In this document: positions 1 through 64,000 of the stretch, one piece after another
How the letters are laid out: the number at the start of each line of letters is the position of its first letter
How positions within the stretch are numbered: position 1 is the stretch's first letter
Origin: Muribaculaceae bacterium
GTDB taxonomy: Bacteria > Bacteroidota > Bacteroidia > Bacteroidales > Muribaculaceae
Length of the DNA: 64,000 bases
NCBI GenBank assembly: GCA_017557625.1
Contig: JAFYYG010000052.1
Location: 21,954-85,953 of the forward strand
Reading direction: 5' to 3'
Program-made: the position numbers and the translations under genes
The notes under the pieces: model-generated
What the model saw: the letters and a program-made list of their open reading frames with translations, nothing else
Databases searched by the model: none
What the model was told of the DNA's origin: nothing

Positions 1-21
1 AACAAACTCAACGTTGCCTAA
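1..21 (+). CDS. possible C-terminal end of rpsT (ribosomal protein S20), partial
   Basis: Frame 1 reads NKLNVA followed by a TAA stop. Only six codons are inside the window, so this is inference. Basic S20 tails often end in an Asn/Lys/Leu-rich stretch, and from memory rpsT, tRNA-Glu and gyrB lie close together in Bacteroidales. The tRNA-Glu and gyrB here fit that pattern. It could equally be chance, and the sequence left of the window would decide. Confidence 0.28.
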   Translation, partial: NKLNVA

Positions 22-33
22 CACGCTTCTCCC

Positions 34-54
34 CTGAGAGTTTAGCCCTCTCAG
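34..54 (+). terminator. short hairpin upstream of tRNA-Glu
   Basis: CTGAGAG at 34-40 pairs perfectly with CTCTCAG at 48-54 around a 7-nt loop, followed by a moderately T-rich stretch. It may be a weak terminator or processing site between an upstream gene and the tRNA. Confidence 0.35.
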
Positions 55-109
55 TCTAGCATAATTTTCTCATGAAGATTTTGGCGCAAAGGCTAGGTCT
101 TCACATGAT

Positions 110-184
110 GGCCCATTCGTCTATCGGTTAGGACGCAAGATTTTCATTCTTGAAAGAGCAGTTCGACTCTGCTATGGGCTACCA
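110..184 (+). tRNA. tRNA-Glu (anticodon TTC)
   Basis: The acceptor stem GGCCCAT pairs with ATGGGCT (one G-T pair), and the discriminator A and an encoded CCA follow at 181-184. The anticodon arm CAAGA/TCTTG encloses the loop TTTTCAT, giving anticodon TTC. The T arm contains the usual GTTCGA core. I see no convincing TAnnTTTG box just upstream, so it is probably co-transcribed with whatever ends near position 21. A perfect palindromic terminator follows within 10 bp. Confidence 0.95.
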
Positions 185-188
185 CATG

Positions 189-217
189 AGCGTTAAGTAA
201 ATTTACTTAACGCTTTT
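189..217 (+). terminator. rho-independent terminator of tRNA-Glu
   Basis: A 26-nt perfect palindrome (189-201 against 202-214, starting AGCGTTAAG) is followed by TTT directly after the tRNA CCA end. Confidence 0.75.
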
Positions 218-451
218 AACGCATTAGGGGGTGTCGTCCCCTTGGGTGGCGAGTATTGCTGTGGAAAACAACTCGCCTGATGATGGACATGCTGCGTGGT
301 GAGGTGATATCCCACTCAGCCTCAGTGGGAAGACAGCGCAGGAAATAATAAAATTCCAGGTTAGTAACTTTTCGAGATAACAATTGGAGTTAAGGTCATT
401 CGTGTCATTCGCGCAATTCGCCGTTTGATAGTGCAGCGTGGAGTTGATATA
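218..451. other. gene-free stretch with small inverted repeats
   Basis: No credible reading frame is visible. Small inverted repeats occur, for example GGCGAG...CTCGCC near 245-285 and CCCACT...AGTGGG near 311-330. Around 378-426 the text (GGTCATTCGTGTCATTCGCG) resembles part of the ~134-bp repeat found at 4431-4563 and 63371-63747. A small RNA cannot be excluded, but I recognise none. Confidence 0.4.
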
Positions 452-489
452 AATACCCCCGCGTGGCTGTGATGCTGCGCGGGGGTATT
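452..489 (-). terminator. strong hairpin terminator downstream of the DUF4886 gene
   Basis: AATACCCCCGCG at 452-463 pairs perfectly over 12 bp with 478-489 around a 14-nt loop. On the minus strand it is followed by ATTTATAT. It lies 30 bp past the stop of the minus-strand gene at 520. Confidence 0.75.
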
Positions 490-519
490 GAGTTGTGTGT
501 TTTATGGTGAAGAGACTGT

Positions 520-3500
520 TTATCTTGCTATTTTGAGTGTTGTGGCTTGGCGGCCGTCGGTGGCGCGGAGGATGTAGATGCCCTTAGTGAGGCTTTCCAA
601 GCTCACGGTGTTGTTTCCCAGTGCTACTTTCTGGCCGTTGATGTTGTAAACCTCAATCACTCCGGGAAAGAAGGCCACATTGCCGCTCACGGTGATAGGT
701 GTTTTGCTGTCTATCACGTTCTCGATGACAGTAGAAACTTCGACCTCTGTCACACCGTTCTCATCGATGCGGAAGTAGAAGTCGCGATCGGCGTTGATGT
801 TATAGTCGGGCAACTGCTTGCCGTTGTTCCAGTTGTTGAAGATAAGGTTGTAGTTGCCACCCTCTGTGTCAAGCAAGAACACTTTGTAGGTGGTAGCCTT
901 ATCTAAGCTCACTTCGCCAACGCTTGCCTCACCAGGCCATGCGCCGAAGAGTTCGCCATCGCCCCAAGCATAGAGTCCAAGAGCATCCCATCCAGTCTGG
1001 TCGTCAACATAGATGTAGTGCTTGGCGGCAGGAATAGTGGGGAGTTCGCCGCTGATGCTGAAGTCGTCGATGCCTATCGCCATTGCAGCATTGGCGGCGT
1101 CGCCGCTTGCCACGGTGATGTTCCATGCGAGGTAGAGGTCGCAGCCGCGAGAGATGGGCACGTCGAGCACGTCGTTCACCGTCACTGTCTCGCCAGGCAC
1201 GCTGCTGTAGCCTGCTGTCTCGCTGTCAGGAGCGAAATAGGTGCGGAACTTGTCGCCTGCGCTTGTCCAGTTGCGTCCGTCAATCGAGTAGTAGAGCTGC
1301 ACGGAAAATCCGGCTGCGTTAGAGCCCTTACGGTATTTCTCCACGTTGTAGGTCACGTTCACATTCTCGATATTCTTCTTGCCGGTGTTGAGCAGGTGGG
1401 CATAGAGGTTCACGCAGCGGGTGGCGTTGGCAACACCTGTCGAGATGCCGCCAAGAGCACGGTCGCTGTTGTCATCAGCACCAAAGTTCCATGTTCCGTT
1501 CTTCGCATTGCTTGCGAGGTTCACGCCTCCGCTGTACATCGTCTCGGTGTCGGCCTGATCAAAGCGTCCCACGGTGCGTGGAGCGGTGAGGATGCGGTCG
1601 ATGCGCCAAGCCTCGGGTAGGGTAGCGGTAGCCTCGTCGCCCATGGCGTCGAAATTCTCGCTTGCGCTGAGGTTCTCTTCGTTGAGTTCGATAGCAGGGA
1701 ATACCACCACCTCGGTCTCGGCGGCAGCAACCTTCACGGTAGCATCGGCGCTGAAGCTGCCTGTAGTGGCGTTCACGTTGAATGTGCCGTTAGTGCCGTT
1801 GCTGGTGAACACGTAGTTATCAAGATTTCCGCCATCGCTCAGGGTCATCACCACTGGGTCGGCAGGCTCAATCTCCATGCCGTACTGGTCGCGAACGGTA
1901 ACCTTGTAGTGAACTTGGCCTGCGGTGTGGTCAACATAGTTGGTGAAGCCGTTGAGGGCGTTGCTGGCGTAGGTGCGCATACTTGCAGCATCGCTGGCGC
2001 TCAGGTCGCTGGGCGCGTAGGTGATTGATGCTGGGTCTTCGCCGAAGATAAGGCCATATTCCATCGCTGCTGCCATATAGGTGGCCTTGAGGGTTGGATG
2101 GCGGTCGTCGAGGAACCAAGTGTTGGTGCCGTTAGCACCCTCAGCATCATAAACTGCCTGATAAGCCACTCCCACGGGGCAGAGAGTCACGCCCAGGTCA
2201 AGTGCCACATCCTGATAGTTCTTCACGAATGTGCTGTTGAAGGCGGTGTAGTTTGCCCAGTCGCCGCTGTAAGCCCAGTTGATGGGCACGATGATGATGG
2301 CATTGGGGTTGGGGCAGAATTCGCGGATGTAGTCCACCCAGCGCTTAACGTTGGCACGGAAGGCCTCGATGTTGGTGCGTGGGAGCGAACTCTGCTCTTG
2401 CAGGATGATGTGGCTCCATGCCTCGCTACGCACGAGCATCTTAGCGCCTGGATTGCCGTCCTCGGCCACTCCGTCGCCTTCTTCCCAATGGGTTTGTAGT
2501 GACTTGCCGAGCAGGGTATGCTTTGTCCAGTTGGCGTTCTTGCCCATAGCAGTGGCGATGTCGTTGAACACTGCGTCTTGGTCGTTGTAGTAGATAAGGC
2601 TGTTGTTGAGCGACAGCACTTTAACCTCCTCGGGCAATTCGGGAACGAGCACCACGTCGGCAGGTTGCAGAGTCATGGTGGTGGGAGTAGAAGCCGATTT
2701 CACGAGGCTGTACTCGCCAGTGCTGAGGTTGAAGGTCACGTCGTAGGTTCCGGAAGCGGTCGATACCTTGCTAGTGCTGCCCTTGATGAGCGTGCCGCTG
2801 GTGTTGTCGCCGGTGAGGTCGCTCTCGGCACCCCATACGCCCACCATGCCCAGACGCTGATAGATGCGCCAGTGGCAGAATCCATCTTCGCCAGCGCTCA
2901 TGGTCACCTGACCAGTGAAGATGTTGTTCTCGGTGAGTTGGAGTTCGCCGCTGGTGTCCATATAGTTCCAGCCGTTGTTGTCGCCAATCACATATACCGA
3001 AGTGAGGCCTGTCTCGTCGTCATCGCTCTGCAGCAGCAAGGTTGCGCTGCCGTTGGCGATGGTGAGGATTATCTTCTTGCAAACGTAGGTGTTACCGCCG
3101 CACGAGATGTTGTCGTTGGTGCCGAGCACAAGTGCATAAGGCGTGTCAATCATCGCCGATGTGCCGTTGCTGCCGTAGTTGCATGCGCTGCTCCAGTTGG
3201 CGTCGGCAACCTTGAAGGCACCGCTGAGGGTCTTGTTGTATAGAGTGTAAACTCCGTCGCCCTCATCGCTGAACTCCCATTCGCTCACGGCGCCCCAGCT
3301 GTTAACCTCGCCGCGCAAGTAGATGCCCGAAGCCACAAATGGCGGAATGCTTGGGTCAACCCAGCCGGTATAGTTCTCGGGGTCTGTAATCTCGGTGATT
3401 TCGGTTTTAGTTAGGCACAGGTAGTAGTCGCGGTTGGCGGTGATGTCAAATGTCTGGCTATTTGAACCGCCGTCGCTGAAGGTAAGGGTGTGGTTTGCGC

Positions 3501-4383
3501 CGTCCATGTCGATGGCCCACACCTTATAATTAACGCCGTTGACCACTGCGCTGCTTTCGGGTAGCGAGTCGTTCATGTAAAGGGCACTCCATTTGGTCAC
3601 GTCTTCTACATAGATATAAGCACTCTGGTCCTGTGAGGCGAAGGTGGCGTCAATCACCACATTATCTATAGAGAGACCCATCGCCTTGTTAGGGCTCGAG
3701 CCGCTTGCCACGCTGATATTCCAGGCAAGGTAAAGCTGTTCGCCTGCGGCAAGGCTCACCATGAGTTGTTTGCCGTTGATGGCGGTGGTGCTGATGGGCA
3801 CGTTGGCAGCGCCAGCAGTTGCGGCATCGGGAGCGAAATAGTTGTAGAAGTCCTCGCCCGCACTGGTCCAGTTGGTGCCGTCGGTAGAGGTGTAGAGTTG
3901 CACGGCAAAGCCGGCGGCATTGTCGCCATCACGGTATTTCTCGATGTCGTAGGCTATGGTGAGTTTGCTCACGGCCTCGTCGCCTGAATTCTTTACGCAT
4001 GTCATCACGTTGATGCAGCGTGTGCCGCCGTCAACAGTGGTAGAGAGTCCGCCCACTGAGCAGTCGCCTGTCACGCTGCTCGAGAGGAAATTCCAGGTGC
4101 CGTTCTTGGCGTTGCTGGCAAGGCTTGTGCCGCCAGTGTACATTACGCTGGTGGCAGCGCTTGAATATGCCCCAACGGTTCGTGCGGCAGTCATGTTGCG
4201 GTCCACACGCCATCCCTGTGGCATGTCGAACAGGGCTTCACCGGCGTTGACATCCCACATGCCGTCGAAGTCCTGAGTCACTTGCGGCGAGGCAGCAGTC
4301 ACCTCCACCACATCTTGCGCCTGAACACCGCTCCAGCAGAGCAATGTCATTGCAGCAAAAATTAAGAATGATAGTTTCTTCAT
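520..4383 (-). CDS. secreted multidomain T9SS cargo: twin jelly-roll-like/CBM26-like modules flanking a DUF4886 domain
   Basis: 1287 aa with a signal peptide (MKK, hydrophobic core, cleavage near VQAQ). Visible modules: a beta-rich domain at ~25-250, repeated at ~905-1115 (both carry LASNAKNGTWNF, NAAGF and LYLAWNI/ASG motifs); a starch-module-26-like stretch at ~251-335, repeated at ~1120-1215 (AYIYVEDVTKW / HYIYVDDQTGW); two SusE/SusF-like stretches at ~350-560; a DUF4886 (SGNH-hydrolase-like) domain at ~585-800 (KVLSLNNSLIYY, IILQEQSS, DDRHPT); and a C-terminal T9SS type A sorting domain (VYNINGQKVALG...KGIYILRATDG). Inference: an outer-surface esterase or glycan-active protein docked on starch-like glycan. 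The catalytic role is unproven. It lies downstream of a DUF6377 regulator on the same strand, 404 bp away, and is followed by a strong terminator. Confidence 0.8.
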   Translation of the reverse strand: MKKLSFLIFAAMTLLCWSGVQAQDVVEVTAASPQVTQDFDGMWDVNAGEALFDMPQGWRVDRNMTAARTVGAYSSAATSVMYTGGTSLASNAKNGTWNFLSSSVTGDCSVGGLSTTVDGGTRCINVMTCVKNSGDEAVSKLTIAYDIEKYRDGDNAAGFAVQLYTSTDGTNWTSAGEDFYNYFAPDAATAGAANVPISTTAINGKQLMVSLAAGEQLYLAWNISVASGSSPNKAMGLSIDNVVIDATFASQDQSAYIYVEDVTKWSALYMNDSLPESSAVVNGVNYKVWAIDMDGANHTLTFSDGGSNSQTFDITANRDYYLCLTKTEITEITDPENYTGWVDPSIPPFVASGIYLRGEVNSWGAVSEWEFSDEGDGVYTLYNKTLSGAFKVADANWSSACNYGSNGTSAMIDTPYALVLGTNDNISCGGNTYVCKKIILTIANGSATLLLQSDDDETGLTSVYVIGDNNGWNYMDTSGELQLTENNIFTGQVTMSAGEDGFCHWRIYQRLGMVGVWGAESDLTGDNTSGTLIKGSTSKVSTASGTYDVTFNLSTGEYSLVKSASTPTTMTLQPADVVLVPELPEEVKVLSLNNSLIYYNDQDAVFNDIATAMGKNANWTKHTLLGKSLQTHWEEGDGVAEDGNPGAKMLVRSEAWSHIILQEQSSLPRTNIEAFRANVKRWVDYIREFCPNPNAIIIVPINWAYSGDWANYTAFNSTFVKNYQDVALDLGVTLCPVGVAYQAVYDAEGANGTNTWFLDDRHPTLKATYMAAAMEYGLIFGEDPASITYAPSDLSASDAASMRTYASNALNGFTNYVDHTAGQVHYKVTVRDQYGMEIEPADPVVMTLSDGGNLDNYVFTSNGTNGTFNVNATTGSFSADATVKVAAAETEVVVFPAIELNEENLSASENFDAMGDEATATLPEAWRIDRILTAPRTVGRFDQADTETMYSGGVNLASNAKNGTWNFGADDNSDRALGGISTGVANATRCVNLYAHLLNTGKKNIENVNVTYNVEKYRKGSNAAGFSVQLYYSIDGRNWTSAGDKFRTYFAPDSETAGYSSVPGETVTVNDVLDVPISRGCDLYLAWNITVASGDAANAAMAIGIDDFSISGELPTIPAAKHYIYVDDQTGWDALGLYAWGDGELFGAWPGEASVGEVSLDKATTYKVFLLDTEGGNYNLIFNNWNNGKQLPDYNINADRDFYFRIDENGVTEVEVSTVIENVIDSKTPITVSGNVAFFPGVIEVYNINGQKVALGNNTVSLESLTKGIYILRATDGRQATTLKIAR

Positions 4384-4430
4384 TTTGAGTTGTGTTTATG
4401 TGAATAAAATTTCGCTTAATTTTTCTTCAT

Positions 4431-4563
4431 GTTTCTCCGTAAATTATCGCGGAATTAACCGTGAATCAATCGAGAATTGTTAATTTATTCTCAGTCAATT
4501 ATCCTCGCCTATCAATTTACGGGCAAATTGCACGGTCATTCGCGGGTAATTCAACGGTGACTT
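4431..4563 (-). repeat. diverged inverted copy of the ~134-bp spacer repeat
   Basis: The plus strand here (starting TTTCTCCG) aligns by eye along ~133 bp with the reverse complement of the tandem units at 63371-63747. Shared landmarks in the same order are CGGAATTAA...TGAAT, TCGAGAA, CAATTA.CCTC and CGGNCATTCGCGG.TAATTCAAC. It occupies the 404-bp gap between two minus-strand genes. The rest of that gap is AT-rich with no gene. Confidence 0.7.
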
Positions 4564-4589
4564 TTTCACTCGTGCTTGATTGCGCACTG

Positions 4590-4597
4590 CAAAATTA
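4590..4597 (-). promoter_or_regulatory. candidate -7 box for the DUF4886 gene
   Basis: The minus strand reads TAATTTTG, a perfect Bacteroidota -7 element (TAnnTTTG). It is 207 bp upstream of the start with no good -33 TTG at the right distance, so support is weak. The 5' leader would contain the 4431-4563 repeat copy. Confidence 0.35.
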
Positions 4598-4787
4598 TTA
4601 CATTAAATAAAGGGGAAAAACACCTTTTTAACAAAATCAAAACTATCTTTTGGAGTAAGTTGTTTGTTTTTCAGTGTATTAGGTGTTTGGGGATGTTCAT
4701 AAAATCAAAACTTTTGTTTTATGAAATTAACGCGCAATTTTGGTTTGGTTGAGGTTTTGTGTAAGGAGAAAGTTGTGTGATTGTAGA

Positions 4788-6422
4788 TTAGGATAAGGCT
4801 TGTATGCGTTTTATGTCGTCTTCGAAGGTGTCTTTGTTAATGGCTCGGGCTTTGAGGCGTGAGCGGTAGGTGTAGATTGTGGCGATTGAGGCGCGGAGGA
4901 TGCTGGCGATCTCCTTGTTGTCGGTGATGCCGAGGCGAATGAGAGCCAGGATGCGGAGTTCACGTGTGAGCTGCTCGTCTTCTTTAGGTTCGATTGGCTG
5001 GTCAGGAGTCAGCAGGTTGTTTACCGCCTCGATGAAATTAGGGTAGATATTGAGGAATGCCGAGTCGAAGTTCTGGTAGAAAAGTTTGGCGTTCTCATAG
5101 TCGAAATGCGGACTTTTGAGATGCGATTTCAGTTCTTTGAGGCGGTCTTCCATGGCGAGGCGGTTCATGGCCTTGCGCTGATTCTCGTTCTTGTCGATGA
5201 GCGCGCTGCTGAAGGTGAGGAAGCGGCCCAAATATTGTTCCTTTATCTTGTCGCGCTCACGCAGCAGCTCGTTGGTGGTTTCCAGTTCACCAACGGTGTC
5301 GTTGAGCTTGTCGTTGATTCGTTTGCGGCTCTCGCTGAGGCGGCGATATCGCTTGTAAAGCATTGTGAGGGCTATAACACCTGCCACGAGCAAGAGTGCG
5401 AGGACGCTCAACGCAATGATGAGATTGCGCATGTTGCGGTAGTTCTTTTCCTGCTTCTCCTGATAGGCGCTGATGATGCGTGGTACCAGTTGTGACGCCT
5501 GCACGTTGCGCAGGCGTGTGCCGTAGAAATTGGCATCGGCAACGCTGATGTTTATGTATCGGTAGGCTCGGTCAATGTCGCCCTCATCGAAGAGCAGCTC
5601 GGCAAGCTGCCTGAGTGCGGAGTTCTCCATGATGCATCCCTCGATGTCGCTAGCGGCACTCATCGCCAGTAGCTGTTTCTGCTTCTCTCGGTCGCCAAGC
5701 GTGCTGTAATAAAACGCCAGGGTACTCGTTACTACCGAATAGGTGCGGTCACCGCTATGATAATCTTTGAGCATCTCTTCGAGCAGAGCTATGGCTTCGC
5801 GGGTCTTTCCTGTGTCGTTGAGGTAGTTTGCGTGATAGAGCTTGTTGCGTTCGCTCCCAGGCTCCGAAAGATTGGCGATTTTCAATCGGTAGTCTGTTAG
5901 TTGCTGCTGATATAATTTTTCGTAGCTGCTTCCCTTGTTAAATTCCATCCTGAACATGCACATATCCGAGAGAATTTTGTAGTAGAACAGCTTCTGATCT
6001 CTGCTCATGTTAGTGGTGTCAATCTCGTTAACCATAGTTGACGCTTCATCAAGCAGATAGGCCTTGTTGAGAAGATGCATGAGGTTGAGACGGCTGTCTA
6101 TGAGTCGGCTGTTGTCGTTAAGGTCGGTGGCGATGGCGATGTTGCGGCGCACATATTTCTGCGCCGAATCGTTCTGGAACTCGAGATACTCGCGGTAGAG
6201 TGAACTGTTGATGTCATACTCTTTGCTCAGGACCGCAGGGTCGCTGCTTGGCGCAGGGAGAGTATTCTTGATTTTATCTATCGCCGATTTCTTGCTTGCA
6301 ATGCGCGTGTCGTGCTCCGAAATCAGCTTGTCGAGATGGGCAAAATAGTCATTGGCGCATGCCATCAAACCTGCGCCACACAATACCAAAATCAGCATAA
6401 CTATGCCCCTCAATTTCATCAT
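4788..6422 (-). CDS. TPR-like sensor with one membrane segment and C-terminal HTH (DUF6377 family regulator)
   Basis: About 544 aa. Signal-like N terminus (MMKLRGIVMLILVLCGAG), a helical TPR-like periplasmic region to ~residue 330, one membrane segment (NLIIALSVLALLLVAGVIAL), a coiled-coil linker (KRINDKLNDTVGELETTNEL), then DUF6377 ending in a LuxR-like HTH (ITDNKEIASILRASIATIYTYRSR). Known of the family: Bacteroidota one-component membrane regulators that carry DNA-binding helices on the cytoplasmic side, often beside polysaccharide or surface-protein genes. Inference: it controls the T9SS protein downstream. The frame is open upstream to a possible start at 6467, but a TTTG-N21-TATTTTTG promoter (6427-6459) puts the transcript start at about 6421. 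I therefore chose the ATG at 6422, or the adjacent one at 6419, which would make the mRNA leaderless. Confidence 0.75.
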   Translation of the reverse strand: MMKLRGIVMLILVLCGAGLMACANDYFAHLDKLISEHDTRIASKKSAIDKIKNTLPAPSSDPAVLSKEYDINSSLYREYLEFQNDSAQKYVRRNIAIATDLNDNSRLIDSRLNLMHLLNKAYLLDEASTMVNEIDTTNMSRDQKLFYYKILSDMCMFRMEFNKGSSYEKLYQQQLTDYRLKIANLSEPGSERNKLYHANYLNDTGKTREAIALLEEMLKDYHSGDRTYSVVTSTLAFYYSTLGDREKQKQLLAMSAASDIEGCIMENSALRQLAELLFDEGDIDRAYRYINISVADANFYGTRLRNVQASQLVPRIISAYQEKQEKNYRNMRNLIIALSVLALLLVAGVIALTMLYKRYRRLSESRKRINDKLNDTVGELETTNELLRERDKIKEQYLGRFLTFSSALIDKNENQRKAMNRLAMEDRLKELKSHLKSPHFDYENAKLFYQNFDSAFLNIYPNFIEAVNNLLTPDQPIEPKEDEQLTRELRILALIRLGITDNKEIASILRASIATIYTYRSRLKARAINKDTFEDDIKRIQALS

Positions 6423-6426
6423 AGTG

Positions 6427-6459
6427 CAAAAATAGAGATTCTGTTGAAATTTGAGCAAA
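6427..6459 (-). promoter_or_regulatory. promoter of the DUF6377 regulator
   Basis: On the minus strand a -33 TTTG (6456-6459) precedes a -7 TATTTTTG (6427-6434) with a 21-nt spacer. The predicted start site falls on or beside the ATG codons at 6417-6422. Confidence 0.55.
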
Positions 6460-6510
6460 ATATTCACTTTTTTTATGATTTAAAAGTTATGCCACTTGGT
6501 CATTTTTTTG

Positions 6511-6518
6511 TAATTTTG
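6511..6518 (+). promoter_or_regulatory. -7 box upstream of gyrB
   Basis: TAATTTTG matches the Bacteroidota -7 consensus and lies 112 bp before the gyrB ATG. The -33 element is poor, which is tolerable for a housekeeping promoter but lowers confidence. Confidence 0.45.
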
Positions 6519-6606
6519 TATGTTTTTAGCGCAATGCCCCAAATGGCCCTACATTGATGACTGTAAACCGCTGTAAATAAGGTGATTTTGGAGGTTTTGC
6601 AAATAA

Positions 6607-8607
<2,001 letters not shown>

Positions 8608-8640
8608 TTAAGTGTTAAGTTATAAGTGTTAAGGGTTAAG
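8608..8640 (+). repeat. stop-codon-rich spacer word repeat after gyrB
   Basis: The TAAGTGTTAAG-type word is repeated about three times directly after the gyrB stop, giving TAA codons in several frames. Its reverse complement resembles the words that precede start codons elsewhere (37950-37992). Confidence 0.55.
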
Positions 8641-8667
8641 TAGGAACAAGGTTTCTCTGAACGACAC

Positions 8668-8705
8668 AACAAAACCAGCACTCATACAGGGCGCTGGCTT
8701 TTGTT
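8668..8705. terminator. terminator between convergent gyrB and SUMF1-like gene
   Basis: AACAAAACCAGC (8668-8679) pairs with GCTGGCTTTTGTT (8693-8705) with one bulged base. A/T runs on both arms suit termination in both directions. Confidence 0.65.
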
Positions 8706-8733
8706 ATGTGTGTTGCGTGTGTTTTGGGTTCGT

Positions 8734-10992
8734 TTATGGCTCCAGCACCAGACGGAAGCCAAGATTATCGACTTTGCGGTCGGGCTTGCCCGAGGTGCCG
8801 CGGTAGAATACTGTGGCGAACTTGGCCTCATGGCACCATCCGCCGCCACGGTTCAGACGGTCGGTACCCGACGAGGCTCCTTTGGGGTTGGTCTGAGCAG
8901 TGGTGGAATAATCGCCAAACCAGTCTTGGCACCACTCCCACACGTTGCCGCTCATATCATAGATTCCCAGCTCGTTGGCGGCTTTTGTGCCCACTTTGTG
9001 TGTGGTATTATTGCTGTTTCCCTCGTGCCACGCCACGGCGTCGGCATTGTTGCTGCCAGAGTATTTGTACCCCTTGCCAGCTTTACCGCCACGTGCCGCG
9101 AATTCCCATTCCGCCTCAGTGGGCAGACGGAACTTCCTGCCTGTGAGCTTGTTGATTTTGCTGATGAACTGCTGGCACTCATTCCAGCTTACGTTCTCCA
9201 CTGGCAGCTTGGCGCCCTTGAAATGGCTCGGGTTGTTGCCCATCACGGCTTGCCACAGCTCTTGTGTAACCTCGGTCTCTCCAATGTAATAAGTGGATAG
9301 CGTCACCTTGTGTGTGGGTTGTTGGTTGCTGTTGTTGCTGCCTTGTTCGCGTGTCGCGCCCATAGTAAACGTGCCGCCCTCAACTTTCACCATCGAGAAC
9401 TCTACACCTTTTATCTTGCATTTCTTTACTTTTTTGCCAGTGTCATTTATGACATCATTGTCCTTTTTCTTTTCGGGTTTCTTGTCATTATTGGGGGTAT
9501 CTCCAGATAGCGTGATGCCATATTTCTTGGCTGCCGCCGCCACGTCAAACTTCTGCGTCTTCATCTTCCCATTGGAGCTTACGGTGACAACTTGTCCTGG
9601 CTTCAGGTTCTGTTTCTTGGAACCCTTGTTGCTTGTAACTTCCATATCACCTTCCAATAAGTACACTCGCGAGGTTTTGCCGTCATCCACGAGCATATAG
9701 GTGGTGCCTGTGGGTTTTGCCACGCACTGCGACATGTGAAACTCGGGCTCGCCCGCATGCTTAAGCCCCTTGCCCACTATGCGTCCCTTGTGCAAGTCCC
9801 ATCGGTCACTGCCATTGGCATTGCGTTTCACCAAGTGAACAAGACTGTTCTCCTTGATTAAAAGAACATCTCTCTCGTTTTTGTAATCCAGCAACACTTC
9901 CGATTGACTGCCAGTGCCGATATAGTCATTATAATATATGGGATCTAAACCACCTTCCAATGGCCTTACACTATTCTTTGGGTCAGAGTTACAGTAAGCA
10001 TAGACATCACCCTGCAAGTTCCAACTAACATAATAGCAGCTAAACTGCCCATGACATAAAGGGCAACGATCGTCACCGGAAACATCGTCCCAGTTGATGG
10101 ATTTGTTGGGGGTTGTAGAGGTTGATTTATTTTGTGTCTTATTCTCAGTATTGTTTGAATTTTTGACAATTTTCCATTGGAAAGAATATAATGGAGTTTT
10201 GCCTAGTTTATCAGTTTCATAAAAAAAATTTGCTTTGATTGTTCCAGTCATATCAGCAGGGATGGTATAGGAGAGTGATGCCGACTTTCCTCCCGCCGCT
10301 TTCTTCACTACTTTACCATTGTTGTTAATAAAACAATAAGTTTTAACATCACCATCCAATCTATATGATATCGACATGTTAATTGTATTTCCTTGATGTA
10401 GAATCATTTTCGACATATTTTTATTTTTATACTCACCTCCCGATATTGAAACATCAAAACCCGAATCATTGCCACTCTGAGAAAAAGGGTCATAACCCGG
10501 TGTTGGGGTTTGTGGCGTTTTAGGTGTTGAAGATTTCTTATTCACCACATTCCATGTAACAACGCAGCCAAAAGGCCCCATGCGTCCTGTAAACCCCATA
10601 CTTATAGTTACTTCGGTGGCATCATCGGGCACTTTGGCCGAAGCGGTAGCCGAATCCTTGCCGTTGCTGTCTTTAAGGTATAGAGTACCGCCATCGGAAG
10701 TCCTGGCTTTGATTTCAACTGTCACATCTTGATTTGACTTACCATAGTCGGTAATCTTTTTGAATGTTCCCGACACGGTGCTACCAGCCTTCACCTCACC
10801 GTCAACATATACATACATAGCTATAGTGCCTCGAGTTTTGTAATTCTTATCGGTCACTACACCGCCCGAGAAAGAATACTCCATCTTAGTGCCTTGACGG
10901 GTCAGAGTGCCTTTATAACTGTCGGCATGCGCCGCCGATGCTGTCATCGCAAACAGCAACATCACTGATAAATACTTAAATGTTGATTTCAT
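8734..10992 (-). CDS. secreted protein with FecR-like and C-terminal SUMF1/formylglycine-enzyme-like domains
   Basis: 752 aa with a signal peptide ending near SAAHA. The first ~300 residues are beta-rich and unfamiliar. A CPLCHG motif sits near residue 310. A FecR-like region runs ~330-490 (LLDYKNERDVLLIKENS...LLEGDMEVTSNKGSKKQNLKPGQ). The last ~225 residues are a classic SUMF1 domain (FTMGATREQG, YIGETEVTQELWQAVMG, KLPVENVSW, RLPTEAEWEFAARGG, YDMSGNVWEWCQDW, LNRGGGW...LGFRLV). The C-x4-C cysteine pair of true formylglycine-generating enzymes is not visible, the end reading VFYRGTSG. I therefore infer a non-oxidase member, perhaps binding ligand, rather than a sulfatase activator. Single gene with its own promoter. 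Confidence 0.78.
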   Translation of the reverse strand: MKSTFKYLSVMLLFAMTASAAHADSYKGTLTRQGTKMEYSFSGGVVTDKNYKTRGTIAMYVYVDGEVKAGSTVSGTFKKITDYGKSNQDVTVEIKARTSDGGTLYLKDSNGKDSATASAKVPDDATEVTISMGFTGRMGPFGCVVTWNVVNKKSSTPKTPQTPTPGYDPFSQSGNDSGFDVSISGGEYKNKNMSKMILHQGNTINMSISYRLDGDVKTYCFINNNGKVVKKAAGGKSASLSYTIPADMTGTIKANFFYETDKLGKTPLYSFQWKIVKNSNNTENKTQNKSTSTTPNKSINWDDVSGDDRCPLCHGQFSCYYVSWNLQGDVYAYCNSDPKNSVRPLEGGLDPIYYNDYIGTGSQSEVLLDYKNERDVLLIKENSLVHLVKRNANGSDRWDLHKGRIVGKGLKHAGEPEFHMSQCVAKPTGTTYMLVDDGKTSRVYLLEGDMEVTSNKGSKKQNLKPGQVVTVSSNGKMKTQKFDVAAAAKKYGITLSGDTPNNDKKPEKKKDNDVINDTGKKVKKCKIKGVEFSMVKVEGGTFTMGATREQGSNNSNQQPTHKVTLSTYYIGETEVTQELWQAVMGNNPSHFKGAKLPVENVSWNECQQFISKINKLTGRKFRLPTEAEWEFAARGGKAGKGYKYSGSNNADAVAWHEGNSNNTTHKVGTKAANELGIYDMSGNVWEWCQDWFGDYSTTAQTNPKGASSGTDRLNRGGGWCHEAKFATVFYRGTSGKPDRKVDNLGFRLVLEP

Positions 10993-11032
10993 AATATTTT
11001 TGGTTTAGAAGTTAGCAATAAAAGTAATGTCA

Positions 11033-11066
11033 CAAAATTAATCAATTTCTGTGACATTAACAGCAA
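11033..11066 (-). promoter_or_regulatory. promoter of the SUMF1-like gene
   Basis: The minus strand has TTG (11064-11066), a 23-nt gap, then TAATTTTG (11033-11040), about 40 bp before the ATG. The spacing is slightly long but the -7 is perfect. Confidence 0.5.
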
Positions 11067-11125
11067 TTTGTTGATAAAATCGCAAAAATCAAGGTTTTTT
11101 CCTTAATTTTGGTAGTATTATTTAC

Positions 11126-11740
11126 TTACTGCGTCAGTTTGTGGAGTTTGTCAATCATGGTCTGCGGCAAGGTGAAGCGCGTGTCGGTATTGTCTTGTGG
11201 GGCTATCGCTTCAAGGAAGTGGGGAAGCTCGTTGCCATATACGGTTTTCATGTGGGCGTTGCTCTCGTTAGTATGTAAGAAAGAGTGTGTGATGTTTGCC
11301 AGTCGGTCGGCAAGTTTTGCGAATGGTGCGTAGGGTGTCTCGCGTATGCCCTTATAGTATTTCTCACCAGCTCTCTCGGCACGCGTGCGGCCTTTGTCGT
11401 TGGTGAGGGCATATACAATCTCGGTTGCCATGAAGGCCTGCTTTTCATTCATGTATTGAGAGGCAATCTCCATGACATCGTTGTAGGTGAGTCTTGCATC
11501 CTCAATGCTGTCGTGGTAGTAAGCGCCAAAGAACAGAGGCAGTATGTCGCTCTCACAGGCACATACTTCGTGGCCATATTTATACACTGAGTCCACCACC
11601 ATATCTAGATGAAACCCATAAGGAAGAGTTTCATCGTAGGTCTGGTTCACACTCTCGTGCAGCTTGTGAGCCGAGAGTTTTATTTTCTCGATTACATCAA
11701 TGTGGTTATTGATGCTGTCTATGAATTCTTTGCGGGTCAT
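11126..11740 (-). CDS. small HD-domain protein, MESH1-like (p)ppGpp hydrolase candidate
   Basis: 204 aa, all helical. It matches the hydrolase half of RelA/SpoT: a PYGFH histidine at ~44, HDSIED at ~76-81 (the HDxxED signature) and KLADR at ~142-146 with the distal metal-binding Asp. There is no synthetase or TGS/ACT domain, and the length suits a small alarmone hydrolase (MESH1 type). Those enzymes remove the 3'-pyrophosphate of (p)ppGpp using Mn2+, and some also act on NADPH. Which substrate applies here cannot be told. Its start codon is 1 bp from the sufS stop, so it is probably the last gene of the suf operon, a linkage I do not recall as standard. Confidence 0.72.
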   Translation of the reverse strand: MTRKEFIDSINNHIDVIEKIKLSAHKLHESVNQTYDETLPYGFHLDMVVDSVYKYGHEVCACESDILPLFFGAYYHDSIEDARLTYNDVMEIASQYMNEKQAFMATEIVYALTNDKGRTRAERAGEKYYKGIRETPYAPFAKLADRLANITHSFLHTNESNAHMKTVYGNELPHFLEAIAPQDNTDTRFTLPQTMIDKLHKLTQ

Positions 11741-11741
11741 A

Positions 11742-12950
11742 TCAGAACATTTTGGCCACGCGGGCTACGGCTTGGGTGAAGGCGTTGACTTCCTCAAGGG
11801 TGTTGTAGAGGGCGAATGAGGCCCTCACGGTGCCTGTCACGCCCAAGCGTTTCATCAGGGGTTGGGCGCAGTGGTGGCCGGTGCGCACGGCGATACCCAG
11901 CTTGTCGAGCAGCACTCCCATGTCGTAGCTGTTAATGTCGCCCACAAGGAATGAAATCACACTGTGCTTATTCTCGCTGGTGCCAAAGATGCGCATGCCC
12001 TCAATCTCCATGAGTTGACTGGTGGCGGCATCGAGCAACAGTTGCTCATGGCTGGCGATGTTTTCTATGCCGAGCGAGTTAATAAAGTCGATGGCCGCGC
12101 CAAAGGCGGCGATGCCAACAAAATCGGGCGTGCCAGCCTCAAACTTGAAAGGCAGTTCGGCAAAAGTGGTCTTCTCGAATGTCACGTTGCCAATCATCTC
12201 ACCGCCACCTTGATAGGGCACCATGCGGCTGAGGCGTTTCTCTTTGCCGTATAGCACGCCAATGCCAGCAGGGCCATACATTTTGTGGCTTGAGAAGCAG
12301 TAGAAATCGGCATCGAGGTCCTGAACGTCGATTTTCATGTGTGGGGCTGCCTGTGCGCCGTCGATGAGTACCGGCACACCGTGTCGGTGGGCAATCTCAA
12401 TCATCTGTTTCACCGGGTTGACGGTGCCTAACACGTTGGACACGTGTGTGACCGCTACAAACCTGATATTCTCGGTGAAGAGGTCCTCGTAGGCGTTCAT
12501 GTCGAGGTTGCCGTTGCTGTCGATGGGCACTACATGAATCTTGAGGCGCTTGTTGCGCTGGAGCAGCTGCCAGGGCACGATGTTGCTGTGATGCTCCATG
12601 ACGGTGAGCACTATCTCGTCGTCGGTGTATAGGCTGTCGCCGTAGGACGACGCCACGAGGTTGATGGCCTCGGTGGTACCGCGTGTGAAGATGATCTCGC
12701 TGGTTGACTGGGCATTGATGAACTGTCGCACTTTCTCGCGTGTCGCCTCCATGATATCGGTGGCCTCTTGCGAGATGGTGTGCACACCGCGATGCACGTT
12801 CGACTTGTGGTTAAAATACATGTCGTTGATGGTCTCCACCACGCAGCGCGGCGTCTGCGATGTGGCGGCATTATCGAGATATACCAGAGGTTTGCCCTCT
12901 ATTTTACGCCCTAAGATGGGGAATTGGTCACGTATTTCGTAAATGTTCAT
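11742..12950 (-). CDS. sufS: cysteine desulfurase SufS
   Basis: 402 aa, typical group II desulfurase. The PLP lysine lies in SSHKMYGPAGIGVLYGK (~225), the cofactor-binding region has LTVMEHHSNIVPWQ and VLIDGAQAAPH, and the catalytic cysteine is in RTGHHCAQP (~361). It strips sulfur from cysteine as a persulfide for Fe-S cluster building on SufBCD. It lies 68 bp after sufD, in a spacer of TCTAGA words. No sufE or sufU partner is in the window, so the sulfur-relay partner must be elsewhere. The start is the ATG beginning MNIYEIRDQFPIL, the usual family N terminus. Confidence 0.95.
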   Translation of the reverse strand: MNIYEIRDQFPILGRKIEGKPLVYLDNAATSQTPRCVVETINDMYFNHKSNVHRGVHTISQEATDIMEATREKVRQFINAQSTSEIIFTRGTTEAINLVASSYGDSLYTDDEIVLTVMEHHSNIVPWQLLQRNKRLKIHVVPIDSNGNLDMNAYEDLFTENIRFVAVTHVSNVLGTVNPVKQMIEIAHRHGVPVLIDGAQAAPHMKIDVQDLDADFYCFSSHKMYGPAGIGVLYGKEKRLSRMVPYQGGGEMIGNVTFEKTTFAELPFKFEAGTPDFVGIAAFGAAIDFINSLGIENIASHEQLLLDAATSQLMEIEGMRIFGTSENKHSVISFLVGDINSYDMGVLLDKLGIAVRTGHHCAQPLMKRLGVTGTVRASFALYNTLEEVNAFTQAVARVAKMF

Positions 12951-12954
12951 AATA

Positions 12955-13015
12955 ATAACAAACTTCTAGATAATCTAGATTCTCTAGACATTCTAGTATT
13001 CTAGAATAACAACTA
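12955..13015. repeat. TCTAGA-word spacer between sufD and sufS
   Basis: Six to seven occurrences of CTAGA/TCTAG in about 55 bp (e.g. TCTAGATAATCTAGATTCTC). The word is self-complementary, so alternative small hairpins can form in the intercistronic RNA. The same word fills 15199-15235, 40750-40795 and 53660-53685. Confidence 0.7.
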
Positions 13016-13018
13016 AAT

Positions 13019-14353
13019 CTATTTCTTTAATTCGCAACTCTCGCAGATTAGGGAGTCGCCGCTCAGGCGCATCTCCACGAGGTGACGCAGGCGGTCACGC
13101 AGGGTGTCGAGGCGCACGCCGTCAATCACGTCGCTCATAAAGGCCTGCATCAGCAGTTTTTGTGCTACTGGCAGCGAGATGCCGCGAGTCTGCATGTAGA
13201 ACAGCGCATCTTGGTCGAGCTGGCCCACGGTAGCGCCATGAGAACACTTCACATCGTCGGTGTAAATCTCAAGCTGGGGCTTGGTGTACATACGCGCTGC
13301 GGGTGACGCCACAATGTTACGGTTGCCCTGATAAGCGTCAATCTTGGGGCAGTTGGGCTTGACGAGAATCTTGCCCGCAAAAGCACCAATAGAGTTGTCG
13401 TTAAGGACGTATTTAAACATCTCGTTGCTCTGGCAGCGAGGGGCGTTGTGGTTGATGAGCGTGTGGTTGTCCACATGCTGCTCACCGCTTGCTATTGCCA
13501 TTCCCAATAGCTGGGTGTCGCAGTGTTCGCCATCAACGTCAATATGATAGTCATTGCGGGTATAGCCGTTGGTGAGTGTGATGCCGTCGATTAGCACGTT
13601 GCTGCCTTCCTGCTGGCGAACCCACAACTGTGACAGACGGGTGGTGTTTACATCGCTCTCCTCCATGTGGTAGTAGTCGAGCTGAGCGTTGCGGCCAACT
13701 ATCACCTCAACGGTCTCAAGACTCAGGTACTGCTGGTCGCCTTTTGTGTGGTCGCACACAAGCACTTTGGCCTGCGCATCGTCTTCAAGCACGATGAGCA
13801 AGCGACGCACCGCCATAAGGCGGGCATTGGCATCAAACACGTTGATGAGCTGGATGGGACGTGTGGTGTGCGAGCCTTTTGGCACATAAATCAGCACGCC
13901 ATCCTGGACGAGCATGGTATTGAGCGCAGTGCAAGGGTTGGAGAGGCTGGCGGCGGTGCCGTAGTACTTGGCAAGCGCCTCGGGATGCTTGGTGTTTTGG
14001 AACGACTCCACACTGGCGTTGTCACCGCTCTTGCCGGCAGTGGCACTGGGCTTGAAAGTGTCGTTAAACACATAGTAGAGGCAAGTGCTCAGATTAGGCA
14101 CTTCGCAGCGGAACTTGGTGGTTGATTCTCTCGACAGATCCACATGGCTGATGTTCACGCCATAGTCGGGAGCCAGCACCGCGTTTAGGTCAGTGGCCTC
14201 ATAGTCATCGCTGCCCTTGCGTGGCAGCACGGCACCCTCGAGCGTCTTGCGAGCCTCCTGCCTGAGGGCGTTAAGCTGCGGCGACGAGTGAGCGGTAATA
14301 GCATCTCTATTCTCGTCGTGCAGGTCAATATATTGCTTTAAAGCGTTATTCAT
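13019..14353 (-). CDS. sufD: Fe-S cluster scaffold component SufD
   Basis: 444 aa. The C-terminal SufBD beta-helix core is clear (AFAGKILVKPNCPKIDAYQG, KPQLEIYTDDVKCSHGATVG, ALFYMQTRGI). The N-terminal third is helical and variable, as usual for SufD. Known role: it forms the SufBC2D scaffold with SufB and SufC and helps iron entry. The conserved CSHGATVG is present. Middle gene of a sufB-C-D-S order on the minus strand, 78 bp after sufC. Confidence 0.93.
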   Translation of the reverse strand: MNNALKQYIDLHDENRDAITAHSSPQLNALRQEARKTLEGAVLPRKGSDDYEATDLNAVLAPDYGVNISHVDLSRESTTKFRCEVPNLSTCLYYVFNDTFKPSATAGKSGDNASVESFQNTKHPEALAKYYGTAASLSNPCTALNTMLVQDGVLIYVPKGSHTTRPIQLINVFDANARLMAVRRLLIVLEDDAQAKVLVCDHTKGDQQYLSLETVEVIVGRNAQLDYYHMEESDVNTTRLSQLWVRQQEGSNVLIDGITLTNGYTRNDYHIDVDGEHCDTQLLGMAIASGEQHVDNHTLINHNAPRCQSNEMFKYVLNDNSIGAFAGKILVKPNCPKIDAYQGNRNIVASPAARMYTKPQLEIYTDDVKCSHGATVGQLDQDALFYMQTRGISLPVAQKLLMQAFMSDVIDGVRLDTLRDRLRHLVEMRLSGDSLICESCELKK

Positions 14354-14431
14354 TTATATCTCTGTAATAATGATAATAAAGCAGATGTCTCAGTGGGAAA
14401 AGTCTCTTCCCTCTCAACTCTTCCCTCTCAA

Positions 14432-15181
14432 CTAATCTACGTGTTCTTTAATCCAGTCGTAGCCTTTCTCCTCGAGTTCCAATGCGAGTTCGGGACCGCC
14501 AGTCATCACTATGCGGCCCTTGTACAGCACATGCACCTGGTCGGGCTTGATGTAGTCGAGCAAGCGTTGGTAGTGTGTGATGACAATGGTGGCGTTGTCG
14601 GGACTCTTGAGGCGGTTCACGCCGTTGGCGACGGTGCGCAACGCGTCTATGTCAAGGCCGCTGTCGGTCTCATCGAGGATAGACAGGCGTGGCTCAAGCA
14701 TCGCCATCTGGAAAATCTCGTTGCGCTTCTTCTCACCGCCACTGAATCCCTCGTTTACAGCGCGTGACGTGAGTTTGTTGTCTAGATCGACGATGGCGCG
14801 CTTCTCACGCATGAGTTTGAGGAAGTCGGTGGCGCTCATGGGTTCTAAACCTTGATATTTGCGCTTCTCGTTGATAGCGGTGCGCATAAAATTGCTCATC
14901 AGCACACCGGGAATCTCCACTGGATACTGAAAACTCAGGAAGATGCCCTCGTGCGAACGGTCTTCAGGACTGAGCTCCAGCAGGTTCTTGCCGTAGAATT
15001 CCACTTCGCCGCCAGTGACGGTGTAGGCAGGGTTGCCGGTAAGCACTGCGCTGAGCGTACTCTTTCCGCTGCCGTTAGGTCCCATAATCGCATGCACTTC
15101 ACCCGGCTTTACGGTGAGGTTCACCCCTTTCAATATCTCCTTGCCCTCGATAGAGGCATGTAAATCTTTTATAATTAGCAT
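14432..15181 (-). CDS. sufC: Fe-S assembly ATPase SufC
   Basis: 249 aa ABC-type ATPase without membrane domains. Walker A is GPNGSGKST, the signature is [11 protein letters not shown], and Walker B is [16 protein letters not shown], the DE(T/P)DSGLD form characteristic of SufC. The C terminus carries [18 protein letters not shown], also family-typical. It drives conformational change of the SufBD scaffold. The 124-bp gap to sufB is full of TCTAGA and GCATTATGCAT words. Confidence 0.96.
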
Positions 15182-15198
15182 TGTATTTTATTGTTTTT

Positions 15199-15304
15199 CT
15201 AGATTTTCTAGAAGCTTCTAGAAATTCTAGACAATATAGATTATGAATTAAGCATTATTAATTGTGCATTGAGCATTATGCATTATGCATTGTGCATTAT
15301 GAAT
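15199..15304. repeat. mixed TCTAGA and GCATTATGCAT words between sufB and sufC
   Basis: Positions 15199-15235 hold five TCTAGA-like words. Positions 15241-15304 hold about six copies of a degenerate GCATTATGCAT/ATTGTGCAT word. In the direction of transcription (minus strand) it reads CATAATGCACAATGCATAAT after the sufB stop, the same orientation as after ubiE (36080) and the acyltransferase (31600). Confidence 0.7.
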
Positions 15305-15305
15305 T

Positions 15306-16775
15306 CTAGCCCACGCTGCCTTCTAGGGAGACACTTAGCAGGCGCTGGGCCTCGACAGCGAACTCCATTGGCAGTTTTTTCATCACATCGCGGGCGTAGC
15401 CGTTGACGATGAGTCCTACTGCATCTTCGGTGCTGATGCCGCGCTGGTTGCAGTAGAATATCTGATCCTCATTGATTTTGCTCGTCGTGGCCTCGTGCTC
15501 CACGATACTCGAGTCGTTGCCCACCTCGATGACGGGGAAGGTGTGAGCTCCGCTGGTGTCGCTAAGAAGCAGGCTGTCGCATTGGGTGTAGTTGCGGCAG
15601 TTGGTGGCATTAGGCGCCACTTTCACCATGCCGCGGTAGCTGTTCTCGCTGTGCCCTGCACTGATGCCCTTGCTCACGATTGTAGAGCGTGAGTTCTTGC
15701 CCAGGTGTATCATCTTGGTGCCGGTGTCGGCCATCTGGTAGTTGCGTGTGAGCGCCACGCTGTAGAACTCGCCCACGGTGTTGTTGCCCTTGAGAATGGT
15801 GCTTGGGTATTTCCAAGTGATGGCGCTACCTGTCTCCACCTGCGTCCACGAGAGTTTGGAGTGGTCGCCACGGCAGATGCCGCGTTTGGTGACGAGGTTA
15901 TAGATGCCGCCCTTGCCGTCCTTGTCGCCAGGGTACCAGTTCTGAACGGTGCTGTATTTTACCTCGGCGCGCTCCTCGACAATAATCTCCACAATGGCGG
16001 CGTGGAGCTGATTCTCATCGCGCATAGGCGCCGTACAGCCCTCGAGGTAGCTCACATAGCTGTCGTCGTCGGCAACGATGAGAGTGCGTTCAAACTGGCC
16101 CGTCTGCGCAGCATTGATGCGGAAATAGCTCGACAACTCCATGGGGCAGCGCACGCCCTTGGGGATATAGACGAACGAGCCGTCGCTGAATACCGCCGAG
16201 TTGAGGGCGGCGAAGAAATTGTCGGTGTAAGGCACCACGGTGCCCATATATTTACGTACGAGGTCGGGATAGTCCTTTACCGCTTCGCTGATGGAGCAGA
16301 AAATCACTCCCAGTTCGGCAAGTCGCTCACGGTAGCTGGTGTGCACGCTCACACTATCGACTACGGCGTCAACCGCCATGCCGCTCAGTCTCTTCTGCTC
16401 CTCGAGGGGGATGCCGAGTTTGTCAAAGGTCTTCTTCAGCTCGGGGTCTATCTCCTTCTTGTCATTGGTCTTGGTTTGCGGTGCGGCATAGTAGCTGATG
16501 GCCTGGAAGTCGATGTCGGGCATGTTGACCTTGCCCCATTTGGGCAGCTTCAATGTCTGCCAGTGACGGAATGCCTTGAGGCGGAACTCCAGCAGCCACT
16601 CGGGTTCGTTCTTGAGAGAGCTGATGCGACGCACCACATCCTCATTGAGCCCCTTTGGTATGACATCGGTCTCAAAGTCGCTCACAAAGCCATAGCGGTA
16701 TTCCTCGCTAGCCGCTTGTTTGATAATCGACTCCTCGTCTTGTTTCTTCTTATTATTCTTGTTGTCTTCGCTCAT
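15306..16775 (-). CDS. sufB: Fe-S cluster scaffold component SufB
   Basis: About 489 aa from the chosen start. Highly conserved SufB landmarks are visible: [70 protein letters not shown]. It holds the nascent [4Fe-4S] cluster in SufBC2D. The frame is open to 16814, but a TATCTTTG box at 16828-16835 puts the transcript start near 16821, and the ATG at 16775 ([11 protein letters not shown]) gives a normal ~45-nt leader and a natural charged N terminus. First gene of the suf operon. Confidence 0.95.
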
Positions 16776-16827
16776 ATTAGTCTTTTGCCTAAATATCGCG
16801 CGAGTTGATATCATGCGAAATAATCTA

Positions 16828-16835
16828 CAAAGATA
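16828..16835 (-). promoter_or_regulatory. -7 box of the suf operon
   Basis: The minus strand reads TATCTTTG. The -33 motif is not well placed (TTG at 16849-16851 leaves only 13 nt), so the promoter may need an activator. I see no clear operator. Confidence 0.45.
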
Positions 16836-16940
16836 CTGCTTTTCGGCTCAACGGCACTAATAATAGAGGCAAAAAATGTCTTAGGGCACAAAAATATTTA
16901 ATTTCAAAATAAAAAGAACATTAGATTAAATATAAATGTA

Positions 16941-16948
16941 TATCTTTG
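16941..16948 (+). promoter_or_regulatory. -7 box for the gene at 17014
   Basis: TATCTTTG lies 65 bp before the chosen ATG. Its presence, downstream of only AT-rich sequence, supports a start at 17014. Confidence 0.5.
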
Positions 16949-17013
16949 CATAAAAATAACAATTGTTATTGCCATTGAGCACCGTTTTGAAAACAAACAA
17001 GATAATTAGTGAT

Positions 17014-18111
17014 ATGAGAAAGTTTTTTTTGATAGCGATAGCGATTCTTTTGGGCTGTGCATCCGATGTTGATGCCCAGTCAATTACTGTGATAGATACT
17101 GATAGCGTGCCAGTTGCCTATGCAACTGTAACGAATGAGCAGGGTCAGCTCATTGGCGCCACCAACGTAAATGGCATTCTCGACGACACCAAGGGAAATG
17201 GCGTGTTATGCTTCTCTCATGTGGCCTACAAGCCAATAACAGTGAATGTGGCCGATTTGACCGACGGTGTGGTTATAATGGAAGAGGAGAGATATACCCT
17301 TCCAAGTGTGGAAGTGAAGCCCAAGGAACTGCTCTACATGCAGACTTACTACCGTGTCACCTACATAGACGAGGAAGGCCCCATCTACTACAGGGCAGGT
17401 GTTATTGACAACACATACGAGTTTGCCAATCGAAAGGTGAAAACCAAATCAACAAATATTTCGGAAGGACAATCAGGATTCCTTAAGTTCGTGTTAAACA
17501 AAATTGCGGGAGGCATGATAGAGGACATATGCAAGATACAAAAGGAGTCAACCTATCAACTGGTTGGCAGCAACAATGGCAAATGGGCCAAAGTGAGTGT
17601 TGCCGTTGATTCCACTGGTCGAAAAGTGATAAGAGATTCAGAGTCGATATTGGGATATGTCGACGAGGACATGGAGGAAGGCAAACGCATAACATCGTTT
17701 GATAATTGGCTCTTCAGAAAGCATCTCGATATAGCCAAAGAGAAAAATGAAAAAAAGAAACAGAAAAAGCAGACTGAACTCGATAAAGAGCAGGAAAATA
17801 GTGAAAGAAGTTACTATGAGGTCTATCGCATTGATGAGGAAGGACGCTCAACAATAAGCGACTTTGTGATGATGCAGCATCTTTCCAAAGGCGTTTTTAA
17901 GCGTACTAAAAAAGAATACATCCTCGTTCTCGAGTCATTTGCGACCGAGACAGCCTACATCGACAAAAAAGAGTTCAAGCAGACACGCAAGGATAACGAA
18001 GTGGATAAAAGCTACGAGGATATGCTGCGATATGAGAAGGCCCATAACATCCCGCCATTGGCTCCACACCTAAAAGCACAAGTCGAGAAATTGTTTGAAA
18101 AAAAGAAATAA
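17014..18111 (+). CDS. exported protein with N-terminal carboxypeptidase-regulatory-like domain
   Basis: About 365 aa. N terminus MRKFFLIAIAILLGCASDVDAQ can be read as a lipoprotein (LLGC lipobox) or as a signal-peptidase-I protein cut after DAQ. Residues ~23-90 form a CarboxypepD_reg-like beta sandwich (VIDTDSVPVAYATVTN...GVLCFSHVAYKPITV), common as an N-terminal module in Bacteroidota outer-membrane proteins. The remainder is not recognised: mixed helix and strand with a lysine-rich helical stretch (AKEKNEKKKQKKQTELDK) around residues 245-262. No TonB-barrel follows, so it is probably a stand-alone periplasmic or outer-membrane-anchored protein. Transcribed divergently from suf. Function unknown. 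Confidence 0.7.
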   Translation: MRKFFLIAIAILLGCASDVDAQSITVIDTDSVPVAYATVTNEQGQLIGATNVNGILDDTKGNGVLCFSHVAYKPITVNVADLTDGVVIMEEERYTLPSVEVKPKELLYMQTYYRVTYIDEEGPIYYRAGVIDNTYEFANRKVKTKSTNISEGQSGFLKFVLNKIAGGMIEDICKIQKESTYQLVGSNNGKWAKVSVAVDSTGRKVIRDSESILGYVDEDMEEGKRITSFDNWLFRKHLDIAKEKNEKKKQKKQTELDKEQENSERSYYEVYRIDEEGRSTISDFVMMQHLSKGVFKRTKKEYILVLESFATETAYIDKKEFKQTRKDNEVDKSYEDMLRYEKAHNIPPLAPHLKAQVEKLFEKKK

Positions 18112-18184
18112 AGATATAAATTAAAGTAACACTCAGATTATAAGCGATTTGGATGAAAACTTGTGATTTTTTTTGCAAAAACTA

Positions 18185-18214
18185 TTGCCAATTCAAAAAA
18201 AAGCGGTAACTTTG
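18185..18214 (+). promoter_or_regulatory. promoter of tRNA-Leu
   Basis: TTG (18185-18187), 19-nt spacer, TAACTTTG (18207-18214), ending 17 nt before the tRNA. Textbook Bacteroidota architecture. Confidence 0.7.
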
Positions 18215-18231
18215 CAACCGCATTTCAAAAT

Positions 18232-18313
18232 GCCCAAGTGGCGGAATTGGTAGACGCGCACGTTTCAGGTGCGTGTGCCGCGAGGCGTGAAGGTTCGAGT
18301 CCTTTCTTGGGCA
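18232..18313 (+). tRNA. tRNA-Leu (anticodon CAG)
   Basis: Acceptor stem GCCCAAG/CTTGGGC is perfect, with the class II D-arm TGGCGGAATTGGTAGACGCG typical of tRNA-Leu. Anticodon stem CACGT/GCGTG encloses loop TTCAGGT, giving CAG. A long variable arm and GGTTCGAGTCC T arm are present. The sequence after discriminator A is CCC, so CCA is not encoded as such. Confidence 0.95.
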
Positions 18314-18395
18314 CCCAAAAGTCCGATAATTTGTTGGTAATCAACGATTTTCGGGCTTTTGTTTTTATGGCTTTGGTGTAAAAAATGACCCAATT

Positions 18396-18427
18396 TTTGG
18401 TAATATATAAGATTTTTCTTAATTTTG
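18396..18427 (+). promoter_or_regulatory. promoter of the DUF2059-like pair
   Basis: TTTG (18396-18399), 20-nt spacer, TAATTTTG (18420-18427). The predicted start site near 18433 lies downstream of an alternative ATG at 18425, so the gene must start at 18461. Confidence 0.7.
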
Positions 18428-18460
18428 TCTCATTATTCAATAACCTCTAAAAAAAAAGAT

Positions 18461-19225
18461 ATGAAAACTTATTTGAAACAATTATTATTGGTGGCGATGC
18501 TTTTTGTAACAGTTAATGCCACAGGTTCTAACCTTCCTCAAAAGCAGAGCAGTTCTGGTGTTACCAAGGAGTATATAGCTGCCGTGAATGCTTTGCTTGA
18601 TGCAAATAACTATATAAAGAATGAGAGAGAGAGTTTTATCGTAATATTGGCTCAATTTGGGATAGAAGGTCCTATGGCTGATAGGATTGTTGATGAATTG
18701 ACTAAAAGACTTCCTGATATAATGGTCCAGATTTATTCAAATCATTTCACTCTTGATGAAATTAAGCAGATGACAAAACTCAATCAAGATAAAGTCCGAC
18801 AAAAATATAATACATTACAACTGCAAATAAGTAAAGAGATGATGCAGGAAATGGAATGCTATATTTCGGGAAAGACAAGTCCTTTATCGGACATCACTGT
18901 GTCAAGCGACTTTGAAGCTGCAATGAGGGAGTATTTTGATGCTGAAGAATTTGATAAAGCATTTGATATGATGCGCCCTATTTATGAGCAGATGTTTGGT
19001 TTTCAGAATGGTACACTTAATGATTATTCTGATGTTCTGCGTGAAATAATGGTGCGTTTTTATTCCAAATATTTCACAGTAAGTGAAATCAGGCATCTTA
19101 CATCACAAGCGAATGAGCCCTGTATGAAGAAATTACGCCAAGAGAGTCCTGACATTACTAAGGAAAGTATGGAAGAAATACAAAAAGCATTGTATGACAT
19201 TATACAAAACCAGTTATCACAATAG
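18461..19225 (+). CDS. exported DUF2059-like protein, first of a tandem pair
   Basis: About 254 aa with a signal peptide (MKTYLKQLLLVAMLFVTVNATG). Two copies of a helical unit are visible: LPDIMVQIYSNHFTLDEIKQ (~85-105) and YSDVLREIMVRFYSKYFTVS (~190-210). Each is followed by a short helix, like DUF2059 (whose Pfam signature is a helical ...F...EL..l..Fy...). Between them lies SSDFEAAMREYFDAEEFDKA, also present in the next gene. Compared with that paralogue the lipobox cysteine is replaced (NATGSN against ESTGCK), so this copy is likely soluble periplasmic while the other is lipidated. Function unknown. 42 bp separate the pair, so they probably share an mRNA. Confidence 0.65.
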   Translation: MKTYLKQLLLVAMLFVTVNATGSNLPQKQSSSGVTKEYIAAVNALLDANNYIKNERESFIVILAQFGIEGPMADRIVDELTKRLPDIMVQIYSNHFTLDEIKQMTKLNQDKVRQKYNTLQLQISKEMMQEMECYISGKTSPLSDITVSSDFEAAMREYFDAEEFDKAFDMMRPIYEQMFGFQNGTLNDYSDVLREIMVRFYSKYFTVSEIRHLTSQANEPCMKKLRQESPDITKESMEEIQKALYDIIQNQLSQ

Positions 19226-19267
19226 TTTTTTAAAATCAATATTAATAATCTCTATAATAGTGAGAAT

Positions 19268-20095
19268 ATGAAAACCTTCATTAAACAATTATTGTTGGTG
19301 GTGATGATGTTTTTAGTTGTCGAATCCACAGGTTGCAAAAATAGTCACAGGGATAGTGATTCTGGCAAGAGCAAGTCAAAGAAGAGCAAGTCTAAAAAAG
19401 ACAAGAAAGACGAAGATGATGCCGAGGATTATGACACCGCAGTTAGGGAATTGCTCGAAGCTATGGACTATGAGCAGAACACAAGAGCTAATCTTTACGC
19501 AACATATTCACAGATGGGCTTTGATGCTCAATATACAGAAGGTTTAGTGGATGATTTGCTAGAAAAAATGCCCGATAAGATGGTGGAGATTTATTCAAAT
19601 CATTTCACTGTTGATGAAATAAAGCAGTTGACAAAAATCAATGGTGACCCGATATTCAAGAAGCAAAGAGAGTATCTAACTCAAATCTACCAAGATTTTA
19701 TGCAGGAAGGAAGAGCTTTGGCTACAGGTGAGCCAAGTCCTTCAGCCAATATTGATGTGTCGAGCGACTTTGAAGCTGCAATGAGAGATTATTTAGATGC
19801 TGAGGAATTTGATAAGCAATTAGAGCAATTGAAACCGATTATGCAGCAAAATTACAGTTCGACGTATAGTGATTTTGATTCGTTCTACGAATCGTACTGC
19901 GCTGAGGCACCCGATATGATGGTGCGTATCTATTCTAAGTATTTCTCAACAAGCGACATTAAGAAGCTAACAGCTTTCTCAAAGATGCATTGTTCTAAGG
20001 AATTCCGTGATAAGGCTCCTGCAATTACTCAGGAGGCTATGGAGGCAACAAGACCTATAGTTGAAAGCTACATTAAGAACCATCCTATCCGTTAG
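19268..20095 (+). CDS. DUF2059-like lipoprotein, second of a tandem pair
   Basis: 275 aa. Lipoprotein signal MKTFIKQLLLVVMMFLVVESTGC, then a very lysine-rich linker (KSKSKKSKSKKDKKDEDD) and the same duplicated helical core as its neighbour (MPDKMVEIYSNHFTVDEIKQ and APDMMVRIYSKYFSTSDIKK). About half of the residues are shared with the first gene by eye, so the pair arose by duplication. The basic/acidic linker would reach out from the membrane anchor. Function unknown. A shared terminator with arcC follows. Confidence 0.65.
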   Translation: MKTFIKQLLLVVMMFLVVESTGCKNSHRDSDSGKSKSKKSKSKKDKKDEDDAEDYDTAVRELLEAMDYEQNTRANLYATYSQMGFDAQYTEGLVDDLLEKMPDKMVEIYSNHFTVDEIKQLTKINGDPIFKKQREYLTQIYQDFMQEGRALATGEPSPSANIDVSSDFEAAMRDYLDAEEFDKQLEQLKPIMQQNYSSTYSDFDSFYESYCAEAPDMMVRIYSKYFSTSDIKKLTAFSKMHCSKEFRDKAPAITQEAMEATRPIVESYIKNHPIR

Positions 20096-20117
20096 GGTCT
20101 GAGAACCGACCAAAATA

Positions 20118-20148
20118 CAGGGCGGGCATCGCTGTGATGCTCGCCCTG
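20118..20148. terminator. bidirectional hairpin between DUF2059-like pair and arcC
   Basis: CAGGGCGGGCATC (20118-20130) pairs with GATGCTCGCCCTG with a single G-T pair around a 5-nt loop, between convergent genes. Confidence 0.7.
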
Positions 20149-20168
20149 ATTGATGTATAGAGTAATTG

Positions 20169-21110
20169 TTACTCTTTCACGAGGATTGTGCCTGTGTTGC
20201 CTTTGAGGGCCTCGCGGGCTTTCTCGAGGGAGGTGATGAGTGCAGTGCCGCCGGTGGTGTTCTCCACGAAGCTGATGCACGACTCCACCTTAGGCAGCAT
20301 ACTGCCTGGAGCGAAGTGTCCCTCGGCTATGTACTGGCGTGCCTCGGCGATGGTCATGCGGTCGAGGTCACGTTGGTCGGGTTTGTTGAAATTGATGGAA
20401 ACTTTCTCGACAGCTGTGAGGATTACCAGCATGTCGGCGTTGAGGTCGAGCGCGAGTTTGGCGCTGGCACGGTCTTTGTCGATAACTGCTGCCACTCCCT
20501 CATAGTCGCCGGGACTTTTCTCCATGACGGGGATGCCGCCACCGCCCACGGTTATTACCACGCTGTGCAGGCCCACGAGCTGCTCCACGATGGGCAGTTC
20601 CACAATCTTCACGGGGATGGGGGAGGGCACTACGCGGCGATATCCGCGACCTGCGTCCTCAACAAAGGTGTAGCCAGTCTCGTCCACGATGCGGTCGGCA
20701 TCTTCCTTGTTGTAGAACATTCCCACTGGTTTAGTGGGATTCTGGAAAGCTGCATCTGCAGGGTCAACAACCACCTGAGTCACCACAGCGGCACAGGGTT
20801 TGTCGATGCCACGGCGGGCGAGTTCGCGTTCAACAGCCTGCTGCAGGTGATAGCCGATGTAGCCTTGTGTCATGGCGCCGCATTCGGGGAAGGGCATCGC
20901 TGGAGTGCCGCCGCCATTGTTGGCGCTGTACTCAAAAGCGAGGTTCACCATTCCCACCTGTGGACCGTTGCCGTGACCTATCACCACGTCATATCCTTCC
21001 TCAACAAGGTCGACGATGGTAGAGGCTGTGCCTTTTACCAGCTCGAGTTGCTCCTGAGGAGTCTTGCCAAGAGCGTTGCCGCCCAAGGCTATAACTAAAC
21101 GTTTGCTCAT
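20169..21110 (-). CDS. arcC: carbamate kinase
   Basis: About 313 aa. Amino-acid-kinase fold: VIALGGNALG at the N terminus, GHGNGPQVG at ~50, TVGGGGIPV and AAVIDKDRASAKLALDLNAD for ATP and carbamoyl binding. It makes ATP from carbamoyl phosphate and ADP, the last step of the arginine deiminase route. A longer frame reaches 21182, but that extension is encoded by a low-complexity spacer, so the ATG at 21110 (MSKRLVIALGG) is the real start. It sits 118 bp after the ornithine carbamoyltransferase gene, probably in one operon. Confidence 0.94.
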   Translation of the reverse strand: MSKRLVIALGGNALGKTPQEQLELVKGTASTIVDLVEEGYDVVIGHGNGPQVGMVNLAFEYSANNGGGTPAMPFPECGAMTQGYIGYHLQQAVERELARRGIDKPCAAVVTQVVVDPADAAFQNPTKPVGMFYNKEDADRIVDETGYTFVEDAGRGYRRVVPSPIPVKIVELPIVEQLVGLHSVVITVGGGGIPVMEKSPGDYEGVAAVIDKDRASAKLALDLNADMLVILTAVEKVSINFNKPDQRDLDRMTIAEARQYIAEGHFAPGSMLPKVESCISFVENTTGGTALITSLEKAREALKGNTGTILVKE

Positions 21111-21129
21111 AATCTTATTTTTAAGCGAA

Positions 21130-21218
21130 AGCAGACGAACAATAGAGTAATCGAACAATCGATTAATCGAGCAATCAAACAATCAAAAAACCGAAGATTG
21201 TGCTATCGCTCGTCTGCT
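21130..21218. repeat. inverted-repeat spacer with AATCGA words between argF and arcC
   Basis: AGCAGACGA (21130-21138) and TCGTCTGCT (21210-21218) form perfect 9-bp arms. Between them run about seven degenerate copies of GAACAATCGA/TTAATCGAGCAATC. The intercistronic RNA can fold into a long hairpin. Confidence 0.65.
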
Positions 21219-21228
21219 TGTCGGCTAT

Positions 21229-22221
21229 TTATTTAAGTGTTGCATACATCACGGCCTTGATGGTGTGCATGCGGTTCTCGGCCTCGTCAAATACTTTGGA
21301 TTGTGAGCTGCGGAACACCTTGTCGGTAACTTCCATCTCCTTCAAGCCAAACTTCTCGTGAATCTCACGACCAATAGAAGTCTCGAGATCGTGGAACGAA
21401 GGCAAGCAGTGCAGGAAGATAGCTTCGGGGTTGGCATTGGCCATAACCTCGTCGTTCACCTGATAGGGGCTGAGCAGTTTGATACGCTTCTCCCAGAGCT
21501 CGGCAGGCTCACCCATCGATACCCAGATGTCGGTGTAGATAACGTCGGCGTTCTTGGTGCCTTCCTTCACGTTGTCGGTGAGTGTGATTGTGCAGCCGTT
21601 CTCCTTGGCAATCTCGCGGCAGGTGGCAACGAGCTTCTCGTCGGGCATATTGTCCTTAGGACCACAAGCCACGAAGTTGATACCTAATTTAGCCGAAACC
21701 ACCATCAGAGAGTTGGCGACGTTATTGCGGGCATCGCCCATGAAGACCATCTTCAAGCCTTTGTAGCGGCCGAAGTTCTCCTCGATGGTGAGCACGTCGG
21801 CGAGCATCTGTGTGGGGTGGAACTCAGTGGTGAGACCGTTCCAAACGGGAACGCCAGCATAGCGGCCCAGATCCTCAACGATGTTCTGGTCGAAACCGCG
21901 ATACTCGATGCCATCATACATGCGGCCAAGCACCTTAGCGGTGTCTTCGAGCGACTCTTTGTTGCCCATCTGCGACGAAGCGGGGTCGAGGTAGGTAACG
22001 CCCATACCCAGGTCGTTGCCTGCTACCTCAAACGAGCAACGGGTGCGTGTAGAGGTTTTCTCAAACAACAACACGATGTTCTTGCCGGTTAAATACTTGT
22101 GAGGAGTGTTGGTTCTCTTAAGACGCTTGAAATCCTTAGCGAGTTCAAGTAAATACTGGATTTCCTCGGTGGTGAAGTCTAACAACTTCAAGAAATTTCT
22201 TCCTGATAAACTTCTTGGCAT
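21229..22221 (-). CDS. argF: ornithine carbamoyltransferase (catabolic by context)
   Basis: 330 aa. Carbamoyl-phosphate site STRTRCSFE (~55), [11 protein letters not shown] (~133), and the ornithine site with HCLPSFHD (~265) and WVSMGEP (~230). It interconverts ornithine plus carbamoyl phosphate with citrulline. Beside carbamate kinase and near arginine deiminase it most likely runs phosphorolytically (the arcB role), although sequence alone does not separate catabolic from biosynthetic enzymes. A TACCTTTG box (22297-22304) lies 76 bp upstream. Confidence 0.93.
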
Positions 22222-22296
22222 AGTAGTAAAAAGTTTTTATTGTTAATATTAATGTGTATCGTGTATCTTTTATATGATTTTACTCTTTTTCGGGCG

Positions 22297-22304
22297 CAAA
22301 GGTA
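22297..22304 (-). promoter_or_regulatory. -7 box of the argF-arcC operon
   Basis: The minus strand reads TACCTTTG. No well-spaced -33 motif (nearest CAAA 15 nt away), so it may be activator-dependent. Confidence 0.4.
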
Positions 22305-22396
22305 AGCATTTTAGTTCAACAAAAGAACGTTTTTAACCACTAATTTTCACTAATTATCTCTAATGGCCTCAATATAGAGCATATAAAGTGTTGTTC

Positions 22397-23035
22397 TCAA
22401 TAGAATAACATGTCAATGAACATTTTTACTCTTGCAAAATATTCCCGGATATAAGTCATAAAAGCTGTGTTGGACGTGGAGTTTGCAGCATTAAAGCCTA
22501 TGACATTGTTGGTGTCAAACCCCGAATGCTCAGCAATGTATATTGCTCTTTCGTTGTGAAACTTTTGAGAAATGACAATGAAACTGTGGATATTATAAAT
22601 TTTCACGGCATTTTCAATTGAATTAATGGTTCTGTACCCCTTGCCGTCAAGAATGATGTCTTTTGCGTCAACTCCGCGAGCAACTAGAGAGTCTTTCATG
22701 CATTCCACTTCATTGATGTTGTCAAGGCTCCTCTCATCACCGCTGATTAGGATTTTTTTGATTTTTCCGGCTTTGTAGAGCTGTTCAGCTGCATCGATAC
22801 GGTGTATGAAGAACGTGTTGGGCTTTTTCCCGAATCTTGAATATGGACTAGTTCCTAATAATAATCCATATTCAGCTGAGGGCACACTTTCAATGTCGGT
22901 GTATAACTTGTTTTTTGCGTTGTTCACTACAATAATATTGCATATCAGCAGCAATGCAATACAGCCCGCTAATAAAATGGCTATTGGCCACAATACATAT
23001 ATTTTGAACCTCTTGTTTATCTTTATCCTTCTCAT
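22397..23035 (-). CDS. SanA/YdcF-like DUF218 membrane protein
   Basis: 212 aa. One N-terminal membrane segment (WPIAILLAGCIALLLICNIIVV), then a DUF218 fold: AEYGLLLGTSPYSRFGKKP, HRIDAAEQLYKAGKIKKILISGD, DIILDGKGYRTINSIENAV, FIVISQKFHNERAIYIAEHSG. It matches the SanA group, inner-membrane proteins whose loss alters envelope permeability (vancomycin exclusion in E. coli). The biochemical activity is unproven. It has its own well-formed promoter and sits between the two arms of the arginine cluster without an obvious link to it. Codon and base composition are more AT-rich than neighbouring genes. Confidence 0.83.
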   Translation of the reverse strand: MRRIKINKRFKIYVLWPIAILLAGCIALLLICNIIVVNNAKNKLYTDIESVPSAEYGLLLGTSPYSRFGKKPNTFFIHRIDAAEQLYKAGKIKKILISGDERSLDNINEVECMKDSLVARGVDAKDIILDGKGYRTINSIENAVKIYNIHSFIVISQKFHNERAIYIAEHSGFDTNNVIGFNAANSTSNTAFMTYIREYFARVKMFIDMLFY

Positions 23036-23053
23036 GATTGTTTTTTTGCGTTA

Positions 23054-23085
23054 CAAAGATAGTGTTTTGACGATTTGTTATCAAA
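23054..23085 (-). promoter_or_regulatory. promoter of the SanA-like gene
   Basis: Minus strand TTTG (23082-23085), 20-nt spacer, TATCTTTG (23054-23061), 18 bp from the ATG. Confidence 0.65.
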
Positions 23086-23175
23086 TATTAGATGATTCGT
23101 TGTGATTAATTAACGTTAACTGCAGCCACTTTTTACAAGAGAGTGAAATGAGGCATGTGATTTCTGTTGGTTTCT

Positions 23176-23207
23176 TTTGGCGGATTAAGTAATAATTCGT
23201 AACTTTG
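23176..23207 (+). promoter_or_regulatory. promoter of pruA
   Basis: TTTG (23176-23179), 20-nt spacer, TAACTTTG (23200-23207), about 50 nt of leader before the ATG. Confidence 0.7.
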
Positions 23208-23262
23208 CACGCAGAACCATAGCAAAAACTTATCTATCTATAAAATAATAACAAAACTAATC

Positions 23263-24888
23263 ATGAACAATTCAATTATCAATTTTCCTCTTCCAGCAAA
23301 TGAGCCAGTAAAGGCTTATTTGCCTGGATCCCCCGAGCGTGTAGCATTAGAGAAAGAACTTGAGCGTCAGAGCAAGATGGTGGTAGAGATACCAATCATC
23401 ATTGGCGGTAAAGAAATTCGCACCGGCGATATGGGCGAGGTGACTTGTCCACACGACCACCAGCACGTTATTGCCCGCTACCACAAGGTTGGCAAGAAAG
23501 AGGTTGAGATGGCTGTTGAGGCAGCTATGAAGGCTTGGCAAGAGTGGAGCCGCACCCCTTGGACCACCCGCGCCGCTATCGTGATGAAGATGGCTGAGCT
23601 GCTTGCCACCAAGTACCGCCCCATCATGAATGCCGCCACCATGCTTGGACAGAGCAAGAACTTCTTCCAGGCAGAGATTGACTCGGCTTGCGAGACTATC
23701 GACTTCTTCCGTTACAATGTTCACTACGCATCTAAGATATATGCCATGCAGCCCAAGGACGGTGTGGCACAATTGAACCACACCGAGTATCGCCCACTCG
23801 AGGGCTTTATCCTCGCTGTGACACCTTTCAACTTCACTTCTATCGCCAGCAACCTGTGTATGACTCCTGTTCTCATGGGTAACGTGGCACTGTGGAAGCC
23901 ATCAACTACTGCCTTGCTGAGCAACTATTACCTGATGCAGCTCTACAAAGAGGCTGGTTTGCCCGACGGCGTAGTTAACTTCCTGCCTGGTAGCGGCGCG
24001 CTCATTGGCGAGGTTGCCACTCAGTCGAAATACTTCTCAGGAATCCATTTCACCGGTAGCACCGCAACCTTCCAGTCGCTGTGGAAACAGGCGAGCATGA
24101 ATGTTGACAAGTACATCTCTTATCCACGCCTCGTGGGTGAGACTGGTGGCAAGGACTTCATCTTCGTTCACCCCAGTGCCGATCCTAAGGCCGTTGCCAC
24201 AGCAGCCTTCTGCGGAGCCTTCGAGTTCCAGGGCCAGAAGTGCTCGGCAGCATCACGCATGTACATCCCCAAGAGCATGTGGGCTGGCGTTCTAGAGGAT
24301 ATGAAGGCCATGGCAGCCGAGGTTAAGATGGGCGACGTGATGGACCCCAGCAACTTCATCAACGCCGTTATCGACAAGGCCTCGTTCGACAAGGCCAAAT
24401 CTTACATCGACTTCGCTAAGGACGCTAAAGACGCAGACATTGTGATGGGTGGCAAGTGCGACTGCAGCAAGGGCTGGTTTGTGGAGCCCACCGTTATCGA
24501 GACCAGCAATCCCAACTTCAAGTCGATGGAGGAGGAAATCTTCGCTCCTGTGCTCACCGTTTATCCCTATGATGATGAGAAGTGGGAAGAGGTTGCTCAC
24601 AAGTGCAACGAGACCTCGCCTTACGGCTTGACTGGCGCAGTATTTGGCCGCGACCGCATGGCAGTGGAGAAGATTACCGACATCCTGTGCTATGCAGCTG
24701 GTAACTTCTACATCAACGACAAGCCAACAGGCGCTGTAGTTGGTATGCAGCCCTTCGGTGGTGCACGCGCCAGCGGTACCAACGACAAGGCAGGCGGCGA
24801 GTTCAACCTCATTCGTTGGATTATCCCACGCGTGATTAAAGAGACATTGGTATCGCCCACCGACTACCGTTACACTTATATGAAATAG
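23263..24888 (+). CDS. pruA: L-glutamate gamma-semialdehyde (P5C) dehydrogenase
   Basis: 541 aa, the length of stand-alone P5C dehydrogenases. Aldehyde-dehydrogenase motifs: VTPFNFTSIASN, NVALWKPS, FTGSTATFQSLW, the general base in RLVGETGGKD and the catalytic Cys in FQGQKCSAASRMY. GARASGTNDKAGG near the end is typical of the P5CDH group. It oxidises glutamate semialdehyde to glutamate with NAD+. With arginine deiminase downstream and ornithine aminotransferase 7 kb away it completes a route from arginine to glutamate. The 156-bp gap to arcA holds repeat words and a hairpin. Confidence 0.95.
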   Translation: MNNSIINFPLPANEPVKAYLPGSPERVALEKELERQSKMVVEIPIIIGGKEIRTGDMGEVTCPHDHQHVIARYHKVGKKEVEMAVEAAMKAWQEWSRTPWTTRAAIVMKMAELLATKYRPIMNAATMLGQSKNFFQAEIDSACETIDFFRYNVHYASKIYAMQPKDGVAQLNHTEYRPLEGFILAVTPFNFTSIASNLCMTPVLMGNVALWKPSTTALLSNYYLMQLYKEAGLPDGVVNFLPGSGALIGEVATQSKYFSGIHFTGSTATFQSLWKQASMNVDKYISYPRLVGETGGKDFIFVHPSADPKAVATAAFCGAFEFQGQKCSAASRMYIPKSMWAGVLEDMKAMAAEVKMGDVMDPSNFINAVIDKASFDKAKSYIDFAKDAKDADIVMGGKCDCSKGWFVEPTVIETSNPNFKSMEEEIFAPVLTVYPYDDEKWEEVAHKCNETSPYGLTGAVFGRDRMAVEKITDILCYAAGNFYINDKPTGAVVGMQPFGGARASGTNDKAGGEFNLIRWIIPRVIKETLVSPTDYRYTYMK

Positions 24889-24899
24889 TCGGCTTTGCC

Positions 24900-24941
24900 G
24901 AAGGTTAGAGTTTAGTGTTTAGAGGTTAGAGTTTAGAGACC
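24900..24941 (+). repeat. TTTAGAGGTTAGAG spacer words after pruA
   Basis: Four copies of a degenerate GTTAGAGTTTAG word. TAG codons fall in more than one frame. The same word follows cmk (52711-52765). Confidence 0.6.
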
Positions 24942-24995
24942 CCTATTACCTAAAACACCTATACACATTTTCTATAGAACAATTCAATCCATTCT

Positions 24996-25023
24996 CCGCA
25001 ACCGCTCTTCTGGGTGGTTGCGG
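24996..25023 (+). terminator. hairpin between pruA and arcA
   Basis: CCGCAACC (24996-25003) pairs with GGTTGCGG (25016-25023). There is no T run after it, so it may be an intercistronic stem or attenuator just ahead of the arcA start rather than a full terminator. Confidence 0.45.
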
Positions 25024-25044
25024 GGTGGGTTAAAGAAACAATTT

Positions 25045-26292
25045 ATGGATAAAAAACAACTAAAGCCTTGTGAAGTAAACGTAAGTTCCGAGACTGGCAG
25101 GCTCAGGGCTGTGCTGCTGCATCGTCCAGGCGTGGAGATTGAGCGCATGACACCGCTCAATGCCAATGCCGCGCTCTACAGCGACATCCTCAACAAGCCG
25201 ATTGTTGACGAGGAATACAGCAACTTCAGCGGTGTTCTCGAGCGCTGGACTCAGGTCTATTACGTGCAGGACATCCTTGAGGAATTGCTCAAAGACGAGG
25301 CGGTAAAAGAAAAACTGCTCGCCGACAGTCTGCGCGGCTGCAACCAGAAGACGGCAAGGGTAATCGCCGAAATCACCGGCGACGACCCCAAGAAACTTGC
25401 ACAGGTGCTCATTGAGGGCTGCGAAGACCCGAAATGGGATGGCGTGAGCGAGCATCGTTTTTTGCTCAAGCCGCTTTACAACTTGTTTTTCACCCGCGAT
25501 GCCTCGTCAACGATATATAACCGTGTGCTCATCAACTCTATGAGTTTTGAGGTGCGTGAGCGTGAGTCGCTGATTTATGAGGCGATTTTCAAACATTTCT
25601 TTGGGGTTGAAACCCTTAATGCGATGGCTTGGAATCATTACGCACGCACCGAGGGTGGCGACGTGCAAATTGCCAGTGCCGACACGTTATGTATAGGTCA
25701 GGGCATACGCACCAACCGCAAGGGCATTGAGTATTTGGCTCAGACTTTCGCCCGCGAGCGCGACCACTTCAATATCATTGCGCAGGAATTGCCTATGGAG
25801 CCAGAGTCGTTTATCCATCTTGATATGGTGTTTACTTTCTTGGGCAAGCATCAGTGTATGGTGTTTGAGCCTATGCTTAAGAAACAAGGACTCTTTGCCG
25901 GTAAGGACACTACGCTGATCACCATCGACCACGGTAATATCACCTACAAGCGCATTAGCAACATCATTGAAGGCCTTACCACTTTAGGCTGGGATATCGA
26001 GCCTGTGATTGGAGGCGGCAGCGACCCCTGGACACAGCTGCGTGAGCAGTGGCACAGTGGCGCGAACTTCTTTTCGCTGGGCGATAGTAAGGTTTTGGGA
26101 TATCGCCGAAACACCCACACTATCGATGCACTTGACAAGGCCGGTTTCGCCATTCTCAACGCCGAGGACATCGTCAGCGGCAAGGTCAACATGAACGACT
26201 ACGAGAAGTTTGTGGCAGCCTTCCCAGGCAGTGAACTCCCCCGCGCCGGCGGCGGCGCCCGCTGCATGACAATGCCGATACTGCGTGACTGA
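25045..26292 (+). CDS. arcA: arginine deiminase
   Basis: About 415 aa. Guanidino-group-modifying fold with FTRDAS (Asp ~160), HYARTEGGDV (Glu), FIHLDMVFTFLG (His-Asp pair ~267-269) and the catalytic Cys in GGGARCMTMP near the C terminus. It hydrolyses arginine to citrulline and ammonia. The start MDKKQLKPCEVNV was preferred to one nine codons earlier that overlaps the upstream hairpin. It is convergent in function but not in strand with argF and arcC, and no arginine/ornithine antiporter is in the window. A perfect 21-bp terminator stem follows. Confidence 0.94.
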   Translation: MDKKQLKPCEVNVSSETGRLRAVLLHRPGVEIERMTPLNANAALYSDILNKPIVDEEYSNFSGVLERWTQVYYVQDILEELLKDEAVKEKLLADSLRGCNQKTARVIAEITGDDPKKLAQVLIEGCEDPKWDGVSEHRFLLKPLYNLFFTRDASSTIYNRVLINSMSFEVRERESLIYEAIFKHFFGVETLNAMAWNHYARTEGGDVQIASADTLCIGQGIRTNRKGIEYLAQTFARERDHFNIIAQELPMEPESFIHLDMVFTFLGKHQCMVFEPMLKKQGLFAGKDTTLITIDHGNITYKRISNIIEGLTTLGWDIEPVIGGGSDPWTQLREQWHSGANFFSLGDSKVLGYRRNTHTIDALDKAGFAILNAEDIVSGKVNMNDYEKFVAAFPGSELPRAGGGARCMTMPILRD

Positions 26293-26305
26293 GGCAAGTC
26301 AAAAC

Positions 26306-26358
26306 AAAAGAGGGTGTGTCAAAATTAAGGAAACCGAAATTTTGACACACCCTCTTTT
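26306..26358 (+). terminator. long terminator hairpin after arcA (AGGGTGTGTCA family)
   Basis: The 21-bp arms 26306-26326 and 26338-26358 are perfect (outer part AAAAGAGGGTGTGTC) with an 11-nt loop and TTTT at the 3' end. A shorter relative with the same GGGTGTG/CACACCC core is at 29503-29530. Confidence 0.85.
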
Positions 26359-26710
26359 ACTTCTTGCTATATTGAATGTGGCTTAATGAAGAAATAAAAA
26401 GAAGACTAAGATAAAAACTGATTATAAGAATTCCTGTTAGAGAGTTCTACAAACATTTTTCTTAACTTTGCCTCAGAATATGCATTTGCTTGTTGACTCT
26501 ACTATAAAGAAGAAATCGTATCATAATTGTAATTATTTTTGAAAAATAAGTTCAACTTTAAGAAATTTTTCTTATTTTTGTGGTTTATAGAAGTAGTTAG
26601 TTTTTTTTCTACCACAAGATTACTGAAAAACAGAGACTTTGTTAAATTACATATATACTTTTTTATACTTGGAAATTTTAATTTAATAATTTAAAGATAG
26701 GAATTAAAAC
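26359..26710. other. AT-rich promoter region before the SPFH gene
   Basis: No reading frame is credible here. Two -7 boxes on the plus strand, TAACTTTG at 26463-26470 and TATTTTTG at 26573-26580, suggest two start sites with leaders of roughly 240 and 125 nt. Neither has an ideal -33 (TTAG 22 nt before the first). Confidence 0.45.
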
Positions 26711-27796
26711 ATGAGTCTATTTCATAACCCTAATGAATCTGACTATCAGGGTGGCAAGAAGCACATCCTGGAGTCGTTAAAGAATGCGGGGCCGGCCGGT
26801 GTTTTAGTGTGGAAACAACCCGAAGAGGACTTCAACACCCACTCGGTGTTGACCGTCAATCCAGGCGAGGAAGCTGTCTTCGTCAAGAATGGAGAGATTG
26901 TTCACGTGTTTGGCAACGGTCGTCATGTGCTCACAACCGAAAACTATGCGTTCCTTAGCCGTCTACGCAACATGCTCAGTGGCGGTATCAGTACATTCAA
27001 TTGCTTTGTTTACTTCGTTCGAAAGGCAGATTCTCAGGAAGTTCTCTGGGGCACCGATTCGCCCATCCAGTTACGTGACCCCGTTCAAGGCATCGCCACC
27101 AGCATCAAGGCTCACGGCAGTTACAAGGTTATGGTTGACGACAGCGTAAAGTTCATTACCAAGCTCATGGGCTCGAACCTAAAACAACTCAAGCCCGGTG
27201 ATCTCGGTCGCTACTTCAGCAACCAGTTCCAGCAAGGCATCAAAGCTACCATTGCTAAGGGGCTCAAGAGCAGCAACGAGGAGTTACTTGGCATCTGCGC
27301 CGAGCTCGACACATTCGCCAACAAGATTACGCCTTTGGTGGGCGAAATACTTGCAAAGTATGGTCTTAAGCTACAGAACTTTTCAATTTCGGCGATGGAC
27401 ATCCCCGAGGACGATCCTAACCGCCAACTACTTGAGGGTGCGTTCGCACGCAAGCGCGAATTCGATGTCATGGGCAAGGATTACCAGCAGATAAAGGGCA
27501 TGGAAATAATGCGCGAGATGGCTGGCAATACAACCTCGAATGATGGCACCACTGGAAACATGGCAGGAATGGGTATGGGAATGGGTATGGGAATGGCTGC
27601 TGGCAGCGCATTTGGCCAAATGGCTAGCAATATATTTAACAAGCAAGGAGCAATTGCCGATGGTTCCACTATGGGAAGTGCCACAGCAGATGACCCTCTA
27701 GTTAAACTCACCACACTCAAGAAGATGCTTGATGCAGGACTTATTACCCAGCAGGAGTACGATTCCGTTAAACAGCAAGTACTCAGCAAATTCTAA
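26711..27796 (+). CDS. SPFH-domain protein with C-terminal SHOCT (YdjI-like)
   Basis: 361 aa. An N-terminal segment (GVLVWKQPEEDFNTHSVLTVNPGEEAVFVKNGEI) begins the SPFH/band-7-like core (~20-240: SIKAHGSYKVMVDD, FAPL-type GEILAKYGLKLQNFSISAMDIPED). A Gly/Met run follows (MGMGMGMGMAAG, ~275-290), then a C-terminal SHOCT helix pair (DPLVKLTTLKKMLDAGLITQQEYDSVKQQ). This is the YdjI or 'virion core protein-like' branch, not a membrane-anchored flotillin: no TM segment. In Bacillus subtilis YdjI is made with the membrane proteins YdjG and YdjH and recruits PspA to damaged membrane. Here it heads an operon with a small membrane protein and a zinc-ribbon membrane protein. Confidence 0.82.
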   Translation: MSLFHNPNESDYQGGKKHILESLKNAGPAGVLVWKQPEEDFNTHSVLTVNPGEEAVFVKNGEIVHVFGNGRHVLTTENYAFLSRLRNMLSGGISTFNCFVYFVRKADSQEVLWGTDSPIQLRDPVQGIATSIKAHGSYKVMVDDSVKFITKLMGSNLKQLKPGDLGRYFSNQFQQGIKATIAKGLKSSNEELLGICAELDTFANKITPLVGEILAKYGLKLQNFSISAMDIPEDDPNRQLLEGAFARKREFDVMGKDYQQIKGMEIMREMAGNTTSNDGTTGNMAGMGMGMGMGMAAGSAFGQMASNIFNKQGAIADGSTMGSATADDPLVKLTTLKKMLDAGLITQQEYDSVKQQVLSKF

Positions 27797-27840
27797 ACGC
27801 TGAGATTTAGTGATTTATTAACCAATAATCATAAGTAACT

Positions 27841-28287
27841 ATGGATGCAAACAAGACTGCGAAATTGATACTGGCGCTAATCTTTCCGCTTGTGTTCAAT
27901 CTCTTGTTTTTATTGCTTAATGACGTAAAGGCTATTACCACAACCCAATGGTTGTCGTATGCTTTCCTCCATGTAGCTTACCTGGTGCTATTTCTACCCG
28001 CATTGCTAAATAAGAATGTCAACACAGAGAAGACACTCAGCTGGACGCTTTTTGGCATTGCCACCACCTATTTTGTAATAGAACTCATGGTGGCCTTTTG
28101 CTTCCTTTTCATCTTCAAGGCAGAAGCCTACTACGAGTCCGCTCTCATCCTGCAAGTGATACTCTTAGCTATTGCAATAGCAATCATTCTTGTGAGCTAC
28201 CTGGTGAACAACAACACCAAGCAACACCTAGACGAGCAGGCCGCAGCACGGAGGCAACGCGAATTGCAGCAGAAGGATAAGCAATAA
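27841..28287 (+). CDS. small four-TM membrane protein of the SPFH operon
   Basis: 148 aa. Four hydrophobic segments (~9-28, 36-56, 68-90, 100-123), then a charged cytoplasmic tail (DEQAAARRQRELQQKDKQ). No family recognised. It sits 44 bp after the SPFH gene and 84 bp before the zinc-ribbon gene, so an operon is likely. By position it could replace one of the membrane partners (YdjH) of the Bacillus module, but I see no sequence similarity I can vouch for. Confidence 0.65.
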   Translation: MDANKTAKLILALIFPLVFNLLFLLLNDVKAITTTQWLSYAFLHVAYLVLFLPALLNKNVNTEKTLSWTLFGIATTYFVIELMVAFCFLFIFKAEAYYESALILQVILLAIAIAIILVSYLVNNNTKQHLDEQAAARRQRELQQKDKQ

Positions 28288-28371
28288 CCCTCATCCGTCC
28301 AGTAGCGGCCCAATGACACGACAATCTAAATAAAAACAAATATACAATCAAAAAAACCATAACGCATATAT

Positions 28372-29448
28372 ATGGCAACATTAGAATTACAACAAGTGAA
28401 ATGTCCCAATTGCGGAGCGCCTATCTCCTCATTCAATGCGTTCAAGACACAGATTGAATGTCCCTACTGCCACGCCACGTTGCGCAACCCGAGTTCCATC
28501 GCAGTGCTGAAGTCGATGAAACAGCCTGAGCGTATCATCCCCTTCACAACGAAGGAAGAGGATTTTGGGAATCACTTGGTTGACGCGCTTATCCATCGCA
28601 AATATGTGCCTAAGGATGTGTTCGACTACATTCACGCCGAGGACACCATAAAGGCCTACCTTCCAATGTTTCTCTTTGAGGGTAAGTATGAGGCATCATG
28701 GAGCGGATATGTCAACGAGTATTATGAAGACAACGGCTCAACTAAGAGTCGTAAACGTTATGTCAATGGCAACGCCTACGACAACTTTTCGTTTCTCTGT
28801 TTGGCTTATGAAGGAGAGGATATCCCTGAAGAACTGAAATCGTTCTCAAACACGTTCCCCTATGACATTAACATTACCCGCATGTATGACCCAGCTATTA
28901 TCGGCAACGACCCCGATCAGAACCTTACCACAATTCCTGTCAACTCTGACCCCGAACTCGTGTGGCACCGTGACTGCGAGGCTAATGCCATCAAAATAGC
29001 CGAGAATGGAATTCGCCAACAGGCAGGTAAGGAGGTGAAGAACCTGCAGTGGAATGTCGCTTTCGATGTTTTTAACCGTGGAACTCTCGTGCTTGTGCCC
29101 TTCTGGTTCGTTTACTATAATTATCAGCAGAGCACGTATTACTTCATAATGGACGGTATCGGAAGTAAGGAGCAAATTATCAGTCCAGAAGACATGAACG
29201 AAAAGAAAGATATAAAGAAATACAACTGGCTTATGTGGGTCGCCGGTATCATAGCCTTAGCTTGTATAATCATTTCAGCTACTGATGTCTTGGGCGATAA
29301 TGTGACGGCGAGAGTGTTGATCGGTGTCGGTAGTATAGTGCCGCTGATTATCTCCATCATCTATTGTTTAGTGCGTAAGAGCAACATCCTCAAGGAAAGC
29401 GAGGCAATTCGTTCCGAAAGGGCGGAGCGATTCCTCGCTGGACAATGA
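28372..29448 (+). CDS. zinc-ribbon membrane protein (YdjG-like)
   Basis: 358 aa. N-terminal TFIIB-type zinc ribbon with Cys11-x2-Cys14 and Cys30-x2-Cys33 (VKCPNCGAPI ... IECPYCHATL). A large mixed region follows (~50-280; YVPKDVFDYIHAEDTIKAYLPMFLFEGKYEASW). Two membrane segments lie near 287-305 and 312-335, with a basic C-terminal helix. This layout (ribbon, soluble domain, C-terminal TMs) is that of YdjG, which in B. subtilis works with SPFH protein YdjI. Inference: the three genes form a membrane-stress or membrane-organising complex. No PspA homologue is adjacent. Confidence 0.75.
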   Translation: MATLELQQVKCPNCGAPISSFNAFKTQIECPYCHATLRNPSSIAVLKSMKQPERIIPFTTKEEDFGNHLVDALIHRKYVPKDVFDYIHAEDTIKAYLPMFLFEGKYEASWSGYVNEYYEDNGSTKSRKRYVNGNAYDNFSFLCLAYEGEDIPEELKSFSNTFPYDINITRMYDPAIIGNDPDQNLTTIPVNSDPELVWHRDCEANAIKIAENGIRQQAGKEVKNLQWNVAFDVFNRGTLVLVPFWFVYYNYQQSTYYFIMDGIGSKEQIISPEDMNEKKDIKKYNWLMWVAGIIALACIIISATDVLGDNVTARVLIGVGSIVPLIISIIYCLVRKSNILKESEAIRSERAERFLAGQ

Positions 29449-29502
29449 TAGGATTACGACAAATAAAAGTTCAAATAAGACTATATCGAATTAAATATAA
29501 AA

Positions 29503-29530
29503 AGGGTGTGCCAGAATTCTGACACACCCT
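29503..29530. terminator. GGGTGTG/CACACCC palindrome after the SPFH operon
   Basis: AGGGTGTG and CACACCCT surround CAGAATTCTG with one C/A mismatch. It shares its core with the arcA terminator at 26306-26358, so this looks like a dispersed hairpin family. Confidence 0.6.
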
Positions 29531-29550
29531 CTATATGTGCAATCGGAAGA

Positions 29551-29613
29551 ATCTGATATCTGACATCTGATATCTGACATCTGATATCTGACATCTGATA
29601 TCTGACATCTACA
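29551..29613. repeat. 14-bp tandem repeat (ATCTGATATCTGAC)x4
   Basis: Four exact copies from 29551 to 29606, then ATCTACATC. Each unit is itself two 7-mers ATCTGAY and contains the palindrome GATATC. It abuts the stop codon of the minus-strand lipoprotein gene at 29614. Confidence 0.9.
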
Positions 29614-30261
29614 TCATCTCTTCCTTGTTTGTATTTGGAATGAGCTCACGGTGTAGAGTTGGTCGCCGTTTGAGAAGCTGATGTTGAAGTCGGCGACTCC
29701 GTTTTTGAGTTTGTTGGTTGCTACTACTTCGGCTTGGTAGCGCACTGCTTTGCCTGGAGCTAACTCGCTGATAATGGCAGTGGGGGAGAGGTAAATCTGC
29801 TTGGTCCCTGACACTGTGATTACTGGAGCGATGTCATAAACATAGTCGTTGCCCATGTTGCGAATCTCGAAGATGAGCTTGGCGTGCTCACCGGCATCGA
29901 TGCAGTTGTTACTCATGCTCTCGGCGAGACGAATGTTCTCAATGTAAATGTTAGAGTATGGGCTGTAAGAGTTGTTCTGATGATAGTCATCGTAGTCATA
30001 ACCATTGTTGTAGTCGCTGGTGCGGTTCTCTTGTTTAACTTTTGGGGCTGTAGCAGCGGCTCCGATTACTCCACCAATTGCCATACCTGCGATGGTGCCC
30101 ACATCACTGCCACGCCATCCGCCAGTAATGCCGCCAATTGCTGAGCCAAACATGCCACCTATCGAAGCGCCAGTTGCTGCTCCATAAAACTGGCTTGCCG
30201 ATTGGCAGCTGCTCATCACTATCAAAGCGGCACTCAAAACTGAAATCAAAGTCTTTTTCAT
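29614..30261 (-). CDS. glycine-zipper lipoprotein with C-terminal Ig-like domain
   Basis: 215 aa. Lipoprotein signal (IVMSSCQS), then a glycine-zipper segment (GAATGASIGGMFGSAIGGITGG ... GTIAGMAIGGVIGAA, ~28-75), an Asn/Tyr-rich linker (NNGYDYDDYHQNN), and a C-terminal beta-sandwich (~108-215; CIDAGEHAKLIFEIRNMGNDYVYDIAP, ELAPGKAVRYQAEVVA) resembling CARDB-type domains. The glycine zipper probably inserts in or spans the outer membrane. Role unknown, perhaps envelope integrity. Minus strand, convergent with the SPFH operon, from which it is separated by a palindrome and the 14-bp tandem repeat. Confidence 0.72.
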   Translation of the reverse strand: MKKTLISVLSAALIVMSSCQSASQFYGAATGASIGGMFGSAIGGITGGWRGSDVGTIAGMAIGGVIGAAATAPKVKQENRTSDYNNGYDYDDYHQNNSYSPYSNIYIENIRLAESMSNNCIDAGEHAKLIFEIRNMGNDYVYDIAPVITVSGTKQIYLSPTAIISELAPGKAVRYQAEVVATNKLKNGVADFNISFSNGDQLYTVSSFQIQTRKR

Positions 30262-30464
30262 AATAGCTATTATTTTTTATTATCTTATCGGTTTATTTCA
30301 CGATGCTAAAGTAGTAATAATCAAAAACTATGCCAAATTTATTAGACAAACAGGCATAAAAAATCGCCAAATCTAACATTTTTTAGACATTTTTATTCGT
30401 GTTTGGTTTAACTTGTAATGTGTAAATGGCCGCTTCAAGTGCTTCAAATTTGGAAAAATAGTAT

Positions 30465-30472
30465 TACTTTTG
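30465..30472 (+). promoter_or_regulatory. -7 box of the acyltransferase gene
   Basis: TACTTTTG, 18 bp before the ATG. No good -33 motif at the usual distance. Confidence 0.4.
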
Positions 30473-30490
30473 CGCATATTTTAATAGGAC

Positions 30491-31603
30491 ATGGAAATAT
30501 TGAAAGGCGACAAATTGCTTGGTAAGGCTCAGTGTCAGGTGTTGCGCGGAATAGCCATTTTGGGCATATTCCTGCACAACTTCTGCCACCTAATGCGTGG
30601 CAGCAACGAGGAGAACGAGTTTGAATTTATCACTGAGCGCGCCAATAATATGTGGAACTATTGGACTACTGGTGTTGATGTGTTTGCGCCAATTCAGTTG
30701 TTCGCATTTTTCGGCCATTATGGCGTGCCCATCTTCTTGTTTCTCAGTGGCTATGGCTTGGTGATGAAATATGAGCGAGGTGATGTGTCGTCACATGTGG
30801 GGATATGGCTATTTCTTGGTTCGCATTGGCTCAAGTTGTTCAAACTTATGGTTCTGGGCTTTGTTCTCACGGTAATTACCTTCTTGGCTTGTGGCTTGCA
30901 GTGGCACGGCATCTTTGAGTATTTGGCACAAGCCACGATGCTGTCGAATGTAGTCCCAAGTCTTTGTGATTCACATACTCCCTCGCCTTATTGGTTCTTT
31001 GGTGTGATGGTGGAGGTGTATGTTATTTACCGTTTCTTGATATATCCTTTCCACGATAAGCGGCAGTCTGTGTGGCGATGGCTTATGCCGTTGTTGCTGA
31101 TAGTGCTCGCTTGGCTGCCGCAAGTGATGATGGAGCACCACCGCAACATGCTCATCTATGTGCGTCACAATGCGGCGATAGCGATGCTGCCGTTTGCCTT
31201 GGGGGTGCTGGTTGCGCGGTATAGCTTCCCAAAATTGCCGCGATGGTCACTAGCTGTGGTCGCTGTTGTGGCACTACCTATGCTAGCACTTTTTAGTCTC
31301 AATTATCAGCTGTGGCTCTGGGTTCCCGTATTAGTGATTGCCGGCAGCGTGGCATTTGTCAAACTCCTTGAGCCGTGCAAAGGTCTGTGTCACACCATTG
31401 TTATCTCGCCCCTTCACTACTTGGGCATGCTGTCGGCAATGTTTTTTGTCGTTCACTCCATCCCACGCATGCCCATCTATGTATTTGTGCTCAAAGCGCA
31501 CAGCGGCCTGATGCTTATCGACTACGCCTGGCTCGCTCTCTACTTCGTGCTGACATTGGCGTTGGCATGGGGTTATAAGAAATGCATAAAGCACATTTCA
31601 TAA
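30491..31603 (+). CDS. acyltransferase-3 family membrane protein
   Basis: 370 aa, about ten membrane segments. The N terminus has QVLRGIAILGIFLHNFCH with the conserved R-x10-H pattern of acyltransferase-3 enzymes, then FFGHYGVPIFLFLSGYGL. The family transfers acetyl or other acyl groups to sugars of surface polysaccharides at the inner membrane; the substrate here is unknown. A clear paralogue lies at 47869-49047 (shared LRGIAIL, HNFCH, FGHYGV.IFLFLSG, PFWFFG-like and VARYGFP-like motifs). Neither is next to other polysaccharide genes. Confidence 0.82.
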   Translation: MEILKGDKLLGKAQCQVLRGIAILGIFLHNFCHLMRGSNEENEFEFITERANNMWNYWTTGVDVFAPIQLFAFFGHYGVPIFLFLSGYGLVMKYERGDVSSHVGIWLFLGSHWLKLFKLMVLGFVLTVITFLACGLQWHGIFEYLAQATMLSNVVPSLCDSHTPSPYWFFGVMVEVYVIYRFLIYPFHDKRQSVWRWLMPLLLIVLAWLPQVMMEHHRNMLIYVRHNAAIAMLPFALGVLVARYSFPKLPRWSLAVVAVVALPMLALFSLNYQLWLWVPVLVIAGSVAFVKLLEPCKGLCHTIVISPLHYLGMLSAMFFVVHSIPRMPIYVFVLKAHSGLMLIDYAWLALYFVLTLALAWGYKKCIKHIS

Positions 31604-31661
31604 TGCACAATGGGACTACGGCAGAACCGTCGTACAGAGAACCTCTTAGTAAAACATTGTG

Positions 31662-31703
31662 GAAAAATAAAAACAGGCGGCCTGCCAATTGACGGGTCGC
31701 CTG
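31662..31703 (-). terminator. terminator of rocD
   Basis: CAGGCGGCC (31674-31682) pairs with GGGTCGCCTG (31694-31703) with a G-T pair. On the minus strand it is followed by TTTTTATTTTT. Confidence 0.75.
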
Positions 31704-31727
31704 AGGGATTGGTTATGAGAAAGTGTA

Positions 31728-33011
31728 TTACTCTGACATTTCTTCGAAGGTCTTCTTGATGATTGCCACGGCTTCGAGGATTTCTTCCTTGTTGATGCAC
31801 AAGGGTGGAGCGAAGCGGATGATGTGGTCATGGGTGGGCTTAGCCAGCAGACCGTTGTCGCGCAACTTGAGGCAGATGTCCCAAGCTGTCTTGCCCTTGA
31901 TGGGTGTAGTTACGATGGCGTTGAGCAAGCCGCGTCCACGCACCTGAACGATGAATGGCGAGTTAATTTTGTTGATTTCCTCACGGAAGATCTTACCCAT
32001 CTTCTCGGCATTCTGGGTGAGTTTCTCCTCTTTCACAACCTTCAGTGCCTCAACTGCCACACGTGCTGCGAGGGGGAAGCCACCGAATGTGGAGCCGTGT
32101 TCGCCTGGTTTCACGTTGAGCATGATATCGTCGTCGGCAAGGCAAGCCGAAACAGGAAGTACACCACCACCGAGGGCCTTGCCCAGGATAACGATGTCGG
32201 GTCGGATGCCGTCGTGCATAGAGCAGAGCATCTTACCGGTGCGGGCGATACCAGTCTGTACCTCATCGGCGATGAAGAGCACGTTGTGCTCGTGGCACAG
32301 GTCGAAGCATTTTTTCAGGTAGCCGTCATCGGGTACGAAAACGCCTGCCTCGCCTTGAATAGGCTCGGCGATGAAGGCGCATACCTCGTCACCATATTTC
32401 TTGAGGGCTTTCTCAAGAGCCTTTGGGTCGTTGTAGGGGATGCGGATGAAACCAGGAGTCAATGGACCATACTCTGCGTATGAGCTTGGGTCATCGCTCA
32501 TGGTGATGATGGTCACGGTGCGTCCGTGGAAGTTGCCTTCGCAGCAGATTATCTTAACTTTGTCGTTGGGAATACCTTTCTTTACTACACCCCAGCGGCG
32601 GGCGAGCTTCAAAGCTGTCTCCACACCCTCAGCACCGGTGTTCATGGGGAGCACCTTGTCATAGCCGAAGTACTGGTGGATGTATTTCTCATACTCGCAC
32701 AGCACGTCGTTGTAGAAAGCGCGTGAAGTGAGGCACAGCGTGTCGGCCTGTTCTTTGAGCGCTTTCACGATGCGTGGGTGGCAGTGACCTTGATTAACAG
32801 CACTGTAAGATGAGAGGAAGTCGAAGTATTTCTTGCCCTCAACGTCCCACACATAGATGCCTTTGCCCTTGTGAAGCACAACGGGTAGTGGGTGGTAGTT
32901 GTGAGCTCCGTACTTGTCTTCCATTGCCATGCATCGTTTGCTGGCGGTGTTAGTGGTTTTTTTACATGTGGTTTTTTTACAAGATGGTTTAGTTTTTTTG
33001 CAAGTAGCCAT
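31728..33011 (-). CDS. rocD: ornithine aminotransferase with unusual Cys/Lys/Thr-rich N terminus
   Basis: 427 aa class III aminotransferase. [18 protein letters not shown], the PLP-ring Asp in [15 protein letters not shown], and the PLP Lys in [16 protein letters not shown] are all present. [13 protein letters not shown] is the ornithine-aminotransferase N terminus. It converts ornithine and 2-oxoglutarate to glutamate semialdehyde (P5C) and glutamate, feeding pruA. The first 27 residues are odd: [20 protein letters not shown], three CKKT units, not seen in the family as I know it. The promoter at 33049-33080 predicts a start site near 33043, so the extension is probably translated, although an internal ATG at residue 28 could also serve. 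Confidence 0.92.
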
Positions 33012-33048
33012 AATTAGTTGTTTTAATAGAAAATTTGTTCTGATTGTG

Positions 33049-33080
33049 CAAAATTACTTCTTTTTTGCCGAAAAAATCAA
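33049..33080 (-). promoter_or_regulatory. promoter of rocD
   Basis: Minus strand TTG (33078-33080), 21-nt spacer, TAATTTTG (33049-33056), leaving a ~32-nt leader before the ATG at 33011. Confidence 0.65.
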
Positions 33081-33107
33081 GAAACGCGATTAAAATAATG
33101 TGCAATT

Positions 33108-33139
33108 TTTGTTAACACAATTTTTTTTGACTATTTTTG
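33108..33139 (+). promoter_or_regulatory. promoter of the small secreted protein at 33164
   Basis: TTTG (33108-33111), 20-nt spacer, TATTTTTG (33132-33139), about 20 nt of leader. Divergent from the rocD promoter. Confidence 0.7.
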
Positions 33140-33163
33140 TGACCTGCAAAACACATCAAAATT

Positions 33164-33697
33164 ATGAAAAAAATCTTATTGTTGCTATTTGCGATGTTAT
33201 CGCTGACTGCCAGTGGGCAGTATATGATAACCGACAAAGGCTATTTCTATAGTCCTGATGGTTTTAAGTGCAAACATGGCCACATCTACACTAAAGACAT
33301 GCAGACGCTGGTGCGCACAGGGTGGTACGGCCGTGACGACTGGGATCAGCACTACCTTGTTGAGAAGCTTATAGAGGTGCCCTCGGGTGCCGAGGTGATT
33401 CCAAGCAATTTCCTTTATAATCCTGCTGGCGAGGCTGCTACGGGCTACAACTGGCTTTATGCCGTAGTGATTCCGAGTTCGGTGCAATGGATAGCGACCG
33501 ATGCCTTTATGATGTCTCGCGTGGTGTTCTTCACCGGAGAGACACCAGTGGAGTCAGCACCAAGTATCACTGCCGACCCCAATGCCACCGAACTTGCACG
33601 TTTCAATGTCGAAGGTCAGCGCATCGACGGGCCCCAGCCCGGCGTGAACATCGTGCTGATGAGCGACGGCACAGCGCATAAAGTACTGGTAAAATAG
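33164..33697 (+). CDS. small secreted protein with T9SS-like C-terminal tail
   Basis: 177 aa. Signal peptide cut near ASGQ. The middle has a BspA-like leucine-rich-repeat remnant (VPSGAEVIPSNFLYN, AVVIPSSVQWIATDAFM). The C terminus, ARFNVEGQRIDGPQPGVNIVLMSDGTAHKVLVK in overview, has the GQR ... PGVNIV ... DGT ... KVLVK pattern of Bacteroidales T9SS type A sorting tails. Inference: exported by T9SS and left on or released from the surface. It is small for such cargo; the core LRR region is only one or two repeats long, so it may be a decayed BspA protein. No functional partner nearby. Confidence 0.65.
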   Translation: MKKILLLLFAMLSLTASGQYMITDKGYFYSPDGFKCKHGHIYTKDMQTLVRTGWYGRDDWDQHYLVEKLIEVPSGAEVIPSNFLYNPAGEAATGYNWLYAVVIPSSVQWIATDAFMMSRVVFFTGETPVESAPSITADPNATELARFNVEGQRIDGPQPGVNIVLMSDGTAHKVLVK

Positions 33698-33800
33698 TTC
33701 ATAGTTTAGAGTTAATAGTTCATAGTTTTTTTAATGAGTGACGGCAATCGCTATTGGCTTGTTAGCTTGTTTACTCGTTAGCTTGTTTGCTTAAATACAG
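33698..33800 (+). repeat. spacer words GTTCATAGTTTAGAG and CTTGTTAGCTTGTTT before phoH
   Basis: First part: GTTCATAG twice around TTTAGAGTTAATA. Second part (33757-33790): CTTGTTAGCTTGTTTACTCG then TTAGCTTGTTTGCTT. The first word is the approximate reverse complement of the word preceding cydA (37950-37992). Confidence 0.6.
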
Positions 33801-33801
33801 A

Positions 33802-34770
33802 ATGATAGAACGACACGTAATAATTGACAACGTTGACCCTGTAGTGTTTTACGGGGTTAACAACACTAATATCCAATTAATTCGCAACTTGTTTCCCAAG
33901 CTGAGGATGGCGGCTCGCGGTTCGGTGATTACCGTCATTGGCGATGAGGCCGAGACCGAGAAGTTTGAGCACGACATCAAGCAGCTCGAGGACTATTGCG
34001 CTACTTACAACATTCTGCCCGAGGATGTGATACTCGACACCATCAAGGGGCTGCCGCCCAAGGAGCTCAAGATGGATGACGTGATTATCTACGGCGTGAA
34101 CGGCAAACCCATCAAGGGCCGCACGCCGAACCAGCAGTTGATGGTCAAAACCTTCAACGAGAACGACTTGACCTTTGCGCTTGGTCCTGCGGGTACTGGC
34201 AAGACTTACCTTGCCGTGGCTCTTGCGGTGCGTGCGTTGAAGAATCGTGAGGTACGCAAGATTATCCTGTCGCGACCTGCTGTGGAGGCTGGCGAGAAAT
34301 TGGGTTTCCTGCCTGGCGATATGCGCGATAAGATAGACCCCTATCTGCAACCGCTTTATGATGCCCTTGAGGACATGATTCCCGGAGCAAAGCTCAAGGA
34401 ATATATGGACACTAATGTCATACAGATTGCTCCGCTTGCCTTTATGCGCGGTCGCACTCTCAACGACGCTATCATAGTACTTGACGAGGCGCAGAATACT
34501 ACTACTCATCAGATTAAAATGTTCCTCACCCGCTTGGGAATGGGTTCAAAGATGGTGGTTACAGGCGACATCACTCAAATTGACCTGCCCCGCAGTGTCA
34601 CCTCAGGTCTCATCCAAGCCCTGAAGGTGCTTGATGGCGTGAAAGGCATCGGCAAGATTGAGTTTGGCAAGAAAGACATCGTGCGCCACCAGCTCGTGCA
34701 GCGCATCGTTGAGGCTTATGAGAAGCATGATGCGCTTGCATCTATCAATGCAGAAAGAATGAAAGATTAG
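33802..34770 (+). CDS. phoH: PhoH family ATPase
   Basis: About 322 aa. N-terminal region of the PhoH-like (YbeZ) type, then Walker A LGPAGTGKTYLA (~128-140), SRPAVEAGEKLGFLPGD, Walker B IIVLDEAQNTT (~229) and TGDITQIDLP (~255). Known of the family: cytoplasmic ATPases linked to RNA metabolism and, in E. coli, to YbeY and 16S maturation. The ATG at 33802 (MIERHVIIDNVD) is preferred to a TTG five codons upstream inside the spacer repeat. Its stop codon is part of the first TAGACA word of the following spacer. Confidence 0.92.
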   Translation: MIERHVIIDNVDPVVFYGVNNTNIQLIRNLFPKLRMAARGSVITVIGDEAETEKFEHDIKQLEDYCATYNILPEDVILDTIKGLPPKELKMDDVIIYGVNGKPIKGRTPNQQLMVKTFNENDLTFALGPAGTGKTYLAVALAVRALKNREVRKIILSRPAVEAGEKLGFLPGDMRDKIDPYLQPLYDALEDMIPGAKLKEYMDTNVIQIAPLAFMRGRTLNDAIIVLDEAQNTTTHQIKMFLTRLGMGSKMVVTGDITQIDLPRSVTSGLIQALKVLDGVKGIGKIEFGKKDIVRHQLVQRIVEAYEKHDALASINAERMKD

Positions 34771-34828
34771 ACAGTCCCTTTTCTAGACATAAGAACAGAA
34801 GTTGGTTTTTGGCTGCGCCTACTCTTTT

Positions 34829-35331
34829 TTAGACAAAAGAACAAAAGTTTTCAGAAGAACATAAATATTTTTTATGGATATTGAGAAATTGATTAGTGAA
34901 ATATTGGATTGCGCTAATATTGTAAGAAAGGCTCTTGCACCAGGATATGCCGAAAAAGTATATGAAAATGCTTTGATGATTGAGCTTTCAAAAGCAGGGA
35001 TTAGTGCAAAACAGCAATCACCTATCATGGTAAAATATGATGATAAAGTGGTTGGTGAGTTCTATGCTGATATTTTTGTGGAAAATTGTGTCATAATAGA
35101 GTTAAAAGCCGTGCAAAATATCAATGAAGCGCATCAAGCACAATCGGTAAATTATTTGACAGCTACAGGTGTTGATAACGGATTGCTGATAAATTTTGGC
35201 AATGAAAGTAAAATACAGATTAGACGAAAATATCGCGTTTATCGGCCCAAAGAATAATTTGCTCTCAATTGGCACGCAAGATAATAATTAATTATGTTTC
35301 TTATGTGAAATAATTATGTTCTTTTGTCTAA
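34829..35331. repeat. 15-bp perfect inverted repeats flanking the GxxExxY gene
   Basis: TTAGACAAAAGAACA at 34829-34843 and its exact reverse complement TGTTCTTTTGTCTAA at 35317-35331. A further direct, imperfect copy (CTAGACATAAGAACAGAAG) lies at 34784-34802. The left arm follows phoH, the right arm precedes ubiE, and the AT-rich GxxExxY gene lies between. No target-site duplication is visible. Confidence 0.8.
34874..35257 (+). CDS. GxxExxY protein (PD-(D/E)XK nuclease superfamily)
   Basis: 127 aa. The family-defining motif is PGYAEKVYENAL (~23-34). A putative nuclease core follows: GEFYADIFVENCVIIELKAV, where Asp66 and the E-x-K of IELK fit a PD-(D/E)XK arrangement, with a later Q-rich helix (NEAHQAQSVNYL). 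Proteins of this family are scattered, multi-copy and of unknown role in Bacteroidota genomes. The gene is clearly more AT-rich than phoH and ubiE on either side and sits between perfect 15-bp inverted repeats, suggesting acquisition. Known activity is not established. Confidence 0.85.
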   Translation: MDIEKLISEILDCANIVRKALAPGYAEKVYENALMIELSKAGISAKQQSPIMVKYDDKVVGEFYADIFVENCVIIELKAVQNINEAHQAQSVNYLTATGVDNGLLINFGNESKIQIRRKYRVYRPKE

Positions 35332-35349
35332 TTTAACAGCAGAAGAGTG

Positions 35350-36084
35350 ATGAAGGTTGAGGAGATAAAGCCATATAGCAGTGAGGGGGAGAAGGCTCGG
35401 CAGGTGGAGGCGATGTTTGACAGCATTGCGCCTGCCTACGACTTTATGAACCGCGCCATGACGCTAGGCATAGACCGGTGGTGGCGGCGTGTGGCAGTGA
35501 AGATGGTGAAGCGTAGCAATCCGCGCCGCATCCTCGACGTGGCGACAGGCACTGGCGACTTCGCCATTGACCTCTACCGTAAGATAAAGCCTGAGGCGGT
35601 GGTAGGCATAGACCTCTCGCAGGGCATGCTCGATGTGGCACGCAAGAAGATTGCAAAGCGTGGTCTTGGCGATGCCATCACCGTGCAGCAGGGCGACTGC
35701 CTGGCGTTGCCATTTGGCGATGGTGAGTTCGATGCGGTGACTGTGGCGTTTGGCGTGCGCAACTTCGAGCACCTGCAGCAAGGTTATCAGCAGATGCACC
35801 GTGTGCTCAAACCCGGCGGAATGTTGTGCGTGATAGAACTGTCCACACCTCGCAACCGCGTGGTGCGGTGGTTCTATGACCTCTACACGCTGCATATAAT
35901 ACCGTGGTTTGGTGCGCTAAAATCTCACGATAAGAGTGCTTATCGTTACTTGCCTCAAAGCATCGCTGCTGTACCGCAAGGCGAAGATATGCTCGCAATA
36001 ATGCGCGAAGCAGGCTTCAAAGACTGCAAGGTGAAGCGGTTAACATTAGGTACTTGCTCAATCTACAGTGGGATAAATGCATAA
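35350..36084 (+). CDS. ubiE: menaquinone/ubiquinone C-methyltransferase
   Basis: About 244 aa class I SAM methyltransferase. FDSIAPAYDFMNRAMTLGIDRWWRR is the UbiE/MenG N terminus, then SAM motif I LDVATGTGDFAID, GIDLSQGMLDVA, VTVAFGVRNFEHL and RVLKPGGMLCVIELS. In Bacteroidota it methylates demethylmenaquinone, the quinone used by the cytochrome bd oxidase encoded 2 kb downstream. GTG at 35347 directly precedes the chosen ATG. The last codons (INA-stop) lie inside the left arm of the next inverted repeat, so that spacer begins within the gene end. Confidence 0.93.
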   Translation: MKVEEIKPYSSEGEKARQVEAMFDSIAPAYDFMNRAMTLGIDRWWRRVAVKMVKRSNPRRILDVATGTGDFAIDLYRKIKPEAVVGIDLSQGMLDVARKKIAKRGLGDAITVQQGDCLALPFGDGEFDAVTVAFGVRNFEHLQQGYQQMHRVLKPGGMLCVIELSTPRNRVVRWFYDLYTLHIIPWFGALKSHDKSAYRYLPQSIAAVPQGEDMLAIMREAGFKDCKVKRLTLGTCSIYSGINA

Positions 36085-36556
36085 TGCATAATGCACAATG
36101 CATAAAAATGTTTAATCCTTTAATTCTAAATTAATGAAAAAAGATAATGATAATATTATTGTGATTAAGAGCAAAACTTTTGCTTTGCGCTCAATTAAAC
36201 TTTATCGTTATATGATTGAAGAAGAACACGAATATGTGTTGTCAAAACAGTTTTTGCGTTCTGCCACAAGCATAGGTGCAAATGTGAAAGAAGCTATTAG
36301 AGGTCAAAGTGATGCTGACTTTGGTGCTAAGATGAATATTTCTTTAAAGGAAGCTAGCGAGACAGAATATTGGCTTGAATTAATGCAAGAGAGTGAGTAT
36401 ATCCCTTTTGACGAAGGCGAAAATATGCTTGCCGCCTGTCGTGAGTTAATAAGAATTCTCACAGCAATAGTCAAAACCACATTTGAGAATAATAAACAAA
36501 AATAATTAACCTTTCATTTTGCATTACGCATTCTAGATTGTGCATTATGCATTATG
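36080..36556. repeat. 20-bp perfect inverted repeats flanking the four-helix-bundle gene
   Basis: CATAATGCATAATGCACAAT at 36080-36099 and its exact reverse complement ATTGTGCATTATGCATTATG at 36537-36556. The left arm overlaps the ubiE stop, the right arm ends 20 bp before pfkA, and the gene 36134-36505 lies inside. The words belong to the dispersed GCATTATGCAT family, so common ancestry of the arms as spacer sequence is likely. Confidence 0.85.
36134..36505 (+). CDS. four-helix-bundle protein (S23/23S rRNA IVS-type, TIGR02436)
   Basis: 123 aa, wholly helical. [39 protein letters not shown] and [18 protein letters not shown] are the three motifs of this family. The family was first seen as an open reading frame inside intervening sequences of 23S rRNA genes, which are framed by inverted repeats and cut out by RNase III. 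Here it is intergenic, AT-rich, and framed by 20-bp perfect inverted repeats between ubiE and pfkA. Role unknown; a stable helical bundle that may bind nucleic acid is a guess. Confidence 0.88.
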
Positions 36557-36576
36557 AATTATGCATTTTAAGAAAA

Positions 36577-37557
36577 ATGGCAAAGATTAAGACAATTGGC
36601 GTGTTGACATCGGGAGGTGATGCTCCTGGCATGAATGCCTCAATCAGGGCGGTTACACGCTCGGCGATTTTTAATGGATTTAAGGTCAAAGGCATCTATC
36701 GCGGTTACCGCGGACTGGTGGAGAATGAAATCGTGGACTTTGAGGCACAGAATGTGTCGAATATTATCCATCATGGGGGTACAATCCTGCGCACGGCGCG
36801 CTGCAAGGAGTTTAAGACCGAAGAAGGTAGGCAACAGGCTTATGATAATATGAAGAAGCACGGCATTGACGCGCTGGTGGTGATTGGTGGCGACGGTTCG
36901 CTCACAGGAGCAAGGCAGTTTGCCAGCGAGTTTGATGTGCCTATTGTTGGCATTCCAGGCACTATCGACAACGATCTCTATGGTACCGACCACACCATTG
37001 GTTACGACACGGCCCTCAACACCATCATGTGGTGCGTGGATCGCATTCGCGATACCGCCAATAGCCATGAGCGCCTGTTCTTCATAGAGGTGATGGGGCG
37101 TAATGCAGGTTTCCTAGCCCTTAATGGCGCTATCGCTGGAGGTGCCGAGGCAGCTATCATCCCTGAGATTTCTATTGAGCACGACCAGTTGGCAGAGCTT
37201 ATTAAGAGCGGTTTCCGTAAGAGTAAGAAGTCGGCGATAGTGCTTGTCGCCGAGAGTCCAATCACTGGAGGCGCCATGGGACTTGCCGAACGTGTGCACA
37301 ACGAGTTTCCGCAGTATGACGTGCGTGTCACCATCCTCGGACACCTTCAGCGTGGAGGTACGCCAACTGCCCAAGACCGCATCCTCGCCTCGCGCATGGG
37401 TGACGCTGCAATAGAGGCACTGCTTGAAGGTCAGCGTAACGTGATGATTGGCGATGACGACGAGAAGATGGTGTATGTGCCCTTCAGCAAAGCCATCAAG
37501 AACGAGAAAGATATAGACCGCCATCTGCTTGAGGTTGTGCACAGATTGTCGATTTAG
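36577..37557 (+). CDS. pfkA: ATP-dependent 6-phosphofructokinase
   Basis: About 326 aa. Glycine-rich ATP loop [18 protein letters not shown] at the start, [11 protein letters not shown] (~103; the Gly after GGD favours ATP over pyrophosphate), the catalytic [18 protein letters not shown] (~125) and [12 protein letters not shown] (~168). It phosphorylates fructose-6-phosphate in glycolysis. The ATG at 36577 ([10 protein letters not shown]) was chosen. An in-frame ATG 13 codons earlier lies within the inverted-repeat arm and would encode repeat-derived residues. Confidence 0.95.
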
Positions 37558-37565
37558 CCTTTTCA

Positions 37566-37584
37566 GTTGCGACGCCATCGCAAC
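37566..37584. terminator. GTTGCGA/TCGCAAC hairpin after pfkA
   Basis: GTTGCGA (37566-37572) pairs with TCGCAAC (37578-37584). No T run. The same stem, perfected, recurs at 37932-37949, so the two copies bracket the DUF4492 gene. Confidence 0.5.
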
Positions 37585-37627
37585 ATACTAAATTTAGAGG
37601 TAAAAATGGTGTGAAATCGCAAAAAAG

Positions 37628-37656
37628 TTACCTTAGGGTAATTTACCTTTGGGTAA
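37628..37656 (+). promoter_or_regulatory. tandem 14-bp operator-like palindromes before DUF4492-cydAB
   Basis: TTACCTTAGGGTAA (37628-37641) and TTACCTTTGGGTAA (37643-37656) are each inverted repeats TTACC-N4-GGTAA, 15 bp apart, just upstream of the -7 box at 37664 and overlapping the -33 zone. Such an arrangement suggests a dimeric regulator of the cytochrome bd operon. The regulator is not identified. Confidence 0.6.
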
Positions 37657-37663
37657 CTTTTAG

Positions 37664-37671
37664 TATATTTG
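37664..37671 (+). promoter_or_regulatory. -7 box of DUF4492-cydAB
   Basis: TATATTTG lies 28 bp before the DUF4492 ATG. The nearest TTTG is only 12 nt away (inside the second palindrome), so activation by a bound protein is plausible. Confidence 0.55.
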
Positions 37672-37699
37672 CGGACCACATTCTTAACTAATTGAAAAT

Positions 37700-37921
37700 A
37701 TGGAAGAAAAGAAGGGCTTTTGGGCACGGGCGGTTGACCTTTATGTTGACGGTTTCCGTTCAATGACGGTGGGTAAGACCTTGTGGATTATCATCGGCAT
37801 CAAGCTCATTATATTCTTTGTGATAATAAAAATACTGTTTTTTCCTAACTTCCTATCCTCTAAGAGCGATACCGATGAGGGTAAAGCGCAATATGTGCGT
37901 GAGCAACTCACTAAGAAATAA
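37700..37921 (+). CDS. DUF4492 small membrane protein of the cytochrome bd operon
   Basis: 73 aa. A short amphipathic N terminus (KKGFWARAVDLYVDGFRSMT), one membrane segment (LWIIIGIKLIIFFVIIKILFF) and a charged tail. DUF4492 proteins lie directly before cydA in many Bacteroidota and some epsilonproteobacteria. By size and position they look like small accessory subunits comparable with CydX, but that is inference. 71 bp to cydA; the gap contains a perfect palindrome and spacer words. Confidence 0.85.
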   Translation: MEEKKGFWARAVDLYVDGFRSMTVGKTLWIIIGIKLIIFFVIIKILFFPNFLSSKSDTDEGKAQYVREQLTKK

Positions 37922-37992
37922 GTGTTAAGTGGTTGCGATGCATCGCAACAAACTATAAACTGTGAACTTTGAACTATTAACTTATAACTATC
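37921..37992. repeat. hairpin-centred word spacer between DUF4492 and cydA
   Basis: After the stop: TAAGTGTTAAGT. Centre: the 18-bp perfect palindrome GTTGCGATGCATCGCAAC (37932-37949). Before the start: AACTATAAACTGTGAACTTT and further AACTAT/AACTTAT words. Left and right halves are roughly complementary, so the intercistronic RNA can fold on itself. Confidence 0.65.
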
Positions 37993-39579
37993 ATGGGTGA
38001 CTTATTAATGACAGTAGTCGATTGGTCGAGGGCGCAATTCGCGTTGACAGCCTGTTATCACTGGCTGTTTGTGCCGTTGACGCTAGGACTGGGAGTAATA
38101 ATCGGTGTGATGGAGACCATCTATTATCGCACTCGCGATGAGAAATGGCTTGCCACCACCAAGTTTTGGATGACCGTCTTTGGCGTGAACTTCGCCATTG
38201 GCGTGGCAACGGGCATCATCCTCGAGTTTGAGTTTGGCACTAACTGGTCAAACTATAGCTGGTTTGTGGGTGACATCTTCGGTGCGCCGCTTGCCATCGA
38301 GGGAATTCTCGCCTTCTTCATGGAATCGACGTTCATTGCTGTGATGTTCTTCGGTTGGAAGAAGGTGTCGCCCAAGTTCCATCTTGCCGCTACATGGCTC
38401 ACGGCTTTAGGAGCGAGCATCTCGGCATTGTGGATTCTTGTGGCAAACTCGTGGATGCAATATCCTGCTGGTTGCACCTTCAATCCCGAGACGATGCGAA
38501 ATGAGATGACCAACTTCTGGGACGTGGCATTCTCACCGATGGCTATGGCGAAGGTGTTCCACACCGTGACCAGCGCTTGGGCGCTCAGCGGTGCCTTTGT
38601 GGTGGGCGTGTGCGGATGGCTGCTGCTGAAAAAACGCAACCGCGACCATGCCTTGCGAAGCCTCAAGGTGGGCGGCTGGGTAGGACTGATAGGCATCGTC
38701 CTCACCAGTATCAGCGGCGACACCTCGGCAGTCCAGGTCGCTAAGCATCAGCCGATGAAACTCGCTGCGATGGAGGGCCTCTACAAGGGCGAGCAAGGCC
38801 AGTCGATAGTGGCATTCGGCATTCTCAACCCATCGAAGGAGGTTGGCGATAGCAATGACCCTTATCTATTTGATATTTCTATTCCTCACGGCCTTGCATT
38901 CTTGGCAACCCATGATTTCAACGCCTTTGTGCCTGGTATAGAGGATATTATTGACGGTAAGTCGATGGATGCCGACGGTAAGCCCATCAACACAGTGTCT
39001 TACGCTGACCGCATAGAACAAGGAAAGTTGGCTAAAGATGCGCTCGGAGTGTATCAGAAGGCGCACAGAATAGGCGATAGTATCACCATGCAGGAACAAA
39101 GTAAGGTTATTGATGATAATTTCAAGCATTTGGGTTATGCTTACCTAGATAAACCCGAGGAAGCTGTGCCCAATGTGCCGTTGACGTTCTACACCTTCCA
39201 CCTGATGGTGACAATAGGTGGTTATCTTGTGCTGTTCTTCATTGTGGTGCTTCTGTTACTCTACAAGCCTGAAGGGATTCCTTGGAAAGAAAAACTGGCG
39301 AAACCAGCCTATTGGCTTGCTATTCTCACCATTCCGCTTACTTACCTGTGTTCGATGTGCGGATGGATAGTCGCCGAGGTGGGCCGCCAGCCGTGGACCA
39401 TCCAAGACCTTATGCCCAACAAGGTAGCTATAAGCGACCTCTCAGCTGGATATGTGCAGACCACCTTCTGGATCTTTGCTGTGGTGTTCACCGCGCTGCT
39501 AATTGCCGATGTAAGCATCATCTGCAAGCAGATTTCCAAGAAATCGAAGACTGATCTCAATGTAGTAGAAACAAAATAA
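37993..39579 (+). CDS. cydA: cytochrome bd quinol oxidase subunit I
   Basis: 528 aa, about nine membrane segments. Haem ligands are recognisable: His in ALTACYHWLFVPLTLG (~19, b595) and in KVFHTVTSAW (~190, b558). GRQPW (~463) is the hallmark motif. The Q-loop (~260-385) has PHGLAFLATHDFNAFVPG and is of intermediate length. It oxidises menaquinol and reduces O2 with high affinity, allowing life at nanomolar oxygen. Operon: DUF4492-cydA-cydB, with 19 bp between cydA and cydB. Confidence 0.96.
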   Translation: MGDLLMTVVDWSRAQFALTACYHWLFVPLTLGLGVIIGVMETIYYRTRDEKWLATTKFWMTVFGVNFAIGVATGIILEFEFGTNWSNYSWFVGDIFGAPLAIEGILAFFMESTFIAVMFFGWKKVSPKFHLAATWLTALGASISALWILVANSWMQYPAGCTFNPETMRNEMTNFWDVAFSPMAMAKVFHTVTSAWALSGAFVVGVCGWLLLKKRNRDHALRSLKVGGWVGLIGIVLTSISGDTSAVQVAKHQPMKLAAMEGLYKGEQGQSIVAFGILNPSKEVGDSNDPYLFDISIPHGLAFLATHDFNAFVPGIEDIIDGKSMDADGKPINTVSYADRIEQGKLAKDALGVYQKAHRIGDSITMQEQSKVIDDNFKHLGYAYLDKPEEAVPNVPLTFYTFHLMVTIGGYLVLFFIVVLLLLYKPEGIPWKEKLAKPAYWLAILTIPLTYLCSMCGWIVAEVGRQPWTIQDLMPNKVAISDLSAGYVQTTFWIFAVVFTALLIADVSIICKQISKKSKTDLNVVETK

Positions 39580-39598
39580 AAAAGAGGAGGACGCAACT

Positions 39599-40738
39599 AT
39601 GACACACGAAATGTTACAAAACTATTGGTGGCTGATAATGTCGGTGCTTGGCGCACTGCTGGTGTTCCTGCTCTTTGTGCAGGGCGGACAGTCGATGCTC
39701 ATCACTACCAAGAAAGAGAAACGCCCGTTGCTCATCAACTCGCTTGGGCGCAAATGGGAGCTTACTTTCACTACTTTAGTGACCTTTGGCGGAGCTTTCT
39801 TCGCCTCGTTCCCGCTGTTCTACAGCACCAGCTTCGGTGGTGCCTACTGGCTGTGGATTCTTATCCTTTTCAGCTTTGTGGTCCAGGCTGTTGCCTACGA
39901 GTACCGCACCAAGCATGGCAACGTGTATGGCACAAAGTTCTACGACACCTTATTATTAATAAATGGTTTTGCCGGTCCTGTGCTTCTTGGCGTGGCGGTG
40001 GCAGGAATGTTCTTTGGCGCCGATTTCACCGTTGAGAAAACCAATATCCTCGATGTTCAGGCCGCTACAATCTCGAAGTGGGGTCCTCATCATGGCCTTG
40101 AGGCTATAGCCTGCTGGAAGAACCTGCTCTTCGGGTTTATGGTGTTCTATCTGGCCCGCACATTGGCGTCGCTCTATTTCATCAACAACATCAATGACGA
40201 AGAGGTGCAGCGTGGCCAGCACAAGCGGCTCTTTATCAACTCTACAATCTTTGTGGTGCTGTTCCTGGCTGTAGTGGCAGTGATTCTCACATCGCCTGGA
40301 GTGGAAATTGACGAGGTCGGGAATGCCATTTGGGTGCCAAACAAGTATCTTACCAACTACGTGCAGATGTGGTGGGCACTCGGAGCATTGCTCTTTGGCG
40401 TGGCGATGGTGCTCAATGGCATCATCAAGTCGCTGCTCAAGAAAACCTACAAGAAAGGCATCTGGTGGGCTGGCATCGGTGTGGTGCTTGTGGTGATGAG
40501 CCTGTTCTGGGTAGTGGGTTACAACCACACCGCTTATTATCCCTCGCTGCAGGATGTGCAGCATTCACTCACTCTCGCTAACAGCTCGTCGTCTGAGTTC
40601 ACGCTCACAGCCATGAGCTACGTGTCGCTGCTTGTTCCATTTGTCCTTGCCTACATCGTGTGGGTGTGGCGTAAAATGGACCACACTAAGCTCACCGACG
40701 AGGAAATCAATCAAGCCGGCGACGATGAAATTTATTAA
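39599..40738 (+). CDS. cydB: cytochrome bd quinol oxidase subunit II
   Basis: 379 aa, eight to nine membrane segments. NYWWLIMSVLGALLVFLLFVQGGQ at the start is the CydB N terminus; INSLGRKWELTFTTLVTFGGAFFASFPLFYS also matches. It stabilises the haem centres in CydA. The C terminus is hydrophilic (EEINQAGDDEIY). The spacer after the stop holds one GCTCAATGCACAAT word and five TCTAGA words. Confidence 0.95.
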   Translation: MTHEMLQNYWWLIMSVLGALLVFLLFVQGGQSMLITTKKEKRPLLINSLGRKWELTFTTLVTFGGAFFASFPLFYSTSFGGAYWLWILILFSFVVQAVAYEYRTKHGNVYGTKFYDTLLLINGFAGPVLLGVAVAGMFFGADFTVEKTNILDVQAATISKWGPHHGLEAIACWKNLLFGFMVFYLARTLASLYFINNINDEEVQRGQHKRLFINSTIFVVLFLAVVAVILTSPGVEIDEVGNAIWVPNKYLTNYVQMWWALGALLFGVAMVLNGIIKSLLKKTYKKGIWWAGIGVVLVVMSLFWVVGYNHTAYYPSLQDVQHSLTLANSSSSEFTLTAMSYVSLLVPFVLAYIVWVWRKMDHTKLTDEEINQAGDDEIY

Positions 40739-40800
40739 TGCTCAATGCACAATCTAGAATTTCTAGACTATCTAGTTGTCTAGAACATCTAAAAAAACTA
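40736..40800. repeat. GCATTATGCAT- and TCTAGA-word spacer after cydB
   Basis: AATGCTCAATGCACAATCTA after the stop, then repeated TCTAGA-like words to about 40795. Orientation of the first word matches that after ubiE and the acyltransferase. Confidence 0.65.
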
Positions 40801-40814
40801 ACAACTAATAACTT

Positions 40815-41297
40815 ATGAAACGATTTATATTGATTTTGCTCGCTGTTGCGGTGGGCGTGGCTGGGTTTAATGCCGATGCCAAGAAGAAACGTCGTAGTCA
40901 CAAGCGCAAGGCTAAAACGACCATCGTACAGCCCGAACCTAAGGGATATGAGATAGTGGAAGGTGACTATGATGGCGTGATGGAGTATGAGAAAGCCAAG
41001 TATCCACCCGAATATCCTGGTGGCAATGAGGGATTAAGTAAGTTCCTATCCGAAAATATCAAATATCCCAAGAGTGCCGAGAAGAACGGCGTTCAGGGAA
41101 CTGTGGTGCTGCAGTTCGTCGTGGAGAAGTCGGGCGCGATAAGCAACGTGAAAGTGGTCAGGAGCGTGGATAAGGCCCTCGACAACGAGGCGGTGCGTGT
41201 GGTGAAGCAGATGAAGCACTTCATCCCCGGCTACAACGAAGACCACGCCGCAGTGCGTGTGCTCTACACCCTGCCGGTGAAGTTCAAGCTGGAATAA
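40815..41297 (+). CDS. stand-alone TonB C-terminal-domain protein
   Basis: 160 aa. Signal peptide (ILLAVAVGVAGFNADA), a very basic linker (KKKRRSHKRKAKTT), then a TonB_C fold (~60-160: YPPEYPGGNEGLSKFLSENIKYP, GVQGTVVLQFVVEKSGAISNVKVVRSVDKALDNEAVRVVKQM). There is no cytoplasmic or inner-membrane anchor region and no ExbBD genes nearby, so it cannot be a normal energy transducer. It may bind peptidoglycan or a TonB box from the periplasm. A second protein of the same build is at 47350-47802. Confidence 0.8.
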   Translation: MKRFILILLAVAVGVAGFNADAKKKRRSHKRKAKTTIVQPEPKGYEIVEGDYDGVMEYEKAKYPPEYPGGNEGLSKFLSENIKYPKSAEKNGVQGTVVLQFVVEKSGAISNVKVVRSVDKALDNEAVRVVKQMKHFIPGYNEDHAAVRVLYTLPVKFKLE

Positions 41298-41362
41298 CCG
41301 ATTCGGGTTTTACTGCTCTCAAAATTGACCAATGGAGGCGTTACGTTTAGGCTCGTGTGCCT

Positions 41363-42892
41363 CTACTCTTGTCCAACATACACAGCACGAACACTCGAGC
41401 CCCAATGACGGGAGTATAAGGCTGGAGTAAGCGACCCCATACTGCTATTGCGGAACCCCAGAGTAACAGCATAGTTTTGCGGCTCATCGTCGAACATAAT
41501 GCGTGACCAATAGTTGCCACCGGATTCTTCTCCTCCATATCCACCGTTGCCAACAGGCCATCCGGCAGCCGGGAAGAAAACGGCTCTATTGTTTGTGTTA
41601 CTCTTGAAAAGATAGCCCTCCGTTCCGTTGATGTTGGTCCACTGACCTGTGGTGTTGTGCAAAAGTTCCCAAATTTGCTGCCCTGAAGGCATGCGCCACT
41701 CTGGTCCCCAATTCACGTATGCGGCATCATCTTCTGGTTCAAGTTCTGTCCTGTTATCGACAGTGCCATAGTTGCTCATGGAGCAGTACTTCGTGATTTT
41801 ATGGTCGTCACCACCGCTGTACCACTTGTAGCCACTCTTTGTATAGGACGGCTTGGTAACGGTTTCGCCCCAGGCGTAATAATTTCCATGTTCTAACGGG
41901 ACCTTGGCACCAATATTACAGCACGCCCACTTTGTCCCCGACGGCAAGCCAAGGTCAATAATGTGCGGATGATTTGAGTCGGGGCAGAACTCATTAGAGA
42001 AATACAGTGTTGAGCCATCCCAGGTGACTTGCATATAATAGGCGCTGCCATACGTGAAAGTTTTATATGATTTCAATGCGTCGGTAGTGGTGACAGCATT
42101 GCCATTTACAACTGCTTTAAGCTTGGCATTGTTGATTGACACACCATCAACAGAGACATTTGGAATGTACCATGACACTATTGTGCCTGTTGCACCTGCG
42201 GGTATTGTTATTTCATCACTCTCGGCATCGCTTTGCATTTCCTGTCCACCCCTTTTACCGTCGGGCAGCAAAATAGAGGCATTGTACTTGTACCACGGAG
42301 TATGTGCATCAAATCCTGAGTGCTTGAACGTGATGCTGGCATCCGACACATTGTTGACATAGAGAACCTCGTAGGCACACAGGTGACGGAAATTTGCTTT
42401 GTTGCCGTCCTTCTTGGCTGTGAACCACATTGGCAGCAATATTTCATTACTTCTTTCGGTGCTCACACGCTTCATAGTGCACAAGCCTATAACATTTGAG
42501 TCATAGAGATAAACTTCAGCTCCCATCACACCTATAACGTCATAGTCTCGGTCGGGTTTGACCGACTTGGGCAGTGTGAACTGGAAAGAGCAGGTCTTGC
42601 CATCGCTGCTTATGTCATAAATGGTGGATGGACTCTCAACTTGATATACTTTGTCGTCTTGACGGACAATAATATGAATCTTATCGCCGTCTTTCCAACG
42701 TGAAGACAAATTGAAGCCGTCAGCAGCTGGCACGCCATTTATAATGCTGCCAGGTCGGGAGGAAGACAAGTCGTCGGCTGGCATCGTGGCGGTGAAGGTT
42801 ACCTGGCGATTTTCAAGATTGTTGTCTTCACATGATGTCAACAGCGCTATACACGCTAATAAGGCAATTAAAGAGAGTAAATATTTTATCAT
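41363..42892 (-). CDS. lipoprotein with fimbrillin-like N-terminal and FISUMP-like C-terminal domains
   Basis: 509 aa. Lipobox LLTSCED. Residues ~25-310 are beta-rich and fimbrillin-like (FTATMPADDLSSSRPGSI, WKDGDKIHIIV, the DG..SFQFTLP and ILLPM... strands), as in Bacteroidales Mfa/FimA-related proteins. Residues ~318-505 form a FISUMP-like domain (HIIDLGLPSGTKWACCNIGA, YYAWGETVTKPSY, WRMPSGQQIWEL, FFPAAGW, YWS.., GSSVRAVYV), common in Bacteroidota surface proteins. Probably surface-exposed and adhesive or ligand-binding. 22 bp after the MG2-domain gene on the same strand, so one operon. Confidence 0.75.
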   Translation of the reverse strand: MIKYLLSLIALLACIALLTSCEDNNLENRQVTFTATMPADDLSSSRPGSIINGVPAADGFNLSSRWKDGDKIHIIVRQDDKVYQVESPSTIYDISSDGKTCSFQFTLPKSVKPDRDYDVIGVMGAEVYLYDSNVIGLCTMKRVSTERSNEILLPMWFTAKKDGNKANFRHLCAYEVLYVNNVSDASITFKHSGFDAHTPWYKYNASILLPDGKRGGQEMQSDAESDEITIPAGATGTIVSWYIPNVSVDGVSINNAKLKAVVNGNAVTTTDALKSYKTFTYGSAYYMQVTWDGSTLYFSNEFCPDSNHPHIIDLGLPSGTKWACCNIGAKVPLEHGNYYAWGETVTKPSYTKSGYKWYSGGDDHKITKYCSMSNYGTVDNRTELEPEDDAAYVNWGPEWRMPSGQQIWELLHNTTGQWTNINGTEGYLFKSNTNNRAVFFPAAGWPVGNGGYGGEESGGNYWSRIMFDDEPQNYAVTLGFRNSSMGSLTPALYSRHWGSSVRAVYVGQE

Positions 42893-42914
42893 AACAATAA
42901 GTGTTTAGGTGTTA

Positions 42915-45626
42915 TTATTTCTTTGTAATTCTCTTCACAGCATGTATGAGTTCTCCATTGGAAGTAACGCCCTCCACTGTGATGGTGTAACTGGTGCTGG
43001 CGTCATCGTTGGTATAGAAGTTGAAGCGGGCTTGCTTGTTGTTTACGATGGAGATGCTTGGATTCCAGTATAGAGTCTCGCGCAAGTCAGTGCCTTCGCC
43101 AATGCCATTGTCGCCGGTGTCATAGCGTGGTGCGTAAAACTCGGCGGGCTTTTGGTAGCCGAGAGGAGAAACTACCTTTAAGGTAATGTCTGTTCTTCTT
43201 GTAACTTTCTCACTGCCATCTTTAGTTGTAACACATAAAACACCGCCCTTATATCGCCCGCCACCAATTGCTATTGCAGCATATCCTGGTATATAATCAA
43301 TTTGTTTTACAGCATCAAAGGGATACATTTGAATAAGATAGTTGAATGTGTTGTCAATAGATGATTCCATAACCATTGATGATATTTGAGATCTCGACGC
43401 TATTCTCCTTGCATTCGGATTCATTGCTACACTACCATTACTGGTGACATCTGTCTCTAAAGGAACACCATCGACAAGAATACCAACTCGTTGATTCCTA
43501 TCTCTTATGCTATATAACCCTTTATCATTTTTGGCAATTCCAGCAAAATATCGTATGGCATTATCAAAGGAATTAATACCTCGTTTCTCAAAGAACTGAT
43601 AGTCATAGCTTTTCACAGAAAGAAGCTCATACACAGTTTCAGGTTTTTTTATTATTCTTTTAGATACTACAACCTCATCAAGCAAAATAGTTGCAACTCC
43701 ATCGATATAACTCAAACGGTTTTTCTCGTTGCTGATGTAGCTAATTTCTTGTTCATCAATGACGTTTTGGTCCAATAGTTTTTTAGTGAAAGGAATAGTT
43801 GAAACTATTGGAAACATATCATCGTCAATTTTGAGATTGCTTAATGTTGAGCCTTTAGGGCTCTCGGCTTGAACCACAAACTTAACGCTGTCGGGAAAAG
43901 ACATGTTGTCGATAAACCATTGACCATTAGAGTCGCTTAATGTAGTCTCGGCATAGCGTATGTCGGGAGCAATAACCTTAATTGTTGCGTTCTCCATCAG
44001 TTTATTGCGCCATTCTGTACGAATTGTGCCACTCATTGCTTGCCCCTGCTCGATGGGGAATTGTGGCGCTACACATTTCCCAATGAGGGCATGAGGCACA
44101 TCATATCGCCGCCAGCCTTGCGTCATCATGAGCATGTCGAGTTCTTGCTGGCGGTTTTGGGCGGAGAAATACCATGCGGGATTGCTGATGCGTCCTTGCA
44201 GATCGCTCTGAAGCAGTAGATTGGTGAATATTGAGGTGGTGCTATCGGAAACGATGGTGCGGTTATCGGTGACACTTACCGCGAAGTTGCCCGTCGTGTC
44301 ATAAAACTCGCTTATGTCAACGGTCGCCTGCACAAGTTCGCGGCTCTCATAGCCTGTCTTGTTGCTATTGAGTTTTGCGACTGGCGCTTGCTTGCCAGTG
44401 ATGAAGAAAAGCCGCTCGCTGAGCATGCGTCCCTTGTCGTTCATCAGCAAAGCTTGCACGACTCCTGCTGGCAGGGTGTCGGTCTCAACAGTTACGCTTC
44501 CCAATCCTGTGGCCAGCAACCTTCCTCGTTGCTGAACCGCTATCGTTGCCCTGTTTTGCAGACTTCCCTTAGCCTCAATCTTTACCGCTTTGTCTTCTTT
44601 TTTTACTTGAATTACAGTCGCGTCGCTTCTCACTTGTGGCAGGTCGAAAGTCTTTTCTCCGAGTTCGTCATTGTAGCAAACCGCTTGATAGACCACATCG
44701 GCTTGTGGCGCGAATGAGGTAATTCCCATGCCGTCGTGCGAGGTTTTCAGTTGAGCCACTTTTTTGCCAGTGTCATCAACGATGTCGCCTCTGATGTCTA
44801 TAGACTTGCCGTTGTTGTCCATAGCCTTGAAAGTCATGCGGTTATCAAATCCTGGAACCAAGTAGCCTCCCTCGGGATAGAAGCTAACATCATAAGTGGT
44901 TTTGCTGCTTGATGGAAAGGTGATGTACTTTCCGTAGTTGCCATACTGCACAAATAAGGCCCCATCGCGCAAATCCTTGTGGTCCACCTCAATGCTCAGG
45001 TTGCGGTCGCTGCCTTGCCAGTCGGAGGTCTTGCCGTTTGGTAGGGTATAAGTGAAGGAATTATAAGGGCATGGCTGGCCTGTCTCGGTGTCGAGGTATC
45101 GCAGATTGATTTTCAGACTCTCATTGTCTTTGCCTTGGTTTTTCCATTCAAACTCATGATCGATTTTGCGTTTGATGGCAAACGAACTTGTGATTTTCAC
45201 CTTTTTCTTGAAAAAGTATTGCTCTCCCTGGTTCTGCATGAACATTGTGTAGGCAGTAAGGGTGTATTCTCCTTCGGCGATTTTAGTAGGGTCTAGGGGG
45301 AGATATCCCTTGAACACCCCGTCATGCTCTTTAATCTTGATGCGCATGTCAACGGTGTTCATGGGGCTAATAAGTTCCACATAGACAAATTTGCTGGCAT
45401 CTACTGGCTGATGATTAACAGCATTGACCACAAAGGCGCGAAGCCAGATGGTGTCGCCTGTGATATAGTAGGGTTTGTCGGTCATCACATGGATTTTCTC
45501 CTGCGGATAGTTATACACCTGCCAGTCAAGATTCTGCTTATACTGCTCAAAATCCTGGTCATACGCAGAAGAAATCAAAAACATCATCAATAAAAAAAAA
45601 GCTAAAAATAGTCTAAGGTGCTTCAT
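42915..45626 (-). CDS. large exported protein with MG2-like domains and TonB-plug domain without barrel
   Basis: 903 aa with an N-terminal signal. Early part: MG2/macroglobulin-like (YPQEKIHVMTDKPYYITGD TIWLRAFV is split here for length), continuing in Ig-like modules to ~600, with a carboxypeptidase-regulatory-like segment (IRTEWRNKLMENATIKV). Then VATILLDEVVVSKR begins a TonB-receptor plug-like domain (~645-780: RYFAGIAKNDKG, VGILVDGVPLE, VKQIDYIPGYAAIAIGGGRYKGGVLCVTTK). A final Ig-like domain contains ETLYWNPSI. There is no beta-barrel, so it is not a transporter. Known of the type: Bacteroidota MG2-plug proteins of unknown function. Operon with the FISUMP lipoprotein. Confidence 0.72.
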   Translation of the reverse strand: MKHLRLFLAFFLLMMFLISSAYDQDFEQYKQNLDWQVYNYPQEKIHVMTDKPYYITGDTIWLRAFVVNAVNHQPVDASKFVYVELISPMNTVDMRIKIKEHDGVFKGYLPLDPTKIAEGEYTLTAYTMFMQNQGEQYFFKKKVKITSSFAIKRKIDHEFEWKNQGKDNESLKINLRYLDTETGQPCPYNSFTYTLPNGKTSDWQGSDRNLSIEVDHKDLRDGALFVQYGNYGKYITFPSSSKTTYDVSFYPEGGYLVPGFDNRMTFKAMDNNGKSIDIRGDIVDDTGKKVAQLKTSHDGMGITSFAPQADVVYQAVCYNDELGEKTFDLPQVRSDATVIQVKKEDKAVKIEAKGSLQNRATIAVQQRGRLLATGLGSVTVETDTLPAGVVQALLMNDKGRMLSERLFFITGKQAPVAKLNSNKTGYESRELVQATVDISEFYDTTGNFAVSVTDNRTIVSDSTTSIFTNLLLQSDLQGRISNPAWYFSAQNRQQELDMLMMTQGWRRYDVPHALIGKCVAPQFPIEQGQAMSGTIRTEWRNKLMENATIKVIAPDIRYAETTLSDSNGQWFIDNMSFPDSVKFVVQAESPKGSTLSNLKIDDDMFPIVSTIPFTKKLLDQNVIDEQEISYISNEKNRLSYIDGVATILLDEVVVSKRIIKKPETVYELLSVKSYDYQFFEKRGINSFDNAIRYFAGIAKNDKGLYSIRDRNQRVGILVDGVPLETDVTSNGSVAMNPNARRIASRSQISSMVMESSIDNTFNYLIQMYPFDAVKQIDYIPGYAAIAIGGGRYKGGVLCVTTKDGSEKVTRRTDITLKVVSPLGYQKPAEFYAPRYDTGDNGIGEGTDLRETLYWNPSISIVNNKQARFNFYTNDDASTSYTITVEGVTSNGELIHAVKRITKK

Positions 45627-45770
45627 AATGGTATGACTATTAAAAATGGCAAATATGATTGATTGTCACTTATTAAACGCACTATTATACATAATACTGC
45701 ACCAAGAAGAGGAAACTTAACATTTCTTAACCACCCCCCCATAATCGTTAAAGAACGCTAATGAGAAACA
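45627..45770. other. leader region of the MG2-protein operon
   Basis: AT-rich, no gene. The minus strand has CATATTTG (45650-45657), one base off a -7 box, without a good -33. A C-run (45731-45740 region) precedes it. Confidence 0.3.
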
Positions 45771-46000
45771 GTTAAGACATTTTGAGGTGTCAAGTGTACC
45801 AAGAGACAAGTCGGAGACTTGGCGGTGTGCGAAAAATGCGATTAAGTGAGAAAAGCAGAGCTTGCTCAATGCCTTGCGAACGTGAGCATTTAATCTAAAC
45901 ACATTGTGCGTTCCAGCTCGAAGAGTTGGGGGGCACTGAGCGCCCACTATATGATAGACTAATGGTGCAAGTCTATGCATTAGGCAGAACTTGCACCATT
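45771..46000 (-). ncRNA. multi-hairpin element, candidate structured RNA or dispersed repeat
   Basis: At least five stems in ~230 bp: CAAGTC/GACTTG (about 45809-45824), a GAGnAAGC/GCTTGCTC-like stem (about 45848-45868), CAGCTC/GAGTTG (about 45914-45930), GGGC/GCCC (about 45931-45945) and a 12-bp perfect stem AATGGTGCAAGT (45961-45972) with ACTTGCACCATT (45989-46000). An 87-codon frame on the minus strand (45717-45980) runs through it but looks like an artefact. Strand is uncertain; both flanking genes are on minus. Confidence 0.45.
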
Positions 46001-46048
46001 GCTGTTAGGTAAGGAGTTGCGTTTTTCCTTCTTTAATTCCTTTAAAAA

Positions 46049-47083
46049 TCATCTCATCAGCTCTCCAATCGAGGTGATGAGGTTTACCATGAAGGTTGTG
46101 GCACCGGTGTGGGGTTGTGCGAAGGCTACGCCGAAACCGAAGGCCTTGACTTTCATGCCACCGCCAATAGAGAATCCCGAGAGGAAGTTGCGCTTGTAGG
46201 TGCTCATGTCGGTGCGAGTCTTGTAGTTGTAGCCTGCTGCGATGTAGATGTTGCTTGAGGGCAGGTACTCAATGCCGAAGACGAGATGCCGGAACAGGTT
46301 GCTGGCAAACTTGTTTTTCTCTACCAGGTCGCTCGAGGTGTTGCTCTTGTCGGATGGCTCGTAATAGGGGAGTTTCCATTTAGTGAGGTTGTAGGCGGTG
46401 ACCGAGAGTCGGAAGGGCGTTGAGCCAAGTCCTTTGGTAAATCCCAATTGAATATCCCAGGGCAGCTTGTCGCGAGTGTCGTTGAATTTCTTGACCTGAC
46501 CTCCTAAGTTTTTTGCCACTAACGAAAGCGAGAGTTCGTTGTCGGGGTTGTAGTAGTTGACACCTAAGTCCACAGCTATGGCTCCTGCCGAGTAGGTCTC
46601 GTAGCTAGAGTGCACATACTTGAGGTTGATGCCACCACGCAGGCGGTCGCTGATGTCGTGAGAGTAGGTGAGAGTGAATGCCATGTCGCTGGCGCTAAAC
46701 TCACCAATTATTGCTCCGCTGGCATCGGTGGCGTTCATCTTGCCATAACCAAAATACTGAATCGCAGCACCAGCTGCGCCGTGCTCTCCCACGCCCTGAC
46801 CATAGCGCGCACCCATGAAGTTGGTGCCGCCAATGTAGCGCATATAGTTAAGTCCCACCTGGTGGTCAAATTCCTTGCCCAGCAGTGCGGGGTTCTGCTC
46901 CACGAGGTTGATGTCATCGTCAATAATGGTGATGTTGTGTCCACCTAAGGCATAAACATGCGACGACACAGGCACATTCAAGAACTGGTAAGCAGTGGTG
47001 CCGTCTTGAGCGAAAGCCGCAAAACAGTTTACCACCAAGAGCAGTAACGAGAGTATATTTTGGGTCCAAAATTTCATTGTCAT
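46049..47083 (-). CDS. porQ: type IX secretion system protein PorQ
   Basis: About 344 aa. Signal peptide (ILSLLLLVVNCFAAFAQ), then the PorQ opening TTAYQFLNVPVSSHVYALGG, NITIIDDDINLVEQNPALL and a beta-barrel-like protein to the end. PorQ and PorV are 14-strand outer-membrane proteins of the T9SS attachment complex; this explains the sorting tails on the proteins at 520-4383 and 33164-33697. In Porphyromonas, from memory, porQ lies directly beside cmk and ispH; here both follow 5 kb away with several genes in between. Start: ATG at 47083 (or 47077); an upstream TTG at 47125 is less likely. Confidence 0.85.
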   Translation of the reverse strand: MTMKFWTQNILSLLLLVVNCFAAFAQDGTTAYQFLNVPVSSHVYALGGHNITIIDDDINLVEQNPALLGKEFDHQVGLNYMRYIGGTNFMGARYGQGVGEHGAAGAAIQYFGYGKMNATDASGAIIGEFSASDMAFTLTYSHDISDRLRGGINLKYVHSSYETYSAGAIAVDLGVNYYNPDNELSLSLVAKNLGGQVKKFNDTRDKLPWDIQLGFTKGLGSTPFRLSVTAYNLTKWKLPYYEPSDKSNTSSDLVEKNKFASNLFRHLVFGIEYLPSSNIYIAAGYNYKTRTDMSTYKRNFLSGFSIGGGMKVKAFGFGVAFAQPHTGATTFMVNLITSIGELMR

Positions 47084-47238
47084 TTTATTATAACGATAAA
47101 AATGGCACAATAGTATTAATGGCAAGACTTTAAATAATAAAATGTTTAATTTTTCTTACATCATCAATGAAAAATGCATCATTTTGCAAAAAAACCAAAA
47201 ACCTTATTAATCATTACCAAAATGAAGTGCTGTAGTTG

Positions 47239-47268
47239 TTGTTTTTTATGAAATCACCATTATATTTG
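47239..47268 (+). promoter_or_regulatory. promoter of the TonB_C protein at 47350
   Basis: TTG (47239-47241), 19-nt spacer, TATATTTG (47261-47268), ~75-nt leader. Confidence 0.6.
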
Positions 47269-47349
47269 CAATGAAAATGTAACAAATCGTTCGAAAAAGT
47301 GTTGATACACGCTGTTTGATGCTTGCTAAAACTAACTGAAAATGCTGTT

Positions 47350-47802
47350 ATGAAGCTTTCTCGTTTATCATTATCATTGCTGCTTGTCGCTATGAGTGCA
47401 TTGCTTTTTGATGCCTCGGCACAGTATCGTAAGGTGACCACTTGCAACCCCTTGTCAAAAGGCAAGAATGGTTACAATATACTTGTATATGATTATGAGA
47501 CTGTTGATGTTCGTCCTCAGTTTCCTGGAGGTGAGCGAAGCATGATTAATTTCATCAACGAGACACGTGAGTATCCTTATAATGCATACCACAACCACAT
47601 TCAGGGTCGAGTATTGTGCAGTTTTGTTGTGGGTACTGACGGCAAGCTTTTTGACATACAGGTGATTCAGGGCTCTGGTGACGACAGTCTTGACCGTGAG
47701 GCGATGCGCGTTATCAGCAAGATGCCACGATGGGAAGTGGGCATGGTAAGCAACTCAAAGGTGAACGTGCGTTGTATTATCCCAATAGCCTTTAGGCTGT
47801 AA
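47350..47802 (+). CDS. stand-alone TonB C-terminal-domain protein, second copy
   Basis: About 150 aa. Signal peptide MKLSRLSLSLLLVAMSALLF...ASAQ, a short linker, then TonB_C (~45-150: VDVRPQFPGGERSMINFINETREYP, GRVLCSFVVGTDGKLFDIQVIQGSGDDSLDREAMRVISKMPRW). As in the protein at 40815, the N-terminal anchor and proline-rich spacer of true TonB are missing. The ATG at 47350 was chosen because the upstream TTG at 47323 would place residues before the signal peptide. Expression is monocistronic, with its own promoter and terminator. Confidence 0.8.
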   Translation: MKLSRLSLSLLLVAMSALLFDASAQYRKVTTCNPLSKGKNGYNILVYDYETVDVRPQFPGGERSMINFINETREYPYNAYHNHIQGRVLCSFVVGTDGKLFDIQVIQGSGDDSLDREAMRVISKMPRWEVGMVSNSKVNVRCIIPIAFRL

Positions 47803-47831
47803 GATGTTTTTGGGGGTTACGAATTTTAAGC

Positions 47832-47867
47832 GGCAGCACAATCAAGGTTGGTGGCTGCTGTTTTTTT
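47832..47867 (+). terminator. terminator of the TonB_C gene
   Basis: GCAGCACAATC pairs imperfectly with GGTTGGTGGCTGC, followed by TTTTTTTG on the plus strand. It lies against the stop of the convergent acyltransferase gene. Confidence 0.65.
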
Positions 47868-47868
47868 G

Positions 47869-49047
47869 TCATTCGTTGTTTATTGTCTTCAGTTTTGGTG
47901 CGGGGTATAGTTCCAGATAATACTGGTAGCCACATGCGAGCAGCATTGTGATGGCGAGGTAGATTAGAATCCAAAGGTAAAACTGGAGTGAGAGTCCCAC
48001 TTTAGGCCCGCCCCACATCACTTCGAAATACAAAGGCAGCCTGACGATGGGATGTACCACAAAAATGTATGCCGACAAGGCCCCAGTCCATGTGAGTGGT
48101 TTGATGGCAACGTTGAGTCTGTGCTGTATCGTTGCATTTTTTGCTTCAAAAAGTTTGACGAAGCTCACGCTTCCAGCAATCACTACCAAGTGTCCCCATA
48201 ACCAAGTGTGAAAGTTGAGGTTAACAAGCATCAGGGCAACAATAGCGGTGGTTGAAACTGTAGCAAGTGCCAATTTTGGTAGATGTGGGAAGCCATATCT
48301 CGCAACGAGCACACCTGTAGCAAATGGCAGCATGGCAACTACAGCATTATATCGCAAGTATCGGATGAAAAGATGTCGCTTCATTAGCGGTTCTTGTATT
48401 AGCCAAGCTGCGATCACCAGCGCTAGAGGAATGAACCATCTTAGCCACTTCCATTCTTGGTTTTTGATGTTGTGAGTGGGATATATGAAGATGCGATAAA
48501 TCACATATACCTCAAGCATTAGTCCAAAGAACCAGAATGGTCCAGGCATGATATTAAGCTCGGGTTCCTTCAGCACATTTATTATGAGTAGAAGTTGGGC
48601 AATAAAGTATTTTATCCAATCCTTAGGATAGAAAAAATCATATACAGCATGCACAAACAGTCCCACCAACAATCCCAGTAACATCAGTCGGAAAAGTTTT
48701 TTCCAGTGATAAATGATGAATTGCTCAGCTGTGGACTTTTCGCTCCTCTTGCCTTCATATTTCCTCACCAGTCCAAAGCCGCTCAAGAACAAGAAAATGG
48801 CGACCCCATAATGTCCAAAGAAGGAGAAAAATTGTATGGGGAGATACATGTCGATGTTTCCTCCTGTCAAATAGTGCCACATTCGCTGGCTGAAAGGATG
48901 GTTATAGTTGAACTCATTCTCCAGAATGATGACTTTGGGGTTGAGCCAGTGACAAAAGTTGTGGATGACGATGCTCAGAATCGCCACCCCGCGCAAGGCG
49001 TTGCATTGTGTCTTGCTCAATAAGTCATGTCCTTTCAAGGTAGTCAT
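47869..49047 (-). CDS. acyltransferase-3 family membrane protein, second copy
   Basis: 392 aa, about ten membrane segments. NALRGVAILSIVIHNFCHW carries the family Arg...His motif; FFGHYGVAIFLFLSGFGLVRKYEG, PGPFWFFGLMLEVYVIYRIFIYP and VARYGFPHLPKLALA align along the length with the protein at 30491-31603. Probably acylates a surface polysaccharide or lipid-linked sugar. It stands next to a Wzc-like kinase, which hints at exopolysaccharide, but no glycosyltransferase, Wzx or Wzy gene is in the window. Confidence 0.83.
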   Translation of the reverse strand: MTTLKGHDLLSKTQCNALRGVAILSIVIHNFCHWLNPKVIILENEFNYNHPFSQRMWHYLTGGNIDMYLPIQFFSFFGHYGVAIFLFLSGFGLVRKYEGKRSEKSTAEQFIIYHWKKLFRLMLLGLLVGLFVHAVYDFFYPKDWIKYFIAQLLLIINVLKEPELNIMPGPFWFFGLMLEVYVIYRIFIYPTHNIKNQEWKWLRWFIPLALVIAAWLIQEPLMKRHLFIRYLRYNAVVAMLPFATGVLVARYGFPHLPKLALATVSTTAIVALMLVNLNFHTWLWGHLVVIAGSVSFVKLFEAKNATIQHRLNVAIKPLTWTGALSAYIFVVHPIVRLPLYFEVMWGGPKVGLSLQFYLWILIYLAITMLLACGYQYYLELYPAPKLKTINNE

Positions 49048-49084
49048 GATAGGGGAAACAGAGAGAAGATGGTCATTGTATTAA

Positions 49085-49138
49085 ACAACCGTCGCGCAGG
49101 AGCAAGTGCCGTTGTGGTGCTAAGTGCGCGACGGTTGT
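49085..49138 (-). terminator. 14-bp perfect hairpin after the Wzc-like gene
   Basis: ACAACCGTCGCGCA (49085-49098) pairs exactly with TGCGCGACGGTTGT (49125-49138), loop 26 nt. On the minus strand it is followed by TTTAATAC. Confidence 0.7.
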
Positions 49139-49160
49139 GGTTAGAATTATCAACAATTTG

Positions 49161-51617
49161 TCAAGATTTTTTCTTCTTTTTCAAATTTAAACCCTTAAGG
49201 TTGATTTTTTTCTTCTTTTCTTGAGATGAGTTGCCATATCCGTAACCATATCCGTAACCATATCCGTAGTCGCCATAGCCATAACCGTAGCCATAGCTGT
49301 AACCTCCGTAGCCATAATTCTTCTTGCCAATCTTGATGTCGTTGATGAGAATAGTAAGGTTCTTGAGCTTCTTATCGTCGCTGGCTTTCTCAAGGTCGAG
49401 CAAGAACTTCTTGTCGATGAACCCGTCGCGTATCACATAAACTGTGAAGTCGGCAAAGCGGTTGATGAGCGATGCATCGGCAATCAGACCGAAAGGCACG
49501 GTGTCGAGGATGATGTAGTCATATTGTGTGCGAAGGGTGTCGATGAGTTCCTCAAGATGCTTGTTCATAAGCAGTCCAGTGGGGTTTGGAGGGATGGCAC
49601 CCATTGGCACGATGTCGAGATTCTCGTGAATGCTGCCCTTAATGATGATGTCATCTATGTTGGATGTCTTGCCCGAAAGGAACGAGCTAACACCAAAGTT
49701 GGTCTCGGCGTTGGCATATTCCGAGAATCGGCCTTTACGCAAGTCGAGATCGACTACGACAACCTTCTTGTTGACATAGGCATAGGTAAGAGCCAGGTTA
49801 AGTGCAATGAAGCTCTTACCCTCACCCGGTCGGGTTGAGGTGAACTGCATCACTGTACCCACACCTTCTTTGCTCTCGGCTATAAAGTCGAGATTTGCTC
49901 TTACGATTCTCAACGCCTCCGAGACTCTATCTACCGAATTCTCGGAAATGACAATCTCATCGTTCTTCTGACTGCTGTGCTTGCTGGGAATTTCTCCCAC
50001 AATAGGAATCTTGCAGTTCTCCTCCACATCGTGGCGAGAGTGAATCTTTGTGTCAAGCGACAGAATCCAATAAATCAGGTAGAGGATGATGGCAGGAATA
50101 AGCAAACCGATAAGCAGACCAATAGCGAGGAATCGGGTTGTGTTGGGTGAGATGGGTGATCCACTGCCTGTGGCACTCTCAATAACCTTGGCATTGGGCT
50201 CAGTGATGGCAATTTGCAGTGCGTTCTCCTCTCGCTTGTTAAGCAGATAGAGGAAGAGTTGCTCTTTCACATTCTGCTGGCGGGTTACCTCCATGATAGA
50301 TTTCTCATGCTCGGGCATCACTTGTCGTCCTGCCTGAGCTGTTGAGGCTTGGGCTTGGGCTTGAGATGTCTGAGCGCTGAGCTTGCTGATATATCTGTTG
50401 ATAGAGCTCTGAATGTTAGCCTTTTGGGCGCTCATTTCACTTTGTAGCTGTGCAATCACTGGGTTTTCGCCTGTGGCGGTAGTTGAAATCTTTTGGTATC
50501 TGAGCATATTGTCATTATAGGCCTTGATTTGGCTCTCGATACCAGCATCGGCAATGCCTATATTACTTGGCAGTAGTGAATTGTCATCAGCACTATTAAT
50601 ATATCCTTGCATGCTTGTGGCAATGCTAAGCTGTAGGTTGGCGTCGGCGGCATTCTCCTGATATCTCATTCCCGAAGAAGCGTCGGCATACATTGCCGCA
50701 TTGGCACTTGCTGACTTGAGTTGCGCGATGCGGCTATCAACGCCACTTAGATCTTGTGAGATAGCATTGATGCGCTCAGCGATAAAGTCCTCAGTATTAC
50801 GTGCCACACGGTTCTTGTCTTCGATGCCGTCTTGGTTATAGGCCACAATCAGTGCGTTGAGGATGTCGATGCCAAGATCGTTGTTGTCGGTGGTGATAGA
50901 GAGTTTAAGCACGTCGCTCATCTTATCGGCCATTTCCACTTTCAAAGCACTTATATATTTCTTGGCAGCGCTGTTGACGGTATATACTTTTGCAATTACC
51001 GTATAATCTACATATTGTGTGTTGAAAATTTTTGATTTGACAACTGCGACGGGACCATAGGGTGTCTTGACCCTGTTGCCAAACTCTGCCTCTTGCCAGT
51101 TTTTGCCACCATTGACAGCAAATTTAAACTTCGACTCGCTCAGAGGCACGATAGAAATAGAATAATTGGTCTTCGCATCTTCCAATGGCATGATTTCTAC
51201 TGGTGAGTGCTTGTAAGTGTTGATTTCACGCAGATACACCTTGCCATAGTATTGAATGTTGAGGCCCAAATAGGAAACTACATTCTCCATAAGTTTGGTG
51301 GATTTGAGTTTGTGGGTCTCGTTGGCTATATCGTTGGTGACAATATTCACTCCCAAATCTCCAAACACCTGTGCCTGGCTTCCTGCTTGCTTGCTGGTTT
51401 CTGTAGTGAGCATGATAGTAGCCGATGCGTTGTATAACTTAGGTTCGGACTTGCTCTTGAGCAAAGCTAAGCAGGTGCAGATTATCGCTGATATCACAAA
51501 CCAATACCAGTTGTGAATACAAGCATTGAAAAATGCCTTGATGGGTATTGATGTGGTGAAGTTCTTTTTCTTCTTCTCACTATTGCTCGAAGGTGTTTCT
51601 TGAATAATCTCTTGCAT
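49161..51617 (-). CDS. Wzc-like polysaccharide co-polymerase / tyrosine autokinase with Tyr-Gly tail
   Basis: 818 aa. Wzz domain between two membrane segments (~38-58 and ~502-528) with a coiled-coil-rich periplasmic part. Cytoplasmic BY-kinase domain: Walker A STRPGEGKSF (~598), Walker A' VVVVDLDLRKG, Walker B YIILDTVP. The C-terminal tyrosine cluster is extreme: about 15 Tyr alternating with Gly (YGYGGYSYGYGYGYGDYGYG), residues ~766-797, then a polylysine end (KKKKINLKGLNLKKKKKS). Such kinases control chain length of exported polysaccharides through phosphorylation of the tail. No wza, wzx or wzy gene is adjacent. Its own promoter is at 51663-51692. Confidence 0.9.
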   Translation of the reverse strand: MQEIIQETPSSNSEKKKKNFTTSIPIKAFFNACIHNWYWFVISAIICTCLALLKSKSEPKLYNASATIMLTTETSKQAGSQAQVFGDLGVNIVTNDIANETHKLKSTKLMENVVSYLGLNIQYYGKVYLREINTYKHSPVEIMPLEDAKTNYSISIVPLSESKFKFAVNGGKNWQEAEFGNRVKTPYGPVAVVKSKIFNTQYVDYTVIAKVYTVNSAAKKYISALKVEMADKMSDVLKLSITTDNNDLGIDILNALIVAYNQDGIEDKNRVARNTEDFIAERINAISQDLSGVDSRIAQLKSASANAAMYADASSGMRYQENAADANLQLSIATSMQGYINSADDNSLLPSNIGIADAGIESQIKAYNDNMLRYQKISTTATGENPVIAQLQSEMSAQKANIQSSINRYISKLSAQTSQAQAQASTAQAGRQVMPEHEKSIMEVTRQQNVKEQLFLYLLNKREENALQIAITEPNAKVIESATGSGSPISPNTTRFLAIGLLIGLLIPAIILYLIYWILSLDTKIHSRHDVEENCKIPIVGEIPSKHSSQKNDEIVISENSVDRVSEALRIVRANLDFIAESKEGVGTVMQFTSTRPGEGKSFIALNLALTYAYVNKKVVVVDLDLRKGRFSEYANAETNFGVSSFLSGKTSNIDDIIIKGSIHENLDIVPMGAIPPNPTGLLMNKHLEELIDTLRTQYDYIILDTVPFGLIADASLINRFADFTVYVIRDGFIDKKFLLDLEKASDDKKLKNLTILINDIKIGKKNYGYGGYSYGYGYGYGDYGYGYGYGYGYGNSSQEKKKKINLKGLNLKKKKKS

Positions 51618-51662
51618 ATTCCAGAAATATAGTTTTGTTTATAATACTTTTGTTTAAACGTG

Positions 51663-51692
51663 CAAAGTTAAGTATATTTTTCCTATTCACAA
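51663..51692 (-). promoter_or_regulatory. promoter of the Wzc-like gene
   Basis: Minus strand TTG (51690-51692), 19-nt spacer, TAACTTTG (51663-51670), ~40-nt leader. Confidence 0.65.
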
Positions 51693-51780
51693 TAATTATA
51701 AGGTGGAAAATTGCATATTTCTATGAAAAGTGGCGTAAAGTGGTGTTGTGTCAAGGGGATAGGTAGAGGAAAAGATTAAA

Positions 51781-51830
51781 CCCGAATCGGTCATTAGGCG
51801 AAACGGTTGTTTTTTAATGACCGATTTGGG
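51781..51830. repeat. 16-bp-arm hairpin between divergent wzc and cmk promoters
   Basis: CCCGAATCGGTCATTA (51781-51796) pairs with TAATGACCGATTTGGG (51815-51830) with one G-T pair and an 18-nt loop. It is not behind any gene in either direction, so a terminator role is unclear. The outer word (ACCGATTCGGGTTT on minus) also occurs right at the stop of the gene ending at 41297. The rest of the 401-bp gap (51618-52018) holds only the two promoters and spacer words. Confidence 0.55.
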
Positions 51831-51896
51831 ATAAAGATAGTAGATTGGATAAAGAATGAAAGAAGTCAATGAAAATTTTTAGACAATCCCTGGAAA

Positions 51897-51930
51897 TTTG
51901 TGTGAATTTGAAAAAAATATCTTATCTTTG
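51897..51930 (+). promoter_or_regulatory. promoter of cmk-ispH
   Basis: TTTG (51897-51900), 22-nt spacer, TATCTTTG (51923-51930). The leader then passes through the word spacer at 51950-52015. Confidence 0.6.
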
Positions 51931-51949
51931 CGCTTGTTTACAAGATCAC

Positions 51950-52016
51950 TTGTTAACTAAAAAACTAACTGCTCGTCAACTTGTCAATTCGTTAACTTGT
52001 TAACTAAAAAATATCT
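51950..52016 (+). repeat. GTTAACTAAAA / AACTTGTCAATTCG word spacer before cmk
   Basis: Degenerate repeats of TTGTTAACTAAAAAACTAAC and TCAACTTGTCAATTCGTTAA. Similar AACTTGTTAACT words precede other starts. Confidence 0.55.
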
Positions 52017-52018
52017 TC

Positions 52019-52714
52019 ATGAAACAGAAACGTATTACTGTAGCTATCGACGGTCATTCGTCATGTGGTAAAAGCACAATGGCAAAGGCCCTTGCCAAGC
52101 GTGTGGGTTATGCCTACATCGACACCGGCGCCATGTACCGCGCTGTGACTCTCTACTGCCTTGAGCACGACATGATTAAGGGCGACGAGGTGAACAAGCC
52201 CCGTTTGCGCCGCCACATCCCCAAGATTGAAATCACCTTCCAGGTCAATGAGGAAGGCAAGAGCGACACTTACCTCAACGGCAAGAACGTGGAGAAGGAA
52301 ATCCGCGGCATGGAAGTGAGCAACAAGGTGAGTCTCGTGTCGGCGATAGGCTTCGTGCGTCGCGCCATGGTAGCCCAGCAGCAGGCGATGGGCAAGAATA
52401 AGGGCATCGTGATGGACGGCCGCGACATTGGCACCGTGGTGTTCCCCGACGCCGAGCTCAAAGTGTTCATCACCGCCAGCGCCGAGGTGCGCGCCGAGCG
52501 CCGCTTCAAGGAGCTGCAAAGCAAAGGCGATACCACCACTACCTTTGAGGAAGTGCTTGCCAACGTGCAAGAGCGCGATCTGCTCGACTCCACCCGCAAG
52601 GAAAGCCCCCTGCGTCAAGCCGACGACGCCCTTCTGCTCGACAACTCCAACCTTACCATTGAGCAACAAGACCAGTGGCTGTATGAGCAGTTCAAGCTCC
52701 GCTTGAAAGGTTAG
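52019..52714 (+). CDS. cmk: cytidylate kinase
   Basis: 231 aa. P-loop [21 protein letters not shown] at the N terminus, [15 protein letters not shown] (~33), [29 protein letters not shown] (~125) and [15 protein letters not shown]. It phosphorylates CMP and dCMP. Followed 74 bp later by ispH, the pairing commonly seen with porQ in this phylum. Leu/Arg-rich C terminus ([11 protein letters not shown]) runs into GTTAGAGTTTAG spacer words that supply the TAG stop. Confidence 0.95.
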
Positions 52715-52768
52715 AGTTTAGAGGTTTGTGCTGTGCATAAAAGTTTAGAGGTAACCACTAAACTTTTT
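52711..52768 (+). repeat. GTTTAGAGGT spacer words between cmk and ispH
   Basis: GTTAGAGTTTAGAGGTTTG after the cmk stop, then AAAGTTTAGAGGTAACCACT and an inverted AACTTTTTTAAAACG; the spacer partly self-complements (AGTTTAG ... CTAAACT). Confidence 0.55.
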
Positions 52769-52788
52769 TAAAACGCGTTTTAAAAACA

Positions 52789-53655
52789 ATGGACATCGAA
52801 ATTGACAACGGTTCAGGGTTCTGCTTTGGGGTGACGACTGCCATCCACAAGGCCGAGGAGGAGCTCGACAAGACAGGACATCTGTTCTGCCTGGGCGACA
52901 TCGTGCACAACAGCAACGAGGTGGAGCGGCTAAAGCACAAAGGCCTTGTGACCATTACTCACGAGCAGCTGCAGCAGCTGCACGATGTGAAGGTCCTGCT
53001 CCGAGCCCATGGCGAGCCACCCGAGACCTACGAAACAGCCCGCCGCAACAACATCGAGATTATCGATGCCACCTGCCCTGTGGTGCTCCAGCTGCAACGC
53101 CGCATCCGCAAGAGCTACAATGAGCACAAAGATGAGGCGTTACCGCAAATCATCATCTACGGCAAGCGCGGACATGCCGAGGTCAACGGCTTGGTGGGGC
53201 AGACCGAAGGCTCGGCAATCGTCATCGAGAGCCTCGCCGAGATCGACAAGATAGATTTCGACCGCGACATATATCTCTATTCCCAGACCACCAAGTCGCT
53301 GCAGGGTTTCAAGACCATTGTTGAGGAGATTAAGCATCGCATAGGTTCTGACGTGGAATTCTTCAGCTTCGACACAATCTGCCGCTCAGTCGCGAACCGC
53401 ATCCCGCAAATCCGCGCATTCGCTTCGCGTCATGAGCTGGTGCTCTTTGTGTGTGGCAAGAAGTCGAGCAACGGCCGCAACCTCTTTAACGAGTGCATTG
53501 ATGCCAACCCCAACTCCCACCTTATCAGCAACGAGAACGACATTGACCCCCATTGGCTCGAGGGCATCAACAGCGTAGGAATATGTGGCGCCACCTCCAC
53601 ACCACGTTGGCTTATGACACAGGTCAAAGAGCATATTTTAAGTAGTAAATGTTAA
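52789..53655 (+). CDS. ispH: 4-hydroxy-3-methylbut-2-enyl diphosphate reductase
   Basis: 288 aa. The three cluster-ligating cysteines are visible: GSGFCFGV (Cys12), DATCPVV (~97) and DTICRSVANR (~197 equivalent). The signature VCGKKSSNGRNLF and GATSTPRW are also present. Last step of the MEP isoprenoid pathway, making IPP and DMAPP; needs an Fe-S cluster of the kind Suf supplies. Operonic with cmk. Confidence 0.95.
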   Translation: MDIEIDNGSGFCFGVTTAIHKAEEELDKTGHLFCLGDIVHNSNEVERLKHKGLVTITHEQLQQLHDVKVLLRAHGEPPETYETARRNNIEIIDATCPVVLQLQRRIRKSYNEHKDEALPQIIIYGKRGHAEVNGLVGQTEGSAIVIESLAEIDKIDFDRDIYLYSQTTKSLQGFKTIVEEIKHRIGSDVEFFSFDTICRSVANRIPQIRAFASRHELVLFVCGKKSSNGRNLFNECIDANPNSHLISNENDIDPHWLEGINSVGICGATSTPRWLMTQVKEHILSSKC

Positions 53656-53718
53656 GTCTAAATTATCTAGAACATCTAGAAATATCTCAATAATAAACGA
53701 CCAACGATAAACGAAACA
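53656..53718 (+). repeat. TCTAGA-word and AACGA-word spacer after ispH
   Basis: ATTATCTAGAACATCTAGAA followed by CGACCAACGATAAACGAAAC before the next ATG. Confidence 0.5.
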
Positions 53719-53719
53719 A

Positions 53720-54619
53720 ATGACCAAACGCACGCTTTTAATCATTATAGGATTGTTGGTGCTACTCGATGTGGCGGCGATAATCATCTATATGTCAGAT
53801 CATAAAACCCGTGATGGCAAGAGTCCGCTAGACTTTACCATCGAAAAGAGCAATGAGGTGACCAAAGCCGACACTATTCCCAGCAAGACATCGCCCGACA
53901 AATTTGAGACCATTGAAGACACTGTCAACTACATCTCTGACGACAAGGTGGAAGATGGTGGTGAGATGAAGAGGATGACAGCAGCGGTAATTGTAAAACT
54001 TGTTTGGCCAAAGGAAATCAACGACACCACTTATTTCCCAGAACTACAAAATGCACTGATGACAAAGCTCACAGGCAAGACCTATATCAACGTTAAGCAG
54101 ATGGTGGCTGACCTCACGGGCCATCCGAAATTTGTCAAACCAACGACACATGGCAAATTGACATACAAAGACTTCAGCTCAAGTCGCGGCGCCAGCCACA
54201 CCACACGGTGCTACACCGTGCAGCCACACTTCAACACTTACTCTCGTCTAGAGATGATGGTAGTCATCGAGACCTTCGATGGAGGCAAAGAATCACGCAC
54301 CTTCAGTATAGTACATTATGACCGCGAAAAAGGCAAAATCATCACCCTTGACCAAGTTTTTGACAAATCCTCTACAAGCGATGTCGTTGCTTTAATCAAC
54401 CAGGGTATCGAGAGTAAAATGATAAAGGAAAATGTGAATATGCATGAGGTGGACAGCATCCCTAAGGAATTCATACTGGGTGATAAATATGTCTTTTTCT
54501 ATGTAGAACAAAACTCCAATTACTACGAGATAAGAGTGAGAAACGAAGAACTCAATCCATTCTTTACCGAATATTACCAAACTTTGATAATCAACGACAC
54601 TAAACTAGTGCGGTACTAA
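53720..54619 (+). CDS. membrane-anchored protein with DUF3298-like C-terminal region
   Basis: 299 aa. One N-terminal membrane segment (LLIIIGLLVLLDVAAIIIYM), a polar linker (~30-80), and a mixed alpha/beta periplasmic domain. FSIVHYDREKGKIITLDQVFD, a helical VVALINQGIESKM and IPKEFILGDKYVFFYVEQNSNYY fit the DUF3298/RsiV-like pattern (a strand, KxLTLDDLF-like, helix, FyyeP-like). I rate that match as moderate. DUF3298 domains bind or inspect cell-wall material or proteins outside the membrane. Role here unknown. 63 bp before the next gene. Confidence 0.55.
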   Translation: MTKRTLLIIIGLLVLLDVAAIIIYMSDHKTRDGKSPLDFTIEKSNEVTKADTIPSKTSPDKFETIEDTVNYISDDKVEDGGEMKRMTAAVIVKLVWPKEINDTTYFPELQNALMTKLTGKTYINVKQMVADLTGHPKFVKPTTHGKLTYKDFSSSRGASHTTRCYTVQPHFNTYSRLEMMVVIETFDGGKESRTFSIVHYDREKGKIITLDQVFDKSSTSDVVALINQGIESKMIKENVNMHEVDSIPKEFILGDKYVFFYVEQNSNYYEIRVRNEELNPFFTEYYQTLIINDTKLVRY

Positions 54620-54682
54620 ATAAGGGAGTAGAGAGTAAAAATTAGGAGATTAAAATAAGGGGCATTCCGTCCATTCACGACA

Positions 54683-55471
54683 ATGAAAGATATAAACCTG
54701 TTAAAATCGATTCTCGACCGTGAGGTGGCGAGGATTAATACCCCAGCTTTTGTCACCGCTGACCCGGTGCAATTCCCGCGAAGGTTCTCGTCGCTGCCCG
54801 ACATCGAGATTGTGGCGCTGCTCTCGGCGACCATCGCTTGGGGCAACAGAAAAATGATTTGCAACAACTGCGAAAAAATACTCAACATCATGGGCAATGA
54901 GCCAGCGCATTTTGTTCAGAGTAATGAATATGAGTCGTTGCCTGACGAGCTTAACATACATCGCACATTCTTTGCCCGAAACTTTAAGTATTTCCTGCGG
55001 GGACTCCAGCGAATCTACCACAGTTATGGCTCACTCAACGATTTTGCCAAGACGCACCATGTGGGAGAGAGCGAAGAGCCAGCATGGCGACTCGTTAGGC
55101 TGATGCAGCAGGAATTTGCGGCAGCCAACAGTGGAACTTACGACTCGCGATGTCTGCCCACTCACCTTGAAAACACCGCCCTCAAGCGCATCAATATGGC
55201 GTTGAGGTGGCTCGTGCGCAACGATGGCATTGTGGATCTTGGCGTGTGGGATGCCATCAAGCCGTCTCAGCTCTTTATCCCACTCGATGTGCATGTGGGC
55301 GACACTGCACGTCAGCTAGGAATGACCACCCGCCGTGCCAACGACAAAAAAACGGTGCTCGAAATCACTCAGCTATTGCGCCAAATGTGCCCCAATGACC
55401 CCATCATTTACGATTTTGCACTGTTTGGGTATTCGATGTATGGGGCTGGAGGGAGTAGTGAAAATGAATAA
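54683..55471 (+). CDS. TIGR02757 family protein (DUF2400)
   Basis: 262 aa. IEIVALLSATIAWGNRKMI, FFARNFKYFLRGLQRIY, LKRINMALRWLVRNDGIVDLGVW and FIPLDVHVGDTARQLGM match the conserved core of this Bacteroidota and epsilonproteobacterial family (a region with helix-hairpin-helix-like DNA-glycosylase resemblance: LDVH...). No experimental function is known to me. A soluble cytoplasmic protein by its composition. Confidence 0.85.
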   Translation: MKDINLLKSILDREVARINTPAFVTADPVQFPRRFSSLPDIEIVALLSATIAWGNRKMICNNCEKILNIMGNEPAHFVQSNEYESLPDELNIHRTFFARNFKYFLRGLQRIYHSYGSLNDFAKTHHVGESEEPAWRLVRLMQQEFAAANSGTYDSRCLPTHLENTALKRINMALRWLVRNDGIVDLGVWDAIKPSQLFIPLDVHVGDTARQLGMTTRRANDKKTVLEITQLLRQMCPNDPIIYDFALFGYSMYGAGGSSENE

Positions 55472-55533
55472 ACTTGAGAAACAAGGCAGATTTATCATCG
55501 AAGGATCTTTTTTCAAAAAAAATGAGAAAAATT

Positions 55534-55564
55534 TTTGTCGTTTGGATAATAATGTGTAGTTTTG
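55534..55564 (+). promoter_or_regulatory. promoter of the GYF_2 gene trio
   Basis: TTTG (55534-55537), 19-nt spacer, TAGTTTTG (55557-55564), ~45-nt leader. Confidence 0.65.
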
Positions 55565-55613
55565 TGAGATGAAAAAGAATAATCTTTAATTACTCATAAT
55601 AATATCAGTTACT

Positions 55614-56570
55614 ATGAAACAGTTTTTTATTTTCAAAGACAACCAGAATGTGGGTCCTATGACACCCGAACAGTTGGCACAATTTGGATTAACGCCAACA
55701 TCATTGGTATGGGCCGAAGGCATGGCCGAATGGCAGCAAGCAAGCCAAGTACCTGAGTTGATGCCTTTCTTAGGTCTTGCGCAACCCTTTGCTCCCGCCG
55801 AACCAGCTGCACCAGTACAACCCCAGCAACCTTATCAGCAACCTGTACAGCAGCAACCTTATCAGCAACCTGTACAGCAGCAACCCTATCAGCAACCTGT
55901 ACAACAGCAACCCTATCAGCAGCCTGTACAGCAGCAACCTTATCAGCAGCCTGTACAACAGCAGCCCTACCAGCAACCTGCACAACAGCAGCCCTATCAG
56001 CAACCCTATCAGCAACCCTACCAGCAACCATATCAGCAACCAAGCCAACCTGTCCAAAACCCGTTTGCCAATATGGACGCGCAGGGCATTTTCAAGATAG
56101 TATTATATCTTATTTTGGCATATACCGCTATTGCAGGTTTGATTAATTTCATTCATTCTTTCGATTTATTTAATATTCGCAAAGGAGCTGGTCCTGGACT
56201 TTCTCTCTTATTTGGTTCACTGACTGTTATGGGAATTTGTGGCATTATAATTTTGCGAATGGTTAAGAACGAACAATTTGGATTTCTTGCTTTAGGATTC
56301 TATGCTTTAACGTTCCTGTTTTCTATTGTCAACATGATAATTTTTGGTGCTGGGTCAAGTTTTGTCATGATGCTGATAGCTGGAATTCTTGGAATAGTTT
56401 GCACTCTGTTAGTTCTAGTTCCATTGGAAAAAATCAGCGATTTCAACAGTTACAAATCTATCCTTGCCGAAGCGACTCAGTTAGACTATATTTTGCTTGG
56501 TGTTTACGCAGTGCTTTTGTTGGCGTTCATCATTTTCACTAGCATATTCATAAAAAGTTTTAAACTTTAA
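55614..56570 (+). CDS. GYF_2 (DUF4339) membrane protein with long PYQQ repeat
   Basis: 318 aa. GYF_2 domain at ~4-50 (MKQFFIFKDNQNVGPMTPEQ, TSLVWAEGMAEWQQASQVPEL), which in eukaryotes binds proline-rich peptides. Next a Gln/Pro/Tyr repeat (~70-142): six near-identical 9-residue units QQQPYQQPV, then four PYQQ units, encoded by a 27-bp tandem repeat (about 55824-56043). Then four membrane segments (~160-315). First of three tandem paralogues. The proline-rich repeat could be a ligand for GYF domains of the neighbours. Function unknown. Confidence 0.8.
   Translation: MKQFFIFKDNQNVGPMTPEQLAQFGLTPTSLVWAEGMAEWQQASQVPELMPFLGLAQPFAPAEPAAPVQPQQPYQQPVQQQPYQQPVQQQPYQQPVQQQPYQQPVQQQPYQQPVQQQPYQQPAQQQPYQQPYQQPYQQPYQQPSQPVQNPFANMDAQGIFKIVLYLILAYTAIAGLINFIHSFDLFNIRKGAGPGLSLLFGSLTVMGICGIIILRMVKNEQFGFLALGFYALTFLFSIVNMIIFGAGSSFVMMLIAGILGIVCTLLVLVPLEKISDFNSYKSILAEATQLDYILLGVYAVLLLAFIIFTSIFIKSFKL
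55824..56043 (+). repeat. 27-bp coding tandem repeat in the first GYF_2 gene
   Basis: Units of CAGCAACCTTATCAGCAACC-TGTACAG differ only at third positions (CCT/CCC, CAA/CAG), so the protein repeat is held while DNA drifts; the last part shrinks to a 12-bp unit. Such arrays change copy number easily. Confidence 0.85.
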
Positions 56571-56599
56571 TAATAAGAGATATTGTTGTCTATTACTCA

Positions 56600-56642
56600 A
56601 GAGGGTATTTGCCATTTTGCTTTCAAGATGCTCATACCCTCT
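56600..56642 (+). terminator. hairpin between GYF_2 genes 1 and 2
   Basis: AGAGGGTAT (56600-56608) pairs exactly with ATACCCTCT (56634-56642); 25-nt loop, no T run. Possible attenuator or RNA-stability element. Confidence 0.5.
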
Positions 56643-56670
56643 GACTTAATAAATTATATGAGCAATAACT

Positions 56671-57495
56671 ATGAGACAATACTTTATTCTAAAGAACAAC
56701 AAGAATGTAGGGCCGATGCCGCCTGAGCAGCTGGTGCAATATGGGTTAGAACCCATCTCACTGGTATGGACCGAAGGAATGCCCGAATGGATGCCAGCAA
56801 ACCAGGTGCCCGAACTCGCAAAATATTTGGCCGCTCCAGCACCACCCATAGCGCAGCAGCCTTATCAGCAGGCTCAGCAAGCCCCTTATATGTGGGCATC
56901 TCAGCAACCGCATTCTTATCAGTCGCCTTCACAAGATCCTTATCAGCAACCAGGTGGCCCAGCACTACCTCATGTTGTCTCTAATATTACATCTCAGGGT
57001 GTTTTCAAGGTGCTGCTCTATCTCATACTTGTGTACACGTCCATTGCAGGCCTTATCAATTTCATTAAATCATTTGACTGTTTCGGAAAAGGTGGACACG
57101 GGCAAGTGTGGCCAGGACTCTTTCTGCTGTTCGGCGGAATGATGATTATGATAATCACTATAGCGATAATTATCAGAATGGCAAAGAAAGACAAATATGG
57201 GTTCCTGTCATTCGCTTTCTTTATACTCACATTCCTTTTTGCTTTGTTAGGCATGATTTTAATTAACACCCATTATCTGTTTATTCTATTGCTTGTTGGG
57301 GGAATACTTGGGTTTGTTTGCACAATGTTTGCGGTAATGCCAATTGATAAACTTGGTGACACCCAGAGCTTCAACAACATACTTGCCGAAGCAAAACCTG
57401 TTGATTTCGTATTATTAGGAATCTACTCTGCATTCTGGATAGCATTGGTAATTTTCGCCGCTGTGAGCAAAACACATATAAGCGCTTTTAAGTAA
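56671..57495 (+). CDS. GYF_2 (DUF4339) membrane protein, second of three
   Basis: 274 aa. GYF_2 at ~4-50 (MRQYFILKNNKNVGPMPPEQ, SLVWTEGMPEWMPANQVPEL), a shorter Pro/Gln/Tyr linker (QQPYQQAQQAPY ... SQDPYQQPGG), then four membrane segments. The TM part aligns with the first paralogue (GVFKVLLYLILVYTSIAGLINFIKSFDCF against GIFKIVLYLILAYTAIAGLINFIHSFDLF, compared piecewise). Same order, same strand. The repeat array has not expanded here. Confidence 0.8.
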   Translation: MRQYFILKNNKNVGPMPPEQLVQYGLEPISLVWTEGMPEWMPANQVPELAKYLAAPAPPIAQQPYQQAQQAPYMWASQQPHSYQSPSQDPYQQPGGPALPHVVSNITSQGVFKVLLYLILVYTSIAGLINFIKSFDCFGKGGHGQVWPGLFLLFGGMMIMIITIAIIIRMAKKDKYGFLSFAFFILTFLFALLGMILINTHYLFILLLVGGILGFVCTMFAVMPIDKLGDTQSFNNILAEAKPVDFVLLGIYSAFWIALVIFAAVSKTHISAFK

Positions 57496-57517
57496 CGACA
57501 TAAATAAATTATTTAAC

Positions 57518-57550
57518 AGATAGGTGCTTAATAATAAGGCACCTGTCTTT
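57518..57550 (+). terminator. hairpin between GYF_2 genes 2 and 3
   Basis: AGATAGGTGC (57518-57527) pairs with GCACCTGTCT (57539-57548) with one T-G pair, then TTT. The third GYF_2 gene begins 20 bp on, so it is either a terminator or an attenuator. Confidence 0.6.
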
Positions 57551-57568
57551 ATGACAAACTATCACGCA

Positions 57569-58444
57569 ATGAAACAGTATTATATCAGCAAGGGTGGTGA
57601 GGCTGTAGGACCAATGGCGCCTGAGATGCTGGGACAATATGGCTTGAAACCGTCATCGCTGGTTTGGTGCAAAGACATGAAGAACTGGCTTCCAGCAAGT
57701 CAGGTCCCTGAACTGGCACAGTATCTTGCGGCGGCAACTCCGCCACCAGCACCACTTCAACAGCAATACGACCCGCAGCAAACAAAGTCAATTCATCAGC
57801 CACAGCCCCAACCTCTGTCTTCTTCATCAACTGATGACGACCTCCAAACGACCACATCTCAAAAAATTTGTCGTGGATTCCTGTACTTCTTTGTTGTTTT
57901 GATTATGCTATTTGGTATAGGAATGTTCCTCGGTTCTCTTATAGTTTACTTGGGATATAACGTAAGCGATGATATACATTCATCAGTAAGCTCTTCTAAA
58001 ATTCACACATCCTTTGCTTTATTGCTGACAAGCACAATGCTGATCACTTTAATTAGCATAATCTCATTAGTAAGGTTGATTAAGGGGCATAGATATGGAT
58101 TTATCACTTTTGGACTGTTTTTTGTTTGCTCATTATACGTCTTGATAGCGAAATTCCGTGGAATATCCACAATTTTTTCAAAAGCAGTACGTCATTACGA
58201 TGACTTCCATGAAGTGAGAGATCTTTATGATACCATTGTAAACGGATTGGTGATATTTGGCTTGATAGGTTTAATCCTTTCCTTTTTTGCTGCCATTCCT
58301 GCCGAGAAACTTGTCTCTGGCAAGAGGTATAAAGCTCTTATTTCTGAGACTCCAACGTCTGACTGCATTATTATTGTATTGTTTTTTGCTACAATTATCC
58401 TCCTTCACATTTTTGCTCCAATCTTTGAATTTTTAATTAAATAA
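57569..58444 (+). CDS. GYF_2 (DUF4339) membrane protein, third of three
   Basis: About 291 aa. GYF_2 at ~3-50 (MKQYYISKGGEAVGPMAPEM, SLVWCKDMKNWLPASQVPEL), a linker rich in Gln, Pro and Ser, then four membrane segments, more diverged than in the other two (FLYFFVVLIMLFGIGMFLGS; IISLVRLIKGHRYGFITFG). The ATG at 57569 was chosen because two upstream in-frame starts fall in or before the hairpin. Function unknown. Confidence 0.78.
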   Translation: MKQYYISKGGEAVGPMAPEMLGQYGLKPSSLVWCKDMKNWLPASQVPELAQYLAAATPPPAPLQQQYDPQQTKSIHQPQPQPLSSSSTDDDLQTTTSQKICRGFLYFFVVLIMLFGIGMFLGSLIVYLGYNVSDDIHSSVSSSKIHTSFALLLTSTMLITLISIISLVRLIKGHRYGFITFGLFFVCSLYVLIAKFRGISTIFSKAVRHYDDFHEVRDLYDTIVNGLVIFGLIGLILSFFAAIPAEKLVSGKRYKALISETPTSDCIIIVLFFATIILLHIFAPIFEFLIK

Positions 58445-58468
58445 CTACGACAAAGCATTTACATAATT

Positions 58469-58505
58469 CAGGGACAATGCCAATCGACATTGTCCCTGAG
58501 CTTTT
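58469..58505. terminator. bidirectional terminator after the GYF_2 trio
   Basis: CAGGGACAATG (58469-58479) pairs exactly with CATTGTCCCTG (58488-58498), loop 8 nt, then AGCTTTTT on the plus strand. Confidence 0.8.
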
Positions 58506-58540
58506 TCATGACAGTTTTGAGTAATATGGGTATTACATCA

Positions 58541-59074
58541 TTACCGAGTGCTGCTCACTTCTGTGATTTTGTAAGCACCATCACTGCCTTCAACCTTGAG
58601 GTAGGTGTTGAAGCCGTCGGCTCCGCACACTTCAAACCAATTCCCATCCAAACGATTGATGATGAAATGGTCAGGGGTGATTCCCGCTGAGTCGTCATTG
58701 CGTCCAGTTACAACACTCCAGTCGTAGCCTCCATCGGCATTTGCGAGCTTACTGAGAGCAGCCTTAGAGAATTTGATTTTCACGTAGGGTAAATAGGCCT
58801 CATTATAGATGTTTCCATTAAAAACATACTGACCGTAGAAGTCAGCAATGAAAGCCTTCTCGAGGTCGGCAACGTCACCATTGGCTAAGCGAGTAGCATC
58901 ATCAGCGGTGTACATGCCTTGGTCAACCTTCATGTTCTGGTTGTTGCTTTTGATAGTTTTGGAGGTCTGGGCTTGATGCTTTTTGCCCTTTCCCTTTCTC
59001 ACTTTGGCACTGGCATCAACGGCGGTGCCCATGATTAATGCCACGATAGCAGCAATAAATAAAAACTTCTTCAT
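58541..59074 (-). CDS. small exported protein, DUF3828-like
   Basis: 177 aa. Signal peptide MKKFLFIAAIVALIMGTAVDASA, a basic stretch (KVRKGKGKKHQ), then a small alpha/beta domain: VADLEKAFIADFYGQYVFNG, YVKIKFSKAALSKLANADGG and GITPDHFIINRLDGNWFEVC. The order (helix with F-Y, LSxxxL, D-P/D-x-F, then strands) resembles DUF3828, but the match is by eye and modest. Lies last in a minus-strand series; single gene with a shared terminator. Function unknown. Confidence 0.55.
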   Translation of the reverse strand: MKKFLFIAAIVALIMGTAVDASAKVRKGKGKKHQAQTSKTIKSNNQNMKVDQGMYTADDATRLANGDVADLEKAFIADFYGQYVFNGNIYNEAYLPYVKIKFSKAALSKLANADGGYDWSVVTGRNDDSAGITPDHFIINRLDGNWFEVCGADGFNTYLKVEGSDGAYKITEVSSTR

Positions 59075-59179
59075 AGTAAAAAACGTTTTTGATAGTAAAA
59101 AATCTGTTTATAAATATTTGACCGATAAAATTATGCAAAGTTTAATCTCGTCACTGTCTTCGATAAATGAAAAACGAAC

Positions 59180-60160
59180 TCACAACACAAACCACAAGCT
59201 CGTATCATAGCGTGGTAAGGCATAGACCTGAATGGCTTTGCTTCGCGAGTCAGGAGAGTTGCTGCCGTCGCCCACGCTCACGCCTCGTGCCTCGAGAGCG
59301 GCTGTCACCGTGCCCAGAGCTTTCTCGGGAGTGTTGTTGTCGTTGCTCAAGTGACACAGAAACACCCACTTCAACCCCTCGTGATAGTTGCTGGCAACAT
59401 ACTGTGCTGCCACAGCGTTGTCGAGGTGTCCCAAATTTCCCCTCACGCGCGCTTTGAGATACTCGGGATATCGTCCGCTGTCAAGCATCTGACGGTCATA
59501 GTTGCTCTCAATCATCAGGAAATTGGCCTGACTCATGTAAAAGCTTGCCCGCTCAGTGATCATGCCCATATCAGTGGCTACGACAAAGGTGTTGTCGCCC
59601 ACTTCTATGCTGAACCCCATGTTGTCGATAGCGTCGTGCGACGTCTCAAAGGCAGTGAACTTCATGCCTGCAAGAAAGAACGGAATCTCCTTGAAGATGC
59701 TCACCTGGTAGTCCTTGATGCGACTCGACACGTTATGGTGGCGAAGCAATCCTCTCATGAGGCGTGGAGTGCAATATATGCGCAGATGCTTGTTTTCGCG
59801 CACTATCTTGTAGGCATAGCGTATGTGGTCGGCATGGTCGTGAGTGAGCAATATGCCTTTCACCTTACTGATGCTGATGCCGTTGGCATTGAGGTCACGA
59901 TACACATGCACAGGATCAACGCCCGCATCAATCAGCACTCCTCCGTTCTCAGTACCCAGAAACGCGCAGTTTCCACTGCTTCCGCTTCCGAAACTCACAA
60001 AGTGCAACCCGCTCCATTGCTTCCCGTCGTCAAACGGCAAAGCGCGTTGCTCGGTTTGTGAGTCATCATTGTCAAAATCATTGTCGTCGATGGCAAACTT
60101 ATCTATCCATCGACTATCGCCAAGCCTCCGCTGGCGATACTTATCATTATTTTTACTCAT
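59180..60160 (-). CDS. MBL-fold metallo-hydrolase, YycJ/WalJ-like
   Basis: 326 aa. After a ~48-residue acidic N-terminal tail (NDFDNDDSQTEQ) the beta-lactamase-like fold starts with FVSFGSGSSGNCAFLG and GVLIDAG. Metal motif LLTHDHADHIRY (~104-115), then AFETSHDAIDNMGF, VVATDMGMIT and LIESNYDRQML. SGSSGN and the two-metal motif are typical of YycJ (WalJ) 5'-exonuclease-like enzymes, which act in DNA repair or cell-wall control in Firmicutes. The long acidic tail is not usual. 98 bp after the RsmI-like gene. Confidence 0.85.
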   Translation of the reverse strand: MSKNNDKYRQRRLGDSRWIDKFAIDDNDFDNDDSQTEQRALPFDDGKQWSGLHFVSFGSGSSGNCAFLGTENGGVLIDAGVDPVHVYRDLNANGISISKVKGILLTHDHADHIRYAYKIVRENKHLRIYCTPRLMRGLLRHHNVSSRIKDYQVSIFKEIPFFLAGMKFTAFETSHDAIDNMGFSIEVGDNTFVVATDMGMITERASFYMSQANFLMIESNYDRQMLDSGRYPEYLKARVRGNLGHLDNAVAAQYVASNYHEGLKWVFLCHLSNDNNTPEKALGTVTAALEARGVSVGDGSNSPDSRSKAIQVYALPRYDTSLWFVL

Positions 60161-60169
60161 TTTTCAGTT

Positions 60170-60245
60170 AACAGAGATTAAGAGGTAGAGTAGTGAAATA
60201 GTAGAATAGTAAAGTAGTTCCCTAATCTCTAATTCTTTATCTCTA
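60170..60245. repeat. AGTAGAATAGTAAAGTAG spacer with inverted arms
   Basis: AGAGATTA near 60174-60181 is complemented by TAATCTCT near 60224-60231. Between them are repeats of TAGTGAAATAGTAGAATAG. Another inverted-arm spacer, between two minus-strand genes. Confidence 0.5.
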
Positions 60246-60258
60246 ATCAAAAGCGCTC

Positions 60259-60966
60259 TCACTTGTAAAGCAAAAAGATCGTCGGCACCTTGTTAAGGTC
60301 GGGCAGCTGCTTGAGCCACTGTTTCACGCCTTGAGTGATGATTTTCTCGCCTGGACCAGTGATGTCGGTGGCTATGCACAGCTTGATGTGTGGCGGCATA
60401 GCTTTGCAAATCTCGGCGACGAGGGCATTGTTGCGGTAAGGCGTCTCGATGAAAATCTGAGTCTGGTCCTCGCGCATGATGCGATGCTCCATGTCCTTCA
60501 ACTTGCGGGTGCGCTGCGACGCGTCGATGGGCAGGTAGCCCAAGAAAGCGAAGCTCTGGCCGTTAAACCCCGAGCCCATGAGCCCCATCAAGATGCTTGA
60601 CGGTCCCACTAGCGGCTTTACCTTTAGGCCTCGGCTTTGCGCTATCGCCACAACGTCGGCTCCAGGGTCGGCGATGGCAGGGCATCCCGCCTCGCTGATG
60701 ACTCCCATTGGTTCGCCACCCATGAGCGGGGCGAGCATCGCTGGGATATCCTCGGGCTTAGTGTGACGGTTGAGCTCATAGAAGGTGAGCGTGTCAATGT
60801 CGATGCTGCGGTCGCACTTCTTGAGGAAACGCCTTGCCGAGCGCACGTTCTCCACGATGAAATGCTTGATTTCTCTAACAATCTGAATGTTGTGCTGTGG
60901 CAACACCATCTCAAGCTCAACGTCGCTGAGCTGCACAGGAATCAGATATAGAGCAACCTCGGTCAT
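60259..60966 (-). CDS. SAM-dependent methyltransferase, RsmI-like tetrapyrrole-methylase fold
   Basis: 235 aa. TP-methylase fold: MTEVALYLIPVQLSD, GVISEAGCPAIADPGADVVAIAQ (~88-110), LVGPSSILMGLMGSGFNGQSFAFLGYLP and QIFIETPYRNNALVAEI. It belongs to the RsmI group (16S rRNA C1402 2'-O-methyl) but is shorter than E. coli RsmI (286 aa) and differs at the N terminus. Bacteroidota often carry two such genes, so this may be the divergent one with another target. 31 bp after the M6 protease stop. Confidence 0.82.
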   Translation of the reverse strand: MTEVALYLIPVQLSDVELEMVLPQHNIQIVREIKHFIVENVRSARRFLKKCDRSIDIDTLTFYELNRHTKPEDIPAMLAPLMGGEPMGVISEAGCPAIADPGADVVAIAQSRGLKVKPLVGPSSILMGLMGSGFNGQSFAFLGYLPIDASQRTRKLKDMEHRIMREDQTQIFIETPYRNNALVAEICKAMPPHIKLCIATDITGPGEKIITQGVKQWLKQLPDLNKVPTIFLLYK

Positions 60967-60997
60967 GGCTTGTCACCATACCATCCCTAAACGATTT

Positions 60998-63238
60998 CTA
61001 CTTCAAACCACCCAACAGGATGTTGTAAACAGAAGTGACATCTGAGCTGGTGATATGGCCGTCACCATCCTGGTCAGCATATATCGCGCCACTCCAGTCA
61101 TCGCTGAGAAGGATGTTGTAGAGCAATGTTACATCGGTAGCAGTAACCTCGCCGTCACCGTTAACATCGCCAGGAATTACAACCACAGGGCTGAGCGCGC
61201 CATTATGGTAGATAGTGAAGTCATCGAGATATCCGGCAAGTGATGTGGAACCAGTAGTGCAAGCCACGCGATAACGTGCAGGAACTTGAACGTTGATGGG
61301 ATAGTAGAGGGTGGTCTTTGTGTTAAGTCCGGCAACCACTGTGGTGTTACCTATCACATTGGGCTGAGCAACCCAAGTCTGTCCCTGGTCAGTTGACATT
61401 AAAAGCTGCAAGTTGACGTTAATGTTGGTTGGGTTATAGAAGTCGAAAGTCACCATGTAGGTGTCGTAAGCCACATCGCTGGTCATGGTGGCAGTGCTCG
61501 GCTTCTTCATGGCTATTGCCTTTGCACCATTGCACAACGTGTTATCGGTGGGAGAGGCGGGGAAACACTTGGCGAGAGTCCATGTAGCTAATGACCCCTC
61601 GTCGGATATACTTGAGTTATTCGACGTTTTAGGAGTCATAGGTTCAAAGTCCTCGACTGCAGTTACAAATGTGTTGTCTAACTTAACAGAGAACTTCACC
61701 ACATCTCCCTCCTCACGAATGTTGTAAAGGTTGTATTGGTTGCGCTTGTTGCCCCATGCCATCAAGTTGGCTTTGGTGTCGTTAGTTACCATCATGACAC
61801 CACGAGTACCAGGGAATGGGTCGGTGGGCGATTGCTGTGATGAAGAGCCGCCGGCACGCAGCAGTTCATAATAGAGGCGTGTGGCATTGCCGTTAGGAGC
61901 ATTGCTGTTCCACACACTGGTACTGGTAGAGTCCATACGTGCAATTATCATGCCGTGACCAGGAGCGTATGCGTCCCACTTGGTAGAGGTCTGGCGATTA
62001 TCAATGAGGAAAATTTCCTTATTAGTTGGCGTCTTGAGGATGTAGCCATCACCAGTGGTGCAAATTGGATTGAGGCTATAATCGCCCTCGGCGTTGATGA
62101 CCTGAACATTGGCGAAGCCTAATGAATAACGGTCGTAGAGGCTGTAGGCCACGGGAGTGCGGGCGTTATTCTGATAGTTGCCGCCTGCCATCAAGTCCCA
62201 CTCACCTGGGTGCTGTGCCTCACCACCTGTGGAACTGTTATTGTCTTCATCAGTGTCATAAAGGTCGGGCAAGCCAAGCACATGGCTGAACTCGTGACAG
62301 ATGGTGCCTATGCCGTCAAAAATTCCGCTACTTTTGCCATAGATATACTCGGCCGAGCAGGCATAGTCGCGTATGTACTTGCCGTCGTATTTTGTGTAAG
62401 TATAAAAAGAAGAGCGGTGGGGCCAAATGTGATTAGGGCTACTGGGATCACTGCTTGAAGGCGTGTCGGCATAGATGAAATAAATGAGGTCAACAATACC
62501 GTTGTTGTCAAGGTCATACTGGCTGAAATCCACTGTCGGGTTGGCTTTCTGCACTGCATTTAAAAATATGTTGTAAGCATATTGGTTGCCTTGGTTAACA
62601 TTATAGTTTACTTCAAAAGGACCAACCACGTCGAACTGTGGCGTGAAGATGCCATTACTGTTGTCGTGGAAATAGTCGCGCACACTGCCAGTGCAATTGC
62701 CGTAGGGGTTGGATGTGCCGTCCTCGTTGGTGTAGCCACTGTAGTTCTCCTGGTTGATCATATTGGTGTAGAAGTCAACCACATCGCTGCGAGTGAAATG
62801 CGAGTCCTTAAACTCAACAAGAATAACCAGTCCGTGGAAGTTGTTGTAATTGATAGTATTAAGATGAGGCAGCGCGTCGCGCTGAGCACGGGCGCGGATG
62901 CCAGCAGCAATCTCACGATCTGAGCGCAGGTTCTTGCCGGTGGCTTGTAACCAGGCGTTGTCGCTTGACGAACGCATCTCGGCATCGCGGGCAATCAGTT
63001 TGCTTGCTACCACCTCGTCGTTGACGAGCGTGCCGTAGGCATAGAAACCCTGCTCGTTCTTGACGATGGTGTAGCCATCAGCAGTAGTCATGTAATGATA
63101 GAACTCATCTCCCTTAATCATCACGGAGAGTTCCTCGCCATTGGGCTGGGTCACCTTCTGTGGTGTGGGAATGGCAGGCACCGCACTTGCCACCAGGCAA
63201 GCCAATGCACAGAAAACTGTAATAAAAAATTTCTTCAT
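60998..63238 (-). CDS. secreted M6 family metalloprotease with C-terminal dockerin-like domain
   Basis: 746 aa. Signal peptide cut near ASAVPA; an N-terminal prodomain (LSVMIKGDEFYHYMTTADGY). M6 (immune-inhibitor-A-like) catalytic part with LVILVEFKD, GSVRDYFHDNSNG and the zinc motif CHEFSHVLGLPDLYD (HEFSH ~314-318). A beta-sandwich at ~560-685 (TYMVTFDFYNP...AGYLDDFTIYH). The last ~55 residues are a type I dockerin-like pair of calcium loops: GDVNGDGEVTATDVTLLYNI and DQDGDGHITSSDVTSVYNIL. No T9SS tail is present, so the dockerin may serve as attachment module. No cohesin gene is in the window. Confidence 0.9.
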   Translation of the reverse strand: MKKFFITVFCALACLVASAVPAIPTPQKVTQPNGEELSVMIKGDEFYHYMTTADGYTIVKNEQGFYAYGTLVNDEVVASKLIARDAEMRSSSDNAWLQATGKNLRSDREIAAGIRARAQRDALPHLNTINYNNFHGLVILVEFKDSHFTRSDVVDFYTNMINQENYSGYTNEDGTSNPYGNCTGSVRDYFHDNSNGIFTPQFDVVGPFEVNYNVNQGNQYAYNIFLNAVQKANPTVDFSQYDLDNNGIVDLIYFIYADTPSSSDPSSPNHIWPHRSSFYTYTKYDGKYIRDYACSAEYIYGKSSGIFDGIGTICHEFSHVLGLPDLYDTDEDNNSSTGGEAQHPGEWDLMAGGNYQNNARTPVAYSLYDRYSLGFANVQVINAEGDYSLNPICTTGDGYILKTPTNKEIFLIDNRQTSTKWDAYAPGHGMIIARMDSTSTSVWNSNAPNGNATRLYYELLRAGGSSSQQSPTDPFPGTRGVMMVTNDTKANLMAWGNKRNQYNLYNIREEGDVVKFSVKLDNTFVTAVEDFEPMTPKTSNNSSISDEGSLATWTLAKCFPASPTDNTLCNGAKAIAMKKPSTATMTSDVAYDTYMVTFDFYNPTNINVNLQLLMSTDQGQTWVAQPNVIGNTTVVAGLNTKTTLYYPINVQVPARYRVACTTGSTSLAGYLDDFTIYHNGALSPVVVIPGDVNGDGEVTATDVTLLYNILLSDDWSGAIYADQDGDGHITSSDVTSVYNILLGGLK

Positions 63239-63370
63239 TGTAATGGTATTTTTTGTTTATAATTTTTCATTGGTGAAAGTAAAGTGCAAATTTCGTAATA
63301 TTTTTTCAAAATAGCAACAAGTAATACCACTTTTTCAACATTCAAAATAAAAATATGCATTTCTGTAGAG
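63239..63370. other. AT-rich region upstream of the M6 protease
   Basis: No gene. The minus strand has GAAATTTG (63289-63296 region), two bases from a -7 box, so the promoter is not certain. Confidence 0.25.
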
Positions 63371-63747
63371 GTTAATTGCTATGGTAGGTAAATAGAAGTT
63401 CTCGAATAATTCACGATTAATTCCACGAGAATTAGCGGAGGAAAAATGTTCTCCGTTGAATTATCCGCGAATGTCCGTGAATTTGTCCGAGAATTGATTG
63501 TTGAGGTTAATTGCGTGAGAAATAAATGAAAGTTCTCGAATAATTCATGTTTAATTCCACGAAAATTATCGGAGAAAAAATGTCCTTTGTTGAATTATCC
63601 GCGAATGTCCGTGAATATGTCCGAGAATTGTTTGTTGAGGTTAATTGCGTGAGAAATAAATGAAAATTCTCGAATAATTCATGGTTAATTCCACGAAAAT
63701 TATCGGAGGAAAAATGTCCTTTGTTGAATTCTCCGCGAATGTCTGCG
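63371..63747. repeat. 2.8 tandem copies of a ~134-bp spacer repeat
   Basis: Units start GTTAATTGC at 63371, 63506 and 63640 (periods 135 and 134 bp). The second and third copies are nearly identical; the first is more diverged. Each contains TTCTCGAATAATTCA, TTAATTCCACGA, ATCCGCGAATGTCCGTGAAT and TCCGAGAATTG, themselves rich in AATTC/GAATT palindromes. No reading frame. An inverted, diverged copy lies at 4431-4563. Confidence 0.9.
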
Positions 63748-63872
63748 TCTGCAAAAAACAGCAGTCATTACTCCTTTCACCTTAAGCCTACCTCTACCCC
63801 TACCCCTAACAAGTGCGGAGCATTATTTTTATCCTATCAGTTTGTGGATTTGTTGAAAAAATCGCACTTTTC
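63748..63872. other. spacer with CTACCCCTACCCCTAAC words
   Basis: Short C-rich word repeat (63787-63810: CTACCTCTACCCCTACCCCT), no gene. It precedes a plus-strand promoter. Confidence 0.4.
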
Positions 63873-63903
63873 TTGTATATATTAGTTATTGTGTATATAT
63901 TTG
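63873..63903 (+). promoter_or_regulatory. promoter reading out of the right edge
   Basis: TTG (63873-63875), 20-nt spacer, TATATTTG (63896-63903). A start site near 63910 would give an ~85-nt leader containing a short frame (ATG at 63923, MTKIKHLE-stop). Confidence 0.65.
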
Positions 63904-63992
63904 CACCTTTGTTTATATTATAATGACAAAAATTAAACATCTTGAATAAATAAAAGACTTAACTAATATTTGTTTAACTAATTTTTTTCCGA

Positions 63993-64000
63993 ATGAAAAA
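63993..64000 (+). CDS. start of a gene cut by the window edge
   Basis: ATGAAAAA follows a T-rich leader 83 bp after a good promoter, so it probably begins an MKK... signal-peptide protein. Only two codons are visible; identity unknown. Confidence 0.4.

Follow-up and report, generated by a model that had tools for sequence, protein, structure and literature searches.

Two small genes in the phoH-ubiE-pfkA region

We analysed a stretch of 64,000 nucleotides (the window) from a Muribaculaceae genome. Two short genes lie in the spacers between the core genes phoH, ubiE and pfkA. One encodes a GxxExxY protein and the other a four-helix-bundle protein (fhb, also referred to as S23), and each is enclosed by inverted repeats (IRs; Table 1). 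A preliminary description of this DNA had named both families, and profile matches bear out the names. The 15-bp IR that it reported (34829-34843/35317-35331) and the 20-bp IR (36080-36099/36537-36556) are exact reverse complements, and the left arm of the fhb gene does overlap the ubiE stop codon. The genes are also AT-rich, as claimed: GC content in 500-bp windows is ~34-35% over both, vs. ~50-56% over the neighbouring core genes.

Exact IRs of at least 13 bp with a gap of 200-1000 bp occur at only these two places in the 64 kb. The extended arms match at 71% over 42 nt (GxxExxY) and at 90% over 31 nt (fhb). The fhb arms consist of tandem 7-nt repeats (ATGCATA, ATGCACA), forward on the 5' side of the gene and inverted on the 3' side, a structure on which the earlier account did not remark. 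A partial outer copy of the GxxExxY arm motif (TAGACATAAGAACAGAAG) immediately precedes the left arm, and additional copies of the left-arm motif are present in a relative (locus L016).

Table 1. Features of the two cassettes and a related array in the window.
Feature	Position	Strand	Remarks
Gene-less heptamer array	15261..15305	-	same type as fhb arms
GxxExxY element, left arm	34829..34870	+	first 15 nt pair exactly with right arm
GxxExxY gene, 127 aa, PD-(D/E)XK nuclease superfamily	34874..35257	+	PF13366, TIGR04256
GxxExxY element, right inverted arm	35290..35331	-	
fhb element, left arm, tandem heptamers ATGCATA/ATGCACA	36075..36105	+	overlaps ubiE stop
Four-helix-bundle (fhb; 23S_rRNA_IVP) gene, 123 aa	36134..36505	+	PF05635, TIGR02436
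fhb element, right inverted heptamer arm	36538..36568	-	

Other repeats in the window include a long, near-perfect 14-nt array (ATCTGATATCTGAC; 29551-29610), with no element gene noted alongside. Gene-less, TCTAGA-rich arrays of ~9-10 nt were seen by eye at 15200-15240 and in the phoH-ubiE spacers of four other loci (L017, L019, L224, L229).

The same spacers in relatives

We searched 101 genomes of the genus and found a close ubiE (E <= 1e-130) in 18. The phoH-ubiE spacer contains the GxxExxY gene in G000, G001 and G099 and is a gene-less IR spacer of 163 bp in G062; in G053 the region is rearranged and retains a GxxExxY remnant. The ubiE-pfkA spacer contains fhb in G000 and G001, a different GxxExxY gene (32% identical) with other arms in G010, and ATGCATA arms without a gene (175 bp) in G042. 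The remaining readable spacers are 15 to 167 bp long. Relatives without the genes therefore have short spacers or gene-less IR spacers, as the preliminary description anticipated, and those that carry the genes retain the IRs. We obtained neither an exact filled/empty junction nor a target duplication, there being no close filled/empty pair among the relatives.

At the ubiE locus of other relatives (L036 and L037), fhb lies behind ubiE on the opposite strand between GAGTTAG-type arrays. The fhb gene behind ubiE is truncated at L040, and L039 has a short inverted array alone, with no fhb. In G053 (L022), one strand carries phoH, the GxxExxY remnant and pfkA side by side, with ubiE inverted beyond pfkA; this arrangement reflects either local rearrangement at an element site or an artefact of draft assembly.

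Inverted repeats around other copies of both families

This genome has nine matches to PF05635 and five to PF13366. Most of these copies show the same IR layout, with a different repeat at each locus; the layout is not clear at L007, L008 and L012. The gene at L008 encodes a longer PF05635 protein (231 aa) without flanking IRs.

A genus set of 118 distinct genes (66 fhb and 52 GxxExxY) was compiled from the best-scoring loci in searches of 61 genomes, from ubiE loci and from fetched stretches, and an inverted alignment score of at least 30 was taken as a strong flanking IR. Strong IRs flank 90 of the 117 genes with enough flanking sequence (49 of 65 fhb, 41 of 52 GxxExxY), and 27 score below 30. 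Direct repeats reach this score at 12 of the 117 genes, and none of 585 letter-shuffled flank pairs does so. For an earlier subset of 72 genes, from which L008 and L009 were left out, median scores were 46 and 39 for inverted repeats, 15 and 16 for direct repeats and 16 for cross-pairs.

In long stretches from 25 genomes, the threshold was reached by 39 of 49 fhb and GxxExxY genes vs. four of 453 other small genes. From their sequences, we take three of these four to be Y1-transposase (RAYT-like) genes; two of the three coincide with PF01797 matches. The remaining one is an ORF that runs antisense to an fhb gene. A scan for IRs scoring at least 40 (gap 120-2500 bp) in these same stretches returned 47, some nested repeats being counted more than once; these enclose fhb (22), GxxExxY (5), another ORF (11) or no gene (9).

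Chance or AT-rich composition was rejected as the source of the IRs on the basis of the shuffles, the direct-repeat and cross-pair controls and the 453 control genes. The proposal that both genes are IR-bounded cassettes thus stands, given that other copies of both families also lie mostly between IRs and that no equal rate was seen among other small genes or shuffled flanks. In one GxxExxY clade (L186, L193, L019, L212), the arms are built from small hairpins (AGCACTTCGTGCTAAAATTAT-like units), not plain tandem repeats.

Arm sequence follows the gene

We compared the left arm of one gene with the right arm of another and considered arms to be shared at a score of at least 30. For genes at different sites, arms are shared in 70 of 70 ordered comparisons if the proteins are at least 80% identical in amino acid sequence, in 45.6% of 272 at 65-80% identity, 8.4% of 868 at 50-65%, 0.9% of 3236 at 30-50% and 0.8% of 1402 below 30%, comparisons inside one clade not being independent. 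At the same site, only 53.2% of 190 comparisons show shared arms. The fhb type of the window, with ATGCATA-type arms, occurs at three sites: the ubiE-pfkA spacer (G000, G001), a second site in G010 (L196) and G042 (L190) with, by eye, the same downstream gene, and another site in G010 (L195).

Arm sequences are specific to the gene clade, and this suggests that an element is recognised by the protein that it encodes. Among same-site orthologues, the two arms of one element are more like each other than like their counterparts in 13 of 18 pairs at 60-75% amino acid identity, 6 of 19 at 75-90% and 1 of 22 above 90%. Thus, arms appear to change in concert as the elements diverge.

The preliminary description offered the alternative that the genes were inserted into the loops of pre-existing palindromic spacers, so that the arms would be a property of the site. 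In its favour, some relatives have IR spacers that lack a gene at the same sites (L017, L227, L039). It is disfavoured because arm similarity between different sites depends on how alike the proteins are, arm sequence following the gene from site to site. Also, a spacer that is occupied by fhb in G000 contains GxxExxY with other arms in G010, and other relatives have short spacers without arms. We consider this origin extremely improbable.

Heptamer arrays in genomes with fhb genes

The heptamer periodicity of fhb arms is general: identity at lag 7 is 0.70 in the genus and 0.67 across bacteria vs. 0.24 and 0.25 in control DNA, and the signal recurs at lags 14 and 21. GxxExxY arms are not heptameric, and in the genus stand out at lag 9 only (0.40 vs. 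0.30). We identified 115 heptamer arrays in 1.55 Mb of eighteen genomes with typical short fhb genes and none in 787 kb of seven genomes without them (G012, G013, G014, G029, G038, G045 and G060, with two weak PF05635 matches in G014), in a comparison that is unevenly sampled: many of the eighteen were sampled around elements, two of them (G008, G034) have no arrays in the 17-20 kb sampled, and three of the seven have no or few sampled stretches longer than 40 kb. The 400 kb scanned from G033 contain 23 arrays, and its four listed fhb genes are outside that stretch. Across the 25 genomes, arrays and fhb genes are associated with a Spearman rho of 0.50 (p 0.01, uncorrected for phylogeny).

At a slightly lower threshold there are 36 distinct inverted array pairs, 24 of which enclose fhb at 356-653 bp. 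No gene lies in the other 12, of which ten have gaps of 5-105 nt and the last two gaps of 242 and 588. Arrays without an inverted partner number 97 of 152. In 13-mer searches of 462 kb, the window fhb arm recurred at 12 further places vs. 0 for letter-shuffled arms, and the other seven resident arms at 8 places vs. 3.0, for 20 vs. 3.0 over all resident arms. By 12-mers, solo arrays match resident arms better than foreign ones in G000, G033, G042 and G010, and not in G030 and G049.

Y1_Tnp matches are present in all 16 array-positive genomes vs. three of seven array-negative ones, and the other genes that lie between strong IRs are RAYT-like. Both observations fit non-autonomous units that depend on a Y1 (HUH) transposase for movement in trans and carry fhb or GxxExxY as a passenger or accessory gene. 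Yet G000, G010 and G053 have weak Y1 matches only, in longer frames, and the clade-specific arms point to the element's own protein; we regard mobilisation of this kind as quite unlikely.

Distribution beyond the genus

The best 80 fhb loci from a bacteria-wide scan of genome contigs span Bacteroidota, Verrucomicrobiota, Clostridia, Chloroflexi, Planctomycetes, Xanthomonas, candidate phyla and others. Strong IRs were identified at 47 of the 74 of these with usable flanks (27 score below 30), vs. 0 of 370 shuffles and 6 of 74 for direct repeats. GxxExxY genes of the phylum are similar, with strong IRs at 15 of the 26 usable loci among 30 (shuffles 0 of 130; direct repeats 7 of 26). These loci (L344-L373) often lie between CACAGAG/CCACAGAGG-like inverted arms, and the CACAGAG-like motif is a common intergenic repeat in bacteria. 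At L275 (Candidatus Chloroploca), AGGTGTC-type heptamer arrays cluster densely, in both orientations, around an fhb gene.

One Xanthomonas fhb gene has GGGAATC-type arms, and the genome that carries it contains 188 exact double-unit words (overlaps counted) vs. 0 for the reversed pattern. In Xanthomonas, GGGAATC has been described as a heptamer that forms quadruplexes; one species has 70 inverted pairs of it, and the available text of its description reports it as generally without association to mobile elements (PMC4692102). TAACTGA heptamer repeats are reported from Beggiatoaceae, cyanobacteria and Bacteroidetes in the available part of a second study (PMC4679880).

The encoded proteins and pairing of the arms in RNA

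The GxxExxY protein has a PD-(D/E)XK fold (predicted structure, pLDDT 94.1), and the conserved D and ExK catalytic residues are present. The window fhb protein matches PDB 2rld (E 1.1e-31). The window genes match PF13366 and PF05635 only, and no Y1 (PF01797) transposase is encoded in the unit. Phage or known defence genes were rejected as identities, with no match to PHROGs at E <= 0.1 or of PADLOC models to either window protein at E <= 1. GxxExxY is mentioned once in the available text of PMC8934634, at the place where a cas4 gene was expected, and fhb genes appear in a table of phage elements in the portion available of PMC5524665.

Element genes are under strong purifying selection. This, the adjacency of arms to stop codons and the many gene-less arrays would suit host-type regulators whose targets are repeats in the chromosome or at the 3' ends of mRNAs, with cognate arms kept by selection and no dedicated mobility. 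Presence at one site is patchy, however, the same unit is found at different sites and different elements occupy one spacer, all of which makes such a role very unlikely.

The elements are nearly always co-directional with the upstream gene, and a unit just behind the stop codon of such a gene would be co-transcribed. Arm pairing in RNA, suggested in the preliminary description, agrees with the predicted folds (z -3.3 and -2.5). The cassettes could then resemble 23S rRNA intervening sequences (IVSs), with arms pairing in the polycistronic transcript, RNase III cutting the stem, and removal at the RNA level allowing persistence. Besides the predicted pairing and near-constant co-direction, this draws on the fhb family being common to 23S rRNA IVSs and on the Coxiella IVS, whose 28-bp terminal stem is, in the published text available, cut by RNase III in vitro (PMC4990558). 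But an IVS origin could account for only one of the two families, GxxExxY being a PD-(D/E)XK protein unrelated to fhb. No rRNA was found at the 20 of the 80 fhb loci scanned with Rfam or in the window at 33500-37800, where the fhb element sits between ubiE and pfkA. An IVS-like life cycle also offers no route of spread, and is unlikely.

Probable single-gene mobile elements

We conclude that the cassettes are probably mobile elements of a single gene whose inverted arms belong to the element. Their organisation is that of RAYT-REP units, with other proteins and, in the fhb elements, heptamer termini. The computational support consists of the arms, their co-variation with the gene, the same unit at different sites and gene-less forms, along with orientation bias, purifying selection and intact nuclease residues. 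From these we infer movement of the elements, protein-arm binding, a hairpin in vivo and a copying step. The unit would have come to lie in different intergenic sites, mostly just behind the stop codon of a co-directional gene. Most likely, the encoded protein recognises its own arms, folded as a hairpin in RNA or single-stranded DNA. The protein, together with host replication, recombination or another transposase, may copy the unit into a new spacer; GxxExxY would be a nuclease resembling Cas4 or lambda exonuclease, and fhb would serve as an oligomeric scaffold. Arrays and hairpins that lack a gene may be derivatives formed by gene loss or by spread in trans.

More tentatively, fhb and GxxExxY units might be bacteria-wide minimal mobile elements and a hidden source of many 7-nt (fhb) and CACAGAG-like (GxxExxY) repeats, with the fhb genes of 23S IVSs a branch settled in rRNA. 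The findings point to widespread, little-noticed one-gene mobile DNA that may also account for some puzzling 7-nt repeats in bacterial genomes. They suggest shared biology for the unexplained fhb/S23 family and the widespread GxxExxY nuclease family, connect fhb/S23 with the orphan heptanucleotide repeats known from Xanthomonas, and possibly with others, and set the long-standing question of the spread of 23S intervening sequences within a wider set of elements. The main steps are testable with two small proteins and short DNA.

Comparison with known systems

Avd, the accessory protein of diversity-generating retroelements, has a four-helix-bundle fold. The elements here differ in that 9 of the 16 array-positive draft genomes gave no match to RVT_1. 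That domain is present in three of seven array-negative ones, and a reverse transcriptase was rejected as a shared trans factor; none looks necessary for element movement. A literature search, with most subscription journals outside its range, found no work with both 'four helix bundle protein' and 'GxxExxY', and none joining 'four helix bundle protein', 'tandem repeats' and 'intergenic'.

Orphan heptamer repeats are likewise 7-nt units in tandem between genes, and those of Xanthomonas often form inverted pairs, but in the available text of both reports they are described without a link to fhb or GxxExxY genes (PMC4692102, PMC4679880). The 23S rRNA IVS, as far as the accessible description goes, also has an fhb/S23 gene between terminal IRs able to form a stem (PMC4990558). 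Unlike it, the window fhb element is intergenic and outside rRNA, its arms are heptamer arrays, and a second, unrelated gene family shares the layout.

A close parallel in layout is the REP-associated tyrosine transposase, which lies between two inverted REPs (PMC2817692, available text). As in that system, one gene lies between inverted repeats, gene and repeat co-diverge, and there are many gene-less repeat copies, often inverted doublets. The elements described here differ in encoding PF05635 or PF13366 proteins in place of a Y1/HUH transposase, and in the window fhb arms heptamers in tandem take the place of GTAG-headed palindromes, although one GxxExxY clade does have hairpin arms.
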